DNA from: an uncultured Bacteroidota bacterium | GTDB taxonomy: Bacteria > Bacteroidota > Bacteroidia > JABEUT01 | DNA: 56,335 nt | Direction: 5' to 3' | Assembly: GCA_903863935.1 (NCBI GenBank) | Contig: CAIPDV010000093.1 | Span: 1-56,335 of the forward strand | Shown: piece by piece, positions 1-56,335 of the stretch | Layout: every line of letters begins with the position of its first letter | Position numbering within the stretch: the first letter of the stretch is position 1 | The notes under the pieces: generated by a model | Told to the model about the DNA's origin: nothing | The model's input: only the letters and a program-made list of their open reading frames with translations | Databases searched by the model: none | Translations under genes and position numbers: made by a program

Positions 1-1
1 A

Positions 2-142
2 AACATCATTCGTGAATGCAAAATATTCCGCATTGTTAAACACATCTACAGAGGTAAACACAAGAATTATGGTCTGGCCTGGAATGTTGTTGCCAGATTA
101 GTAAACTTTAAAAATAAACACTTATTTAGGAAAGATGTCTAA
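2..142 (+). CDS. C-terminal end of a transposase (partial, cut by window edge)
   Basis: An open frame enters from the left edge and ends in TAA at 140-142, giving 46 residues. The stretch RGKHKNYGLAWNVVARLVN resembles the extreme C-terminus of DDE transposases of the IS5/IS1182-like groups as I recall them, where a basic RGKHKNYG-like segment is followed by a hydrophobic helix. The catalytic residues lie outside the window, so family and integrity cannot be judged. It borders the AT-rich RES operon, which fits a mobile or accessory boundary. No terminal inverted repeat was recognised downstream. Confidence 0.5.
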   Translation, partial: NIIRECKIFRIVKHIYRGKHKNYGLAWNVVARLVNFKNKHLFRKDV

Positions 143-193
143 TGACTTGAAAAGCAATGCCACAGATTCACAGATTAATTCCAATTTTTAAAA

Positions 194-240
194 CACTCAC
201 CACTAAGACACTAAGGGCACGATGGTTCACTAAGATGAAA
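194..240. repeat. CACTAAG iterated intergenic repeat
   Basis: Three copies of CACTAAG (201-207, 209-215, 228-234) lie between the transposase tail and the first island gene. I recall similar CACTAAGACACTAAGG-type words as dispersed non-coding repeats in Bacteroidota. A related word is seen near 19057-19081. No function is evident. Confidence 0.4.
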
Positions 241-339
241 GACCAAAGCCTAAGGTTTCATTGCTAGCAATAAAAAAAGACGCCAAATAGTGGGACCGAA
301 TTAGGGGTATTTAATTAATGATTAATTAAAAATAAGTAT

Positions 340-347
340 TATATTTG
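340..347 (+). promoter_or_regulatory. -7 promoter box TATATTTG of the RES operon
   Basis: TATATTTG matches the Bacteroidota sigma-70 -7 consensus TAnnTTTG and lies 19 bases before the ATG at 367. A clear -33 TTG box is not seen. It suggests the three-gene operon has its own promoter. Confidence 0.5.
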
Positions 348-366
348 ACACTACAAAAGTGGTGAC

Positions 367-708
367 ATGATTGATGACGATGCTGTATATTCTTATATAG
401 AAACTCAAAAAGAAGCTATCGATTTTTTTTCGATGCTATTTAATCGGTTTTATAGACTCTCATTTGTTAGTATAATAGTCCTATTTGTAATCCCTATTGA
501 AACATCTGATGCAATTGTTAAGATAGTTGGAGGGTTACTTTCATCCATTATGGTCTATTTATTTAAGCAAATAATTTCAAAAGCTGAGAGTATACCAAAA
601 GTGAGAAATGTTTACTTGTTATTTAATAGGGTTTGCTTGAAAAATGGTTATTATTCCTTCCAAGGGAAGAAAATTGGTGAAAAAATTTTGAAATTGATCG
701 CTTCTTAA
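367..708 (+). CDS. Small two-helix membrane protein, first gene of RES operon
   Basis: 113 residues, not recognised as a named family. Residues 1-30 are polar/amphipathic. Two hydrophobic segments follow (about 32-46, FVSIIVLFVIPI, and 50-68, IVKIVGGLLSSIMVYLF), then a basic tail. This hairpin layout, with a helix before and a charged helix after, is reminiscent of the small membrane domain associated with TRADD-N-type proteins in bacterial conflict systems, but that is only a layout resemblance. It starts the operon: nine bases separate it from the next gene, which overlaps the RES gene. Codon use is AT-rich relative to the core genes to the right. A membrane sensor or anchor role is inference. 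Confidence 0.7.
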   Translation: MIDDDAVYSYIETQKEAIDFFSMLFNRFYRLSFVSIIVLFVIPIETSDAIVKIVGGLLSSIMVYLFKQIISKAESIPKVRNVYLLFNRVCLKNGYYSFQGKKIGEKILKLIAS

Positions 709-716
709 ATGATACC

Positions 717-1556
717 ATGTCAGACCTAGAAGATTTCAAAGCCCCTCAAAATAATCCTGAAAGCGGGGAAGAGAGAACTAATCAGGAGAGTTTAACCAAA
801 GACCTTAATGAAAAAGTTAAGGAAGTAAACGAAATAACCTCCAAGTTCAAGAGGAACTTCTTTTGGAAAATAACTGTTTTCATCCTTTTATTACTTCTAT
901 ACCCGTTAGCTAAACCTTTTATTCAAAAGCAATGGGAAAAGGTGCCGTATATTAGTAAAGTAATAAAATTAAATACCGACACATTAGCATTGAGTCTGGA
1001 AATTAAGGAGCAAAAACAAATGAATAAGAACCTAAATAATGCGATTGATAGTTTAAAAGAAAATGTTTGGAATATAGGTACTTTTAGGGGGCGTGTCTCT
1101 TCAAATGAAGTTAAATTTGGAGGTATAGACGGTTATTGTAAATATTCGATTCAATATAAAAATGTTATAATGACTGCCAAAGTGGATATTTTTGGAGATA
1201 GTATATATAATTCATCTATAACTGCTTTAGCATATGAAAGGATATTTGATTGTCAATCAAATGATACAACTCCTATACCTTTAAATGAGCATCGATATAC
1301 TATGGACACCCTTTCTTCAATTTTTAAAAACGACTCGTTAATTATTTCATATAAGCCAGACATACTTAATAAACCACAATGTAGTTGCATATTTAGAGGC
1401 ATCATAAAAGGAAACTTAATTTCAGGGACTCTAAAAATACGGAGAATAGACTATCCTAAAACTCCAGCATTAACCTATGAGGTACCATGCGAAATTAATT
1501 TGATGAGACTAAGATATGGGTTTAGTTACAGTTCGTCAAATAATGACTTTCCATGA
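717..1556 (+). CDS. Single-pass membrane protein with coiled coil, second gene of RES operon
   Basis: 279 residues. The N-terminal 45 residues are acidic/polar and predicted cytosolic. One transmembrane helix spans about 50-66 (WKITVFILLLLLYPLAK). A likely coiled coil covers about 85-118 (LALSLEIKEQKQMNKNLNNAIDSL region). A soluble C-terminal domain of about 160 residues with alternating polar/hydrophobic strands and cysteines (CKYSIQYKN, CQCSC-like pairs) would lie outside the cytoplasmic membrane. I do not recognise the domain. The stop overlaps the start of the RES gene by four bases (ATGA type), so the two are probably translationally coupled. It could act as a periplasm-facing sensor or scaffold for the RES enzyme; this is inference. 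Confidence 0.75.
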   Translation: MSDLEDFKAPQNNPESGEERTNQESLTKDLNEKVKEVNEITSKFKRNFFWKITVFILLLLLYPLAKPFIQKQWEKVPYISKVIKLNTDTLALSLEIKEQKQMNKNLNNAIDSLKENVWNIGTFRGRVSSNEVKFGGIDGYCKYSIQYKNVIMTAKVDIFGDSIYNSSITALAYERIFDCQSNDTTPIPLNEHRYTMDTLSSIFKNDSLIISYKPDILNKPQCSCIFRGIIKGNLISGTLKIRRIDYPKTPALTYEVPCEINLMRLRYGFSYSSSNNDFP

Positions 1557-2542
1557 TAGATAAACTGATTGACAGGATTATTGTAGAAAAACCCCTTCCA
1601 TTATTTAATAGTCTAACTAGCATCAAAGAAAAGCTTGACTACTATCGTCAATTGAGTAGAGAGGGTCTATCTAATTTATCAGATGAGGATTTTATTAAGG
1701 TACATCAGGACATTACAAATTTTTTTAATTTCCAATTCCTTGCATACGTAGATGCCTATCCAACAAAACTATTTCGTATTTCTTTTAATAAATCAATAAA
1801 TAAGACGAGTGGAAGAGGTGGGGTGTTAAAAAGAGTTTCTGATTTGTTAGGTCCTCCTGCAGAATTTTCTACATTTAATAGATGTAATTTACCAGGTGAA
1901 AGAATTTTTTATTCCGCAGTTGACTTAAATACGGCAGTTATAGAAACAAAACCAACTTACCTAGACGTGATAACTATAAGTGAATGGAAAATAAAAGAAG
2001 GACAACAATTAATGATGTATGGTGTCTTTAATCATCCTGATATAATTGATAAAACAAAACAAGCTAAAGATGCTTATGATGGGTATCTTCTTGAAATGGA
2101 TAAGGCGCATCCAAATAATTATGAATTATTTGATACAATAATTCGATTTGTTACAGAAGAATTCATTAAGCCAGTACCAAAAGATAAGCCTAAAGAATAT
2201 TTATTTAGTGCAATTTTTTCATCTGGAATATTTCGAATTCCAACAAACGGCGTAAGAATGGAAGCAATATGTTATCCTAGTATTCAAAGAAAATATGGAA
2301 AATCTAATATTGCAATTATTAATTCATTAGTACTTCCAAAATTTCAATTAGAAGCTATTACAACCTATGATGTGTTAAATCAAGATTATAACATTGACCC
2401 CACGACGGATGAAGGAATTTTGAAAGTATTTCGAGCATTTGAAAGAATAACAGAATTCGATATTGAAAATGACAAGATAGTATACCCAACACCTGAATTT
2501 CAGATTCAACAGGCGATGGAAAGAATTATGAAGCGATCATAG
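1553..2542 (+). CDS. RES-domain protein (NAD+ phosphorylase / ADP-ribosyltransferase-like fold)
   Basis: 329 residues. Residues 66-260 carry the order of motifs of the RES domain: R75 in LFRISF, a GERIFYSAVDLNTAVIE block with E131, and a late MEAICYPSIQ...KSNIAI block with S243 followed by N252. These are the Arg, Glu and Ser that name the family. RES toxins of RES-Xre modules degrade NAD+ (established for the family). This one differs: it is longer than the usual 150-200 residue toxins, has an N-terminal helical region of about 65 residues, has no Xre antitoxin beside it, and instead overlaps a membrane protein gene. It has no signal peptide, so it is cytosolic. NAD+ depletion on a membrane signal is a reasonable hypothesis; a housekeeping RES enzyme is the alternative. 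Confidence 0.8.
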   Translation: MIDKLIDRIIVEKPLPLFNSLTSIKEKLDYYRQLSREGLSNLSDEDFIKVHQDITNFFNFQFLAYVDAYPTKLFRISFNKSINKTSGRGGVLKRVSDLLGPPAEFSTFNRCNLPGERIFYSAVDLNTAVIETKPTYLDVITISEWKIKEGQQLMMYGVFNHPDIIDKTKQAKDAYDGYLLEMDKAHPNNYELFDTIIRFVTEEFIKPVPKDKPKEYLFSAIFSSGIFRIPTNGVRMEAICYPSIQRKYGKSNIAIINSLVLPKFQLEAITTYDVLNQDYNIDPTTDEGILKVFRAFERITEFDIENDKIVYPTPEFQIQQAMERIMKRS

Positions 2543-2562
2543 AAAAAGTATTGAGCATAGTC

Positions 2563-2673
2563 GCGTGAGGGATTGCAGTGGAAAGCCCGCAGCTTTGCGA
2601 GGATCCCGAAATAAATTCGGGACAGGCTTTGCAGCGTATAGCCCGACCCCTTGCAAAGCTTGGGGGCACGCCC
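2563..2673. repeat. Hairpin-rich dispersed element (GGGATTGCAGTGGAAAGCCC type)
   Basis: The segment begins GAGGGATTGCAGTGGAAAGC, contains the hairpin TCCCGAA-ataaa-TTCGGGA (2613-2631 region) and ends TAGCCCGACCCC...GGGGGCACGCCC, where CCCC and GGGG pair around TTGCAAAGCTT. I recall near-identical wording downstream of many genes in other Bacteroidota, so it is probably a dispersed structured element. It also sits where a terminator for the RES operon would be. Family name unknown to me. Confidence 0.45.
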
Positions 2674-2767
2674 AAAAAAACACTCTCTAATTGCCCATCA
2701 ATCATCGTTTACAAACAGTTGTTCATTATTATGATATAAATCCTACGCCGATTCTTGCAAAAAGTAA

Positions 2768-2775
2768 TAACTTTG
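2768..2775 (+). promoter_or_regulatory. -7 promoter box TAACTTTG of the kor operon
   Basis: TAACTTTG fits TAnnTTTG and lies about 70 bases before the TTG start at 2846. A TTG at 2755-2757 is too close to serve as the -33 box. Confidence 0.45.
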
Positions 2776-2845
2776 GCAACTCAAATTAAAAAACCCATAT
2801 AGCCATTAGCTATAAGCTACTGGTTATTAGCTTAAAATAGAGTAA

Positions 2846-4633
2846 TTGGAACCAACAAACATCAAGGACCCGGAGTACTTCCATAAAGTGGTCGATTGTC
2901 AATATGCCTGCCCGGCGCACACTCCCGTACCCGAATACATCAGGCTGATAGCTCAGGAAAAGTACACTGAAGCTTACATGGTAAACTGGGAATCAAACGT
3001 TTTCCCGGGTATTTTAGGGAGGACTTGCGACCGCCCCTGCGAGCCGGCTTGCCGTCGCGGACGGGTTGAAAAAGAACCGGTTGCCATCTGCCGCCTTAAA
3101 AGGGTTGCTGCTGATAACAAGGATGATGTGAAACACCTCATGCCAAAGATTCCTACTACCAAAAACGGCAAGAAAGTTGCTTTGATAGGAGCTGGGCCTG
3201 CATCATTAACCGTGGCTCGTGACCTTGCACCGCAAGGCTATGAGATTCATATTTTTGATGAGCAAAAAGCGGGTGGCGGCTTTATGCGTAGCCAGATACC
3301 TTCTTTCCGTCTGCCGGAAACCGTGTTGGATGAAGAGGTAAATTATATTTTGGATATGGGCATTTTGTCCACGTTCAATACCCGTATTAACAGCCTTGCT
3401 GAATTACTCGCAAAAGATTACGATGCCATATTTGTAGGTTGCGGCGCACCTCGCGGCAGGGATTTAGACCTGCCCGGAAGACAAGAAGCCAAAGCCAATA
3501 TCCACATTGGAATTGACTGGTTGGCAAGCGTTGCATTTGAACATATTTCTAAAATAGGTAAAAAGGTAATTGTGCTTGGTGGTGGTAACACCGCTATGGA
3601 CTGCTGCCGTACTGCCCGCCGCCTTGGTGGCGACCATGTAAAGGTTTTAGTTCGTTCGCCATTTGCTGAAATGAAAGCATCGCCTTGGGAAAAAGAGGAC
3701 GCTGCACATGAAGATATTCCGATTATAGATAACCACGTTCCAAAGGCATTTATCCTTGAAAATGGCAAGCTGAAAGGCATGACGTTCGACAGAGTAAAAC
3801 CTGTTCGTGATGACAAAGGCAAACGTACCCTTGTATCTACCGGAGAGCCTGAAGTATTTGTGGAAGCTGATGATGTGTTGATTGCTGTAGGACAGGAAAA
3901 CTCCTTCCCATGGATTGAACGCAACATCGGAATTGAATTCGACAAATGGGATATGCCGGTGGTGAATGAAACCACTTTCCAATCGACCAATCCGAAAGTA
4001 TATTTCGGTGGTGATGCGGCTTTCGGACCGAAGAATGTTATTACTGCTGTGGCCCACGGACACTATGCTGCCGTATCAATTGACCTGATGTGTAAAGGAG
4101 AAGACGTTGCTAAACGTCCTTCACCATATACCAATTTAGTTAGCACTAAAATGGGAGTACACGAGTGGAGTTACGATAACCAAGTTGCACCTGATTTGCG
4201 TTATAAAGTTCCGCATGCGGAAAAGAAAATGACCTTGAAGGACCGCAAACATGAAGTGGAATTAGGGTTTGATGTGTCAACAGGATTTAAGGAAGCGGAA
4301 CGTTGTTTGAATTGTGATGTGCAAACTGTTTTCACCGATAACAAATGTATAGAGTGCGATGCCTGTGTGGATATTTGTCCAACATCGTGCATTACATTCA
4401 CGACAAATGAAGATGAAAGTGATTTGCGAAATCATTTGAAAGCACCTGCAACCAATACATCACAGGACCTGTATGTGTCGGGCATTTTGCCGACCAAGCG
4501 TGTGATGGTAAAAGATGAAGATGTATGCCTCCACTGCGGACTGTGTGCAGAACGCTGCCCAACCGCTGCGTGGGATATGCAACAATATATGTATAATACA
4601 GCTAAAGCAAGTAAGGTGTGGGAGATGGTTTAA
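2846..4633 (+). CDS. GltD/NfnB-like FAD/NAD(P) oxidoreductase with C-terminal ferredoxin domain
   Basis: 595 residues; TTG start, because an in-frame TAA (2843-2845) precedes it and the next Met (residue 45) would cut off the N-terminal Fe-S domain. That domain has C18, C22, C61, C65, C69 and C82, as in the glutamate synthase small subunit/DPYD domain II family. Then come an FAD-binding GAGPAS (115-120), an NAD(P)-binding GGGNTAMD (245-252) and two classical [4Fe-4S] ferredoxin clusters (C501/504/507/511 and C561/564/567/571). It leads the operon with korA and korB, so it likely moves electrons between NAD(P)H and the ferredoxin or thiamine oxidoreductase. Electron direction cannot be seen. 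No glutamate synthase large subunit is nearby, so gltD is an unlikely role. Confidence 0.85.
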   Translation: MEPTNIKDPEYFHKVVDCQYACPAHTPVPEYIRLIAQEKYTEAYMVNWESNVFPGILGRTCDRPCEPACRRGRVEKEPVAICRLKRVAADNKDDVKHLMPKIPTTKNGKKVALIGAGPASLTVARDLAPQGYEIHIFDEQKAGGGFMRSQIPSFRLPETVLDEEVNYILDMGILSTFNTRINSLAELLAKDYDAIFVGCGAPRGRDLDLPGRQEAKANIHIGIDWLASVAFEHISKIGKKVIVLGGGNTAMDCCRTARRLGGDHVKVLVRSPFAEMKASPWEKEDAAHEDIPIIDNHVPKAFILENGKLKGMTFDRVKPVRDDKGKRTLVSTGEPEVFVEADDVLIAVGQENSFPWIERNIGIEFDKWDMPVVNETTFQSTNPKVYFGGDAAFGPKNVITAVAHGHYAAVSIDLMCKGEDVAKRPSPYTNLVSTKMGVHEWSYDNQVAPDLRYKVPHAEKKMTLKDRKHEVELGFDVSTGFKEAERCLNCDVQTVFTDNKCIECDACVDICPTSCITFTTNEDESDLRNHLKAPATNTSQDLYVSGILPTKRVMVKDEDVCLHCGLCAERCPTAAWDMQQYMYNTAKASKVWEMV

Positions 4634-4648
4634 AAACCGAAAAGTACT

Positions 4649-4894
4649 ATGAACGAAGTAACTATTAAATATAAAGATTCAAAAACTTTAAAGATTTTAA
4701 AGGATTTGGCAAAATATTTTGATTTTGTTGTTTCAACGCCAAAAGAAGGGAAAAAGAAAACGGAAACAATAAATGGTGTTACCATTATTCCCGGAGATAG
4801 ATCTATTGACATGTCTGAACTTACAAAAATATTTTCGGGCAGAAATCTTGATGCGAAGGAATTACGAAAAAGAGGATGGGAGAGAAAAAGGTAA
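4649..4894 (+). CDS. Probable antitoxin of a VapBC-type pair
   Basis: 81 residues, Lys/Glu-rich, with a C-terminal basic helix (NLDAKELRKRGWERKR). No standard HTH or AbrB motif is obvious, so the antitoxin call rests on context: it overlaps the following PIN-domain toxin gene by 19 bases, the usual antitoxin-first order. The C-terminal helix would be the toxin-wrapping part. It starts 15 bases after the flavoprotein stop, so it is likely co-transcribed with the kor operon. Confidence 0.65.
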   Translation: MNEVTIKYKDSKTLKILKDLAKYFDFVVSTPKEGKKKTETINGVTIIPGDRSIDMSELTKIFSGRNLDAKELRKRGWERKR

Positions 4895-5274
4895 TTTGCG
4901 ATACGGATGGAATGATAGACTATTGGGATTATAGAAAGCCGCGTCATTCTGTTACAAAATCAATACTTGAGAATAAAATTGGAATTGACAATATTGTGCT
5001 TTCAGCTATTACGAAAATGGAATTGATGCAAGGAGCTCTTAATAAAAATGATATGGAAAAGATAAATAAAAAACTTTCCCGTCTCACTACTATTCTTATT
5101 GATAATGAAATTACGTTGAAAGCTTTCGATTTGCTTCAAAAGTATTACCTCAGTCATAGTTTGAGTCTCGCAGATTGTTTTATTGCCTCAACATCTGAAG
5201 TTACCGGATTAGAACTTTTCACGTACAATACTAAGGACTATAAATTTATTCCTCAACTTGTTTTGTTTAAATAA
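4876..5274 (+). CDS. vapC: PIN-domain ribonuclease toxin, VapC family
   Basis: 132 residues, the usual PIN toxin length. The acidic residues expected for the metal site are visible: D9 in ICDTDGMID, E49 in KMELMQG, D100 in SLADCFIAS and D121 in NTKDY. VapC toxins cleave tRNA or rRNA at single sites (family knowledge); the target here is unknown. All catalytic positions are kept, so it is probably active. The pair lies between two genes of the same enzyme operon, with 39 bases to korA, which suggests insertion into an existing operon. Confidence 0.85.
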   Translation: MGEKKVICDTDGMIDYWDYRKPRHSVTKSILENKIGIDNIVLSAITKMELMQGALNKNDMEKINKKLSRLTTILIDNEITLKAFDLLQKYYLSHSLSLADCFIASTSEVTGLELFTYNTKDYKFIPQLVLFK

Positions 5275-5313
5275 TATGTACAAATTTCTAATGATACTAA
5301 AAGCCAATAAAAC

Positions 5314-7140
5314 ATGGTAGGCCTCGATAAAGTAAATGATTTCGTAGTTAAGTTTGCAAACGTAAACGGAACAGGTTCTGCAAGCGCAAACTTGCTTTTT
5401 ACGAAATCGATTTTCCGGATGGGATTATTTGTTAGTCCCAAAAACTTTTTCCCTTCAAACATACAAGGTTTACCGACCTGGTATGAAGTGCGGGTGAATG
5501 ATAAAGGCTACATCGGCCGCCGCGATGGCGTTGACCTGATGGTGGCTGTGAATGCACAAAGCCTTATGGCCGATATTAAAGAAATAAAACCCGGCGGGTA
5601 TTTGCTGTATGATAGCAGCAAAATGTTGTATGCTGAGTATATCCGCGAGGATGTTAATTACATTGGTGTTCCGTTAATGGAAATGTGTAATAAAGAATTT
5701 TCTGATCCACGCCAACGGTTGCTCTTTAAAAATATCATGTATGTGGGAGCTCTTTCAGCCTTGCTGGATATAGAGTTTAGCGTATTAGAAAGTTTGATAT
5801 CAGAGCAATTTGCAGGAAAAGAAAAACTGATTGCACCAAACATTAAAGCATTAAAATTAGGTGCCGATTATATTAAAGCGAACTATAAATACCCTCTGGA
5901 TATTCGTGTGGAAAGGCGCAACCTCACCGACAATATGATATTGATGGAAGGTAATGCAGCTTGCGGACTCGGTGCAGTTTATGCAGGAGCAACATTTGCA
6001 GCATGGTATCCAATCACTCCGTCTACCTCAGTGGTAGAAGGCTTTATGGATTATTGCGATGAATTCCGGAATGCGCCGGATGGCAAAAAGAATTATGCCA
6101 TTGTTCAGGCGGAAGATGAATTAGCCGCTATAGGTATGGCAATAGGAGCCAACTGGAACGGAGCAAGGGCTTTCACTGCAACCAGCGGTCCCGGACTATC
6201 TTTAATGAATGAATTTTTAGGATTGGCATATTACGCCGAAATACCGGTAGTATTGGTGGATGTGCAACGTACTGGCCCATCTACAGGTATGCCGACACGT
6301 GTACAACAATCGGATGTATTAATGGCTGCTTATGCTTCTCATGGCGATACCAAACATGTTTTGTTATTCCCATCTACACCTAAAGAGTGTTTTGAAATGA
6401 CTGCAGATGCTTTTGATTTGGCGGAACAATTACAAACACCTGTATTGGTGATGACCGACCTCGATTTAGGAATGAACGACCACGTTTGCGCTCCATTGGA
6501 ATGGGATGAAAACAGGAAGTTTAAAAGAGGTAAAGTGATGTCGGCAGAAGATCTGGATAAACTTGGAAGCGAAAGATACGGCCGTTATTTAGATGTAGAT
6601 AAAGATGGTATCACCTATCGCACCATTCCTGCAACACACCCAACTAAAGGTGCATTTGTAACACGTGGTACATCGCGCGATGAATATGCTACTTATACCG
6701 AAGAAGGCCCACCTTATGAACGTAATATGGAAAGGCTTATCCGTAAGTTTGAAACAGCTAAGAGCTATGTTCCTGCTCCACAAGTTTACAATAAAGACAA
6801 CCAACATGACCACGGAATAATATTCTACGGAACTTCAACGCAATCATCGGAAGAAGCGATTGATATTCTAAAACAGAAAGGAATTCCGCTAGATGCTCTT
6901 CGCATTAAAGCATTCCCATTCAATAAAACGGTGGAAGATTTCATTAATGCACACGACAAAGTATTTGTGGTGGAGCAAAACCGCGATGCCCAATTGAAAA
7001 GCCTGATGTTAATTGAGTTAGGAATTCATTCTAAAAAGCTTATTCCTATTCTGAATTATGAAGGATTGCCAATTACCGCAGACTTCGTTGTGAAAGGAGT
7101 TGAAAAGAAACTATTAAAGAAAACTAAAAAACAACTATGA
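5314..7140 (+). CDS. korA: 2-oxoacid:acceptor oxidoreductase, fused gamma-alpha subunit
   Basis: 608 residues. Residues about 10-185 form the gamma domain (NGTGSASANLLFTKSIFRMG start). Residues about 210-600 are the alpha subunit, with the pyrimidine-binding GNAACGLGAVYAGATFAAWY and PITPSTSVVEGF motifs, and TSGPGLSLMNEFLGLAYYAE. The fused gamma-alpha order is typical of 2-oxoglutarate:ferredoxin oxidoreductases of the KorAB type. With KorB it would convert 2-oxoglutarate (or another 2-oxoacid) and CoA to the acyl-CoA, reducing ferredoxin. Substrate cannot be fixed from sequence. ATG start at 5314; the stop is followed by a hairpin spacer before korB. Confidence 0.88.
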   Translation: MVGLDKVNDFVVKFANVNGTGSASANLLFTKSIFRMGLFVSPKNFFPSNIQGLPTWYEVRVNDKGYIGRRDGVDLMVAVNAQSLMADIKEIKPGGYLLYDSSKMLYAEYIREDVNYIGVPLMEMCNKEFSDPRQRLLFKNIMYVGALSALLDIEFSVLESLISEQFAGKEKLIAPNIKALKLGADYIKANYKYPLDIRVERRNLTDNMILMEGNAACGLGAVYAGATFAAWYPITPSTSVVEGFMDYCDEFRNAPDGKKNYAIVQAEDELAAIGMAIGANWNGARAFTATSGPGLSLMNEFLGLAYYAEIPVVLVDVQRTGPSTGMPTRVQQSDVLMAAYASHGDTKHVLLFPSTPKECFEMTADAFDLAEQLQTPVLVMTDLDLGMNDHVCAPLEWDENRKFKRGKVMSAEDLDKLGSERYGRYLDVDKDGITYRTIPATHPTKGAFVTRGTSRDEYATYTEEGPPYERNMERLIRKFETAKSYVPAPQVYNKDNQHDHGIIFYGTSTQSSEEAIDILKQKGIPLDALRIKAFPFNKTVEDFINAHDKVFVVEQNRDAQLKSLMLIELGIHSKKLIPILNYEGLPITADFVVKGVEKKLLKKTKKQL

Positions 7141-7142
7141 GC

Positions 7143-7181
7143 TATGAACTATGAACGATTACCAAAGGTTCATAGTTCATA
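7143..7181. repeat. Perfect 14-bp inverted repeat between korA and korB
   Basis: TATGAACTATGAAC (7143-7156) pairs perfectly with GTTCATAGTTCATA (7168-7181) around an 11-base loop, and a further ATTCATAGTTCAT follows. The RNA hairpin would sit between two cistrons that must be made in equal amounts, so it may be an mRNA stabiliser or simply a self-similar intergenic word of the type seen at 34029 and 51603. Confidence 0.65.
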
Positions 7182-7207
7182 ATTCATAGTTCATATTTAA
7201 ATAAACT

Positions 7208-8260
7208 ATGTCATACGCACGTCCCAAATTCCGCCACCCGCAATTACCAAAAAACGAACTTGGTTATACACAAGATTTCTACGAAGGTTCAATCTCTACT
7301 TTGTGTGCAGGTTGCGGGCATGATTCTATTAGTGCTGCCATAGTGCAGGCTTGTTTCGAAAACAATGTCGAGCCGCATAAGGTAGCGAAGATGTCGGGCA
7401 TTGGTTGTTCTTCTAAGACTCCCGCTTATTTTTTAAGCCACTCACACGGGTTTAACTCCGTTCACGGACGGATGCCCTCGGTTGCTACCGGAGCCAATAT
7501 GGCAAATAAGGACCTCGTTTATTTGGGTGTTTCCGGTGACGGAGATACTGCTTCTATCGGTATGGGACAATTTGTACATGCAGTCCGTCGTAACTTGAAT
7601 ATGGTGTACATTGTGATGAACAATGGTTGCTACGGTTTAACTAAAGGACAAGATTCAGCTACAGCAGATAAAGGCTCTAAAAACAAAGCCGGTAATGTAA
7701 ACGATTTCGAATCTATCAGTCTTGCAAGTTTAGCTCTTGAATTAGGAGCAACATTTGTTGCCCAGAGTTTTTCGGGAGATAAGAACCAATTGGTTCCACT
7801 TATTAAAGCTGCTATGAAACATCAGGGATTTGCATTTTTGAATGTCATTTCTCCTTGTGTTACTTTCAATAACAACGTTGGTTCGACTAAATCGTATGAC
7901 TTCGTTCGTGAACACCAGGAAGCTACCTCAACATTTGACCTTGTTCCGCATAAAACAGAAATTACAACCAAGTACGAAGAAGGTACAACTAAGTCGGTTG
8001 TAATGCACGATGGTTCATTGATCCAACTGCATAAGCTCGACCCAAAGTGGGATCCGCAAAACAAATTTTCGGCAATGACTGCCCTTGAAAATGCTAAAAA
8101 TAAAGGTGAAATTCTCACCGGCTTGATTTATATCAATGAGCAATCGCAAGACCTGCACTCCTTGCTTAATACTTCTGATACTCCTTTAAATAAACTCACT
8201 CAGGATGTTCTTTGCCCGGGTACAGAAAAGTTGAAGGGGATTAATAAGAGCTTGAGGTAG
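7208..8260 (+). CDS. korB: 2-oxoacid:ferredoxin oxidoreductase beta subunit (TPP-binding)
   Basis: 350 residues. C33 and C36 in LCAGCGHDS, a third Cys in GIGCSSK (C67), and the thiamine pyrophosphate motif GDGDT (110-114) ending in NNGCYGLTKGQ (139-148) mark the beta subunit, which binds TPP and one [4Fe-4S] cluster. It works with the gamma-alpha subunit encoded just upstream. The gene ends in TAG at 8258-8260, and that stop is also the first three bases of a repeat found after two other genes. Confidence 0.9.
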   Translation: MSYARPKFRHPQLPKNELGYTQDFYEGSISTLCAGCGHDSISAAIVQACFENNVEPHKVAKMSGIGCSSKTPAYFLSHSHGFNSVHGRMPSVATGANMANKDLVYLGVSGDGDTASIGMGQFVHAVRRNLNMVYIVMNNGCYGLTKGQDSATADKGSKNKAGNVNDFESISLASLALELGATFVAQSFSGDKNQLVPLIKAAMKHQGFAFLNVISPCVTFNNNVGSTKSYDFVREHQEATSTFDLVPHKTEITTKYEEGTTKSVVMHDGSLIQLHKLDPKWDPQNKFSAMTALENAKNKGEILTGLIYINEQSQDLHSLLNTSDTPLNKLTQDVLCPGTEKLKGINKSLR

Positions 8261-8280
8261 TCGGAGCCAGATTGGCAAAT
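8258..8280 (+). repeat. Stop-codon-abutting repeat, degenerate copy
   Basis: TAGTCGGAGCCAGATTGGCA starts on the korB stop codon. It matches the two better copies at 24406 and 35631 with a few changes and then diverges. Confidence 0.6.
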
Positions 8281-8309
8281 ATATTATTGCGGTTTAGTTT
8301 TTTCAATTG

Positions 8310-8474
8310 CCACGACCTTTAGGTCGTGGACAAAAAGCCCCACAAATTTGGGCTTTAGCCTAAATTAATTGTGTGGGGCTAAAGCCCCAAAATCATTTCG
8401 TAATCCTATTCCCCGCCATTTATGGCGGGGCTAATAAATGAGTAAAATTTTCTTTACGACGACCTGAAGGTCGT
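8310..8474. repeat. Cluster of REP-like palindromes
   Basis: Four hairpins stand in a row: CCACGACCT-tt-AGGTCGTGG (8310-8329), AGCCCCACA (8336-8344) with TGTGGGGCT (8372-8380), which encloses GGCTTTAGCC (8351-8360) and overlaps a downstream GGCTAAAGCC (8377-8386), CCCCGCCAT-tt-ATGGCGGGG (8411-8430) and ACGACCT-ga-AGGTCGT (8459-8474). The first and last share an arm. It fills the spacer between two convergent genes and could end transcription from both sides. Confidence 0.7.
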
Positions 8475-8483
8475 AGCAATACA

Positions 8484-9102
8484 TTAAAGTTTCACCACCT
8501 TCACCCCCGGCTTTCCGTCCACATATAAAAAGTAGATCCCCGGACTTAATTCTTTGCCGAAGGTTATAGTTCCTGCATTTTCCATTTTGGAAAATATCAA
8601 TCGGCCTGTAACATCACAAACCTTTACCATGGCTTTAGTTGCGAGGTCAACAGTGAATTCGTAAGCTGAAGGATTGGGATAAACACTCACAAAATCGTTT
8701 CCGGAAATATCATTAATTCCGGCTATTCCAACAATTACGGTCAAGGTTTTTTGCACCTGGCATCCTAACGTATCCGTACCAGTAACAGTATATGTAGTTG
8801 TAACAATAGGTTGCACTTTCACTGAATCGCAAGATGCATTTAAGCAAGTTCCGGAAGGGTACCAACTTAAGTTAGATATGCTCGGTCCGCTGGCAGTGAG
8901 TATTGTATCATGCCCGGGCTGAATGGTAGTATTGCAGCAGGCTGTCATCGCTGGATTATCCGGTATAACTCGTACTGAGGTTGAACTTGGACATCCATTT
9001 GAAACAAATACGGTATATGTGATGGAAGAAGTATCAGTTACAGTTATACTGGATGTTGTTTCTCCATTTGACCAATAATAAAAAAAGAAGTAATTTTTTC
9101 AT
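8484..9102 (-). pseudogene. Broken T9SS-sorted secreted protein
   Basis: The open frame encodes a PKD/Ig-like repeat (YWSNGETTSSITVTDT, then TTTYTVTGTDTLGC) and a C-terminal T9SS type A sorting domain (VYPNPS, then LSPGIYFLYVDGKPGVKVVKL). The frame has no proper start: an ATG followed by MKKLLLFLLLV (9102 leftwards) looks like a signal peptide but is one base out of frame with the repeat, next to a run of seven A (9080-9086). Even if the frame is mended, the signal peptide is too short, so the middle of a larger gene seems to have been lost. From ATG 8948 a 154-residue product is still possible. Confidence 0.6.
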
Positions 9103-9179
9103 ACTAAATAAAATTGATATCTCACAATTTATTAATACGTTGCAAATAGTAGTAATGTTGGGTAGAAATAAAAAAATTC

Positions 9180-10628
9180 CTACTGTGTCAAATCAATTTT
9201 GTCAGGCTTGGCAGCCATTTCTTTCAGCAGTTGCTTATATTCTGAAGAATTGTGAAGTGAAGTAAAATAGGAGTCCTGTTCAAGTCTTTTTGAGTCAACA
9301 AATCCAAGTTTAACAGCTTCTTTTAAATCAGTTAATGCTTTTGTTGAATTATTTGATGTCATAGCCATATTTGCGCTTATATAACAATGCTCCGGATTAG
9401 TCGGGTCAACCTTTGCATACAGGTCATTAAAATAAGTTGCAGCACTGTAATTCCGCTGATTTAAAGCTCTGGAGGCAGTCATGTAAATAGACAAGCTGAG
9501 GTATCCCAAAATGCGCTGTGTTTGAAGTGCTGCAGGTGATGAAGTATCTCTCTTGAGCATTTTCTGCATGGTGGCAATTTTGGTATCCCACCAGGCCTTA
9601 TCCATTTTTGGCATTTGCACCCGGAATTCCAGAATCTCCTGTGCTTCCTCGGCTTCAAAAGTCTCTTCGTCTTTCAAATATTTTTCCAGCACTTCAGAGT
9701 TTTCGAAATCCTGTACTTTAGCTGCAATCTTGCCCATATCATCAAGGTCCCGTAAATAGTTGAGCATTTTTTTATAGGTAAAATACTCTTGTGCAATATT
9801 TCTCTTTTTGTGCCATTCCTCAGCTTCGTTCAGGAATTTTTCACGAATTGATTTAATGATAGAATCATTTTTTGCAAGCGTTTTCATACGCATGGCATCC
9901 ATATCAAGCCATTGAAAAGCCTGTTCATAAACCAATGCCGGAGGCCACTGGTGTTTTCCGTTAAATACGATCAACTGGTGGCTCATGGAAGTAGAATCGA
10001 GCATTTTATCCATTTGATGCAGTGGCATAAGGTGAAAGTCTTTGTCGCCCACAAACGAAATAAATGAAAATGGGTTTTTGGGTTGGGGAGCATTGTCGGG
10101 TAAGCCGCCACCGCAGGCCACCACTCCTGCAATCCCTCCGTTGGTTATAGCCACCAGCGAGGCTACCGAGGCTCCGCCTGAAAAACCGGAAGTATATAGG
10201 CGGTTATTATCTTCTGATAAGCGCATCCAGGTATCCTTCATAAAAACTTGGGCTGCCTGCGATGCAGCATCAAACTGCATTCCGTTCTTCGAATTATACG
10301 TTCCTGCAATAATGAATCCATATTTTTCTGCCAGGTCTTTATAAAGTTTTACCGGCAGATTACCACACCCGTGCGGATCGAAGAAATAAATAATAGGCCA
10401 ATTTTTGGTCGTATCGTATTTGCTGGGCAGGTAAATGGAGTATATTTGGGAAGAATCTTCAATACATATAACCGAATCGATAACAACCCCTGTTTTAAGG
10501 GGTTTTAATGAGCTTAAATTATGTCTGGAAGAATTTGCAGCCTTTGTATCTCCGTTAGTGGAAGAAGATTTACCATGGCATCCAAACAAAATACAGGAAG
10601 AGATCAATAAACAGAGATAATATCGCAT
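9180..10628 (-). CDS. Lipoprotein with alpha/beta-hydrolase domain and C-terminal helical repeats
   Basis: 482 residues. Signal peptide with lipobox ILFGC (C17), so probably a membrane lipoprotein. Residues about 45-240 look like an alpha/beta-hydrolase: strand PIIYFFDPHGCG (an HG oxyanion-type turn), a nucleophile elbow GFSGGAS, and a late GKHQWP that may provide the catalytic His. Residues 250-482 are helical and end in TPR-like repeats (AATYFNDLYAKVDPTNPEHCYI, ALTDLKEAVKLG). Substrate unknown. The gene is monocistronic and divergent from cinA. Confidence 0.7.
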   Translation of the reverse strand: MRYYLCLLISSCILFGCHGKSSSTNGDTKAANSSRHNLSSLKPLKTGVVIDSVICIEDSSQIYSIYLPSKYDTTKNWPIIYFFDPHGCGNLPVKLYKDLAEKYGFIIAGTYNSKNGMQFDAASQAAQVFMKDTWMRLSEDNNRLYTSGFSGGASVASLVAITNGGIAGVVACGGGLPDNAPQPKNPFSFISFVGDKDFHLMPLHQMDKMLDSTSMSHQLIVFNGKHQWPPALVYEQAFQWLDMDAMRMKTLAKNDSIIKSIREKFLNEAEEWHKKRNIAQEYFTYKKMLNYLRDLDDMGKIAAKVQDFENSEVLEKYLKDEETFEAEEAQEILEFRVQMPKMDKAWWDTKIATMQKMLKRDTSSPAALQTQRILGYLSLSIYMTASRALNQRNYSAATYFNDLYAKVDPTNPEHCYISANMAMTSNNSTKALTDLKEAVKLGFVDSKRLEQDSYFTSLHNSSEYKQLLKEMAAKPDKIDLTQ

Positions 10629-10688
10629 GACAAATTACTTAATATCACCGCAAGTTACTTTTTTTCTAAACTTGTAGTCTCAAAAATT

Positions 10689-11939
10689 ATGAAAGCAGAA
10701 ATAATAACCATAGGAGACGAACTTTTAATTGGGCAGGTTGTGGATACCAATTCAGCCTTTATTGCTACCAAATTAAACGAAGCAGGAATACATGTTTGCC
10801 AGATAACATCCGTGTCAGACAATAAGGAGCATATAGTGGAAGCACTTAATAATGCTGTTCAGCGTGCTGACATTGTTTTGATGACTGGAGGCCTTGGCCC
10901 AACGAATGATGACATAACCAAACTAACACTTTGCGGATACTTTAACGTAGGATTAAGGTTTGACCAAGAGGCATACAAGGATGTGGAATATATGTTTAAG
11001 ATCCGAGGGAGGGAGGTTTCGGAGGTCAATCGCAAACAAGCTGAATTGCCTGAAAACTGTGTGGCATTACATAACAAGAATGGCACTGCACCTGGCATGT
11101 GGTTCGATGTGAATGATAAGGTTTATATCTCGATGCCCGGCGTACCTTATGAGATGAAAGCTCTAATGGAAGATGAGGTGATTCCGAAACTAAAAGAACG
11201 CTTCACACTTCCGGTAATTGTTCACAAGAATATACTTACCATTGGTATCGGCGAATCGGTTTTAGCTGAAAAAATAACAGCATGGGAGGCATCCCTTGCA
11301 CAGGATAATATTAAGCTTGCATATCTTCCTTCCATTGGAATGGTGCGCCTGAGGCTAAGTACAAGTGGAGCTGATAAAAATACACTCGAAGAAAAAGTAA
11401 ATAGAAAAATAGAGGAGTTAAAAACGTTGGTGGGTGAATATATTTTTGGATACGAAAATGATACACTTGAGGTAATTGTAGGCAAGCTGTTAAAGGAAAA
11501 CAAACAAACACTTTCATTGGCAGAAAGCTGCACAGGAGGCTATATATCGCACCTGGTAACATTGGCACCCGGAAGTTCTTCGTATTACAAAGGCTCTATT
11601 GTTGCGTATTCATACGAAATAAAAACACTGGAACTTGGCGTTGATGAAGAGGTTTTGAATCAGCGCGGAGCAGTATCTCAGGAGGTGGTTGAAAAAATGG
11701 CGTCATCGGTTAGGAAAAAATTCCATACCGATTATTCGCTTGCCGTTTCAGGTATTGCCGGGCCCGATGGAGGTACACCCGAAAAGCCTGTGGGTACAGT
11801 ATGGATAGCCCTTGCAACACCAACAAAAGTGTTCAGTAAGAAATACCAGTTTGCAAATAACCGCATGCGTAATATTCAAATGACAGCGAATACCGCATTG
11901 AATTTATTGAGGAAAGAAATATTAATGAACGTAAAGTAG
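10689..11939 (+). CDS. cinA: CinA, nicotinamide-nucleotide amidohydrolase / competence-damage protein
   Basis: 416 residues, the full two-domain length. The N-terminal molybdopterin-binding-like (COG1058) domain starts MKAEIITIGDELLIGQVVDT and includes LMTGGLGPTNDD. The C-terminal PncC domain starts near residue 275 with SLAESCTGGYISHLVT and contains VSGIAGPDGGTPEKPVGTVW. PncC deamidates nicotinamide mononucleotide to nicotinate mononucleotide in NAD recycling; the N-terminal domain hydrolyses ADP-ribose in characterised homologues. All expected motifs are present. Confidence 0.92.
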   Translation: MKAEIITIGDELLIGQVVDTNSAFIATKLNEAGIHVCQITSVSDNKEHIVEALNNAVQRADIVLMTGGLGPTNDDITKLTLCGYFNVGLRFDQEAYKDVEYMFKIRGREVSEVNRKQAELPENCVALHNKNGTAPGMWFDVNDKVYISMPGVPYEMKALMEDEVIPKLKERFTLPVIVHKNILTIGIGESVLAEKITAWEASLAQDNIKLAYLPSIGMVRLRLSTSGADKNTLEEKVNRKIEELKTLVGEYIFGYENDTLEVIVGKLLKENKQTLSLAESCTGGYISHLVTLAPGSSSYYKGSIVAYSYEIKTLELGVDEEVLNQRGAVSQEVVEKMASSVRKKFHTDYSLAVSGIAGPDGGTPEKPVGTVWIALATPTKVFSKKYQFANNRMRNIQMTANTALNLLRKEILMNVK

Positions 11940-12006
11940 AATGTTTTTAAAGAATAAAAAATTATATCTTTATGAACTTTTAACTTTATAAACTTTATAA
12001 ACAGCA

Positions 12007-12741
12007 GTGAAAGCAGTAGGCATAATACCAGCACGTTTCAACTCCACCCGTTTCCCGGGTAAGCCTCTGGCTGATATCAGGGGTAAAACCATGATACGAA
12101 GAGTCTATGAACAAGCAGAAAAATGCCATGCTTTGGCAGGAGTTTTTGTTGCTACCGATGATGAAAGGATAATAGCAGAAGTAAATAGTTTCGGGGGCAA
12201 TGCAATTATGACATCACCAAAACATACCAGCGGTACTGACCGTTGTTTTGAAGTGCTTGAAAAAATAGGCAAGGATAAATATGAAGTGGTTGTAAACATT
12301 CAGGGAGATGAACCTTTCATTCATCCTGAACAGATTGATAAAGTGGTAACATGTTTTCATGGGAAAAGCCATGTACAGATTGCAACATTGGCGCATCAAA
12401 TAGCTGACAGCAGAGATCTGATAAATCCAGGGATTGTGAAAATTGTGCGGAACGTAAAAGGGGAAGCCCTTTATTTCAGCCGATCTCCAATTCCCTTTAT
12501 ACGTGAGGCCAAGAACAGCGACTGGACTAAGTTTTTTACCTATTTAAAACATATTGGCATATACGCATATAGGTCGGATGTGCTTGAAAAGATAGTTAAA
12601 CTGCCGCCTTCCTCGCTTGAAAAAGCTGAATCGCTGGAACAACTGCGTTGGCTGGAAAATGGCTACGCCATTACTGTTGAGTTAACCGATAAGGAATCTT
12701 TCCCTGTAGATTATCCCGAGGATTTAAAGAAGTTTATTTAG
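12007..12741 (+). CDS. kdsB: 3-deoxy-manno-octulosonate cytidylyltransferase
   Basis: 244 residues with a GTG start at 12007; the motif IIPARFNSTRFPGKPLADI follows at once, so no later start is possible. KdsB makes CMP-Kdo from CTP and Kdo for the lipopolysaccharide inner core. Further family motifs are VFVATDDERI, HTSGTDRCFEV and NIQGDEPFI. It lies 67 bases after cinA and could be co-transcribed. Confidence 0.93.
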   Translation: MKAVGIIPARFNSTRFPGKPLADIRGKTMIRRVYEQAEKCHALAGVFVATDDERIIAEVNSFGGNAIMTSPKHTSGTDRCFEVLEKIGKDKYEVVVNIQGDEPFIHPEQIDKVVTCFHGKSHVQIATLAHQIADSRDLINPGIVKIVRNVKGEALYFSRSPIPFIREAKNSDWTKFFTYLKHIGIYAYRSDVLEKIVKLPPSSLEKAESLEQLRWLENGYAITVELTDKESFPVDYPEDLKKFI

Positions 12742-12750
12742 GTGTTCATC

Positions 12751-12831
12751 ATGCTGAACTTGTTTCAGCATCCCAATAATTCGCCTTGTTAAATACTCCT
12801 ATTGTTTTGGATTCCGAAACAAGTTCGGAAT
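12751..12831. repeat. Two inverted copies of a 21-base hairpin with compensatory changes
   Basis: ATGCTGAA-cttgt-TTCAGCAT (12751-12771) and ATTCCGAA-acaag-TTCGGAAT (12811-12831) have the same loop in opposite orientations. When the second is reversed, the two differ at four stem positions that change in pairs. They lie between the convergent ends of kdsB and the OmpA gene and may act as terminators. Confidence 0.7.
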
Positions 12832-12865
12832 GACAATCTCACTGCACATAGAGAAGAGTAATCAC

Positions 12866-14545
12866 TTATTTTCTCTGGTAAACTTTTACAGCCGTTTGAT
12901 AATTTGCATCAAGATATTCAATCTTAATTTCGGTATCTGTAAGGCTCAGTACTTTCCAGCAGAAGCAGCAGAAACAAGGCGTTTCCCTTGGTGCCTGAAA
13001 CAACTCGGTCTTACCGTTGTCAAAATGGTAAAGAATAAGTTTTCCGCCCCTCCGATAAGAACCTTCAAACATCATAATGTGTTTGACTGTGTCAAGATAA
13101 AATGGCGTAGTGCCATACATCATGGTACCGCCGGTGCGCTTATTTATTACTTCAATTTTTATAGGATTAGCTTCCAGATGCGTAGCGATAACCATAATGC
13201 TGTCGTAGTCTGTATACAAATACCCGAGCACATTCAGAGGCATCGTGTCGGCAGACTCATGTTCCGACACTTCGGTCTCCTTGTAGCCCTTTATCAAACA
13301 TAAATAATTCAGGTTATCGTGCCTTTTATACGCGAGTGTATATCCTCCTTTCAACATACTTTTTTTATAAATGGAGTCTACATGAATTCCTTTCATCTTA
13401 TGAAGCTTGAATTCAATCCGCTTGTTTTTATCTCTGCCTTCCGGCGATAAATTATTAGCGATAGCATTCTCACAGCCATGCCCTTTAAATTTAATTCTGC
13501 TTGAATCAATCCCGAGTGTATAAAATAGATAATCAGCCACTGCTTTGGCCCTCCCTTTTGAGAGATCAAGATTTACCTTATCTATTCCCGGATTATCGGT
13601 GTACCCGTTAAATTCAATGGTGGTATAATAATTCTTGTACATGTACTCTGCAATGTTTTCAAGCTCTTTATAAGAGCCCGGAAGCAGATCAGTTTTATCA
13701 GGTTCGAATGCAATGTTCTTAAGTACAAAGTTCTTTTCTGGTTTCAGGGTTATCTCTATGGGAGCTTTAACTGCCACGGAACTATCTCTGGTAATTTTCA
13801 TTTTTGCAGCCTGTGGTGCAAACGAATTGGAGTCTTGTATGCAGCGGCAGGGTTGTCCATCAATCACTTCTTCCACACAAACATCATCAATGTAATAATA
13901 GGATTTAAGCGAAGCATCTTTTGTGGGAGTAACAAGAAATTTTACATTGCATTTTTCGGCGGGTGTAAAGTTCCCGATGGTCATATACTTTTCGGTGCCT
14001 TTAGCCTTGTAGGTCCACAGCAGCTCAACCCATCTGCCGGAATCTGATATTATTTTTCCGCTATAACTCAATTGGGGTTTTTGTTCAAGTCGTGCAGCAT
14101 TGCCTGTTTTCGTAAACTCTTCAGTAAACAATACACCAATGTTTCCAACGGCACATTCCGACAGCTTTCCGAGGTATACATAAAACTTTACATAATATAC
14201 TTTTCCCTTTTGCAGGGTTGATTTTAATTCGTTGGTAAGATATTCACGATACGAATCAGGCGCATCCGATTGATAGAGGTATAGCCCGGCATAACACTTA
14301 CCGGTCCTTGGTTTTTGCGAACCCATAAAGTTATCCGGAACTCCAATCTTGCTCGTTCCGCAACATTCATTAAAATAATCGGGAGTACCGTCAGTAGGGC
14401 GGTCCCAACCGGCAGCAAGTTTTATCTGGCTCTGATATTTGGGGCAGGTCTGATATATCTCAAAACTACCATTGAACACAATATTCTGGGCTGAAACAGG
14501 GCCCATTGCCATAAGTATAATAAGTAACCGGATAATTCTTTTCAT
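12866..14545 (-). CDS. OmpA-family secreted protein
   Basis: 559 residues with signal peptide MKRIIRLLIILMAMGPVSAQ. Residues 20-235 form a Cys-containing domain starting NIVFNGSFEIYQTCPK that resembles carbohydrate-binding/jelly-roll modules of Bacteroidota gliding and outer-membrane proteins. Residues about 275-385 are an OmpA-like peptidoglycan-binding domain (FEPDKTDLLPGSYKELENIA, EFNGYTDNPG, LSKGRAKAVADYL, GRDKNKRIEF). An unrecognised domain of about 170 residues follows. Likely role: outer-membrane protein holding on to peptidoglycan. Confidence 0.8.
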   Translation of the reverse strand: MKRIIRLLIILMAMGPVSAQNIVFNGSFEIYQTCPKYQSQIKLAAGWDRPTDGTPDYFNECCGTSKIGVPDNFMGSQKPRTGKCYAGLYLYQSDAPDSYREYLTNELKSTLQKGKVYYVKFYVYLGKLSECAVGNIGVLFTEEFTKTGNAARLEQKPQLSYSGKIISDSGRWVELLWTYKAKGTEKYMTIGNFTPAEKCNVKFLVTPTKDASLKSYYYIDDVCVEEVIDGQPCRCIQDSNSFAPQAAKMKITRDSSVAVKAPIEITLKPEKNFVLKNIAFEPDKTDLLPGSYKELENIAEYMYKNYYTTIEFNGYTDNPGIDKVNLDLSKGRAKAVADYLFYTLGIDSSRIKFKGHGCENAIANNLSPEGRDKNKRIEFKLHKMKGIHVDSIYKKSMLKGGYTLAYKRHDNLNYLCLIKGYKETEVSEHESADTMPLNVLGYLYTDYDSIMVIATHLEANPIKIEVINKRTGGTMMYGTTPFYLDTVKHIMMFEGSYRRGGKLILYHFDNGKTELFQAPRETPCFCCFCWKVLSLTDTEIKIEYLDANYQTAVKVYQRK

Positions 14546-14563
14546 GCTATAAAAGTACAGGAT

Positions 14564-15130
14564 TTATTCGGGATGATTCAAAAAATCCAAATCAAAAAAA
14601 TATTTACTACGGTCGGTTTTATCAACATACAGGGTAGTTGTTTTATGGAGATAAAGTTTAATCTTTAAATCATCACCAGTCCTTGGGATTACAGGACTAT
14701 AGAATTTTTCTTCTACCCCATTGTGCTCATGTTTAAAAATGAAAACAGTTTGGTCTACTTCAGTCCGTTTCGCAATCTGGGCATCCCTGGTTTCAATATC
14801 TTCGGGTAAATCTACCGCTCCTTTGTAGTTTTCCACGAGTTTCATATCATAATAATCATTCTCCTTAATTTCGCACTGAGTTAAATCAACGTTGATTTTT
14901 TTACCATTCTCTATTAAATTGTTAGCAGAGGCTTTTAGTTTTCGGTCTGTTTTTAGTTGTCTGAAGGTTGGTGTTGACCCCAACAGGATACTTCCAATTA
15001 GAAGCATAATAGCACCAATTGGCAAAATCATTTTTGGATATGGAATAATATTCCCAAGATATTTTGTAAAAAATATAATTACGATAAATCCAAGTATGCA
15101 TAGAATAAATCCAAGAATCCTTTTTACCAT
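14564..15130 (-). CDS. Tandem paralogue B: two-helix membrane protein
   Basis: 188 residues. Two N-terminal transmembrane helices (about 4-24 and 31-51), then a soluble domain with KINVDLTQCEIKEND and a conserved end LYLHKTTTLYVDKTDRSKYF. It is clearly homologous to its neighbour at 15148 (same layout, same tail motif), so the pair is a tandem duplication. Eighteen bases separate the two genes. Function unknown; family not recognised. Confidence 0.75.
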   Translation of the reverse strand: MVKRILGFILCILGFIVIIFFTKYLGNIIPYPKMILPIGAIMLLIGSILLGSTPTFRQLKTDRKLKASANNLIENGKKINVDLTQCEIKENDYYDMKLVENYKGAVDLPEDIETRDAQIAKRTEVDQTVFIFKHEHNGVEEKFYSPVIPRTGDDLKIKLYLHKTTTLYVDKTDRSKYFFDLDFLNHPE

Positions 15131-15147
15131 TTTATAAAAGTACAGAT

Positions 15148-15732
15148 TTATTCTTCCCTTTTCAAAAAGTCTAAATCGAAATAATATCTCGCCCTGTCAT
15201 TTTTATCAACATAAAGCGACGTGGTTTTATGAAGATAAATTTTGATGTTTAAATCAAAGGCACTTTTGGGAATAATAGGACTTATAAATTTTTCGTCTGC
15301 TCCATTGTGAATATATGAGAAAACTAATCTGGTTTGGTCAATTTCAATCGATTTTGTCGCTCTGTCATTATCGTAAATACTATCCAAAAGTTGAGTATTT
15401 ATCATACCCATTTGAACTTCATAATCATTTCCTACTTCCTCCGAATATGCATTCTCTTTAATTTCACACTTAGTTAAATCAACCTCAATTTTTTCTCCAT
15501 TTTCCATCAAATCTTTTTTGAAAGTGTTAAATTTCCTACGATCTTTTAAATCTATGCGATTGGCAAATCCTTTTAATGCAAAATAAATGCCAAATACAGC
15601 AATTACATTTCCAAAGATTTGTAATACTACATTATAAGGGTAAGGTACAATATGCAATGAATCATGCATAAAGTAGATGAACGTAAGAATCCCTAATACC
15701 GTTAAGAGAATCCCTAATATCCCCTTTCCCAT
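15148..15732 (-). CDS. Tandem paralogue A: two-helix membrane protein
   Basis: 194 residues with the same plan as the next gene: helices at about 5-24 and 33-53, VDLTKCEIKENAY, and tail IYLHKTTSLYVDKNDRARYY. It is transcribed first of the pair. The tail motif suggests a short conserved beta-rich domain. Family not recognised. Confidence 0.75.
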   Translation of the reverse strand: MGKGILGILLTVLGILTFIYFMHDSLHIVPYPYNVVLQIFGNVIAVFGIYFALKGFANRIDLKDRRKFNTFKKDLMENGEKIEVDLTKCEIKENAYSEEVGNDYEVQMGMINTQLLDSIYDNDRATKSIEIDQTRLVFSYIHNGADEKFISPIIPKSAFDLNIKIYLHKTTSLYVDKNDRARYYFDLDFLKREE

Positions 15733-15772
15733 TCAATCTTTCATTTGATACAAGATTACGAAAAAATCCATT

Positions 15773-15796
15773 CCCCTCTCTACAGCTAGAGAGGGG
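15773..15796. repeat. 10-bp stem hairpin, CCCCTCTCTA type
   Basis: CCCCTCTCTA-cagc-TAGAGAGGGG is a perfect 10-bp stem with a 4-base loop. With the flanking TGCAGGGGTGAG it matches, in opposite orientation, the element at 46659-46682. Confidence 0.65.
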
Positions 15797-15859
15797 TGCA
15801 GGGGTGAGTATTACAGTACCCACATTTTCTTTAACTTCGCAGCCCTATTGAAAAAAATC

Positions 15860-17647
15860 ATGCTTAGAACACATACATGCGGAGAGCTAACGCTACAAGA
15901 TGCCGGTAAAGAAGTAACCCTCAGCGGATGGGTATTCCGCAGCCGCGACCAGGGCGGAATGGTATTCATTGACCTTCGCGACCGATATGGAATTACCCAA
16001 TTGGTATTCCTTAATCCTTCCAAAACAGCTGATGGCGGTGAGTTGTCTGGCATAAGCCAGAAACTATATGATGAAGCAAAGACGCTAGGTCGGGAATTTG
16101 TAATAAAAGTAACCGGAAAAGTACAGGAACGCTCAAAAAATAACCCGAATCTTTCCACCGGCGAAATTGAGGTTTTGGTGGTATCATTGGAGCTATTGAA
16201 TGCTTCCAAAACTCCGCCGTTTACCTTAGAGGAAGAAACAGATGGAGGTGATGAACTCCGCATGAAATATAGGTACATCGACCTTAGGAGAGATATTGTA
16301 AAAAATAATTTGCTCAACCGCCATAAGGTTGCAAAAGCTGTTCGTGAATATTTGGACGGACAAAATTTTGCCGATATTGAAACACCTTTTTTAATTAAAA
16401 GCACTCCTGAAGGAGCACGAGATTTTGTGGTTCCTTCCAGCATGAACAAAGGAGAGTTTTATGCCTTGCCTCAATCACCACAGACCTTCAAACAACTATT
16501 GATGGTGGCTGGTTTCGACCGCTATTACCAGATAATTCGATGCTTCCGTGATGAAGATTTACGTGCTGACCGCCAACCGGAATTTACACAAATAGACTGC
16601 GAAATGGCTTTTGTAGAGCAGGAAGACGTGCTCAATATGTTTGAAGGCATGGTGAAACATGTATTCAAAAAAGTAAGAGGTATTGAGTTTGGAGCATTCC
16701 CCCGCATGACCTTTGCAGATGCTTTGAAATATTATGGAAACGATAAGCCCGACACCCGTTTCGAAATCCTGTTGCATGAGATTGCAGATGCAGCTAAAGG
16801 CAAAAATTTCAATGTAATTGACGGTGCAGAATATGTCGGGGCAATTGCTGTTCCCGGAATTTGGGAATATACCCGCAAGCAAACCGATGAACTTATTGAG
16901 TTTGTAAAACGCCCTCAGATTGGTGCCAAGGGTTTGCTATATGTGAAGTACGCAATGGATGGTACACTCAAGTCTTCAGTAGATAAATTTTATACTCCGG
17001 AAGATTTGAAAAAATGGGCCGATGCGTGTGAAGCCAAGCCCGGCGATTTGATTCTGGTGGTTGCCGGCGACACAGCAACCTCCCGCAGAGCCCTATCAGA
17101 ACTGCGTTTGGAGTTGGCCGGTCGTTTGGGGCTTCGTGATAAGAGTAAGTTCAAACCCCTTTGGGTACTTGATTTCCCATTGCTGGAAGCCAATAAAGAC
17201 ACAGGAGGTTGGGTTGCAACACATCACCCTTTCACATCGTGGAAAAAAGAAGATGAACCCTATTTTGAAACAGACCCGGGCAAGATTCGTGCCAATGCGT
17301 ATGACTTAGTAATTAACGGTGTAGAGCTCTCCAGTGGCTCTATTCGCATTCATGACAGAAGCAAGCAAGAGAAGATGTTCAATGCTATAGGGTTGACAAA
17401 AGAGAACTACGAAAAGAAATTTGCATTTATTTTAAATGCTTTTGAATATGGTGCTCCACCGCATGGTGGCATAGCTTTCGGGTTTGATAGGTTCTGTTCC
17501 ATTTGTGTTTCGAACGAGGATTACATACGTGATTTTATCGCTTTCCCGAAAAACAATGCAGGCCGCGATACCATGATTGACACGCCTTCTACGCTTAGTG
17601 ATGAGCAGTTGAAAGAGTTGGGATTGAAAGTTGAGATAGATAAATAA
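15860..17647 (+). CDS. aspS: Aspartyl-tRNA synthetase
   Basis: 595 residues from ATG 15860, chosen over the upstream in-frame TTG at 15848 because the family starts M-x-RTHTCGEL as here. N-terminal OB-fold anticodon-binding domain ([21 protein letters not shown]), class II motif 2 region ([18 protein letters not shown]), the bacterial GAD insertion, and motif 3 ([10 protein letters not shown]). It charges tRNA-Asp. Whether it is discriminating or also acts on tRNA-Asn cannot be read here. Confidence 0.95.
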
Positions 17648-17654
17648 ATGCAAT

Positions 17655-17719
17655 GGAACGCGGATGACGCTGATTTAAAATCTTATTAAATCATAAACAA
17701 TCCGCGTCATCAGCGTTCC
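17655..17719. terminator. Long imperfect inverted repeat after aspS
   Basis: The 20-base arm at 17655-17674 (GGAACGCGGATGACGCTGAT) pairs with 17700-17719 at 18 of 20 positions. There is no T-run, so it is either a factor-dependent end or a dispersed repeat. The word GCGGATGACGC is one I recall as frequent between genes in Bacteroidota. Confidence 0.5.
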
Positions 17720-17739
17720 AAGTTCTAAAAAAATAAAAC

Positions 17740-18171
17740 ATGAATTTAGACTTAGTAGTATCCGGTTCAATAGTTATAAATGCTGATTTGGCAAGGGTTT
17801 GGGATGTACTCACCAACCCGGTTTTAATTAAGGAATATCTTTTTGGCACTGAAACAATTACCGATTGGAAAGTTGGTAATGGCATTATTTTTCAAGGCGA
17901 ATGGGAAGGACATACTTATAAAGACAAAGGTGTTGTAAGAGAAAATATGTTGCATAAACGCATTAGTTATTCCTACTGGAGCAGCTTTTATGGAACCGAG
18001 GATAAACCTGAAAATTACAGCCTTGTTATTTATGAGCTTTCAGCGGTAGATGCAACGCACACTAACTTTACCTGGACCAATAAGGGCTTCCTGAATGAAG
18101 AAAGGCAAAAGCATTCCCAGGATGGTATGCAGGCTTTCATGGAGCAAATAAAAACTATTGCTGAACGTTAA
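17740..18171 (+). CDS. SRPBCC/AHSA1-type START-fold protein
   Basis: 143 residues. The pattern VVSGSIVINADLARVWDVLTNPVLIKEYLFG followed by WKVGNGIIFQGEW and a C-terminal amphipathic helix (HSQDGMQAFMEQIKTIAE) is that of the SRPBCC ligand-binding fold, AHSA1-like branch. Cytosolic; ligand unknown. Confidence 0.82.
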   Translation: MNLDLVVSGSIVINADLARVWDVLTNPVLIKEYLFGTETITDWKVGNGIIFQGEWEGHTYKDKGVVRENMLHKRISYSYWSSFYGTEDKPENYSLVIYELSAVDATHTNFTWTNKGFLNEERQKHSQDGMQAFMEQIKTIAER

Positions 18172-18574
18172 ATCCGAGTTCAGAATTACAACTTTATTGT
18201 TCTTATTTTACAAAAAGGTAATTATCTAATTTAGGTATAAAATGAAGTGTGCGAAATAACAAGGAAAATAACAGTGAAATAACAGCAGATAACAGAGAAA
18301 ATAACAGGGAGCAGTGCTTTTTAGTCGTTCGTAATGCATTGATATTAAATAACATATAATTGAGCCTCCTGTTAATAACAGTAAAATAACAGGATGGTTT
18401 ATAGCAATATTTAGTAATTGTTTTTTGCTGAATAGTGAATTTATCATGATACATTTTTCGATTGATTTTCGTATTCTGAAAACAAAGATAAAACACAGAA
18501 AAGCACTTTCCTGATAAGTCATTGACCTGTCAGGAAATTACATTATTCGAATATAATTCGGTTGTTGTCGTTAT
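18172..18574. other. Gene-free stretch with phased ATAACAG repeats
   Basis: 403 bases without a credible gene. Short minus-strand frames exist here but are low-complexity (LLFSLLSAVISLLFSLLF) and arise from the repeats. The notable content is the ATAACAG array at 18256-18392. Confidence 0.6.
18256..18392. repeat. Helically phased ATAACAG direct repeats
   Basis: ATAACA(G) starts at 18256, 18268, 18279, 18289, 18301, 18349, 18375 and 18386. The first five are spaced 12, 11, 10 and 12 bases and the last two 11 bases, close to one DNA turn. This could be a multimeric protein-binding site; no neighbour gives it a name. Confidence 0.6.
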
Positions 18575-18793
18575 CTAGAGTAATTTTGTAAACTCCTCAA
18601 CACTCATGCCGCTTTGCCTTATAATTGCACGCAATGTGCCACTATCAAGTTCTTTGTGGTCAGGCACCACTAACTGATAAAACGGTTCGGTTTTTCGTAT
18701 AACAATATGGCTGCCTTTTTGGCGTACCGTATAAAAGCCAGATTTTTCCAATACTTTTATACAATCGCGTCCCGAAATTCTGGGTAATTTCAT
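18575..18793 (-). CDS. hicA: HicA-family toxin
   Basis: 72 residues. Double-stranded RNA-binding-like fold with the catalytic His in QKGSHIVIRK (H29), starting PRISGRDCIKVLEKSGF as usual. HicA cleaves mRNA and tmRNA (family knowledge). Its start overlaps the antitoxin stop by four bases. Intact and probably active. Confidence 0.92.
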   Translation of the reverse strand: MKLPRISGRDCIKVLEKSGFYTVRQKGSHIVIRKTEPFYQLVVPDHKELDSGTLRAIIRQSGMSVEEFTKLL

Positions 18794-19002
18794 ACTGCCA
18801 TCAACAGAGCATCAAGATTATCCTCGGGCACAGGAAGGTTATCGGCAACTAGTACTTCAATATACAAATCAATTGCTTCTTTAATATTCGTTAAAGCTTC
18901 AGTTCTTGTTTTCCCTTGGGATATGCATCCGGGTAAACTTGGACATTCTGCAACCCAATATCCATCTTCCCCGTGATATATTAATACTTGTCTCATTAAC
19001 AA
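18790..19002 (-). CDS. hicB: HicB-family antitoxin
   Basis: 70 residues with the degraded RNase H-like fold: EDGYWVAECPSLPGCISQGKTRTEALTNIKEAIDLYI. No DNA-binding domain is fused, so it is the short HicB form. Gene order is antitoxin first, the less common order. A -7 box lies just upstream. ATG at 19002 or a second Met two codons later. Confidence 0.9.
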   Translation of the reverse strand: MLMRQVLIYHGEDGYWVAECPSLPGCISQGKTRTEALTNIKEAIDLYIEVLVADNLPVPEDNLDALLMAV

Positions 19003-19014
19003 TGTAATTTACCA

Positions 19015-19022
19015 CAAATATA
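19015..19022 (-). promoter_or_regulatory. -7 promoter box TATATTTG of hicBA
   Basis: The minus strand reads TATATTTG, 13 bases before the hicB ATG. The very short leader is compatible with leaderless or near-leaderless mRNA. Confidence 0.5.
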
Positions 19023-19127
19023 AGAATTATTCAGTTATTATTGAAAATAAGTCTCTCGCAAAGGCGCAAAATCACTAAGAAATATTTGTTTTAGTTTGGG
19101 TGTATCCGGCAACAGCACTTTTTTAGT

Positions 19128-19135
19128 TACCTTTG
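19128..19135 (+). promoter_or_regulatory. -7 promoter box TACCTTTG
   Basis: TACCTTTG lies 37 bases before the ATG at 19172 and fits TAnnTTTG. Confidence 0.45.
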
Positions 19136-19171
19136 TTTCAGCAGGTTGGGAAAATTTGATTTCAGCGAATC

Positions 19172-20020
19172 ATGAGAAAATTAGTTTTTGCGGGAATTTG
19201 GTTGATAATTTTTGCCGGAAAATCTTTTACCCAAGTAGTAGGTAGTATGGATACAACAAAACTAGTGGTACCCATTTCCGTTCAAGATAATCCTAGTGAA
19301 GATACTGCAAAGCATAAAAAAAAGGCTACAGGATACGTTTCGGTTAATGCAGGACTAGGTGTACCATTAAATGGATGTTCTACAATTAACGTGACTTATC
19401 CCAATCATCCTGAGTTAGGGAGTTTTGGAGCTTATGGTGGCAATTTAAATATTATGTTTTGTGTTCCGATTGGTCACACACATTTCGGTATAACCGGATT
19501 ATTCAGTCGTAATTCCCAAAGTTTTGATATAAATCAATATACACAAAAAATGAATCGGTATATAGATTCATATACTTTTTCCTTGGATAGTAGCAGTTTT
19601 ACAAATTACAAGGAGACTTTTTTAATGGCAGGATTATTTTTTACAATTCCTGGAAATGTAACATGGGACTTTAGGGTTTTCGCCGGAGATAATTTATGTA
19701 CACTTCCTGAGTTTTCTGTTAAGGAAACAGTGACCGTTTTTTCAGATAATAAGGCGCATAGCCACTATGTGTCTTCTACCCTGCAATCAGTAAATTCTTC
19801 AACAATAGCCTATGGCTTGGGAATAAGCATGAGGGTTTTTTTGTTTCAACATATTTTTGCAATGTTGAACATTGATTATATTTATTCAATGGCAAATTTT
19901 ATGTCTTATCTTGATAATTACAATCTATATATTGGAAATACTACAGGTTTGAATCAATGTAAATTCAATGTTACTTATAATTTATTGAGCTTTACAGGAG
20001 GAATAGGCTATAAATTTTAA
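19172..20020 (+). CDS. Predicted outer-membrane beta-barrel protein
   Basis: 282 residues with signal peptide MRKLVFAGIWLIIFAGKSFTQ. After a Lys-rich linker (KHKKKATGYVSVNAGLGVPL) the rest is made of alternating beta strands and ends in GGIGYKF, a C-terminal aromatic typical of barrels. Family not recognised; function unknown. Confidence 0.65.
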   Translation: MRKLVFAGIWLIIFAGKSFTQVVGSMDTTKLVVPISVQDNPSEDTAKHKKKATGYVSVNAGLGVPLNGCSTINVTYPNHPELGSFGAYGGNLNIMFCVPIGHTHFGITGLFSRNSQSFDINQYTQKMNRYIDSYTFSLDSSSFTNYKETFLMAGLFFTIPGNVTWDFRVFAGDNLCTLPEFSVKETVTVFSDNKAHSHYVSSTLQSVNSSTIAYGLGISMRVFLFQHIFAMLNIDYIYSMANFMSYLDNYNLYIGNTTGLNQCKFNVTYNLLSFTGGIGYKF

Positions 20021-20099
20021 ACTCAATTTTCCACCTCCCCCAAAAATCCAAAACTGGCTTTGAAAAGTGCGTTAGTCAATGTAGTAAAAATGACTTTAA

Positions 20100-20122
20100 A
20101 GCCCCTTTTGGGGTTTGGGGCT
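20100..20122. repeat. AGCCCC/GGGGCT hairpin
   Basis: AGCCCC (20100-20105) pairs with GGGGCT (20117-20122), with an alternative inner pairing CCCC/GGGG. The wording AAAGCCCC...GGGGTTTGGGG resembles the repeat tails at 24435 and 35660. Confidence 0.5.
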
Positions 20123-20174
20123 AAGGTGAAAGGCTCTTTTTTTTACCAAATAGCCTGTGTTTTCACTAAAAACA

Positions 20175-20182
20175 TATCTTTG
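20175..20182 (+). promoter_or_regulatory. -7 promoter box TATCTTTG of ppiD
   Basis: TATCTTTG lies 45 bases before the ppiD ATG and fits TAnnTTTG. Confidence 0.5.
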
Positions 20183-20226
20183 CAGCCCTGTTTGACAAAA
20201 AAGCAGGAAAAAACTAAACAAAAAAT

Positions 20227-22344
20227 ATGAGCGTTTTAGAGTTTATTCGTAAGTATATAAAATGGATAGTAGGCCTTATTGGCTTGACTTTGGTAATATT
20301 TGTAGGTGAAGATGCACTCACCTCCGGTAAGTTCTTTTTTGGTGGAGGCGACAATACCGTTGCTATTATAAATGGCAAAAAGGTAGACTACATCAAGTTC
20401 AATCCTCAGATTCAAACTGCGCTTGAAAGGGAAAAAGCCAGCATGGGTACTGAGTCTCTGGGAGATTCGGCTCAAAATATGGTTATGCAGGCTACTTATA
20501 AAAATATGATATTCCATGCTTTACTTGATCCCGAATTCAAAAAATTAGGTGTTAATGTGCCTGATAGTGAAGTTGTTAGTTTGATGCTTGGCCCAAATCC
20601 GGCACCCGATATATACAGGATGTTCAGCGACGGACATGGTGGTCTTAACAAACAATTTGTTGACAAACGTACCGGTGGTCTTGATATGAGCATGGTTATC
20701 AGGTATGTGAAACAAATGAATGAACAGGATCAGGCTCGCTGGGAGCTAACAGAAGATAAAATTAAGGAAGATGACCTTCGTGCAAAATATTTTTACCTGT
20801 TGCTGAACGGAATATGTGTTCCGGATGCAATGGCAAAACAAGATAACGATGACGCTACCAAAACCTACGACATCAGCTACGTGCTGAAACGTTATACTGA
20901 TATCCCTGATAACAGTGTTACCGTAACCGATCAGGATTTGAAGGATTACTACAATGCACATATTTATGAATATTACTCTCAGCAGGAAATACGTAAGGTT
21001 GACTATGTGACCTTTGCAGCGAACCCTACTGATATTGATATGAAGAATATCAAGATTAACGTAGACAGCATGTATGCCCATTTCAAAAATGAAAAACCGT
21101 CGGAGGATTCATCTTTTGTAATTGGTACCGATGCCGGAACCTTTGATTACCATTATCACAAAGCAGGTGATCTGCCGGCTACCATCGATTCAATTATGAC
21201 CCACTCTAAAGTAGGCGATATATATGGTCCTTACCAGGAAGATGGCAAGTATAAAATTGCCAAATTGACTGGCATTGCAGAATTACCAGACTCAATTAAA
21301 TACAGCCAGATATTCATTCCTGCTCCGAACAATGATTTCGACAAGGTGAAACCATTTGCCGATAGTATTAAGAATGTAGCAACTCCTGAAAATTTTGCTC
21401 AACTGGCCAAGGATAATTCCAAAGACCCAGAATCTTCAGCCAAAGGCGGAGACATGGGCTGGGTAAGCAGAGGCAAAGGAGCAGAATTTCCGGCGGACCT
21501 CGAACACCAAACCTTTTTTGGTAAGGTTGGTAACGTTATACAGTTGAAACTTCAACAAGGCTTTTTAATACTTTGTGTAATGGAACAAAGTGAACGCCAC
21601 ACCAATTACCAGGTGGGTATTGCAATGAAGAATATTGAACCAAGCGATTCAACCCAAAAAGCAGTATTTGCACAGGCAAGCGATTTTGAAGGCAAGAACC
21701 ACACAGGCGATCTGTTTGAAAAAGCAGTTGGCCAGATGAACCGACGTGTTATTGATCTGAGCGAAAATGAAGCATCCATTGCCGGATTCCAAACTCCGAA
21801 AGAGTTTATAAAATGGACTTATACCCAAAAGGAAGGCGATGTTTCCGACGTTATCCCGGTAGGCGACAACAAAAACGTGGTTGCGCACATTATGCAAGTT
21901 ACCAAAATGGGAACCATTCCGCTGGAACAAGTGAAAGAACAAGTGAAAGCACAGGTTTTAAAAGAAAAGAAAGCCGAAAAAGTAATAGCTGACATGAAAG
22001 CTGCCGGAAACAACATGGCTGCTGTTGCACAAAAAACAGGCAGTAAAGTTGATACCGCAAAAGGTCTTACCTTTGATTCATATAGTTTACCAACCTTAGG
22101 TAGGGAAGATGCAGTTATAGGAACCATGAGTGCCATGAACACCGGTACCGTATCACAACCTATTAAGGGCGAACAAGGCGTTTACGTTATACGAGTAGAA
22201 AATACTTATTATGCCAATAAGATGGACTTCCATATTACACAAATGAGGGAAGTGGAATCAAAGCGTAACACTGCGGCCAATGAAGCATATAATGCACTTG
22301 AAAAGAAAGCAGGTGTTGTTAGCCATTTTGGCAGGTACTACTAA
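20227..22344 (+). CDS. ppiD: PpiD-like periplasmic peptidyl-prolyl isomerase/chaperone
   Basis: 705 residues. One N-terminal membrane anchor (about 12-30, WIVGLIGLTLVIFVG) without cleavage, a SurA-N-like helical region, and a parvulin (PPIC) domain at about 356-455 (SQIFIPAPN, FAQLAKDNSKDPESSAKGGDMGW). A second, weak parvulin-like segment may lie near 590-690. PpiD assists folding of newly exported outer-membrane proteins in the periplasm. Length and order match Bacteroidota homologues. Confidence 0.87.
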   Translation: MSVLEFIRKYIKWIVGLIGLTLVIFVGEDALTSGKFFFGGGDNTVAIINGKKVDYIKFNPQIQTALEREKASMGTESLGDSAQNMVMQATYKNMIFHALLDPEFKKLGVNVPDSEVVSLMLGPNPAPDIYRMFSDGHGGLNKQFVDKRTGGLDMSMVIRYVKQMNEQDQARWELTEDKIKEDDLRAKYFYLLLNGICVPDAMAKQDNDDATKTYDISYVLKRYTDIPDNSVTVTDQDLKDYYNAHIYEYYSQQEIRKVDYVTFAANPTDIDMKNIKINVDSMYAHFKNEKPSEDSSFVIGTDAGTFDYHYHKAGDLPATIDSIMTHSKVGDIYGPYQEDGKYKIAKLTGIAELPDSIKYSQIFIPAPNNDFDKVKPFADSIKNVATPENFAQLAKDNSKDPESSAKGGDMGWVSRGKGAEFPADLEHQTFFGKVGNVIQLKLQQGFLILCVMEQSERHTNYQVGIAMKNIEPSDSTQKAVFAQASDFEGKNHTGDLFEKAVGQMNRRVIDLSENEASIAGFQTPKEFIKWTYTQKEGDVSDVIPVGDNKNVVAHIMQVTKMGTIPLEQVKEQVKAQVLKEKKAEKVIADMKAAGNNMAAVAQKTGSKVDTAKGLTFDSYSLPTLGREDAVIGTMSAMNTGTVSQPIKGEQGVYVIRVENTYYANKMDFHITQMREVESKRNTAANEAYNALEKKAGVVSHFGRYY

Positions 22345-22430
22345 TATAAGCACAAGAAAAGAGTTTTTTTCTTAGTATTGCTTTTGTAACGTCGGCCTGA
22401 GCCGGCAAAATTTAAAAAACATCCTTTTAC

Positions 22431-23114
22431 ATGGAAATGTTATATAATACCGCACAGCCCCATCTGATCATATCGGAATATGGCAGGCATGTGCAAGATA
22501 TGGCTCTTCACCTGTTGACAATAACCGACAGAAGGGAACGGACCAAAGCCACCGAAGCTGTTATTCAAACCATGACTCAGGTGCATCCTTACTCAAAGGA
22601 CAGTGAAGAGTTGCGTATGAAACTGTGGGATCACCTGCATTTAATTACCGGTTTTAAACTGGATGTCGATAGCCCATATCCAAAGCCATTACCCGAGGCG
22701 TTCCAGGTAAAACCAGAAAGGCTGAAATACCCCAACACAAGTATCCGCCACAAGCATTATGGCAAAATTGTGGATGAGCTGATCAAGAAGGCTGCTGTAA
22801 TGGAAGACAATGAAGAGCGCGATGTTCTTATTGCCAGTATTGCCAACCTAATGAAAAAGGCATTTATGACCTGGAACAAATGCACCGTTGACGATAACAC
22901 TATTATAAAGGATCTGAAGGAAATTTCCAAAGGCAAGCTTATATTAAAAGATGCATCCGGACTTGCCCATGTGCATGTACAACTGAACCCTCAACCGATT
23001 AATAAACCGCAAAACTTCAAGCGGAATAATTTCAGCAACAACAACAATAACAAGGGAGGGCAAAACAGGAACAGAAAGAAGAACAAAAATAAGAACAGGA
23101 ATGGCGGTTTTTGA
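22431..23114 (+). CDS. DUF4290 domain protein
   Basis: 227 residues. The domain starts YNTAQPHLIISEYGRHVQDM and spans about 170 residues, all helical. The tail (195-227) is Asn/Lys/Arg-rich (NNNNNKGGQNRNRKKNKNKN), suggesting nucleic-acid contact. The last 14 bases overlap the murA start, so the two are coupled. Function unknown; restricted to Bacteroidota as far as I recall. Confidence 0.85.
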   Translation: MEMLYNTAQPHLIISEYGRHVQDMALHLLTITDRRERTKATEAVIQTMTQVHPYSKDSEELRMKLWDHLHLITGFKLDVDSPYPKPLPEAFQVKPERLKYPNTSIRHKHYGKIVDELIKKAAVMEDNEERDVLIASIANLMKKAFMTWNKCTVDDNTIIKDLKEISKGKLILKDASGLAHVHVQLNPQPINKPQNFKRNNFSNNNNNKGGQNRNRKKNKNKNRNGGF

Positions 23115-24408
23115 GGTTACAGGAGGAAGGCATCTTAAAGGAGAAATAACTCCGCAAGGGGCGAAGAACGAAGCTTTACAGGTTATTTCAGCCGTATTGC
23201 TAACACCGGAGAAGGTGGTCATTAACAACATCCCTGATATTATTGATGTAAACAGCCTTATCAGCCTGTTAAAAGACTTAGGTGTTAAGGTTGAAAAATT
23301 AACTCCGAGCAATTATTCATTTCAGGCAGATGCAATTGATATGAATGTGCTGGCTTCGGAAGCATTTCAGAAAAAAAGTTCATCGCTGCGAGGATCCATT
23401 ATGATGGTTGGCCCGCTGCTGGCTCGTTTTGGCAAGGCTTATATTTCCAAGCCGGGTGGCGATAAAATTGGTAGAAGAAGACTAGATACGCACTTTATTG
23501 GTTTTGAAAAGTTGGGTGCCAAATTCGGTTACGAAGATGATACCAACCTTTTTCATGTGCATTCCGACAAGGGATTGAAAGGAACGTATATGTTGCTGGA
23601 TGAGGCCTCTGTAACGGGTACTGCCAATATTGTTATGGCCGCAATTCTTGCAGAAGGTAAGACAACCATTTACAATGCAGCCTGCGAACCGTACCTGCAA
23701 CAGCTTTGCAAAATGCTCAACCGGATGGGAGCAAATATTACCGGAATTGGTTCTAATTTATTACATATAGAAGGTGTAGAATCGCTGAATGGGTGCGAAC
23801 ACACCATTCTCCCTGATATGATTGAAATAGGCAGTTTTATTGGACTTGCCGCCATGACCCAATCGGATATTACCATTAAAAATGTGGCGTACGATGAGCT
23901 GGGAATTATCCCGCTCACCTTCCAGCGTATGGGCATACAAATGGAACGGATAGGAGACGATATTCATGTGCTTGCACAGGAACATTATGCTATAGATACT
24001 TTTATGGATGGCTCCATACTTACCATTGCCGATGCCATCTGGCCGGGCCTTACACCGGACTTGTTGAGTGTTTGCCTGGTAGTTGCCACACAGGCAAAGG
24101 GTAGCGTACTCATCCACCAAAAGATGTTTGAAAGCCGCTTATTCTTTGTAGATAAACTCATAGATATGGGCGCACAGATCATCCTTTGCGACCCACACCG
24201 TGCAACAGTTATCGGTATGAATCATGAGCATCCTTTAAAAGGTATTTCAATGACCTCGCCTGATATTCGTGCCGGTGTTGCACTACTGATTGCAGCACTA
24301 TCGGCAAAAGGCAAAAGCACAATTCACAACATTGAACAAATAGACAGGGGCTATCAAAACATTGATGGCCGCTTGCAAGCCTTGGGTGCGCAGATTGTGA
24401 GGAAATAG
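23101..24408 (+). CDS. murA: UDP-N-acetylglucosamine 1-carboxyvinyltransferase, Asp-type active site
   Basis: 435 residues. Starts FEVTGGRHLKGEITPQGAKN, with the UDP-GlcNAc-binding KN pair. It transfers enolpyruvate from PEP to UDP-GlcNAc, the first committed step of peptidoglycan synthesis. The active-site loop reads SKPGGDKIGRRRLDTH: the usual Cys of PGGCxIG (Cys115 in E. coli) is Asp121 here. Enzymes with Asp at this place (M. tuberculosis, Chlamydia) are active and resist fosfomycin. The stop codon begins the 30-bp repeat at 24406. Confidence 0.94.
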   Translation: MAVFEVTGGRHLKGEITPQGAKNEALQVISAVLLTPEKVVINNIPDIIDVNSLISLLKDLGVKVEKLTPSNYSFQADAIDMNVLASEAFQKKSSSLRGSIMMVGPLLARFGKAYISKPGGDKIGRRRLDTHFIGFEKLGAKFGYEDDTNLFHVHSDKGLKGTYMLLDEASVTGTANIVMAAILAEGKTTIYNAACEPYLQQLCKMLNRMGANITGIGSNLLHIEGVESLNGCEHTILPDMIEIGSFIGLAAMTQSDITIKNVAYDELGIIPLTFQRMGIQMERIGDDIHVLAQEHYAIDTFMDGSILTIADAIWPGLTPDLLSVCLVVATQAKGSVLIHQKMFESRLFFVDKLIDMGAQIILCDPHRATVIGMNHEHPLKGISMTSPDIRAGVALLIAALSAKGKSTIHNIEQIDRGYQNIDGRLQALGAQIVRK

Positions 24409-24455
24409 TCGGAGCCCGACTGGCAATTATTCAAAACCCCTTTAGGTGTTTGGGG
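24406..24455 (+). repeat. Stop-codon-abutting repeat, good copy
   Basis: Starts on the TAG of murA with TAGTCGGAGCCCGACTGGCA; 30 bases (24406-24435) are identical to 35631-35660. It contains the hairpin GTCGG-agc-CCGAC and a following CCCCTTTAGGTGTTTGGGG hairpin. It probably folds into a terminator-like RNA. Confidence 0.75.
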
Positions 24456-24534
24456 CTGACTAGGCCATGACTTTGTCATCCTGTATGGAGTGAAGAATCT
24501 TGAGAATTAAAGGGTTACCATTTCAAAAAACCAT

Positions 24535-24542
24535 TATATTTG
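24535..24542 (+). promoter_or_regulatory. -7 promoter box TATATTTG
   Basis: TATATTTG lies 48 bases before ATG 24590 and downstream of the alternative TTG at 24500, so it decides for the ATG start. Confidence 0.55.
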
Positions 24543-24589
24543 AACTTACATCTTTAATTAAGTTCATAATAAAATTAACTTTAAGCGTA

Positions 24590-26425
24590 ATGAAAGCAAA
24601 TACTCGTTATTTATCAGTTGTCGTCTTTCTTTTCATTTTTCACTTTTTATTTTCCAATTACGCTGTCGCCCAGGTTGCAATAAATAATTTGGCGACAAAC
24701 CCGGACCCCTCCGCCATATTGGATTTAAACTCAGGTAATACGGGTGTGAACAAAGGATTTTTACCTCCTCAGCTTGCTTTAACGGCGATCAATGTTGCTG
24801 CCCCTGTAACCTCGCCGGCAACAGGACTTATTATATATAATTCGGCAACGGCGGGAACGTTTCCATATAATGTAATTCCGGGCTATTACTATTGGGATGG
24901 AACCAAATGGCTTATTCTTAATTTCTCAAGTACCGCAAGCGGAAACTCCTGGCTTATTACCGGCAACAGAGGAACAAATGCAAACAACAATTTTATCGGA
25001 ACAATTGATAATAATGACTTGGTATTTAGAACAGACAGCACCGAAAGGGCAAGGTTTGTGGGGGCTTCAAAAGGTATTACCCAATTTTACATAAGAGGTG
25101 GCAATGCGCAAACAGACCAATACCCTTTGTTGGAATTACAATCTTGGGGAGGGACTGATTTAATGGATATAAATGCTGATGTTCAAACTGATATTTTTAT
25201 GGGATACGAAGCAGGATATAAAAATGCCGCATCTGAGAATATTTTTATCGGTTACCAGTCAGGGTATAATAATATCGGTGTGTCTAATACCGCTGTGGGA
25301 ATTCTTGCACTTAACACAAATAAAGGAAATTATAACACAGTGATGGGGTATCAAGCATTGAAACAAAATACTACAAGTTATAATAATACTGTAATGGGTG
25401 CTCTGGCAATGTGGGTGGATTCATCCGGTTACAATAATACTGCAATAGGTGCTTCATCGCTTAATTCAAACAGGTCGGGCAATTACAATACTGCAACGGG
25501 AGCGCAATCGCTTCTGGGGAATACAACAGGTGCAAATAATACAGCGGTAGGGTTTGCGGCATTGGAAAGTAACAATGCAAATAATAATACTGCCATGGGG
25601 GCTGACGCTATGTTAGAAAACTCAACCGGAACCCAAAATACAGCCAATGGGGCGGTAGCACTTTATGGCAACCAAAGTGGTTCAAACAACACAGCAAGCG
25701 GGTATTTTGCTATGTATTACAGCTACGGAAGTGAAAATACGGCTATGGGTGCTTATGCATTGCAGGATAATACGTATGGACATGGAAATACGGCTGTAGG
25801 ATTCTTAGCCCAATTCGGATACGGTAATGATTCAAATACAACTGTAATTGGGTATAATGCATCAACTCCGATAAATAATAGTGTAGTGCTTGGAAATACG
25901 GATGTGACTTCTATTGGCGGTTATGCCAGTTGGTCGAATTTATCGGACGGGAGGTTCAAAAAGGATATTCAGCAAAACGTACCGGGACTCTCCTTTATAA
26001 TGAAACTCCGCCCGGTTACATATCATTATGATATGCAAAAATTAGAGAGTTTTATTGGAACACCCGATTCGCTTCGGTTGAAAGGCGCAGAAGGCCTGAA
26101 AGAAAAAATACAATACAGTGGCTTCATTGCCCAGGATGTTGAGAAGGCTGCTAATGAAATTGGCTACGATTTCAGCGGAGTAAAGAAACCTGAAAATGAA
26201 AAAGACCACTATAGTTTAGCTTATGGGGAATTTACGGTTCCACTTGTAAAAGCTGTGCAAGAGCAACAAGACACTATCCAAACGTTGAAGAAACAAATAG
26301 GAATACTTGAGAATGAAAATGAAAAACAATCAACACAAATAAAGGCAATTCAAACAGATTTAGAACAATTGAAAAAACTTGTTAATTCCGGTTCAACAGG
26401 TGTGAAAATATCCCCAGCTAATTAA
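24590..26425 (+). CDS. Surface protein with YadA-like head repeats and S74 intramolecular chaperone domain
   Basis: 611 residues from ATG 24590, which begins a good signal peptide (MKANTRYLSVVVFLFIFHFL...YAVAQ). Residues about 30-110 form a Bacteroidota surface-protein N-domain (ILDLNSGNTGVNKGFLPPQL). Residues about 210-430 hold about a dozen degenerate repeats of the pattern NTAxGxxAL, as in trimeric YadA/Hia heads. SDGRFKKDIQ (S452) starts an S74 chaperone domain with the Ser-Lys signature, and a trimeric coiled coil (about 565-600) ends the protein. Expected: a fibrous trimer whose C-terminal chaperone assembles and may cleave itself off. Confidence 0.85.
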   Translation: MKANTRYLSVVVFLFIFHFLFSNYAVAQVAINNLATNPDPSAILDLNSGNTGVNKGFLPPQLALTAINVAAPVTSPATGLIIYNSATAGTFPYNVIPGYYYWDGTKWLILNFSSTASGNSWLITGNRGTNANNNFIGTIDNNDLVFRTDSTERARFVGASKGITQFYIRGGNAQTDQYPLLELQSWGGTDLMDINADVQTDIFMGYEAGYKNAASENIFIGYQSGYNNIGVSNTAVGILALNTNKGNYNTVMGYQALKQNTTSYNNTVMGALAMWVDSSGYNNTAIGASSLNSNRSGNYNTATGAQSLLGNTTGANNTAVGFAALESNNANNNTAMGADAMLENSTGTQNTANGAVALYGNQSGSNNTASGYFAMYYSYGSENTAMGAYALQDNTYGHGNTAVGFLAQFGYGNDSNTTVIGYNASTPINNSVVLGNTDVTSIGGYASWSNLSDGRFKKDIQQNVPGLSFIMKLRPVTYHYDMQKLESFIGTPDSLRLKGAEGLKEKIQYSGFIAQDVEKAANEIGYDFSGVKKPENEKDHYSLAYGEFTVPLVKAVQEQQDTIQTLKKQIGILENENEKQSTQIKAIQTDLEQLKKLVNSGSTGVKISPAN

Positions 26426-26456
26426 GGATTTATAATTTTGGCTGCCAAAGCAGATT

Positions 26457-27155
26457 ATGCCCACCCGAATTGCAATAGTAGGAGCCTCAGTAGAAGAACT
26501 GGATATTTCCGGCGATTTGCGGAAAACGTTGGTCCATAAACGTCTTGCAAATTTCGATTTTTATGAAGGCGAACTATATGGTTCACTAATTGTAATTTTA
26601 ATTACGGGGTGGGGTAAGGTCCGTGCCTCGCATGGGGTAAGCGTTTTAAACTACAACTATTCAATTTCCAGACTTTATTTTATCGGTGCCTGTGGTGCTA
26701 TTGGTGCATGGAAACAGGGCGATATATGTATTCCGGAAGTTTTTGACTATTTCGATTTCAATGCTTACCCGATCATAGCAGCACACACCTATCCGCAATT
26801 TGAAAACAAACTTTCTGTTTCAAATGAAAAACACAGATCAATTGTTGATTCATTGAAAGCAGAGTTCGGTGAACGGGTTCATAATGGATTGGCGTTATCC
26901 GGCGATTCATTTGTTACTGACCCGGATGTAATTCACAGGACGGAAAAAATGAAAGGGCAGGAGTTTGGCGTTATAATAGATATGGAAAGCACTGCTATTG
27001 CTGAAGTGTGCGTTAATTTGAATATGGATTTTCTGATTATCCGCATTGTTTCGGATATAATTAACTCAGAATCGCACACCGATTTTAACTTGTTTCTTAC
27101 AGAAACGATGCCTGATGTTGTTAATCCAATATTAAAAATAATTTGTAATAAGTAA
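26457..27155 (+). CDS. mtnN: 5'-methylthioadenosine/S-adenosylhomocysteine nucleosidase-like phosphorylase
   Basis: 232 residues of the PNP/UDP phosphorylase fold. Acidic residues E13/E14 near the N-terminus, the nucleoside-binding IDMESTAIAEV (M176, E177) and the catalytic Asp in IVSDI (D200) match MTAN. It would cleave the glycosidic bond of methylthioadenosine or S-adenosylhomocysteine and release adenine. The next gene, apt, starts two bases after the stop and would recycle that adenine. Another purine nucleosidase is possible. Confidence 0.82.
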   Translation: MPTRIAIVGASVEELDISGDLRKTLVHKRLANFDFYEGELYGSLIVILITGWGKVRASHGVSVLNYNYSISRLYFIGACGAIGAWKQGDICIPEVFDYFDFNAYPIIAAHTYPQFENKLSVSNEKHRSIVDSLKAEFGERVHNGLALSGDSFVTDPDVIHRTEKMKGQEFGVIIDMESTAIAEVCVNLNMDFLIIRIVSDIINSESHTDFNLFLTETMPDVVNPILKIICNK

Positions 27156-27156
27156 T

Positions 27157-27696
27157 ATGGCAACTCTATCAAATACCAAATTAAAAGCGTTAGTAGGCAA
27201 GTATAAAGATTTCCCCAAAAAAGGAATCACTTTTCTCGATTTGAACCCTGTATTATTTAACTCTGCCGCCCGCACTGCCATACTAAACGACTTTATAAAG
27301 AATATTAAAATAACCGGTAAAACTATAATAGTAGCACCCGAAGCCCGCGGATTTATATGGGGTACACTGATTGCTGAAAAGCTGGGTATTCCTTTTATTC
27401 CCATCCGCAAAAAGGGGAAACTCCCAGGAAAAGTTTTATCTCAATCCTACAATTTAGAATACGGCACAGACTCCCTGCATATTCAGGATTTTGGTAAAAA
27501 ATTGAAAGGATATAAGGTGGTTATTGTGGATGACCTGCTGGCAACAGGAGGAACAGCCGCGGCCTGTGCTCAGCTTGTTGAGCAGATAGGAGGAAAGGTT
27601 AGCGCATTTTATTTTGTTATAGATATAACAGCTTTGAATGGGCAAAAGATTCTTAAAAAGTACAGCAACACTATTCATGCTACGTTAAAGTTCTGA
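27157..27696 (+). CDS. apt: Adenine phosphoribosyltransferase
   Basis: 179 residues. Starts with the family's DFPKKGITFLDLNPVL, has APEARGFIWG, and the PRPP-binding VVIVDDLLATGGTAAA. Makes AMP from adenine and PRPP. Directly after mtnN, so the pair forms an adenine-recovery unit for methionine/SAM turnover. Confidence 0.94.
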   Translation: MATLSNTKLKALVGKYKDFPKKGITFLDLNPVLFNSAARTAILNDFIKNIKITGKTIIVAPEARGFIWGTLIAEKLGIPFIPIRKKGKLPGKVLSQSYNLEYGTDSLHIQDFGKKLKGYKVVIVDDLLATGGTAAACAQLVEQIGGKVSAFYFVIDITALNGQKILKKYSNTIHATLKF

Positions 27697-27727
27697 GTCG
27701 GATAGACGATTTCTCTGAGTGATATAA

Positions 27728-27820
27728 ATATTTCCAACTAACCCAACAGGAGTTTATTTCTCGGAAGTTTATACAGGGGGTAAGCTGATTGATAAAGGCA
27801 AGATAGCTGTTATAAAATAG
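27728..27820 (+). pseudogene. Relic of a T9SS sorting domain
   Basis: A frame bounded by stops (TAA 27725, TAG 27818-27820) encodes about 30 residues without a start, including NPTGVYFSEVYTGGKLIDKG followed by KIAVIK at the stop. This is the exact end pattern of T9SS type A sorting domains (GVYF...G...K-I-V-I-K). The rest of the gene is gone. Confidence 0.65.
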
Positions 27821-27878
27821 TAAAAATCTACTATTCAGCTGCTCATGCAGGCTTCATCAATAATTCATGAGAATTTTA

Positions 27879-27886
27879 TATATTTG
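27879..27886 (+). promoter_or_regulatory. -7 promoter box TATATTTG
   Basis: TATATTTG lies 22 bases before ATG 27909 and downstream of an alternative in-frame ATG at 27867, so it supports the later start. Confidence 0.55.
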
Positions 27887-27908
27887 CTTCTCTAAAAACG
27901 ATTTAACT

Positions 27909-28448
27909 ATGAAACGCATCAATGTAATTATAGTAGGCCTTGCACTTGTGTTCGGCTTATTTGCCTTTATAAAAATACAACCCAGCGGAGCTGTGGTTGG
28001 TACCAACATAGGTAACATTGCCCCTGATATTAAGCTTAATAGCCCTGACGGAAAAGAACTGGACCTTAATTCCAACAGAGGGTACTATGTACTTATAGAC
28101 TTTTGGGCATCGTGGTGCGGACCTTGCAGGGGCGAAAACCCGAATGTGGTTGCTACCTACAAAAAGTATAAGGGTATGAAATTCAAAGGTGCTAAAGGTT
28201 TTAAAATATTCAGCGTTTCGCTGGATCAAAATGCTACAGCATGGACAGGAGCTATTAAATCAGACGGTTTAGAGTGGCCTGATCACGTTAGTGACCTGAA
28301 AGGATGGGGTTCTTCGGCTGTTAAATTATATGGTGTTGGTGCAATTCCAACGAACTTCCTAATTGACCCTAAAGGGGTAATTATTGCCACAAAACTTCGC
28401 GGACAAGCATTAGGCGATGAACTCGCAACGCTTGTTAAGAAGAAATAA
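27909..28448 (+). CDS. TlpA/ResA-like membrane-anchored thioredoxin
   Basis: 179 residues from ATG 27909. N-terminal hydrophobic anchor or signal (INVIIVGLALVFGLFAF), then a thioredoxin fold with the redox pair WCGPC (C70, C73), IDFWASWCGPCRGENP context, and the cis-Pro region GVGAIPTNFLIDPKG. Acts outside the cytoplasm in disulfide reduction, for example in cytochrome c maturation; partner unknown. Confidence 0.88.
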   Translation: MKRINVIIVGLALVFGLFAFIKIQPSGAVVGTNIGNIAPDIKLNSPDGKELDLNSNRGYYVLIDFWASWCGPCRGENPNVVATYKKYKGMKFKGAKGFKIFSVSLDQNATAWTGAIKSDGLEWPDHVSDLKGWGSSAVKLYGVGAIPTNFLIDPKGVIIATKLRGQALGDELATLVKKK

Positions 28449-28597
28449 GTTTTTTCTATTCCCTTATTTGTAATTGTAGACCTGGGGTCTTCCGTTTTAT
28501 GTTTGTTTTCGTTAGGGAACAGGCGTAAGAATACCAATCTGAATAGATAGCATGATAACATATAGGAATGAACTATTATAAAGTTCATTAAACGCCA

Positions 28598-29236
28598 TTG
28601 CATTTAGCTACCCATTTAGAAGATGATTCGTATACCGACGGAAGATTTCAGGGGAAGGTTATCCGGGAGTACGATGCAGAAGGGAATATGATAAAACAAA
28701 CGTATTATGATTCCACAGGTAAAAATCAAGGCAAATGGAGCTTTGCGCACGATGATAGCGGGAATATAGTGGAGGAGAATTCCTATTCGCCCGATGGTAC
28801 TGTGTTGGTAAAATGGTATCACCACTACGATGAGCATAACCATTTAAAAAAGGATGAAGGATATAAAGGAGACAGCCTTTTTCATACTACTGAATATAAA
28901 ATGGATGCCAAAGGAAATATGCTGGAAGAAAATCATTTTAATGGGAAAGGAAAACTTTTTACGAGGTTTACATACAGTTATGACAGCGCAGGCAATAAAC
29001 TGGAAGACCGTGATTATTCAGGTATGGATACCGTTGATAAGCAGAGTACATATAAGTATGATTCTCATGGGAATGAAATAAGTTGGGTTCTAGATTACTA
29101 CAGGCCAAGAACCTTGCATGTAGAATATATTACCAGATATGAATATGATAGTTTAGGGAATTGGATTAAAGAAATTTATGAAGAGAACGGAAACTCGAGT
29201 TCAAAAGTGGAAAGGCGTATAGAATATTATAAATAG
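28598..29236 (+). CDS. YD-repeat-like protein, possibly 5'-truncated
   Basis: 212 residues made of about seven copies of a motif such as YDAEGNMIKQTYYD, YDSAGNKLEDRDY, YDSLGNWIKEIYE, as in RHS/YD proteins and Bacteroidota WD-like relatives. The only start that keeps the first repeats is a TTG at 28598 just after a TAA (28589-28591); no signal peptide is seen although the family is exported. The 5' end may therefore be lost. The following lipoprotein gene begins two bases after the stop. Confidence 0.65.
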   Translation: MHLATHLEDDSYTDGRFQGKVIREYDAEGNMIKQTYYDSTGKNQGKWSFAHDDSGNIVEENSYSPDGTVLVKWYHHYDEHNHLKKDEGYKGDSLFHTTEYKMDAKGNMLEENHFNGKGKLFTRFTYSYDSAGNKLEDRDYSGMDTVDKQSTYKYDSHGNEISWVLDYYRPRTLHVEYITRYEYDSLGNWIKEIYEENGNSSSKVERRIEYYK

Positions 29237-29237
29237 A

Positions 29238-29669
29238 ATGAAAAATTATTTAGCTATATCTTTCATCACAGCATTGATTGGATTTACTGCCTGTGATTTT
29301 ACTGATCATAATGTCAGCCTTCCTAAAAATGCTCCGGTATATGCCAATTTAACCTTTATTGATTTTTATTCATTGCAAATAAATGAATCTAAGGCATCAT
29401 ATTTAGCCGGCCATGTTATCCAAATGCAAGGATATTTTAAATACTATCAAAGAGTACATCATCGGTTAAATAAGCATCTTGGAAAGTTTCAGGCAAGTTT
29501 AGGTGCTAACACCAACACGTTTTCGGAGGATGTTGATTGTTTTTTCTGCGATTCTATTCCACCGCCTAAATCATATTCTATTGTAACTTTAAAAGGTATT
29601 ATGTTTAAAGAAGGCGGATATATTGGGCTTAAAAATTGTATTGTTATGGATAGTGCAGAAAAGAATTAG
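29238..29669 (+). CDS. Small lipoprotein, unknown
   Basis: 143 residues with lipobox IGFTAC (C19). The rest contains NESKASYLAGHVIQMQGYF...YSIVTLKGIMF, a layout like the OB-fold of tRNA_anti-like lipoproteins, with a Cys pair FFC/CDS. It follows the YD-repeat gene by two bases. It overlaps the convergent 29666 gene by four bases. Confidence 0.65.
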   Translation: MKNYLAISFITALIGFTACDFTDHNVSLPKNAPVYANLTFIDFYSLQINESKASYLAGHVIQMQGYFKYYQRVHHRLNKHLGKFQASLGANTNTFSEDVDCFFCDSIPPPKSYSIVTLKGIMFKEGGYIGLKNCIVMDSAEKN

Positions 29670-30334
29670 CTAATCTTTTCGTAAGCTCTGCCTTTTTTCT
29701 CTTTCGCCGAAAAATAAATTATCATTGGCGTAAAGACCACAGTAGGGCTTAACCAGGCAACTAGCGGTGGCAATAAATCATGGTTGTTTACCACCAAAAA
29801 TGCGGTGAAAGCTGCTATGTTAGCACCCATCATGCGGGCAATATGTTCCAATAGCCACGAGTTCGGTTTTATATTTTTCTTCCTGTATAAAAGCACAGAA
29901 GAACCAACCATACGTAACGATATAAACCCAAAAACTATCAGGACAATTCCAATTTTATTTTCCGATGAAATACTCCAGCCATACCCAATCATAACTGCCC
30001 CTGCAATAAACATTAAGATGGCAATTACCCAATCAATAGTAGCTGCCTTTTGATCTTTATACAATCTTTTCAGAGAAAGAAAACGCCGCCCCGTAAGCAC
30101 CATGTAAAGGCTGAATATGCCGATGGTAAAAAGAAAAAAGCTTTCATGTTTTGGCAGATTAGAAATTACCAATGCAAAGCAGGAAGCCACAATCATAGCC
30201 CAATAAAACACTTTGCCTAAGGTACGGTGAGCCTTTCCGCCTTTTTGGGTGAGTACTGCTCCAGGTCCCGATATAAGGCCTAATCCACCGGCGGTGGCAT
30301 GAATGATGATAAGTATTTTAACAAGTGTTTCCAT
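29666..30334 (-). CDS. DUF2306-like multi-pass membrane protein
   Basis: 222 residues with about seven hydrophobic segments. Starts LVKILIIIHATAGGLGLISGP and has KAHRTLGKVFYWAM, the conserved His and KxHRxxG of DUF2306-like proteins. Function unknown; His residues in helices suggest haem or metal binding. Confidence 0.7.
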   Translation of the reverse strand: METLVKILIIIHATAGGLGLISGPGAVLTQKGGKAHRTLGKVFYWAMIVASCFALVISNLPKHESFFLFTIGIFSLYMVLTGRRFLSLKRLYKDQKAATIDWVIAILMFIAGAVMIGYGWSISSENKIGIVLIVFGFISLRMVGSSVLLYRKKNIKPNSWLLEHIARMMGANIAAFTAFLVVNNHDLLPPLVAWLSPTVVFTPMIIYFSAKEKKGRAYEKIS

Positions 30335-30402
30335 GGGGTGATGAAATAATAATTACATCAAATGTAAAAAATATTCTAATGTAAAAAATTACGTTGAGTT
30401 TT

Positions 30403-32889
30403 TTAATTCGCAAACGTATTTTTCTTATTTAGCAAAGTAACAACCTTAGTGTATAGATTTTTGCTGTTAAACGGCTTGGAGATATAATCGTTCATTCCGG
30501 CACTGTAGCACTTCTGTTCTTCGCTTGCCATAACGTTTGCAGTCATGGCTATTATTGGGATGTTGCGTTTTGGTGCAGACATCTTAGTCCGGATGATCGT
30601 AGTTGCTTCATATCCGTTCATCTCCGGCAATTGAATATCCATCAGGATAATATCGAAGTCATTATATTCGAGTAGTTTCAATGCGGCTAAACCGTTTTCA
30701 GCTACTTCCAGTTTCCAGCCCCACTTGCCTAATATTTTACTAATGAGCAATTGATTAATGGCATTGTCCTCTACCACCAAAACTTTAATGTCTTTAATAG
30801 TAAAAGAAATTTCTTTTTCCGGTACAATTGGTGCCGATGAGTCATCGCTCCGATTGGCTTTACCATAGCTAATCCTATACATAAAGCATGAGCCTTCGCC
30901 TTCGGCACTGGTTACCGAAATATTACCTCCCTGTAAGTCTGCTAACTGCTTTACAATAGCGAGGCCAAGGCCTGTTCCGCCGTATTTACGCGCTGTTGCG
31001 TTGTCAGCTTGTGTAAATGCATCAAAAATGGCATGCAGTTTATCCTGAGAAATTCCAATACCTGTATCTCTTACAGAAAATTCAAGTTCCACGTTATCTG
31101 ATCGATCTGTGAGCTTCCTTACCGAAATACTGACATATCCTTTTTCGGTAAACTTTAAGCTATTTGAAACCAGGTTGATCAATACCTGTGTAAGCCTTGT
31201 GGGGTCGCCCATTAAGTTATTGGGGACATTTTTATCTACTGTAGATGAGAGTTGCAAGCCCTTTTCCATGGCTTTAGGCAACATAAGCTCAATTGTGTTC
31301 GAAAGAATATTAGTGAGCTTGAATTCCTTAATTTCAATTGGCAACTTGCCTGAATGCATCCGTGAGAAATCAAGAATATCATTAATAATTACCAGCAGGT
31401 TATCGCCGGAAGTTTTAATGGCATCGGTACATTGGCGCTGTTCCGAGGTCAAGGGAGTTTTAATAAGCACATCAGTAAAACCTAATATGGCATTCATAGG
31501 TGTTCTGATCTCATGACTCATGTTGGCAAGGAACTGCTCACCTACTTTACGCGCTATTTCTGCGCTTTCGGCCCGGTCTTTTTCTTTGCGCAGTTGTTCG
31601 TCGGCCCGTTTCTTTTCTGTTATATCACGAATGATAGAAATAGTTTGGTTCCTTCCTTCGAGGAAGAAATTTTTTACGCGGTATTCCACCACAATTTTTT
31701 CCCCGTCTCTTCTAAGCACCTCAATTTCCCCGGCCTCAAGTCCTTTTTCGGAGTCTATTTTTTCCTTTTCAGTATCTATCATAACAGGGTTCCCTTCCTC
31801 GGTAATAATATTTAAAAAGGCCGGCAATGCAGAGAGTTCATCACGCGTGTAGCCCGATATTTTACAAACTGCATCATTCACATAAATAATTTTTTTCCCT
31901 TTGGTAATACATACGCCTTCTCCCAATTCGCTTTGGGTTTTTAACATGGTTTCATATAAACCACGCTGGCGTTGCAGAGCATCTTCCATCTTTTTCTGAT
32001 CATCTGCGCTTTTCTTTAACTCATCCGATGTATTATTAAAATTAGAGGAAAGTGATTGAAAGTTTTCGGTCATTGAATTGAGAGTTGATGCAAGCTGACC
32101 CATAGCATCATTTGATTTTACAGGGATGCGATAGGAGAAATCCATTTTGGATATTTTTTGTGCAATGCGCAAAAGTTCCTTCATTCCCCTGTTTGTTCTG
32201 GCATTTATAGAAAGTATAATTAATAAAGTAAGCAACCATACAGTAAATACAAGCGACCCTATAATGATAGAGATGATCTGTTCGATTGATCTGGCACTTT
32301 CCTGTAATGTAAAAGCAAAGTTGTCTTCCATTACATTCATATTCTCATTCAGCAGGTAAATATCATCCAGGGTTTTATTCAAGGCCTTGCCGGTTACTTT
32401 GGTAGAGCTTATCTGCTCATGAAGTTTGTCTCCCAGGGTTTGTAATTGCACCAGGTAATTATCTCCCTGCTCCCAAATGGCCATTGCTTTAGTAAGACCT
32501 GCTATTTTACGAAACCGTGTCAGCAGGTTTATCACCCCATCAATTTCTACCGGATTTACCTGTCCGTCAATAAAACCTTGTTTGGCAGCAGCAATATCCG
32601 GAATGGTTGCCATAAGTGCAATGCGGGCTTTCCGGTCACCAAGTGCAGGTATCAGCTTATCCTGAAATTGTTTGATCTCATCTTCGTCCTGTGTATACCC
32701 GTATGTTGTTAAACGGTATACCGCATCACGTTGGGATTTAGCCCAAATTCCTTCGGCACTTATTAGGGTTCGGCAAGAAGTAAGGATTTGTTTTGTAAAG
32801 AACAAAGCAACAAGTTCAATGGCTATTAAAAGTGCCATCGACCCGATTAGAAAATAATATCGCTTACGCAAGGAGGAATTCTTCAGCAT
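30403..32889 (-). CDS. Hybrid sensor histidine kinase with receiver domain
   Basis: 828 residues. Two transmembrane helices (about 12-32 and 205-228) bracket a helical sensor region. Then a HAMP domain (about 230-285), a PAS domain (about 310-425), a HisKA dimer with the phosphoacceptor H459 in FLANMSHEIRTPMN, an HATPase domain (N box LVSNSLKF at 573, GTGLGLAIVK at 638) and a C-terminal receiver with D751 in DIILMDIQLPEMNG. All catalytic residues are kept. No cognate response regulator lies beside it; the single-domain receiver at 45111 is a possible but distant partner. Confidence 0.9.
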   Translation of the reverse strand: MLKNSSLRKRYYFLIGSMALLIAIELVALFFTKQILTSCRTLISAEGIWAKSQRDAVYRLTTYGYTQDEDEIKQFQDKLIPALGDRKARIALMATIPDIAAAKQGFIDGQVNPVEIDGVINLLTRFRKIAGLTKAMAIWEQGDNYLVQLQTLGDKLHEQISSTKVTGKALNKTLDDIYLLNENMNVMEDNFAFTLQESARSIEQIISIIIGSLVFTVWLLTLLIILSINARTNRGMKELLRIAQKISKMDFSYRIPVKSNDAMGQLASTLNSMTENFQSLSSNFNNTSDELKKSADDQKKMEDALQRQRGLYETMLKTQSELGEGVCITKGKKIIYVNDAVCKISGYTRDELSALPAFLNIITEEGNPVMIDTEKEKIDSEKGLEAGEIEVLRRDGEKIVVEYRVKNFFLEGRNQTISIIRDITEKKRADEQLRKEKDRAESAEIARKVGEQFLANMSHEIRTPMNAILGFTDVLIKTPLTSEQRQCTDAIKTSGDNLLVIINDILDFSRMHSGKLPIEIKEFKLTNILSNTIELMLPKAMEKGLQLSSTVDKNVPNNLMGDPTRLTQVLINLVSNSLKFTEKGYVSISVRKLTDRSDNVELEFSVRDTGIGISQDKLHAIFDAFTQADNATARKYGGTGLGLAIVKQLADLQGGNISVTSAEGEGSCFMYRISYGKANRSDDSSAPIVPEKEISFTIKDIKVLVVEDNAINQLLISKILGKWGWKLEVAENGLAALKLLEYNDFDIILMDIQLPEMNGYEATTIIRTKMSAPKRNIPIIAMTANVMASEEQKCYSAGMNDYISKPFNSKNLYTKVVTLLNKKNTFAN

Positions 32890-33115
32890 CTAAAAAACAG
32901 TTCTTTATTTCGCAATTCTAAAATATAATAAACGTTCACTTCAATAATTCAGGTCACGTAATCTTAGTTGTAGGTATAAGATATACGATCGCACAGATAA
33001 AATTAAATAATTTATCGATGCTAAACAAAAGTAGTATACTTAATTAGATGTTAAAAGGTTACCCTATAGTTGGGTATATTGTAATTTGTTATTATGGTAA
33101 AATAAGTTGGAAAGG

Positions 33116-33994
33116 CTATTCATTACGAAGATCCTTACCCCAATTTAGTTTGGTTCTCAGGGTTTTGGCAAAGCTGTAATCAGGTAACTGAATTAATTTT
33201 ACCCCAAAAGATTCCTTTTTAATTGTTAACTCTTTTGAATTGTCAACGGCTACCGACCGGGAGTCAAGTGAAACCAGGTAATCGGGTGTTCTTCCTTCCA
33301 CTTTTAGAGTTATTACGCAATTGTCTGGTATTACTACCGGCCTCACATTCAGGTTATGCGGGGCAATAGGAGTAATAATAAAGCTGGAATCTTCGGGTAA
33401 TAAAACGGGTCCGCTGCAACTTAGTGAATAGGCTGTTGAGCCTGTTGGTGTAGCAATTATCAGGCCATCAGCCCAATAAGAATTCAGAAATTCCCCATTT
33501 ATATAAGTATGGACAGTAACCATCGTGGAGGTGTCTTTACGTTGCACGCAAACCTCATTAAGGGCATAATTATTCATCCCGAAAATAGAATCGGACGTTT
33601 CAAGTGAAAGAAGCGTACGGCTTTGAATAGTAAATTGTTTTTCCTTCAATGCATTTATAGCAGGGGCTATATCACCTTTCGGAACCAGCGACAGGAAACC
33701 CAATTTGCCGGTATTAATACCCAAAATAGGGATACCTGATTTTACAACAAACGGCAGACTTTCCAATAAAGTACCATCACCACCAATACTTATTAAATAG
33801 TCGACTGATTTTTCGGCCAGCTCGGTTGTGAAAGTAGATATTGAATCCGAAAATTTAATTTCATTCTTCAATGAATCAAAATAGGTTTGATGAACGATAT
33901 ATTCAATACCCAATTCATCTAGCTGGGCAAATATTTTCTTTGCCTCCTCGGAACGGTTACTTTGGGATGGCCTCCCGTATATTGCTATTCGCAT
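33116..33994 (-). CDS. nadK: NAD kinase
   Basis: 292 residues from ATG 33994 (MRIAIYGRPS). An in-frame ATG at 34003 is less likely because it lies inside the promoter -7 box. Motifs: ISIGGDGTLLESLP (the GGDG loop), GINTGKLGFL, and TPTGSTAYSLSCSGP. Phosphorylates NAD+ to NADP+. Confidence 0.93.
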   Translation of the reverse strand: MRIAIYGRPSQSNRSEEAKKIFAQLDELGIEYIVHQTYFDSLKNEIKFSDSISTFTTELAEKSVDYLISIGGDGTLLESLPFVVKSGIPILGINTGKLGFLSLVPKGDIAPAINALKEKQFTIQSRTLLSLETSDSIFGMNNYALNEVCVQRKDTSTMVTVHTYINGEFLNSYWADGLIIATPTGSTAYSLSCSGPVLLPEDSSFIITPIAPHNLNVRPVVIPDNCVITLKVEGRTPDYLVSLDSRSVAVDNSKELTIKKESFGVKLIQLPDYSFAKTLRTKLNWGKDLRNE

Positions 33995-34000
33995 AAAGGT

Positions 34001-34008
34001 CAAAGGTA
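34001..34008 (-). promoter_or_regulatory. -7 promoter box TACCTTTG of nadK
   Basis: The minus strand reads TACCTTTG seven bases before ATG 33994, predicting a nearly leaderless mRNA. Confidence 0.5.
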
Positions 34009-34028
34009 GTAAAAAGGAAAGATAGGAT

Positions 34029-34096
34029 ATAAGTTATGAGAGAGAAGCTATAGCCATTCGGGTTAATTCGTAACTAACTTATAACTCATAACTTAT
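34029..34096. repeat. ATAAGTTATGAG inverted words
   Basis: ATAAGTTATGAG (34029-34040) is the perfect reverse complement of CTCATAACTTAT (34085-34096). The same words recur as direct repeats at 51603-51640. Confidence 0.6.
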
Positions 34097-34111
34097 AACT
34101 GTATTTTTTAA

Positions 34112-34119
34112 TATCTTTG
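34112..34119 (+). promoter_or_regulatory. -7 promoter box TATCTTTG
   Basis: TATCTTTG lies 17 bases before the ATG of the lipoprotein gene at 34136. Confidence 0.5.
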
Positions 34120-34135
34120 TATAAACCCACTGATT

Positions 34136-34540
34136 ATGAAAAAACTGTTTGTTCTTTTAGCTGTGTTTGCTGTAACCTGTTTTGGTTGCGGAAAGGTAGA
34201 TCAAAGCAAAGCCAAAACTCTGGTAGAAGACCTGATGAAAACCATCGATAAAGGCGATTACGCTGCAACATCAAAATTTTATACCGATGAATTTAATGCA
34301 GGCGAATCGGTTGATGCAAGAACTCAGAAATATAAAGATCTGAAAGATGCTTTTGGAGATATACAGAGCTCGGAATGTATCCGGACAAAAGATTCTACCG
34401 ATGCCGATGACAGGCCTATCGTTCAGTTTATTTATAAGGTAAAGCATACCAAACTAACTTCTTTGGAGGCCTATACAGTGGTTTTGCAGAACGGCGATTA
34501 TAAAATTGAGCAACAGGATATCAGGCAACTAAAACCATAA
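34136..34540 (+). CDS. Small lipoprotein (NTF2-like layout)
   Basis: 134 residues with lipobox CFGC (C18). The remainder, one or two helices (AKTLVEDLMKTIDKGDYAATSKFY) followed by strands, resembles DUF4878/DUF3887-like NTF2-fold lipoproteins. Function unknown. Confidence 0.72.
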   Translation: MKKLFVLLAVFAVTCFGCGKVDQSKAKTLVEDLMKTIDKGDYAATSKFYTDEFNAGESVDARTQKYKDLKDAFGDIQSSECIRTKDSTDADDRPIVQFIYKVKHTKLTSLEAYTVVLQNGDYKIEQQDIRQLKP

Positions 34541-34574
34541 GTAAATTTTGAACTCAAACTTCAGGGATTTTCTG

Positions 34575-34582
34575 TAACTTTG
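34575..34582 (+). promoter_or_regulatory. -7 promoter box TAACTTTG
   Basis: TAACTTTG lies 14 bases before the ATG at 34596; a TTG at about 34548 is a distant candidate -33 box. Confidence 0.45.
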
Positions 34583-34595
34583 GTTCCTGTTTAAA

Positions 34596-35633
34596 ATGAA
34601 AATAGACGACCACATATCGGAACTTTTATTTGAGCACGATTGTGTTATAGTGCCTGATTTTGGGGGCTTTGTATGTAATTATGCTCCTGCTCAGATCGAT
34701 CCGGTTAAGCACCTTTTTGAACCTCCCGGCAAACGGATTCTGTTCAATAAAGGACTAACCCGTAACGATGGTTTGCTGGCACATCATATTTCAGGTAAAT
34801 ATAAATTGCCGTATTCTGATGCGTTGAACTCTATTTCGGAGGAGGTAAAGCGTTATAAGGACGAAATTGAACAAGACAAGCGTTTAACGCTCGAAAATAT
34901 TGGACTTCTTTATGCTGATGAAAATGGAACTCTTCTTTTTCAGCAGGATAATAAACTGAATTATCTGGCTGATTCCTTCGGATTGGCCCCATTTTACCAT
35001 CTGCCAAGTGAAAATGTAAGAACTGAAGCTGAAGCGAAGCTAATTCCAATTCATAATGAAAGGAAGAGAGTAAGGTTGATAACCTATGCGGCTGTAATTG
35101 CGGCGTTGGCAATATCCGGATACTTTTTCACATTAATGGAAAAGCAAACCAACATGAGGTTCTTCTCCAGTTTCGAGTTCTTCTCTAAAAAAGTACCCGC
35201 TCAATATGTTTTCTCGTCCGGCAGATATAAAGAATTACCGGGCCCTGTTTTCAACGCCAATGATGTTCCGCATGTGTTTGTTACTGGGGCTGATACGAAA
35301 GTTGCCGTTACAGCAACTATAAATAACCCTGTTCCGGCAAGCGCAAAAGCTAAAGTTGATGTTACTAAAACTGTTCCTGTAAATGATAACACGGCTACCC
35401 TTGCCCATGGAACCTTTACCATAATTATTGGAAGTTTTGGAGTAAAAGAAAATGCCGAAAAACTTATTCATGAATTTGCAAAACAAAATTTGCAAGTCTC
35501 AATTGTTGGAAAAAACCCTGCAGGCTTATATATGGTGGGCTATGGCAGCTATAAATCGCATGACGATGCAATCTCCGAGCGAGTTAGCTTCATGAAGAAG
35601 TATAGCAAAGACGCCTGGGTAAAGGGTAATTAG
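34596..35633 (+). CDS. HU-CCDC81 and SPOR domain membrane protein
   Basis: 345 residues. Residues 1-130 are the prokaryotic CCDC81-like HU domains (ISELLFEHDCVIVPDFGGFV, IGLLYADENGTLLFQQD). One transmembrane helix at about 164-182 and a C-terminal SPOR domain at about 270-345 (TFTIIIGSFGVKENAEKLI) follow. SPOR binds denuded septal peptidoglycan, so the protein may link the nucleoid or a cytosolic ligand to the division site. Its stop codon begins the 30-bp repeat at 35631. Confidence 0.88.
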   Translation: MKIDDHISELLFEHDCVIVPDFGGFVCNYAPAQIDPVKHLFEPPGKRILFNKGLTRNDGLLAHHISGKYKLPYSDALNSISEEVKRYKDEIEQDKRLTLENIGLLYADENGTLLFQQDNKLNYLADSFGLAPFYHLPSENVRTEAEAKLIPIHNERKRVRLITYAAVIAALAISGYFFTLMEKQTNMRFFSSFEFFSKKVPAQYVFSSGRYKELPGPVFNANDVPHVFVTGADTKVAVTATINNPVPASAKAKVDVTKTVPVNDNTATLAHGTFTIIIGSFGVKENAEKLIHEFAKQNLQVSIVGKNPAGLYMVGYGSYKSHDDAISERVSFMKKYSKDAWVKGN

Positions 35634-35680
35634 TCGGAGCCCGACTGGCAATTATTCAAAGCGCCTCTAGGGGTTTGAGG
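35631..35680 (+). repeat. Stop-codon-abutting repeat, good copy
   Basis: Starts on the TAG of the HU/SPOR gene; 30 bases are identical to 24406-24435 and a looser match continues (GCCTCTAGGGGTTTGAGG). The genes it follows are unrelated, so the element is what moves. Confidence 0.75.
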
Positions 35681-35688
35681 TAAATTTT

Positions 35689-36525
35689 TCATTTCCTAGT
35701 TTTTATTCGAAAAGTTAGTCCGCCTTCTACAAGATACGGCGAACCTATTCCAGCCTCAAGATGTATCCCGAAACTATCTGTAAAGTAAATACGCATTCCA
35801 TATAAAAATTGAAAACTTGGAACAAGAGAATTTGGGTTGGTAATAAAATAATAAGGAGGACAATTAACCAGATTTTGATATTGAGGCAGCAACTCTGGTG
35901 CATCTTTCCAATAAGAAAAACCAAAACGTATTCCCAGATAATTATCAAATAGATGGTTTTTCTTATTCAAATGAACTAAAGCTCTAAGCGCCGTATTAAT
36001 TCTTGCTACTTTATCAGAAAAACTTCCTTCAGTAGGATATATTACTTCACTTTGATAGCTTGCAGCCAGCCCTAAACTAAGTTTATTGTTCATGCCATAA
36101 TCAAGCAGAAAACTCAGATTAGGCATAATAGAAGAGCAAGCGAAATATTCAGAATTTTTTGACACTGGAAATAGAGGAGTAGAAATGGCCAACACTCCTG
36201 CAAATTCAGGGCTATAACCAACGCCGATATTTATAATCAGTTGCCCTTTAACCCTGTTTACATTCAGGCTATCATTCTTGTGAAGAATTGCTTTTTTCTG
36301 GATAGAATATACCAAACCATTAGCATATTTTACATATTCAAGTTGCGACTTTGCTACAAACGAAGTGTTCTCATTAGGAGGGATGGAATAGTAAACATTT
36401 AGCTTATCAACGGAAACAACCTTCACAGCAACCTTTTCGCCACTCATGTATACAAGTGTATCCTGTGCTTTGCAAAATGAAAAAATAAAAATGAATAGTG
36501 AAAAAATGAAAAGGAATTTACGCAT
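35689..36525 (-). CDS. Secreted/outer-membrane protein, unknown
   Basis: 278 residues with signal peptide MRKFLFIFSLFIFIFSFCKAQ. A short N-domain (LVYMSGEKVAVKVVSVDKLN...VKYANGLVYSI) common in Bacteroidota secreted proteins precedes a beta-rich part that ends in GGLTFRIKTRK, barrel-like. Function unknown. Confidence 0.68.
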   Translation of the reverse strand: MRKFLFIFSLFIFIFSFCKAQDTLVYMSGEKVAVKVVSVDKLNVYYSIPPNENTSFVAKSQLEYVKYANGLVYSIQKKAILHKNDSLNVNRVKGQLIINIGVGYSPEFAGVLAISTPLFPVSKNSEYFACSSIMPNLSFLLDYGMNNKLSLGLAASYQSEVIYPTEGSFSDKVARINTALRALVHLNKKNHLFDNYLGIRFGFSYWKDAPELLPQYQNLVNCPPYYFITNPNSLVPSFQFLYGMRIYFTDSFGIHLEAGIGSPYLVEGGLTFRIKTRK

Positions 36526-36640
36526 ACTTCCTTACAATAATCTTTTACAAATATTGCAAAATAAATGGAATAAAAGCAAATAAAGTAATAAGTAGTACTT
36601 CAAAAAGCCAGATTGTAATAGACCCTAAACGCTCTTCCAA

Positions 36641-36729
36641 TCGTCATTGCGAGGCTTTGCTAAGCAATCTTGCCCAATAATTTGTTTCCGTATTTTATGA
36701 GATTGCTTCGCAAAGCCTCGCAATGACGA
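36641..36729. repeat. 89-base MITE-like palindrome with 30-bp arms
   Basis: TCGTCATTGCGAGGCTTTGC continues to 36670 and pairs with 36700-36729 with one mismatch in 30. The loop is 29 bases. The arm sequence TCGTCATTGCGAGG is one I recall as a common dispersed repeat in several phyla. It lies just past the ricT stop and could end transcription. Confidence 0.75.
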
Positions 36730-36757
36730 GCTTTCAGTATAAATCTCTAAAGAAGTT

Positions 36758-37897
36758 TTAGTTATTACCGGCAGGGCCTCTATTATCCCTTCTCCTTCTA
36801 TTATTATTGTTTCGGTTATTCTTATTATTATTGTTGTTGTTTCTTGGCGGCTTTGGCCCTCCAACAACATAACCCACTTCTTTTTCTTTCATCAATTCGA
36901 GTTTCATATCCTCGATTGTCTCGGGCTTTTTGCCTTTCTGGTTCATGTCAATAATGAACTTTACACGTTCTACACTAAGCGGAATAAAGTTTTCAGGGGC
37001 ATCTAAATAGGTATACCAAATAGTTCTTTTAAATATATCGGTCTTTTGATGAATAGCCCTTCCCTTTTGAGAATCCAGATCCATTGTTTGCGGGAAATCT
37101 TTCAGGGCATCCATGTAGGAATCTAATTCATAATTGAGGCAGCATTTAAGCTTGCCACATTGACCGGCTAACTTAACCGGATTAAGAGCAAGTTGCTGAT
37201 AACGCGCTGCGGTAGTACTTACCGAACGGAAGTCAGTGAGCCATGTAGAGCAGCAAAGCTCCCTTCCGCAAGAACCAATTCCACCAAGGCGGCCTGCTTC
37301 CTGGCGTTCGCCAATCTGCCACATTTGAATTCGCAAACGGAATTCCGAACTATATGATTTGATCAATTCACGGAAATCAACACGTCCGGGAGCCGTATAA
37401 TAAAATGAGGCTTGTGATTTATCGGCCTGAATTTCCACATCGTTTATCTTCATGTCCAGCTTATAGCTGGATGCAAGTATGCGGGCCCTTACAATAATGG
37501 TCTTTTCAAGTTCCTGAACCTCTCTCCATTTTTCTATATCACTGGCAGATGATTTCCTGAGAATATTCTTAATACTGGGGTCATTTTCCTGCATTTTTTT
37601 CTTTTTCAGTTGTAACCGTGCGGTTTCGCCTGAAACGGAAACAACACCCACATCAAAACCTGTAGCACCTTCAACGCTAACAATATTACCCTGCATTAAT
37701 TGCAGGTTATTGCGGTTACGGAAAAACTCCTTACGGCTGTTTTTGAAACGGACTTCTACAATATCAAACGGCTTTTGCCCATGCGGAAGCTCCATATTGG
37801 CAAGCCAATCGAATACGTTGAGTTTGTTGCAGCCACCTGTGCTACAGCCTCCGCCACTACTTCCATCCTTACCTGTTGAACATCCTCCGCAAGCCAT
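36758..37897 (-). CDS. ricT: PSP1-domain protein, RicT/YaaT family
   Basis: 379 residues. A Cys-rich N-terminus (MACGGCSTGKDG...GGCSTGGCNK) is followed by the PSP1 domain with the conserved cysteines GSCGRELCCSTWL and CGKLKCCLNYE. In Bacillus RicT is part of an Fe-S complex that affects RNA maturation. The tail (about 345-379) is Asn/Arg-rich (RNNNNNNKNNRNNNNRRRRD), similar in style to the DUF4290 tail. The role in Bacteroidota is not established. Confidence 0.88.
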   Translation of the reverse strand: MACGGCSTGKDGSSGGGCSTGGCNKLNVFDWLANMELPHGQKPFDIVEVRFKNSRKEFFRNRNNLQLMQGNIVSVEGATGFDVGVVSVSGETARLQLKKKKMQENDPSIKNILRKSSASDIEKWREVQELEKTIIVRARILASSYKLDMKINDVEIQADKSQASFYYTAPGRVDFRELIKSYSSEFRLRIQMWQIGERQEAGRLGGIGSCGRELCCSTWLTDFRSVSTTAARYQQLALNPVKLAGQCGKLKCCLNYELDSYMDALKDFPQTMDLDSQKGRAIHQKTDIFKRTIWYTYLDAPENFIPLSVERVKFIIDMNQKGKKPETIEDMKLELMKEKEVGYVVGGPKPPRNNNNNNKNNRNNNNRRRRDNRGPAGNN

Positions 37898-37917
37898 TTT
37901 CGTTAGTTGAATTGACG

Positions 37918-37925
37918 CAAAGGTA
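37918..37925 (-). promoter_or_regulatory. -7 promoter box TACCTTTG of ricT
   Basis: The minus strand reads TACCTTTG 21 bases before the ricT ATG. Confidence 0.5.
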
Positions 37926-37944
37926 TTAAATCAGCCGATTTAGA

Positions 37945-39216
37945 CTACTCTTCTGGTAAAAGTAAATTGAAACGGGGGTTTACAATGTTGTTGTAAATGG
38001 AGCCAAAAGTGTACGTGAATGAAATTCCTGTACCATACTGGTAGGTGGTTGCCAGTGTTTGAAGACCCAGCAATATATCGGTTGAAGATGCCCCGGCAGC
38101 AGGTAAAAATATCTGGTCGTGAATAACATTGGCGTAGGCATTAACACTTATCGAGAAACCTTCAAAAAGATTTAAATTAAGATTTAAAGACATATTTACC
38201 TCATATTTACTAGGGTCATAAAAATAATGCTGTCCGGTAATCTGTGCAGATAAAGAACCCCATTGTTGCTTGTATTGGGAGTAAATGGTGAATGATTCTC
38301 CGGCAAGGCGTTCACTTATCTTTCCGAAGATAGTTGTATCTACATAATTGTTGCTTACACCATAAAGTGCATATAGAAAACGCAATTGCTTATGGGTGCA
38401 TTCACTGTAAGGAAATATAGAGTATTCAACCGCAGGGCCGCCTTTAACCTGCAAATCAATGTTGCCTTGTGTAGAAGTATTGATGCTTGAAAGAAAACCT
38501 GCCGAGAAATGTTCACCCAGGCTTTTTACATAGGTTCCCCCAAAGGATTCTGTTCTTACAATAGCACGCGTGGTCTCACCATCAATTATGTAGGAATAAT
38601 CCTGATAATACGTGCCACCGCTAATATTCAGTTTCCACGAAGGGGTGACTTTTGAAATAGACAACGAAGGTGTGAATTGCAGTTGGTCAGTCAGGGCCTG
38701 CTTATTAATGGTTCCATAAACATTGGCTGTAAAAACCCACGATTTCCATTTATCAAGTGCCGGGTTAACATTCACGTCAGTAGAAGTATGATTTGTATCT
38801 TTTGTAAAAGAAATATTCAGTTTGTCGGCAAATGGAGTTTTTGCAATATAGCGGGTGAGGCCTAATTTCATGGTCTGAGAAATTTTCTTGCGCAAACCGT
38901 CTTCTGTTTCAAAGGAAGTAATGGTCATTTTAAGGGTGTCCTTTTGTCCGTTAAATTTACCCCGGCCAATAAATACAAATGTTAATTCATTCCCTCCGCT
39001 ACCTGTTTGCATGGAAGAAGAAACAATATCAACGTCCGCTTCTTTGCGGTCACGAACATAATTTATTATGCATATTTCGGTTCGTAAAAAATCCATGTCG
39101 CAATAGGTGCAATCTAAAAAAACATTCAGGGCCTTATCCTTTGTTGTGTCAACTTTATTTTGGGAATAGCCTTGCAGGCTAAAAAGGATAAATAAAAATA
39201 AGATAGCTCTCTTCAT
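37945..39216 (-). CDS. Predicted outer-membrane barrel protein
   Basis: 423 residues. Signal peptide MKRAILFLFILFSLQGYSQ, then an N-domain of about 130 residues with CTYCDMDFLRTEI and NYVRDRKEADVDI, then alternating beta strands to the end (YGTGISFTYTFGSIYNNIV). I have seen this architecture in Bacteroidota but cannot name the family. Likely surface or transport related. Confidence 0.68.
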   Translation of the reverse strand: MKRAILFLFILFSLQGYSQNKVDTTKDKALNVFLDCTYCDMDFLRTEICIINYVRDRKEADVDIVSSSMQTGSGGNELTFVFIGRGKFNGQKDTLKMTITSFETEDGLRKKISQTMKLGLTRYIAKTPFADKLNISFTKDTNHTSTDVNVNPALDKWKSWVFTANVYGTINKQALTDQLQFTPSLSISKVTPSWKLNISGGTYYQDYSYIIDGETTRAIVRTESFGGTYVKSLGEHFSAGFLSSINTSTQGNIDLQVKGGPAVEYSIFPYSECTHKQLRFLYALYGVSNNYVDTTIFGKISERLAGESFTIYSQYKQQWGSLSAQITGQHYFYDPSKYEVNMSLNLNLNLFEGFSISVNAYANVIHDQIFLPAAGASSTDILLGLQTLATTYQYGTGISFTYTFGSIYNNIVNPRFNLLLPEE

Positions 39217-39330
39217 ATAGCTTAATTAAAACTCAAGACGAATAAGTCAGCAGGAAAGTTACAAAATCAATAAAGTAAATTAAACTAAAAGAAACTTATG
39301 CAACAGAATAATTAACTTCCTTTAACAAAA

Positions 39331-41013
39331 TTACTTTCCGGAGACTTCTCGTTCTAAAAAAACAAATCCGTTTTTCCGGCCAATCTCTTTTAGTTGCGGG
39401 TACCATTTTTTCCAGTCATTAATATTGTTTACTTTACAAACAAAATAGGCTGGTTTGTCTAATTCCCCCTTCAATAGCCAATCTTCACTGGTACTATTAA
39501 GGTTACCGGATGGTTGTTCATTGGAATAAAAATAATGCGCGTAGCTCTTAAAACCAATTGTTGTTACATACACATTTTTGCCTTTCAATCCTTGGTAAAA
39601 GTCAATGGCAGCCTGTTGCGACAGCAGTTCTATTTTCGGCGCAATAACGGCAAGAGCAAGATTAGTAGTGATAAGTCCGCCCAAAAACATAATGATAATG
39701 CCTCGTTTGGCATTGCCTTTGTGAAACAGAATGATTGAAATTACGATAGTTGAAAGTAAGAATATACCAAGTAAGCAGTCCGTAAACGACCATGGAATAT
39801 CTGCCTGAAGATTAGCATTGGCAAAAGGATCTTTCAATAGTCCACTGTTAATTATTGCCTGTGCATTCATTCCGGCAATGGGCAGCCCAATCAGGGCAAT
39901 CGCAATTAAGCCCCCGGTAATACAAAGCCCCCAACTCATCCATTTTCTCCATTTCACATCACCATCAATCAGGTTGCTCATTGCCAGTGCAGCAAAGTAG
40001 GTGAGGGGATAATAACAAAGCGATGAATAATGGATAATTTTTGTCTTTACAATCGAGAATAATATCAGTGTAACCAAAAACAAAATGCCCATCCACAGTG
40101 AAACCTCACGGCCTTTTTCATCGTCTTTCATTTCCGAGCTCATACCCCTGAATGCAAATATGGAAGCAGGAAAGCAGCCTATTAACAAAATAATCACATG
40201 AAAATAAAATGGTCCGCCATGCCCGGCGTCCTCTGTTTTAAATAGCCGTATTTGATACTCGAAAAATTGCGAGATCACATCACGATGGCCCGTGATAATT
40301 TCAGCACCAAACCATAATCCGCCTGATGCTAAAAGCACAATTGCAAAAAGAAATAGTTGGCCTAAACTCAGGATAGCCCTGCGTTTTTCAATGAACCAAT
40401 AAATTACGAAACCAATAGAAAAAATTAGTAATGCTACAGGTCCTTTGGTTATGATTGCAAGCCCCAGCATGAAAGCAGAGAGTATGATAAACAGATTCTC
40501 TTTGCCGGTAATCAGATTTTTTTTCTGCATTTGAACTCGCATAAAAAAATAGATACTTGTAAAAATGAAAAAATTAAACCATGGATCTATAATACCGGAT
40601 TTGAAATAGAAATGTGGCAGTAATGAGCCTGCATACGCTAGCACCCAAAGCAGCCCGAAACGCCTGTCTTTAACAAGTGCCCCGATCTTATATAGAATTA
40701 CAAAAGTTGCTATCCCGCAAATTGCGTTTGGTAACCGTGCAGCATAATCCGTAACCCCGAAAATATTCATAGCCAAGGATTGCATCCATATAAATAAGGG
40801 AGGTTTTTCCCAGAATGGCAAATAATTTATTGTTACTAAAAAATATTTTTTAGTAATAAGCATCTCTCTGGCACATTCAGCAAAGTTTATTTCATCCCAA
40901 TCAAACAAATGTGTTTTTCCCAGAAAAGGTAAAAACAATAAAGCCCCTGCTAATGCAATGAGCCAAGGCATTAACCGTGGTGGAATTTTTGATATGAATG
41001 AACCTTCAGCCAT
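39331..41013 (-). CDS. GT39/ArnT-like membrane glycosyltransferase
   Basis: 560 residues from ATG 41013; an in-frame ATG at 41049 would overlap the upstream gene by 32 bases. About eleven transmembrane helices. The first loop carries HLFDWDEINFAECAREML, the DE motif of ArnT/PMT enzymes that use polyprenyl-phosphate sugars, and EKPPLFIWMQ follows. Transfers a sugar to lipid A, protein or another acceptor on the outer face; acceptor unknown. Shares an operon with DUF502 and the GlcD-like gene. Confidence 0.85.
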   Translation of the reverse strand: MAEGSFISKIPPRLMPWLIALAGALLFLPFLGKTHLFDWDEINFAECAREMLITKKYFLVTINYLPFWEKPPLFIWMQSLAMNIFGVTDYAARLPNAICGIATFVILYKIGALVKDRRFGLLWVLAYAGSLLPHFYFKSGIIDPWFNFFIFTSIYFFMRVQMQKKNLITGKENLFIILSAFMLGLAIITKGPVALLIFSIGFVIYWFIEKRRAILSLGQLFLFAIVLLASGGLWFGAEIITGHRDVISQFFEYQIRLFKTEDAGHGGPFYFHVIILLIGCFPASIFAFRGMSSEMKDDEKGREVSLWMGILFLVTLILFSIVKTKIIHYSSLCYYPLTYFAALAMSNLIDGDVKWRKWMSWGLCITGGLIAIALIGLPIAGMNAQAIINSGLLKDPFANANLQADIPWSFTDCLLGIFLLSTIVISIILFHKGNAKRGIIIMFLGGLITTNLALAVIAPKIELLSQQAAIDFYQGLKGKNVYVTTIGFKSYAHYFYSNEQPSGNLNSTSEDWLLKGELDKPAYFVCKVNNINDWKKWYPQLKEIGRKNGFVFLEREVSGK

Positions 41014-41017
41014 TCTA

Positions 41018-41614
41018 TTAGTCCACATGTGTAACACCGCCTGAAACAATAAACTTCATAGCTTCGGTTGCCGAAACATCAAGTGGTATAACACTGTCTT
41101 TATGCACAATGATCAGTTTGCCGTTCAATCCATACGAGAAAGGCAAATAAACCGAGATAAAGCCTTGTTCTATTGACATGGTAGACAAATCGGTTTGTGT
41201 TACAAATCCCATTTGTTTAATGTCATTTGCTTTATCAATAGTTACTAAAACCGGACGGTTGAATTTCTTTTTATTTCCAATGAATGCAGAGAAAAGATCT
41301 TTCACTGCTGAATAAACTACCCGTATAAACGGAACCCGCTCAACAACTTTCTCCGACCCAACAATTACAGGCGTAAAGAAGATAGTGGCAGACAACCTTC
41401 CTACCAAAAAAATGAAGAGAATAATCGCTACAAGAATGATAAACGGATCGGCATAGGGGCTAACTATATTTGTATTCGGAAAATTGTTTTTGAAGAATAT
41501 AAATAACCTGTAAAAAACAAAAACTGTGATGACTGTAGGTGCTATCACTATCAGCCCTTGCGCAAAGTGACTGATGAAGTTTTTTACGATCCTTGATTTC
41601 AGTACTTTTTTCAT
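41018..41614 (-). CDS. DUF502 membrane protein
   Basis: 198 residues. Two transmembrane helices (about 15-37 and 55-77), then RLSATIFFTPVIVGSEKVVERVP and FIRVVYSAVKDLFSAF, as in DUF502. Function unknown. The start overlaps the stop of the upstream oxidase gene by four bases. Confidence 0.85.
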   Translation of the reverse strand: MKKVLKSRIVKNFISHFAQGLIVIAPTVITVFVFYRLFIFFKNNFPNTNIVSPYADPFIILVAIILFIFLVGRLSATIFFTPVIVGSEKVVERVPFIRVVYSAVKDLFSAFIGNKKKFNRPVLVTIDKANDIKQMGFVTQTDLSTMSIEQGFISVYLPFSYGLNGKLIIVHKDSVIPLDVSATEAMKFIVSGGVTHVD

Positions 41615-43014
41615 GTCCAGATTTTGCCGGGGTTTAAAATTCCATTAGGGTCGAATACCGATTTTATCTGTTTTTGTATCGAGCGTGATTTTTCGGTGAA
41701 AGCAATATCCATATAGTCTTTCTGAACCCATCCTATGCCATGTTCACCGGAAATGGTCCCGCCCAATTTTACACAAAGTTGGAATATTTCCCGGATACCT
41801 TGCGGAAGTTTCACTTTCCACTCCTCATCGCTCAGGTTATTCTTTATAATGTTCACATGCAGGTTACCATCGCCGGCATGGCCATAGCATACCGATTGAA
41901 AGCCATATTTTTTTCCAATTTCCTTTACACCAGCTAATAAAACTGGCAACTCCGCACGTGGTACAACGGTATCCTCTTCTTTGTAAACCGAATGGGTTTT
42001 TACAGCTTCGGCAACACTGCGGCGCATTTTCCAAAGCGCATTTTTCTGGTCCTGTGAGTCGGCAAAAAGTATTTCATCGCACTCAAATTGTTGCAATACT
42101 TCCATAATTTTTTCACACTCTTTCATCAGAACTTCGGGGTCGTTACCATCTACTTCTATAATTAAATGCGCTTGTATATCGTCTTTTACATGTATGGAAA
42201 TTCCAGCTACATATTTCAATGCCCAGTCAATAGCATCTCGTTCTAAAAACTCCATTGCCGATGGAATTATTCCTGCCCGGAAAATTGCCGGAACCGCTTC
42301 ACAGGCTTTAATTGCTGAGAAGAATGGTGCCAGCATAAGTAGGTTATGTTTTGGTAATGGTATCAACCTGAAAACAATTTTAGTGATGATGCCAAGTGTT
42401 CCCTCACTTCCTGTAAGTAACTGAGTAAGATTATAACCTGTCGAGTTTTTCAAGACATTTGCTCCAGTCCAGATAATTTCACCTGTGGGCAGAACGACTT
42501 CCAGATTCAAAACGTAATCTTTGGTAACGCCATATTTCACAGCCTTTGGCCCTCCGGCACGTTCAGCAACATTTCCGCCTAAAAAGCAACTGCCTTTACT
42601 GGCGGGATCAGGAGGATAAAATAAGCCTTTCTCTGCAACCGTTTCCTGGAACACCTGATTGATAACTCCCGGTTCTACAGTAGCCTGTAAGTTTCTCTCA
42701 TCAATATCTAAAATCTTATTGAAACGCTCCATTGAGAGAACAATTCCACCAAATACAGGAAGTGCCCCACCGCTTAATCCCGTTCCTGCACCACGGGGTG
42801 TAAGGGGAATATTTTCGTTGTTGCAAATTTTTAGAATGGCAGAAATTTCTTCCGCCGTTCTTGGCTTTACAACTACTTGCGGCGGGAAGTTCAGGTCTTC
42901 GGTTTCATCATGGCCGTAATGTTTCAACGAATCCGCATCGGTAAAAACGTATTCTTTTCCCGCAATTTCTTGCAGAGATGATATAATTGAAGGTGTAATT
43001 TTATTGAAGTTCAT
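41611..43014 (-). CDS. FAD-linked oxidase, glycolate/D-lactate oxidase GlcD type
   Basis: 467 residues. FAD-binding PCMH domain with PLTPRGAGTGLSGGALP and the C-terminal GlcD-type domain with CYGHAGDGNLHVNII and SGEHGIGWVQK. Such enzymes oxidise D-2-hydroxyacids (glycolate, D-lactate, 2-hydroxyglutarate); substrate cannot be fixed here. No GlcE/GlcF partner is adjacent. Confidence 0.88.
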   Translation of the reverse strand: MNFNKITPSIISSLQEIAGKEYVFTDADSLKHYGHDETEDLNFPPQVVVKPRTAEEISAILKICNNENIPLTPRGAGTGLSGGALPVFGGIVLSMERFNKILDIDERNLQATVEPGVINQVFQETVAEKGLFYPPDPASKGSCFLGGNVAERAGGPKAVKYGVTKDYVLNLEVVLPTGEIIWTGANVLKNSTGYNLTQLLTGSEGTLGIITKIVFRLIPLPKHNLLMLAPFFSAIKACEAVPAIFRAGIIPSAMEFLERDAIDWALKYVAGISIHVKDDIQAHLIIEVDGNDPEVLMKECEKIMEVLQQFECDEILFADSQDQKNALWKMRRSVAEAVKTHSVYKEEDTVVPRAELPVLLAGVKEIGKKYGFQSVCYGHAGDGNLHVNIIKNNLSDEEWKVKLPQGIREIFQLCVKLGGTISGEHGIGWVQKDYMDIAFTEKSRSIQKQIKSVFDPNGILNPGKIWT

Positions 43015-43027
43015 ATTCCTGATGATG

Positions 43028-43035
43028 CAAAATTA
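43028..43035 (-). promoter_or_regulatory. -7 promoter box TAATTTTG
   Basis: The minus strand reads TAATTTTG 14 bases before the GlcD-like ATG. Confidence 0.4.
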
Positions 43036-43070
43036 GAAATCATTCAGGAAGTAAACCGGAAATGTTTTGC

Positions 43071-43817
43071 CTATTGATTTCCTGAAGACAAATACGTTTC
43101 TGTATACCAAACACCTCGTGTAGTAGATAAGCTTGTATCAGGAGTTGAGTAACCCGGTGGAGGAAATATACTTGAGGTATCAACATTCACAATTCTATGG
43201 ATCATTCCTATTCCGGCAGCATATTGCTCAAAATAATATCCATAATTCAAAAAGCTTGAATCTTTAATTTCCAAAACAGTAAGCGTAGAATCAAAATGAA
43301 TATTCTGTTTTGTATTAATGGTAGTTAAATCGTATGGGGTATTCAATGCAGTGTACTCGTAATTCTGTGCTCCTAGTGTATTTAGATTATTGCCATTCCA
43401 GGTTTCATTTAGGCTTGCAGGAAAAACCAATTTCACATATTGGTAATTATCTTCCTGACGAATAGCCATGCTTGAAAGCAAGGTGGCGGTCCATACTTTT
43501 TCGGGTACAAGAATATTACTCCACGGAATGGTATCACTGGTCCTTTTATAACGTACAACACGTTGAGTTGGCTGTCCCTGGTTGTTGTTATATAGAGAGT
43601 CAATAACTTCTTTTATCTGGTATCTGTAGGTTATTTTTCCAAATCCACTGCCCAAATAAACCATCGAATCGCATTCGTAAATTATATAATGCCCAACATT
43701 ATTCGGGAAGTAATCGTATCCATAAAAAATCTTTGTGTATTCCTTTTTCTTACAGGAAAAAAATACAATGCTCAATAGGCATACTACCAAAACAGAATAT
43801 GTTATTTTTCTTTTCAT
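43071..43817 (-). CDS. Lipoprotein, unknown
   Basis: 248 residues with lipobox VFFSC (C21) followed by KKKEY. The rest is beta-rich (VGHYIIYECDSMVYLG, YRYQIKEVIDS). It overlaps the mnmA stop by four bases, so the two are co-transcribed. Function unknown. Confidence 0.75.
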   Translation of the reverse strand: MKRKITYSVLVVCLLSIVFFSCKKKEYTKIFYGYDYFPNNVGHYIIYECDSMVYLGSGFGKITYRYQIKEVIDSLYNNNQGQPTQRVVRYKRTSDTIPWSNILVPEKVWTATLLSSMAIRQEDNYQYVKLVFPASLNETWNGNNLNTLGAQNYEYTALNTPYDLTTINTKQNIHFDSTLTVLEIKDSSFLNYGYYFEQYAAGIGMIHRIVNVDTSSIFPPPGYSTPDTSLSTTRGVWYTETYLSSGNQ

Positions 43818-44911
43818 GCAGTGGCCGATTCAATGATTCCTCCACCCACCAGGTCATCTCCTTCATAAAATACGGCAGACTGTCCGGGGGTAATGGCGTT
43901 TACTGTTCTGTTAAAATAGGCTTTTATTTTATCCCCATCCATTTTCAGCGTGGCTTTTGCTCCGGGGTCTTTATAGCGTATTTTGGTATGCGCCTCAAAA
44001 TTATCTGGCAGTGTATCGTACTTAAGTAGGTTATATCGCCCTACAGTCATCTTGTCTTTTTTCAAATCACCAATTTCACCAAGTGTTATCTTGTTGGTTT
44101 GAACATCTATTTCGGTCACAAATCTTGGTTCGCCAACAGCAATATCAAGCCCTTTGCGTTGCCCGATGGTATAAAATGGATAACCTCTGTGCTTGCCTAT
44201 CACTTCGCCTTCAGGCGTAACATAATCGCCATTGTTTACTTTATCGGCTAAGCCATTTATCTTTCTTTTCAGGAATCCACGGTAATCGTTATCGGGAATA
44301 AAGCATATTTCGTAGCTCTCGCCTTTTTTGGCAAGTTCATTGAATCCGCGCTCATCAGCCAGTTGGCGGATCTCCGGTTTACGGAAATTGCCTAATGGGA
44401 AAATAGTTCGTTTCAAACTTTCTTGTTTCAAGCCCCAAAGAACATAGCTCTGATCTTTCCAATCATCCAGACCTTTCGATATTACATGCCTGCCATTTTC
44501 TTCACGTATCTTAGCATAATGTCCTGTTGCAATAAACTCGCAGTCCATCATATCGGCACGACGTAATAATGCATCCCACTTGATGTGTGTATTACACATT
44601 ACGCAAGGGTTAGGTGTTCTGCCAGCCATATATTCTTCCACAAAATTGTCGATGATACGATCACCGAACTCCGTTCTTAAATCCAAAATATAATGCGGAA
44701 AGCCATATTTAACAGCCAGCATGCGGGCATCGTTAATGGAATCGAGGCTACAGCATCCGGTTTCCTTTTTGCTGCCACCCGAGGAGGCATAATCCCATGT
44801 TTTCATGGTAATACCTACAACATCATAGCCCTCCTCGTGCAATAGCATTGCCGCAACGGAGCTATCAACCCCGCCACTCATAGCCACTAAAACACGTCCT
44901 TTTTTACTCAT
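43814..44911 (-). CDS. mnmA: tRNA 2-thiouridylase MnmA
   Basis: 365 residues from ATG 44911 (MSKKGRVLVAMSGGVDSSVA). An in-frame ATG at 44944 is possible but would make a leaderless mRNA given the promoter. PP-loop SGGVDSS, catalytic Cys in TPNPCVMCNTHIKW and second Cys in YEICFIPDNDYRGF are all present. Introduces sulfur at C2 of wobble uridine 34 in tRNA-Lys/Glu/Gln. Confidence 0.94.
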   Translation of the reverse strand: MSKKGRVLVAMSGGVDSSVAAMLLHEEGYDVVGITMKTWDYASSGGSKKETGCCSLDSINDARMLAVKYGFPHYILDLRTEFGDRIIDNFVEEYMAGRTPNPCVMCNTHIKWDALLRRADMMDCEFIATGHYAKIREENGRHVISKGLDDWKDQSYVLWGLKQESLKRTIFPLGNFRKPEIRQLADERGFNELAKKGESYEICFIPDNDYRGFLKRKINGLADKVNNGDYVTPEGEVIGKHRGYPFYTIGQRKGLDIAVGEPRFVTEIDVQTNKITLGEIGDLKKDKMTVGRYNLLKYDTLPDNFEAHTKIRYKDPGAKATLKMDGDKIKAYFNRTVNAITPGQSAVFYEGDDLVGGGIIESATA

Positions 44912-44951
44912 TCGGAATGGTGAAACATACTTGTTATGCTTCATCCGTAAG

Positions 44952-44959
44952 CAAAGATA
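44952..44959 (-). promoter_or_regulatory. -7 promoter box TATCTTTG of mnmA
   Basis: The minus strand reads TATCTTTG. Transcription would start near 44945, which leaves a 5' leader of about 34 bases to ATG 44911. Confidence 0.55.
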
Positions 44960-45110
44960 TTACATTTCAGCTAAACTCCTATTAAATAGGATTGATTAAT
45001 GATGAACTATAAGGTGTTAGTAAAGAGAAAACCCAAAAATTGCTTAAAGTGTAAAACCTACACAATCCATGCTTAGAATTTAAACCACAATGAAAAGATA
45101 CTTATGAAGA

Positions 45111-45533
45111 CTAATTTTTAGAAGTAATGTGATGTGTTTCAAGAACACCGATAACCTTTTCTTTGTTCAAAGGTTTAAAGATATACCCGTTAACATAAGT
45201 GTTTTCATTTGCTCGTTTAAAATCAGTTGGGTTAACCGACGAGGAGAGGATATAAATAATTACGTTTTGCTTTATAGTTTGCGGAAATTGCTCGAATTTG
45301 CTGAGCCATTCCCACCCGTTCATTTCAGGCATGTTTAAATCAAGAAACAAAATAGTGGGCTTATTCTGTGCTTTATTCAGGAACTCATGTTCCATATAAT
45401 GTAAACTTTCAACCGGGTTTTTAAAACATACCGGAAGTTCGCCGTTGGTGGCGGTTTTTATGGCTGCATTGCAAACCATGTTATTTACGTTGTCATCATC
45501 AACAACTACGAAATGAAAAGTAGAGTTTGGCAT
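45111..45533 (-). CDS. Single-domain response regulator
   Basis: 140 residues, only a receiver domain: acidic pocket VVVDDDNVNN, phosphoacceptor Asp in ILFLDLNMPEMNGWEW, and the late Lys in IFKPLNKEKV. No output domain. CheY-like relay or phosphate sink; the histidine kinase is not adjacent. Confidence 0.88.
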   Translation of the reverse strand: MPNSTFHFVVVDDDNVNNMVCNAAIKTATNGELPVCFKNPVESLHYMEHEFLNKAQNKPTILFLDLNMPEMNGWEWLSKFEQFPQTIKQNVIIYILSSSVNPTDFKRANENTYVNGYIFKPLNKEKVIGVLETHHITSKN

Positions 45534-45886
45534 AATTTTTTGTATATAGAGTGAGTTTTTTATGTGTTGTAATATATGATACGTGACTTTTTTAAAAAAG
45601 TTTCAATTTCAACATGCAAAATAGTAAAGAAATGCAAAATTGGGTTTTTATTTGACACTTTTATACACTTTTACGAGATGTTCGAACAGTGTAAGGTTTA
45701 TGATACTACGTTCCTATAATCAAATAGTTATGTCGTTTTTTTTAATATACACCCGTTAACCAATTAATGTAGAGCAAGCTGCTAAATTTAATTGATTATC
45801 AATAAGATATAGTGATAATACAAAAACTATGAATTTAAACTGTATAAAACAGACAGTGTAAAGTGTCAACTGAGATTTGTCCGAAC
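45534..45886. other. Gene-free stretch upstream of the response regulator and downstream of pyrH
   Basis: 353 AT-rich bases without a gene. Contains a perfect 16-base palindrome ACTTTTTTAAAAAAGT (45586-45601) that could be a regulator site for the response-regulator gene, and a pair of inverted words TTGACACTTT...ACACT at 45652 and 45855-45869, which may be the ends of a small mobile element. Confidence 0.5.
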
Positions 45887-46594
45887 TTACGCATCCACTA
45901 AGGTTCCAATACTGGAATCCTCTAATAATTTTTTGAGGTTGCCTTTTTTAAGGATATCAAAAACAAGTATCGGTAGTTTGTTTTCTTTACAGAGCGTAAA
46001 AGCCGTCATGTCCATTATTTGGAGGTTTTTGGAATACACTTCATCATACGTAAGCCTATCGTAACGTACAGCATTTTTATCTTTTTCAGGGTCGGCGGAA
46101 TAGATGCCATCTACTCGGGTACCTTTAATAATTACATCTGCTTCTATTTCTATAGCACGAAGGCTGGCTGCAGTGTCGGTTGTGAAGTAGGGGTTGCCAG
46201 TTCCTCCTCCGAAAATAACCACTCTTCCTTTTTCCAAATGGCGGACAGCTCTTCTCCTAATAAATGGTTCAGCAATTTCTTTCATTTCAATGGCTGAAAG
46301 GAGGCGGGTTGGTATGTCTGCCTTCTCTAAGGCCGATTGTAATGCCATGCCGTTAATAATGGTGGCTAACATGCCCATATAATCGCCCTGCACCCTATCA
46401 AAACCATGTGCCGTTGCCTGAATACCTCTGAAAATATTTCCTCCTCCAATAACTATTGCAACTTCTGCACCCATATCAAGGGCATCTTTAATTTCGTTGG
46501 AGTAATGGACAAGCGCATTCTGTTCAATGCCGTACTGTTGCGCTCCCATGAGGGATTCGCCGCTTAATTTTAGGAGGATTCTTTTGTATTTCAT
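45887..46594 (-). CDS. pyrH: UMP kinase
   Basis: 235 residues from ATG 46594 ([17 protein letters not shown]), the family start; an ATG at 46651 adds an unrelated N-terminus. Motifs [10 protein letters not shown] and [14 protein letters not shown] match bacterial PyrH. Phosphorylates UMP to UDP. The usual neighbours tsf and frr are not adjacent (tsf lies 3 kb away). Confidence 0.94.
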
Positions 46595-46658
46595 AGGTGT
46601 AAAGTAAGCAAAAAAAACGTTACGACTCACATCGCTATTTTTTGTACTCATCCCCTGC

Positions 46659-46682
46659 CCCTTCTCTACCAGTAGAGAAGGG
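46659..46682. repeat. 10-bp stem hairpin, CCCTTCTCTA type
   Basis: CCCTTCTCTA-ccag-TAGAGAAGGG is a perfect stem preceded by TCATCCCCTGCC. It is the opposite-strand relative of the element at 15773 with paired stem changes. Confidence 0.65.
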
Positions 46683-46726
46683 AAAAGTCATTTTGCAATC
46701 GTTATACTTTCTGAAATCAAACCTTG

Positions 46727-46936
46727 TCAAGCTTGGCTGATGATAGCTTTATAACTGTTCTTTTCGCCCCTGTCAAGCTCTTCGATACCTTTATTGATTT
46801 CCTCTTTTTCCGATTCGGTGAGTTCGTCCCAAAAATCTGTGCCTGCTTTAAGGTTTTCAATTTGGTTTAGAACCTTTTCGTCCTGCAAGTTAAGCAGCCA
46901 TTCAATAAGGCTCAATTTTTTTGCCTGAATATCCAT
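46727..46936 (-). CDS. Orphan addiction-module antitoxin
   Basis: 69 residues from ATG 46936 (MDIQAKKLSLIEWLLNLQDE); the upstream TTG at 46960 is less likely. The pattern of an N-terminal helix, then DFWDELTESEKEEINKGIEEL, is that of small antitoxins that pair with RelE/ParE toxins. No toxin gene follows; the next thing downstream is the hairpin and pyrH. Confidence 0.75.
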   Translation of the reverse strand: MDIQAKKLSLIEWLLNLQDEKVLNQIENLKAGTDFWDELTESEKEEINKGIEELDRGEKNSYKAIISQA

Positions 46937-46962
46937 TCGATTATTCTTTAATACTACCAAAG

Positions 46963-46970
46963 CAAAGATA
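46963..46970 (-). promoter_or_regulatory. -7 promoter box TATCTTTG of the orphan antitoxin
   Basis: The minus strand reads TATCTTTG 26 bases before ATG 46936 and only two bases before the alternative TTG, supporting the ATG. Confidence 0.5.
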
Positions 46971-47039
46971 GCAATAAAAGCAATATTGTTGGGGTTTTTG
47001 GGTAATATCGTATATAATAATAAACCCTCCCAAAAATGT

Positions 47040-47047
47040 TATATTTG
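47040..47047 (+). promoter_or_regulatory. -7 promoter box TATATTTG
   Basis: TATATTTG lies 26 bases before the ATG at 47073. Confidence 0.5.
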
Positions 47048-47072
47048 TTTCTTATTATAAAATCAAAGCCTC

Positions 47073-47726
47073 ATGAGAACTTTACTTTTATTCATCTGTT
47101 GTTTCGCAACAATGGTTTCTGTCGCTCAAATGCAAATCCCAGAAAATCCAAAAGAAAGAGTTAAAACCTATAAAGAATTTTTGATTTCCTGTAAACAATC
47201 TATGGATAAGGCTGCCGCATTGCCTAATACTCCAGAAAATCAGAATAAGAGACATGCCGATTATTCAATTGCCCTGTCAAATGCTCAGTATTTAAACAAA
47301 CTGGAACCGGATAGTGCTGAACCTTATAAATTAGAAGCTCTTTGCGCCTGTTATAATAACAATTCAAAGGCTTGTTATGATAATATAAATAAATATTTCG
47401 CCATTACCCACACTATTGATACTGCTCTCTTAAAAGACCGTGCCTTTGCTTATGTGAACAGATGTATGTATCGGCCCGAACCTCAATATTATGATTTAGC
47501 CAAAAGAGATTTGGATACATTGATAAATACTTACCACATGGAGAGGTTGATTATTGTTCGTTCATATTTAAACCGGCTATTTGTGCCTATAAATATTGGT
47601 TCTGGTTGGTATCAAATTCATCCGGCGGATACAATTTATCAATATAGGGAAAAGCAAGACAATGATTTATACATAAGTAAATTCGGGCAAGATACCTATT
47701 ATCATACTGTTTTATCATCTCATTAA
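47073..47726 (+). CDS. Secreted helical-repeat protein, unknown
   Basis: 217 residues with signal peptide MRTLLLFICCFATMVSVAQ. The mature part is helical and TPR-like (YSIALSNAQYLNKLEPDSAEPYKLEAL, YYDLAKRDLDTLINTY), with paired Cys. It precedes the winged-helix/membrane gene by three bases. Function unknown. Confidence 0.7.
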   Translation: MRTLLLFICCFATMVSVAQMQIPENPKERVKTYKEFLISCKQSMDKAAALPNTPENQNKRHADYSIALSNAQYLNKLEPDSAEPYKLEALCACYNNNSKACYDNINKYFAITHTIDTALLKDRAFAYVNRCMYRPEPQYYDLAKRDLDTLINTYHMERLIIVRSYLNRLFVPINIGSGWYQIHPADTIYQYREKQDNDLYISKFGQDTYYHTVLSSH

Positions 47727-47729
47727 GAT

Positions 47730-48287
47730 ATGAAGTTTATAGGTTATATTTGCCGTAGAGTATTTTTAAGTGAGGAGCGTAGATTAAATTCTATATTGAA
47801 GATACTGTTGAAAAATAGTATTGATAATGTTGACCCTCATAGTGTTATTACTATTACAGAATTAAAAGCCCGAGAAAAATTAAGAATATCAGAAGGCGTT
47901 TTTAAAGATTTGCTTCGTGAATTACATGCTGTTGGATACGTTGTAATAACGACATTTACTGGCGAATCCAATATCCAAACTGTTTACATAAGAGATAAGG
48001 GTAGAGAATTTATAAAGAATGGTGGATATGTTCTTAGTAAATTACACCAATGGTGGAATTCCTTATTCAAATCAGTAGTAATTCCAATTAGTGTAACGGT
48101 ACTTACAACCTTTATAATTACATATATTAAGCATGAAGGCAATAATACAAGAGATATAAAATACATGATACCCACACAACAAACTGAATTGCTTGAAAGG
48201 CACGTAGTTCTCCTGGATTCAAATTATACTTTGTTAAACCAAAAAGTAAATCACGTAGAAAAAGAATTAAATATCCAAAAAAAATAA
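47730..48287 (+). CDS. Membrane protein with winged-helix-like N-domain and coiled coil
   Basis: 185 residues. Residues about 15-90 look like a winged helix (ITITELKAREKLRISEGVFKDLLRELHAVGYVVIT, then a wing ending YIRDKGREFIK). One transmembrane helix follows (about 113-131, VVIPISVTVLTTFIITYI) and a C-terminal helix (LLNQKVNHVEKELNIQ) likely forms a coiled coil outside. A cytosolic DNA- or protein-binding domain tied to the membrane suggests a signal device; partner probably the secreted protein upstream. Not recognised. Confidence 0.65.
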   Translation: MKFIGYICRRVFLSEERRLNSILKILLKNSIDNVDPHSVITITELKAREKLRISEGVFKDLLRELHAVGYVVITTFTGESNIQTVYIRDKGREFIKNGGYVLSKLHQWWNSLFKSVVIPISVTVLTTFIITYIKHEGNNTRDIKYMIPTQQTELLERHVVLLDSNYTLLNQKVNHVEKELNIQKK

Positions 48288-48312
48288 TTGTTGTTTCGCA
48301 CCAACCTTTATC

Positions 48313-48438
48313 AATCTTTTACCTTTTTATTCTCAACTTTCAATTGACTTGAAGCAGCCTAATGATAGTTACCTTTACAGGGTAATGGATGAAACGGGAA
48401 AGTTGCTTGGGGAAGGGAAGTTTGTGATTGAGAAGTAG
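48313..48438 (+). pseudogene. Relic of a T9SS sorting domain
   Basis: A start-less frame ends in TAG 48436-48438 and reads PFYSQLSIDLKQPNDSYLYR and then VMDETGKLLGEGKFVIEK. This is the usual end of T9SS type A sorting domains (NPF...L.I.......R.......G...I.K). Nothing else of the gene remains, and it is out of context after the winged-helix gene. Confidence 0.68.
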
Positions 48439-48444
48439 AGACTG

Positions 48445-48780
48445 TCAGGCATCCAATAAATTATCAATTTCACCTTTAAGCAAAGGCAAATGGCTTTTAA
48501 TAATTGACCAAATAACAGCATCCTCCACTTCATCGTACCCGTGTATTATTTTATTTCTGGTATTAATAATCTTCCGTGCGTTACTTATCTCCAATTTTTC
48601 GTCCATTTTCACCGCTTTTCCAAGTGCTTCACCAATTATCTCTAATTACCTTTCCACGGCTCTTTTCACAACCAGGTTTGAAGAATAGAATTTTAATCCC
48701 TTTACCTCCTGCGTGAAAAGTAAAATATGGCTTATGGATGTGGAAATATCAAGCAAATATTTTTTCAGTTCATCCTGCAT
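48445..48780 (-). pseudogene. hepT: HepT-family toxin with in-frame stop
   Basis: The minus frame from ATG 48780 to TGA 48445 encodes a full HepT/DUF86 protein of 111 codons except for TAA at 48648-48646 (codon 45), where relatives have Glu in AVERELEIIGEAL. The RNase motif Rx4HxY is intact after it (RNKIIHGY). A single G-to-T change of GAA explains the stop. The gene overlaps mntA by 11 bases, the usual arrangement. Confidence 0.82.
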
Positions 48781-49084
48781 AGAGCGGAGTCTTTGTCTTT
48801 GCAACTGTGCTTATAAAATATCTGTTTTTCAGGCTTGTTTCACTTACCAGTTCAACCTCTTTCCCAAGCAGTGATTCAAGTTCATCAATCAAGTCAAGAT
48901 AATTATCTGCAAAGGTTTCCTCGGGTATCATATTTCTATGAAATGACACTAGCATGTCTATATCGCTTGCTTCCGTAAACCTATCTGTGCAAACAGACCC
49001 GAAAGCATATAAATTTGCAACTTTGTGCTTTTTACACAAAATACCAATATCACTTAACTTATTTTGTAAGACGGGTTGAAGCAT
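48770..49084 (-). CDS. mntA: MntA-type nucleotidyltransferase antitoxin
   Basis: 104 residues. GSx10DxD active site: GS at 29-30 and D41, D43 in GSVCTDRFTEASDIDML. MntA blocks HepT by adding AMP to the Tyr of its Rx4HxY motif (established for the family). All catalytic residues are kept although the toxin is broken. Its promoter box is immediately upstream. Confidence 0.9.
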   Translation of the reverse strand: MLQPVLQNKLSDIGILCKKHKVANLYAFGSVCTDRFTEASDIDMLVSFHRNMIPEETFADNYLDLIDELESLLGKEVELVSETSLKNRYFISTVAKTKTPLYAG

Positions 49085-49088
49085 GTGT

Positions 49089-49096
49089 CAAAGATA
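49089..49096 (-). promoter_or_regulatory. -7 promoter box TATCTTTG of mntA-hepT
   Basis: The minus strand reads TATCTTTG four bases before the mntA ATG, predicting a leaderless mRNA. Confidence 0.5.
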
Positions 49097-49163
49097 GAGC
49101 ATTATTTTCAAATGCTAACCGAGATGTTTTATGAGACCGCTAAACTGGGATAAAAGTAAAAAT

Positions 49164-49190
49164 AAAAAAGGAGGCTAGTAACCTCCTTTT
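49164..49190. terminator. GGAGG/CCTCC hairpin, copy 1
   Basis: AAAAGGAGG-ctagtaa-CCTCCTTTT forms a strong stem with T-runs on both strands. It shares AAAATAAAAAAGGAGGC with the copy at 49773, yet no gene seems to need it here. Confidence 0.75.
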
Positions 49191-49226
49191 ATCTTTTTCA
49201 CTACCTTTACTTTTTAAATAATTGGT

Positions 49227-49775
49227 TTGAAAAAACTTGTTTTGATATCTGCTCTTTTCATATTTGGACAGTCAAATATTTTTGGACAAACGTATAAGAT
49301 AAGCAGGGTAGATAGTTGTGAATACAGAAATTTATTGATTGGGAAATGGCTTTTAGACAGTACTACTTCTAAATGCTCCGACGAGAAGTTCTCTAATGAT
49401 TCAGATGTTTATAAAGGTTATGAGTCCTTTACATTTAAAAAGGATTCTGGAATTCAAATAATAACAACCACATATGAAGGACACAAGAATGATAGTGTGA
49501 TTACATCGCATTTTAGATACTGGCTTTCCAACAAGGACGATTCTTTAGGATTTAAATATCATGACGATGAGTCATTTGTATTTGTACCTAATCAGCAAAT
49601 AAAATGTGGGCAATGGTTAGTAATAATGGATAATAGGGATTCACTTTTAATGGACGAGTATAAGATTGAGAAAATTACGGACCAAGAGCTAATACTCTCA
49701 ACGAATTATTTGGAAGGATTGCATCCTGTGCAGGAATGTGAAGACATGAATTATTACCACAAGGTAACAAAATAA
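49227..49775 (+). CDS. Small secreted protein, unknown
   Basis: 182 residues from TTG 49227; an in-frame TAA lies 12 bases before, and the TTG begins the signal peptide MKKLVLISALFIFGQ, so no other start keeps it. The mature part starts near RNLLIGKWLLDSTTS, a lipocalin-like GxW opening, and is beta-rich. Function unknown. The stop lies inside the second hairpin copy. Confidence 0.72.
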   Translation: MKKLVLISALFIFGQSNIFGQTYKISRVDSCEYRNLLIGKWLLDSTTSKCSDEKFSNDSDVYKGYESFTFKKDSGIQIITTTYEGHKNDSVITSHFRYWLSNKDDSLGFKYHDDESFVFVPNQQIKCGQWLVIMDNRDSLLMDEYKIEKITDQELILSTNYLEGLHPVQECEDMNYYHKVTK

Positions 49776-49806
49776 AAAAGGAGGCGATTAACCTCCCTTT
49801 TTTTAC
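49773..49806. terminator. GGAGG/CCTCC bidirectional terminator, copy 2
   Basis: GGAGG-cgattaa-CCTCC with a T8 run on the plus strand and an A-run (T-run on the minus strand) on the other side. It can end both the secreted-protein gene and the ribosomal cluster ending in tsf. Confidence 0.85.
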
Positions 49807-49824
49807 TCTAAAACCAAATTATCT

Positions 49825-50652
49825 TTATCCGATTACTATTCTTTTGAATGCTGTAACCTTTAGTTCTTTGTCGTTATCTTGTAAGAATTGCAATACTGTT
49901 TTCTTGCTGTCTTTAATAAAGTCCTGGTTCAATAAAGTAGATTCTTTATAGAACTTGTTTACTTTACCAAGTGCAATTTTTTCGAGCATAGCTTCGGGTT
50001 TGCCTTCCTGGCGGGCTTGTTCCTTTGCAACGCTCATTTCGCGGTCAAGGGTTTCTTGTGTAACGTCGCTCTTGTCAATTGCAATAGGAGCCATAGCTGC
50101 AATTTGCATGGATATTTCTTTGCCTACTTCGTTACTAGCATCAGCCTTGCTGAAACCAACAATACTTGCCAAACGGTTTCCAGGGTGGTTGTATGCGAAT
50201 ACTTTCTCAGCATTAATAACTTCATACGCTGCAAGTTCCATCTTTTCACCGGTCTTACCAATGAATTCGGTAATCTTTTTGTCAACGGTTAAGCCATCGC
50301 CATAATCAGCTGCTTTCAATTCATCCAATGATTTGAAATTACCGTTCAATGCAATGTTTGCAAGCTTTTCAGCTACTTTGGTAAACTCTTCGTTACGTGC
50401 TACGAAATCTGTTTCGCAGCTTAGCTGGGTCATGATTCCTTTCTTGCCATCGGCAGAAACCTTAGCTAAAACACTGCCTTCTTTTGCTGTTCTGTCGCTG
50501 CGGTTAGCAGCTACTTTTTGTCCTTTTTCACGGAGAATGTCAATTGCTTTTTCCTGATCGCCATTGGCTTCTTCCAATGCCTTTTTGCAATCCATCATAC
50601 CTGCGCCCGTGCGTTTGCGCAAGTTGTTTACATCAGTTGCTGTGATGGTCAT
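49825..50652 (-). CDS. tsf: Elongation factor Ts
   Basis: 275 residues. N-terminal UBA-like domain VNNLRKRTGAGMMDCKKAL and the core with LSCETDFVARNEEF. Exchanges GDP for GTP on EF-Tu. Downstream of rpsB as in most bacteria; last gene of the cluster. Confidence 0.95.
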   Translation of the reverse strand: MTITATDVNNLRKRTGAGMMDCKKALEEANGDQEKAIDILREKGQKVAANRSDRTAKEGSVLAKVSADGKKGIMTQLSCETDFVARNEEFTKVAEKLANIALNGNFKSLDELKAADYGDGLTVDKKITEFIGKTGEKMELAAYEVINAEKVFAYNHPGNRLASIVGFSKADASNEVGKEISMQIAAMAPIAIDKSDVTQETLDREMSVAKEQARQEGKPEAMLEKIALGKVNKFYKESTLLNQDFIKDSKKTVLQFLQDNDKELKVTAFKRIVIG

Positions 50653-50678
50653 AATACTATGTTAAAAATGTTAATTAA

Positions 50679-51599
50679 TTATCTTCTGGTTGGCCTTTTT
50701 GGAGGGCCGCCTTTCTTGAAGTTGCTTCCGCCTTTAGCAGGACCTTTTGGTTTTTCTGAACGTTCAGACGAGCCTGCTTCAGCAGTTTCAGCGTCATCGG
50801 CTGATTCCTCTGTTTCAGATTGCGATGAAGTTTCGTCTATCACTTCTTTAGCTTCAACTTCACGTTCTTCTTCTTTCTTATCAGCAGGAACTTTATTTGC
50901 TAATTGAGCTTCTTTACGTTCTTCCAGACCTTCTTTAATTGCTGTTACCAATGTATCAACAATAATCTTGATAGATGTTGAAGAATCATCGTTTGCAGGA
51001 ATAGCAAAATCAACTCTGTTTGGATCGGAGTTGGTGTCAACAATAGCAAAGGTTGGGATATTCAATTTATGTGCTTCGGCAATTGCAATATGTTCTTTCG
51101 AAATATCTACTACAAAAATAGCAGCAGGTAAACGGGTCATGTTTGCAATAGAACCTAAGTGGTGTTCTAACTTCTGACGTTGACGTGAAAGTTGGAGTTT
51201 TTCTTTCTTCGAAAGAGTATCCAAGGTTCCATCCGTAGCCATTTTATTCATGTCCGACATCTTCCTTACAGAACGGCGGATAGTAGCAAAGTTGGTTAAC
51301 ATACCACCGGTCCATCTTTCAGTAACGCTAGGGAAATTAATATCCTTCAAACTGTCGCTGATAATCTTCTTAGCTTGCTTTTTGGTAGCTACAAAAAGGA
51401 TGGTTCTGCCTGACTTTGCAATTTGTTTCATTGCATTGGCAGCTTCATCCAACTTTATCATGGTCTTGTTTAAGTCAATGATATGGATACCGTTCTTTTC
51501 TCCGAATACATAAGGAGCAATATTTGGATTCCATTTTCTTTTCAGGTGACCGAAGTGAGCTCCTGCTTCTAAAAGATTTTCAAACGAGGTTCTTGGCAT
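50679..51599 (-). CDS. rpsB: 30S ribosomal protein S2 with acidic tail
   Basis: 306 residues. Core starts FENLLEAGAHFGHLKRKWNP and includes RWTGGMLTNFATI. The last 75 residues are an added low-complexity tail, first Glu-rich then Gly/Lys/Pro-rich (KGGSNFKKGGPPKRPTRR). Similar tails occur on S2 in Bacteroidota as I recall. Confidence 0.95.
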   Translation of the reverse strand: MPRTSFENLLEAGAHFGHLKRKWNPNIAPYVFGEKNGIHIIDLNKTMIKLDEAANAMKQIAKSGRTILFVATKKQAKKIISDSLKDINFPSVTERWTGGMLTNFATIRRSVRKMSDMNKMATDGTLDTLSKKEKLQLSRQRQKLEHHLGSIANMTRLPAAIFVVDISKEHIAIAEAHKLNIPTFAIVDTNSDPNRVDFAIPANDDSSTSIKIIVDTLVTAIKEGLEERKEAQLANKVPADKKEEEREVEAKEVIDETSSQSETEESADDAETAEAGSSERSEKPKGPAKGGSNFKKGGPPKRPTRR

Positions 51600-51602
51600 G
51601 AA

Positions 51603-51640
51603 GTTAGTTATGAGTTATGAGTTATAAGTTATAAGTTATG
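51603..51640. repeat. GTTATGAGTTATAAG direct-repeat words in the rpsB-rpsI spacer
   Basis: Five or so near-copies of AGTTATGAGTTATAAG stand in tandem between rpsI and rpsB; the same words appear inverted at 34029-34096. Confidence 0.6.
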
Positions 51641-51698
51641 TCCTTTTTATATTTTTAATTTCAATTTATCTAATCAGTTAAATCAAATGAATCATAGT

Positions 51699-52091
51699 CT
51701 ATCGTTTTGTAAACTGGAATCTCTTACGGGCTTTCTTTTGTCCCGGTTTTTTACGTTCCACCATACGTGGGTCACGTGTTAAGAGTTCAGCAGCACGGAG
51801 TAATGGTTTGTTTTCAGGATTTTCCTTAACCAAAGCGCGGGCAATAGCAAGGCGAAGTGCTTCAGCTTGTCCTTTAATTCCTCCGCCTTCAATAATGGCA
51901 TTCACATCATGCACAATTGCCTCCGGAGTAATAACTCCAAATGGCTGGCGAACGATGGTTCTTAAAATTCCAGTATGGAAATATTCGTTGTAATCTCTGT
52001 CGTTGATGGTGATTTTGCCTTTACCCTTGGTCATGTAAATGCGGGCAACGCTGGTTTTCCTTCTTCCAATGGTGTGAATAATTTCACTCAT
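51699..52091 (-). CDS. rpsI: 30S ribosomal protein S9
   Basis: 130 residues. GRRKTSVARIYMTKGKGKI at the start and DPRMVERKKPGQKKARKRFQ at the end, the basic tail that reaches the P-site tRNA; ends FTKR. Fourteen bases after rplM. Confidence 0.96.
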   Translation of the reverse strand: MSEIIHTIGRRKTSVARIYMTKGKGKITINDRDYNEYFHTGILRTIVRQPFGVITPEAIVHDVNAIIEGGGIKGQAEALRLAIARALVKENPENKPLLRAAELLTRDPRMVERKKPGQKKARKRFQFTKR

Positions 52092-52105
52092 GAGTTCGTA
52101 TTGTA

Positions 52106-52552
52106 TTAATTAAATTTAAGTTCTTTCGGTTGTTGTGCTTCATGCGGATGTTTGCCACCTGTGTAAATAAAACAGTTGGTAAGAAGCTTTGCACCCAGTT
52201 TGTTCTTAGGCAACATACCTTTAATAGCATGCTCCAGAATACGGGTAGCATCCTTTTGAGCTACTTTCTCAGGAGTTGAAAAACGTTGTCCGCCCGGGTA
52301 ACCGGTGTGGCGGATGTAGGTTTTATTGGTAAATTTTTTACCCGTAAACTTTGCGCCTTCGGCATTGATAATGATTACCTGATCGCCGCAATCAACATGC
52401 GGTGTGTAAGAGGCTTTATGTTTGCCGCGAAGGATCTTTGAAACTTCAGAAGCGAGACGCCCAACAATTTGATTGTCGGCATCTACAATGAACCATTCTT
52501 TTTTTACGGTTCCGCTATTCGCAGAGATGGTTTTATAGCTTGGTGTATCCAC
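52106..52552 (-). CDS. rplM: 50S ribosomal protein L13
   Basis: 148 residues. WFIVDADNQIVGRLASEVSKIL and the late GMLPKNKLGAKLL identify L13. First gene of the rplM-rpsI-rpsB-tsf cluster. Confidence 0.96.
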   Translation of the reverse strand: MDTPSYKTISANSGTVKKEWFIVDADNQIVGRLASEVSKILRGKHKASYTPHVDCGDQVIIINAEGAKFTGKKFTNKTYIRHTGYPGGQRFSTPEKVAQKDATRILEHAIKGMLPKNKLGAKLLTNCFIYTGGKHPHEAQQPKELKFN

Positions 52553-52606
52553 AATAATTTAGTTTATTTTGTACTTTTCTTTCTCTTGATTTTTGAAAAA
52601 GGGTTG

Positions 52607-52614
52607 CAAAGATA
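52607..52614 (-). promoter_or_regulatory. -7 promoter box TATCTTTG of the ribosomal cluster
   Basis: The minus strand reads TATCTTTG 54 bases before the rplM ATG. Confidence 0.55.
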
Positions 52615-52721
52615 AATATTATTTTAATACAGACGCACTATTTTATAATCTTTTGGGAGGTATTTTGATATTCCCGCCAAACTTTAATAACAACTTATAA
52701 ACAGGTTTCTGTTCTTAAAGC

Positions 52722-52761
52722 AAAAAATCCCGGCTGGTATAGGTTACCGACCGGGATTTTT
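52722..52761 (-). terminator. Terminator of the T9SS-protein gene
   Basis: AAAAATCCCGG (52723-52733) pairs with CCGGGATTTTT (52751-52761) around a 17-base partly paired loop, with flanking A and T runs. It lies 18 bases after the stop at 52780. Confidence 0.8.
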
Positions 52762-52779
52762 GAAAGATCGAAAAAGAGA

Positions 52780-53772
52780 CTATTTAACTACACTGAACTT
52801 ACCAACATTAAGTTGGGTACCAGTGTTATCATACATTTTGTAAAGGTATAATCCGGTAGAATATTGTGTTGTATTAATGGTAATCTTATTGTTAGTCATA
52901 GTATACAAACCAACAATTTTACCTGTGATATCGAACACTTCAATGTGGCTAGCCTGAACATGGTTGGTAACGGCCAAAGTAACCTGGCTGTTTGCAGGGT
53001 TTGGATATACTGCAACCTTAGCTTCTTCTGAAGCTACATTGTTTATACCTAGAACGACACTTCCTTGGTCAATATCTAACGTATCATGTCTTTTTGGGCT
53101 TTGACCAGGGTATAAAGTACATGCACTGAAAACAATTAATACGGTATCAGGCAGTACATTTGTAGAATCGTAATTGATATTCATGGAAATCGGGGTCCAT
53201 GTAGTTGTTTTGGAATTATTTTTCCAAACTGCACCACCGATTAAAACACGTTTACCCAAGGTAGGGTAGAAGTGATACATTCCAATTGTGCATGAACAAG
53301 TATCGGTTCCATTCGGAAGATACTGATAATTGAATGCAAAGGATTTCAATTGGTTATTGCAAGGAATACCGGTTTTAATAGTTGCAGTTAACATAGAAAT
53401 ATTAACGTTGATATAAGCCAACAGCATAAGGCCATTGGTTTGAGGATATGCGAAGCCATATCCGGCTAATGCAGCATACGTTGTTGGGGTCATAGAATCG
53501 GAAACGATTTGTGCATAATAGCTACCTGCTAAAGGTGCAGGTTTGGTAGTGCCTCGGAATACAGTTATAGGACTGCTGCCTAAAAGAGCACTGTTGTCAA
53601 GGTTAAAATCCCACCATCCGCTACTGCCATTTCCGGTATTAGGGTCCATTGCTGAAGGAGCAATAACGTTAGTACTCCAAGTTTCAAACCCGAGGTTTGG
53701 TATAATTTGTGCCGATAATTTAGGAAGACCTAAAATTACAAGAGCACTTAAAGATAAAAGTAGTTTTTTCAT
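52780..53772 (-). CDS. T9SS-sorted secreted protein
   Basis: 330 residues. Signal peptide MKKLLLSLSALVILGLPKLSAQ. Residues about 25-235 form a beta-rich domain (LGFETWSTN opening, like PCMD/CBM-type jelly rolls). C-terminal T9SS type A sorting domain from VAVYPNPANSQVTLAV to the end VGKFSVVK. Exported by type IX secretion and attached to or released from the surface. Ligand unknown. Confidence 0.87.
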   Translation of the reverse strand: MKKLLLSLSALVILGLPKLSAQIIPNLGFETWSTNVIAPSAMDPNTGNGSSGWWDFNLDNSALLGSSPITVFRGTTKPAPLAGSYYAQIVSDSMTPTTYAALAGYGFAYPQTNGLMLLAYINVNISMLTATIKTGIPCNNQLKSFAFNYQYLPNGTDTCSCTIGMYHFYPTLGKRVLIGGAVWKNNSKTTTWTPISMNINYDSTNVLPDTVLIVFSACTLYPGQSPKRHDTLDIDQGSVVLGINNVASEEAKVAVYPNPANSQVTLAVTNHVQASHIEVFDITGKIVGLYTMTNNKITINTTQYSTGLYLYKMYDNTGTQLNVGKFSVVK

Positions 53773-53794
53773 GTTTTGTATTTGTTTTATGATG

Positions 53795-53802
53795 CAAATA
53801 TA
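53795..53802 (-). promoter_or_regulatory. -7 promoter box TATATTTG
   Basis: The minus strand reads TATATTTG 22 bases before ATG 53772. Confidence 0.5.
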
Positions 53803-53891
53803 GTTAATTTCACATAATTCGCGGTTCTACAATCAAAAATTGCAATTAAGTTTGTGCCCCGCCTTCCTCAATAATTGGAATTCGGGCAAGC

Positions 53892-55430
53892 ATGAATAAC
53901 GAAGAACACTTTAAAAATGTAATATCCCATAGTAAAGAGTATGGGTTTATTTTCCCCTCAAGCGAAATATACGATGGCCTTAGTGCTGTGTATGATTACG
54001 GTACGTATGGGGTTGAATTGAAAAACAACATTCGCAGCTACTGGTGGAAAGCCATGGTGCAGATGAATGAAAATATTGTAGGACTTGATTCTGCAATATT
54101 TATGCACCCTACTATATGGAAAGCTTCCGGCCACGTAGATGCTTTTAACGATCCTCTGATTGATAACAAAGATTCCAAAAAGCGTTACCGGGCAGATGTT
54201 TTAATAGAAGAATACCTTGCCAAACAAGCTGATAAAATTGAAAAGGAAGTTGAGAAAGCTAAAAAGCGTTTTGGTGAGAAATTTGATGAAATATTGTATC
54301 GTTCTACCAATCCTAGGATAGTGGATATAGAAACAAATGGAAAGTATATCTATTTACGCTTTAAACAGGCGATGGAGGCTAGTGACCTGGCAGATTTAAG
54401 ACAAATTATTGTGGATTGTGAAATTGTTTGTCCTATATCCGGCACTAAAAACTGGACCGATGTGAGGCAATTCAATTTGATGTTCTCAACCAGCATGGGT
54501 GCCATGGAGGAAAGCTCCAATCAATTATACCTCCGCCCTGAAACAGCCCAGGGTATTTTCGTGAATTTTTTAAATGTGCAAAAAACCACCCGGATGAAAA
54601 TTCCGTTTGGTATTGCACAAACCGGAAAAGCTTTTCGGAATGAGATTGTTGCAAGGCAATTTATTTTCCGAATGCGGGAATTTGAACAGATGGAAATGCA
54701 ATTTTTTGTGCAGCCGGGTACTGAAATAGAATGGTATGAAAGCTGGAAGAAACGCAGACTTGCATGGCACCATAATCTTGGATTCCCAACTACCAAATAC
54801 CGTTTTAAAGACCATACCAAATTAGCACACTACGCCAACGCGGCAGCCGATATTGAATTTGAATTTCCATTCGGATTTAAAGAAATTGAGGGCATACATT
54901 CACGCACCGATTTTGATTTGAAGAGCCATGAAAAATTCTCTGGCAAAAAATTGCAATATTTTGACCCTGAACTGAACAGCAGTTATGTTCCTTATGTAGT
55001 GGAAACATCCATTGGGCTCGACAGGATGGTGCTGGCGATACTGTCTCAATCCTTACAAACAGAGAAACTGGAAGATGGAACAACACGTGACGTAATGAGC
55101 ATTCCACATTTTTTAGCTCCGGTAAAAGCAGCGGTTTTACCATTAATGAAAAAGGACGGCCTGCCGGAAAAAGCATTGGAACTGTTTAACAAACTCAAAC
55201 TGCACTCTTTTTGTCAGTATGATGAAAAGGATTCTATTGGTAAACGCTACAGAAGACAAGATGCAATTGGAACTCCCTATGCTATAACGATCGACCATCA
55301 GACATTGGAAGACAATACCGTAACCATTCGCGACCGAGATACCATGAAACAGGAACGCATCAATATGGATGAAGTGGAAAGCATTGTTATGAAGAAAGTT
55401 GATATAACTGAAGCATTGAGACGCTTGTAG
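53892..55430 (+). CDS. glyS: Glycyl-tRNA synthetase, dimeric (GlyQS) type
   Basis: 512 residues. FIFPSSEIYDGLSAVYDYG at the start, class II motif 2 region AFRNEIVARQFIFRMREFEQ, and motif 3 near VVETSIGLDRMVLAIL; C-terminal anticodon-binding domain from about 395. This is the single-chain alpha2 form, as in archaea, eukaryotes and many Bacteroidota. Confidence 0.95.
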   Translation: MNNEEHFKNVISHSKEYGFIFPSSEIYDGLSAVYDYGTYGVELKNNIRSYWWKAMVQMNENIVGLDSAIFMHPTIWKASGHVDAFNDPLIDNKDSKKRYRADVLIEEYLAKQADKIEKEVEKAKKRFGEKFDEILYRSTNPRIVDIETNGKYIYLRFKQAMEASDLADLRQIIVDCEIVCPISGTKNWTDVRQFNLMFSTSMGAMEESSNQLYLRPETAQGIFVNFLNVQKTTRMKIPFGIAQTGKAFRNEIVARQFIFRMREFEQMEMQFFVQPGTEIEWYESWKKRRLAWHHNLGFPTTKYRFKDHTKLAHYANAAADIEFEFPFGFKEIEGIHSRTDFDLKSHEKFSGKKLQYFDPELNSSYVPYVVETSIGLDRMVLAILSQSLQTEKLEDGTTRDVMSIPHFLAPVKAAVLPLMKKDGLPEKALELFNKLKLHSFCQYDEKDSIGKRYRRQDAIGTPYAITIDHQTLEDNTVTIRDRDTMKQERINMDEVESIVMKKVDITEALRRL

Positions 55431-55431
55431 A

Positions 55432-55451
55432 AGGAATTTAAAAGGATTCCT
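55432..55451. other. Short hairpin after glyS
   Basis: AGGAAT-ttaaaagg-ATTCCT is a 6-bp stem just after the glyS stop. A weak terminator candidate because the T-run is poor. Confidence 0.35.
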
Positions 55452-55680
55452 GTTCCCCTTATTGGTAGCATGTTCTGTGCCCAAAAGAAATTATGGAAGC
55501 ATGTATGAAGCTATTTAGGATAAAATAGTCTTAAAGAACTATAAACTAGTTTATAAGCAATAATTAACAGATAATCAACAATGTAAGTAGTGTTAGTCTA
55601 GCAGATTGTAATTATTTAACATAATATATACATAATAATGTACTAACTTGCGCGTTCTTAATATCCTGTTATTTAGTCAG

Positions 55681-55797
55681 ATGTATTTGATGAATGTAAA
55701 AGAGCCACGGCTTAAGCGTGATACGCGCATGCGTTATGAGTACAGCGTAGTCACTTTCAGAGAAATACATAACCATTATAAAAAATTGGATAAATAG
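55681..55797 (+). CDS. Small basic protein, unknown
   Basis: 38 residues, starting MYLMNVKEPRLKRDTRMRYE and ending IHNHYKKLDK. Codons and a strongly basic, helix-like composition make it look real; a start at the second Met (55690) is also possible. It precedes the alpha-CTD-like gene by 20 bases. Not recognised; a small DNA-binding or regulatory peptide is conceivable. Confidence 0.45.
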   Translation: MYLMNVKEPRLKRDTRMRYEYSVVTFREIHNHYKKLDK

Positions 55798-55817
55798 TAA
55801 TTATAGAATTAGATACC

Positions 55818-56198
55818 TTGGCAAAACAAATAAAATATAACGAATACCCTAAAGAAATTGGTATCAGCAAGCAATACCATTCAAATACCTGGTCCGAGAT
55901 TATTGAAAGTAGTTACCATGGTAATGAAAAAGTATCTTCTGAAATGGAATCCAAATTTCTATGGAATACTGATCTTTCACAAAGGGCTATAAATGTTTGT
56001 AAACTCCATGATTTCAATGGCCGGAAATCCATCGAAATAGGTAATTTGCTGGCAGAAGACTTTAAGCCGCTTGCCACTATAGGCGATTTGTGCAAATGGA
56101 CAAAAGAAGAATTAATGGAGCTTCAAAATTGCGGCCCAAAAACTATAGTTGAATTTGAAGTGCTGCTTGCACAGTATAATCGTACCCTTCAGAAATAA
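55818..56198 (+). CDS. Stand-alone RNA polymerase alpha-CTD-like protein
   Basis: 126 residues from TTG 55818. The C-terminal 70 residues read LSQRAINVCKLHDF...TIGDLCKWTKEELMELQNCGPKTIVEFEVLL, the two helix-hairpin-helix units of the RNA polymerase alpha C-terminal domain, which binds UP-element DNA and activators. No alpha N-terminal assembly domain is present. The first 50 residues are unfamiliar. May modulate transcription or belong to an accessory element. Confidence 0.72.
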   Translation: MAKQIKYNEYPKEIGISKQYHSNTWSEIIESSYHGNEKVSSEMESKFLWNTDLSQRAINVCKLHDFNGRKSIEIGNLLAEDFKPLATIGDLCKWTKEELMELQNCGPKTIVEFEVLLAQYNRTLQK

Positions 56199-56233
56199 GT
56201 AAACGGCACAGTATTACACGGATATATTTTTTT

Positions 56234-56309
56234 GCCAACGCTTTAATACGATTGGATGCAAAACACATCTGTGGCTAGTTCTGAGTGATATGCAGGCACA
56301 GATGTTGGC
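56234..56309. repeat. Nested inverted repeat after the alpha-CTD-like gene
   Basis: GCCAAC (56234-56239) pairs with GTTGGC (56304-56309) and, inside, ACATCTGTG (56265-56273) pairs with CACAGATGT (56297-56305); the two right arms overlap by two bases. Possible terminator or element end. Confidence 0.45.
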
Positions 56310-56335
56310 GTAATTATACTATACTATAAATAAAT

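Follow-up and report, generated by a model that had tools for sequence, protein, structure and literature searches.

RES proteins are classically the toxins of toxin-antitoxin modules. RES enzymes make up a large toxin family, the biological role of which has been called unresolved. According to a paper of 2024, immunity had by then been linked to no RES system, and known NAD-targeting defence used TIR and SIR2 folds only (PMC11535050); in the literature that we searched, with preprints and most subscription journals lying outside it, no report of RES in immunity was found. The protein studied here is like NatT, the RES NAD+ phosphorylase of the NatR-NatT module of P. aeruginosa (8qnl), in its RES fold, its R/R/Y/S/N set and its S-N spacing. 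However, NatT is inhibited by the adjoining Xre-type NatR, bound through a flap, whereas our RES gene is without an Xre gene, and its product has extra N-terminal helices (H21-37 and H44-57) and a longer C-terminal part. The RES-Xre, ParST and MbcTA modules likewise share with it the RES fold (6gw6, 9r35, 6d0h/6d0i) and the R-E-S residues, but the P. putida and ParT chains with solved structures have 144-160 residues and an Xre antitoxin alongside, unlike the 329 aa, the missing antitoxin and the variable neighbours of the protein described below. The HEPN/RES-NTD1 + RES proteins (PMC3710099) also have a RES domain that is extended at the N-terminus and occurs in defence-related contexts, although Pfam did not match their N-terminal domain in our protein. 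Finally, TIR and SIR2 NADase defence would resemble it in the NAD loss and abortive infection that we propose for RES, but their enzyme fold differs.

The window, by which we mean the whole stretch of DNA analysed (56,335 nucleotides from an uncultured Bacteroidota bacterium), carries at the left edge of its 56-kb contig three ORFs on the + strand, as the initial annotation had described them. The features of the locus are as follows.

1 to 141, + strand: 3' end of a repeat, probably the tail of a transposase gene, at the contig edge (140 bp matching 9 places in the genome; reading frame).
340 to 347, + strand: possible Bacteroidota -7 box TATATTTG, 5' of P1 (motif match only).
367 to 708, + strand: P1, an orphan of 113 aa with two hydrophobic windows (2-TM hairpin) (ORF, hydropathy, codon usage).
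717 to 1556, + strand: P2, an orphan of 279 aa with one TM helix near residues 47-70, a long helix/coiled coil and a C-terminal beta-rich domain (ORF, hydropathy, low-confidence model).
1553 to 2542, + strand: RES-domain protein of 329 aa (Pfam RES, AlphaFold model and PDB fold matches, conservation).

The gap of 8 bp between P1 and P2 and the overlap of 4 bases (ATGA) between P2 and RES give an operon-like spacing, and from the ATGA overlap P2 and RES are probably co-expressed here. The chance of such open frames by base composition is ~5e-5 for P1, ~2e-11 for P2 and ~2e-13 for RES, and codon usage supports P1 weakly (z 1.6), P2 moderately (2.3) and RES well (4.2); the RES start codon is supported since most homologues align from M1. 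The AT-richness noted earlier was borne out, the P1-P2-RES block having 29-32% G+C compared with 38.5% for the whole 56-kb window. The adjoining transposase tail is probable as well: positions 1-140 are the end of a repeat that occurs at nine places in the genome, several of them at contig ends, and it is because of this repeat that the assembly stops upstream of the operon. As for the TAnnTTTG promoter ascribed to the operon, TATATTTG is indeed present at 340-347, but motifs of this type occur in the region at the frequency expected by chance. No Rfam RNA family was detected in this locus or in the cassette-like loci presented below, and none of the three proteins matched PADLOC-DB 2.0.0 at E<=1. 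Downstream of RES lies a housekeeping oxidoreductase gene, then a small PIN-type toxin-antitoxin-like pair (4649-5274) in which an 81-aa ORF overlaps a gene whose product has a PIN domain (Pfam, E 2.1e-12), followed by a 2-oxoacid oxidoreductase gene on the other side.

The third gene had been assigned to the RES family, with R75, E131 and S243 kept. Pfam RES (PF08808) scored its product at E 5.5e-4 and 20.4 bits, under the gathering cut-off of 23.2. We looked at the fold using an AlphaFold model computed from a 16-sequence alignment (mean pLDDT 76.6, pTM 0.78). When this model was compared with the PDB by Foldseek, the best eight matches were all RES toxins, headed by NatT 8qnl (E 1.2e-4, probability 1.0) and followed by the P. 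putida RES protein and ParT, after which the score dropped; target-normalised TM-scores reached 0.57. Searching PDB sequences with the RES profile gave no matches, the RES toxins being found by the fold search alone, and BFVD fold matches were weak and uninformative. Letting the fold search decide over the sub-threshold Pfam score, the modelled protein is a divergent member of the RES superfamily, and the overlay on the family fold that the initial annotation had suggested making agrees with its assignment. Eight residues (R75, N79, R110, N112, Y120, E131, Y216 and S243) are invariant among 25 homologues, and N252 is kept in 24 of them. As to whether R75, E131 and S243 lie in one pocket, the analysis covered the overlay at fold level and conservation. 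By order and spacing, we infer that R75, R110, Y120, S243 and N252 are the counterparts of the active-site residues R23, R82, Y93, S184 and N193 of NatT (PMC11535050), with a serine-to-asparagine spacing of 9 in both proteins. The chemistry of RES proteins varies between NAD+ phosphorolysis, hydrolysis and protein ADP-ribosylation (PMC12457610), so that the use of NAD by our protein is likely, and its reaction may be any of these.

Hydropathy agreed with the proposed two helices of P1 and single helix of P2, while the outside placement proposed for the C-terminal domain of P2 was not established, since positive charges flank the TM helix on both sides. The single-sequence model of P2 (pLDDT 49.7) was too poor for a fold search, and neither protein had a usable match in Pfam, NCBIfam or PADLOC. 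No coding relative of P1 was present in 395 genomes of the phylum or in 23 RES-bearing genomes, and no relative of P2 in the same 395 genomes, 345 genomes of the class, 16 RES-bearing genomes, plasmids or viral contigs; altogether, about 700 genomes were searched without a relative of either. P1 and P2 are hence orphans at the sequence-search sensitivity used, which can overlook small membrane proteins that evolve rapidly. Weak matches to them in eight loci (L014-L017 and L019-L022) were set aside, as they look non-coding, frameshifted or coiled-coil where the larger loci were inspected. P1 was also considered as a 2-TM protein of the CyanoTRADDas_TM type (PF20712) or as a SLATT protein, and both assignments were rejected: it has no Pfam match up to E 10, and PF20712 is without a match in the genome.

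The distribution of the RES gene is of another kind. A scan of 84,980 genomes yielded 16 loci with a RES gene of 30-39% identity, nearly all in Bacteroidota, and a profile search of the class detected relatives in 18 of 325 genomes at E<=1e-8, with strong matches in about eight. In all, more than 20 Bacteroidota loci carry a relative, and P1 and P2 stand in none of them. The closest relative, L071, comes from the same genus (44% identity) and has a 5' end that looks damaged. No relative was found in phages or viral contigs. The RES genes of L030 and L031 have 93% DNA identity with 26% difference at four-fold sites, and their similarity spans exactly the start to the stop codon, with unrelated flanks. 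Similarly, those of L023 and L025 are ~93% identical with 17% four-fold change, the similarity being confined to the gene frame; that of L033 and L035 is likewise limited to the reading frame between unrelated flanks, and that of L032 and L067 ends within 5 bp of the gene edges. RES gene pairs have 0-5 bp of flank DNA in common, with the exception of L023 and L024, whose upstream flanks agree over 33 bp, as far as an attC-like core. Because flanks co-inherited at such divergence would stay recognisable, recombination at the edges of the RES gene is implied, and, as judged from these alignments, the unit of movement is the RES reading frame alone. We also noticed that the L033 gene, which has 78% DNA identity to the Pontibacter copy L035, lies on a contig that binning had assigned to Limnohabitans (Betaproteobacteria), reflecting either cross-phylum transfer or mis-binning. 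Two other copies are broken, one by an in-frame stop (L026:5001-5984) and one by a frameshift (L036:4459-5340), which suggests gene turnover.

In three loci, L023, L024 and L067, the setting of the RES gene looks like an integron cassette. Hairpins with arms of the GGCGTTTGGC/GCCAAGCGCC type and a GTTAGC or GTTACC core were seen in all three; in L023 and L024 long imperfect hairpins come first, then a GTTAGCTG core and then the gene, and similar hairpins occur 3' of the gene in L024 and L067. Of four sites folded, three were more stable than shuffled DNA, with z values of -3.8, -3.2 and -2.2 for L023, L024 and L067, and the fourth, in L032, had -0.8. The sites were recognised by inspection and folding, as automatic scanning for attC gave too much noise in all loci but L023. 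We call them attC-like only, because the integron integrase model TIGR02249 stayed under its cut-off in each of the 8 genomes in which it was sought. No such site lies at the window locus.

Collecting homologous loci, as had been suggested, placed RES relatives in neighbourhoods of defence type, although P1, P2 and RES were never found together. Directly upstream of RES or close to it lie a full-length Avs4 (1625 bits) in L030 and an Avs4-like protein in L029, Gabija GajA and GajB in L027, a PDC-S54 protein in L031 with AbiH downstream, an LmuB-like ATPase in L023, an AbiJ_NTD5 gene in L032, a Schlafen AlbA_2 gene in L067, and an Abi_C (PF14355) gene in L070 with AbiEi/AbiEii near by. For a comparison, control regions with an equal number of ORFs were taken from the same genomes. 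PADLOC models matched at E<=1e-15 numbered 69 over 88 ORFs near RES and 37 over 88 control ORFs, counts that include redundant models, and the control matches were mostly to helicase, restriction and IetA models. The coding density of ORFs longer than 150 aa was ~62% near RES and 87% in the controls. The association of the RES family with defence genes is clear but moderate, the enrichment being only moderate because the controls also hold defence-type matches and the models counted are redundant.

The initial annotation had interpreted the locus as a three-gene system, in which a P1/P2 membrane sensor releases or activates RES, which then drains NAD+. The operon-like spacing and the ATGA overlap of P2 and RES speak for such coupling, and RES begins within ~15 bp of an upstream gene, or overlaps it, in five loci (the window, L031, L032, L070 and L072). 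Some of the abutting genes encode membrane proteins, an ion channel in L032 and an 8xMP protein in L072, that of L031 being PDC-S54; in L070 (6802-8883, minus strand) RES, a 95-aa ORF and the Abi_C gene form an overlapping run that is another candidate coupled RES operon. Against this, P1 and P2 turned up in no RES-bearing genome searched, nor in the other samples, the same-genus relative L071 does without them, and near-identical RES genes stand beside unrelated genes. Within the searches made, the co-occurrence of the three genes was never found, which is the outcome that the initial annotation had named as a refutation. Homologues of RES move on their own, as one gene, and we consider the sensor pair feeding RES unlikely. 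It is also rather doubtful, although a shade less so, that RES is a plug-in effector repeatedly coupled to differing upstream sensors (P1-P2, the L070 Abi_C pair, the L032 ion channel, the L072 8xMP protein and the L031 PDC-S54); if it were, it would constitute a modular NAD-targeting immunity effector outside the TIR and SIR2 folds.

The missing antitoxin bears on another explanation. In agreement with the initial annotation, no Xre, MbcA or ParS antitoxin gene adjoins RES among the ORFs at 1-2845. Since RES proteins are toxins by tradition, the gene could belong to a selfish or stabilising toxin-antitoxin-type element with no role in phage defence, the antitoxin being encoded far away or by a neighbour that escaped recognition, and L025 does have an Xre-like ORF ~650 bp upstream of its RES gene. 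However, no such ORF was found near RES in L023, the gene of which is ~93% identical to that of L025, and across the relatives' loci no conserved antitoxin or other gene partner stands beside RES, which makes this explanation improbable. Less probable still is that RES is an ADP-ribosyl/NAD enzyme with a housekeeping or metabolic task and incidental mobility, or that the gene is a passenger undergoing decay. RES chemistry varies, with at least GndR being non-canonical (PMC12457610), and the broken copies of L026 and L036 would suit a passenger, but the active site is strictly conserved, the distribution in the class is patchy, and low coding density and defence genes surround RES. Between a three-gene system and a mobile RES enzyme that stands alone, the data favour the latter. 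With somewhat better than even confidence, we take the RES gene alone to be the functional core, as a mobile, antitoxin-less subfamily of defence islands encoding a self-controlled abortive-infection enzyme, and P1 and P2, as part of that same reading, to be neighbours at this locus rather than a conserved sensor. What weighs against the stand-alone enzyme is that an upstream gene abutting RES in five loci could mean a functional partner and that a toxin without antitoxin must still be inhibited somehow.

The antitoxin-less state, the extra N-terminal helices and the defence-type neighbours together suggest an infection-triggered enzyme that controls itself. In this reading, the RES frame spreads horizontally through Bacteroidota and settles in defence islands as well as cassette arrays, and the extra N-terminal helices would autoinhibit the enzyme. 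On a phage-linked trigger, RES would consume NAD+ or ADP-ribosylate a target and the cell would stop; RES probably arrests the infected cell by one of these two activities. In the genome studied here, translational coupling ties RES to the two orphan membrane genes. A RES subfamily that lacks an antitoxin, moves as one gene and occurs next to Avs4, Gabija and Abi genes provides a small and concrete gene set for testing RES in phage defence.

A DUF6414 gene lies ~106 bp upstream of the Balneola RES relative in L037 (3776-5810) and in L002. In L003, L006 and L011, more distant RES proteins that are rich in Cys in their N-terminal region are preceded by a similar-looking gene of ~313 aa, and are perhaps a separate two-gene RES system; by eye, these weaker relatives resemble the HEPN/RES-NTD1 + RES architectures.
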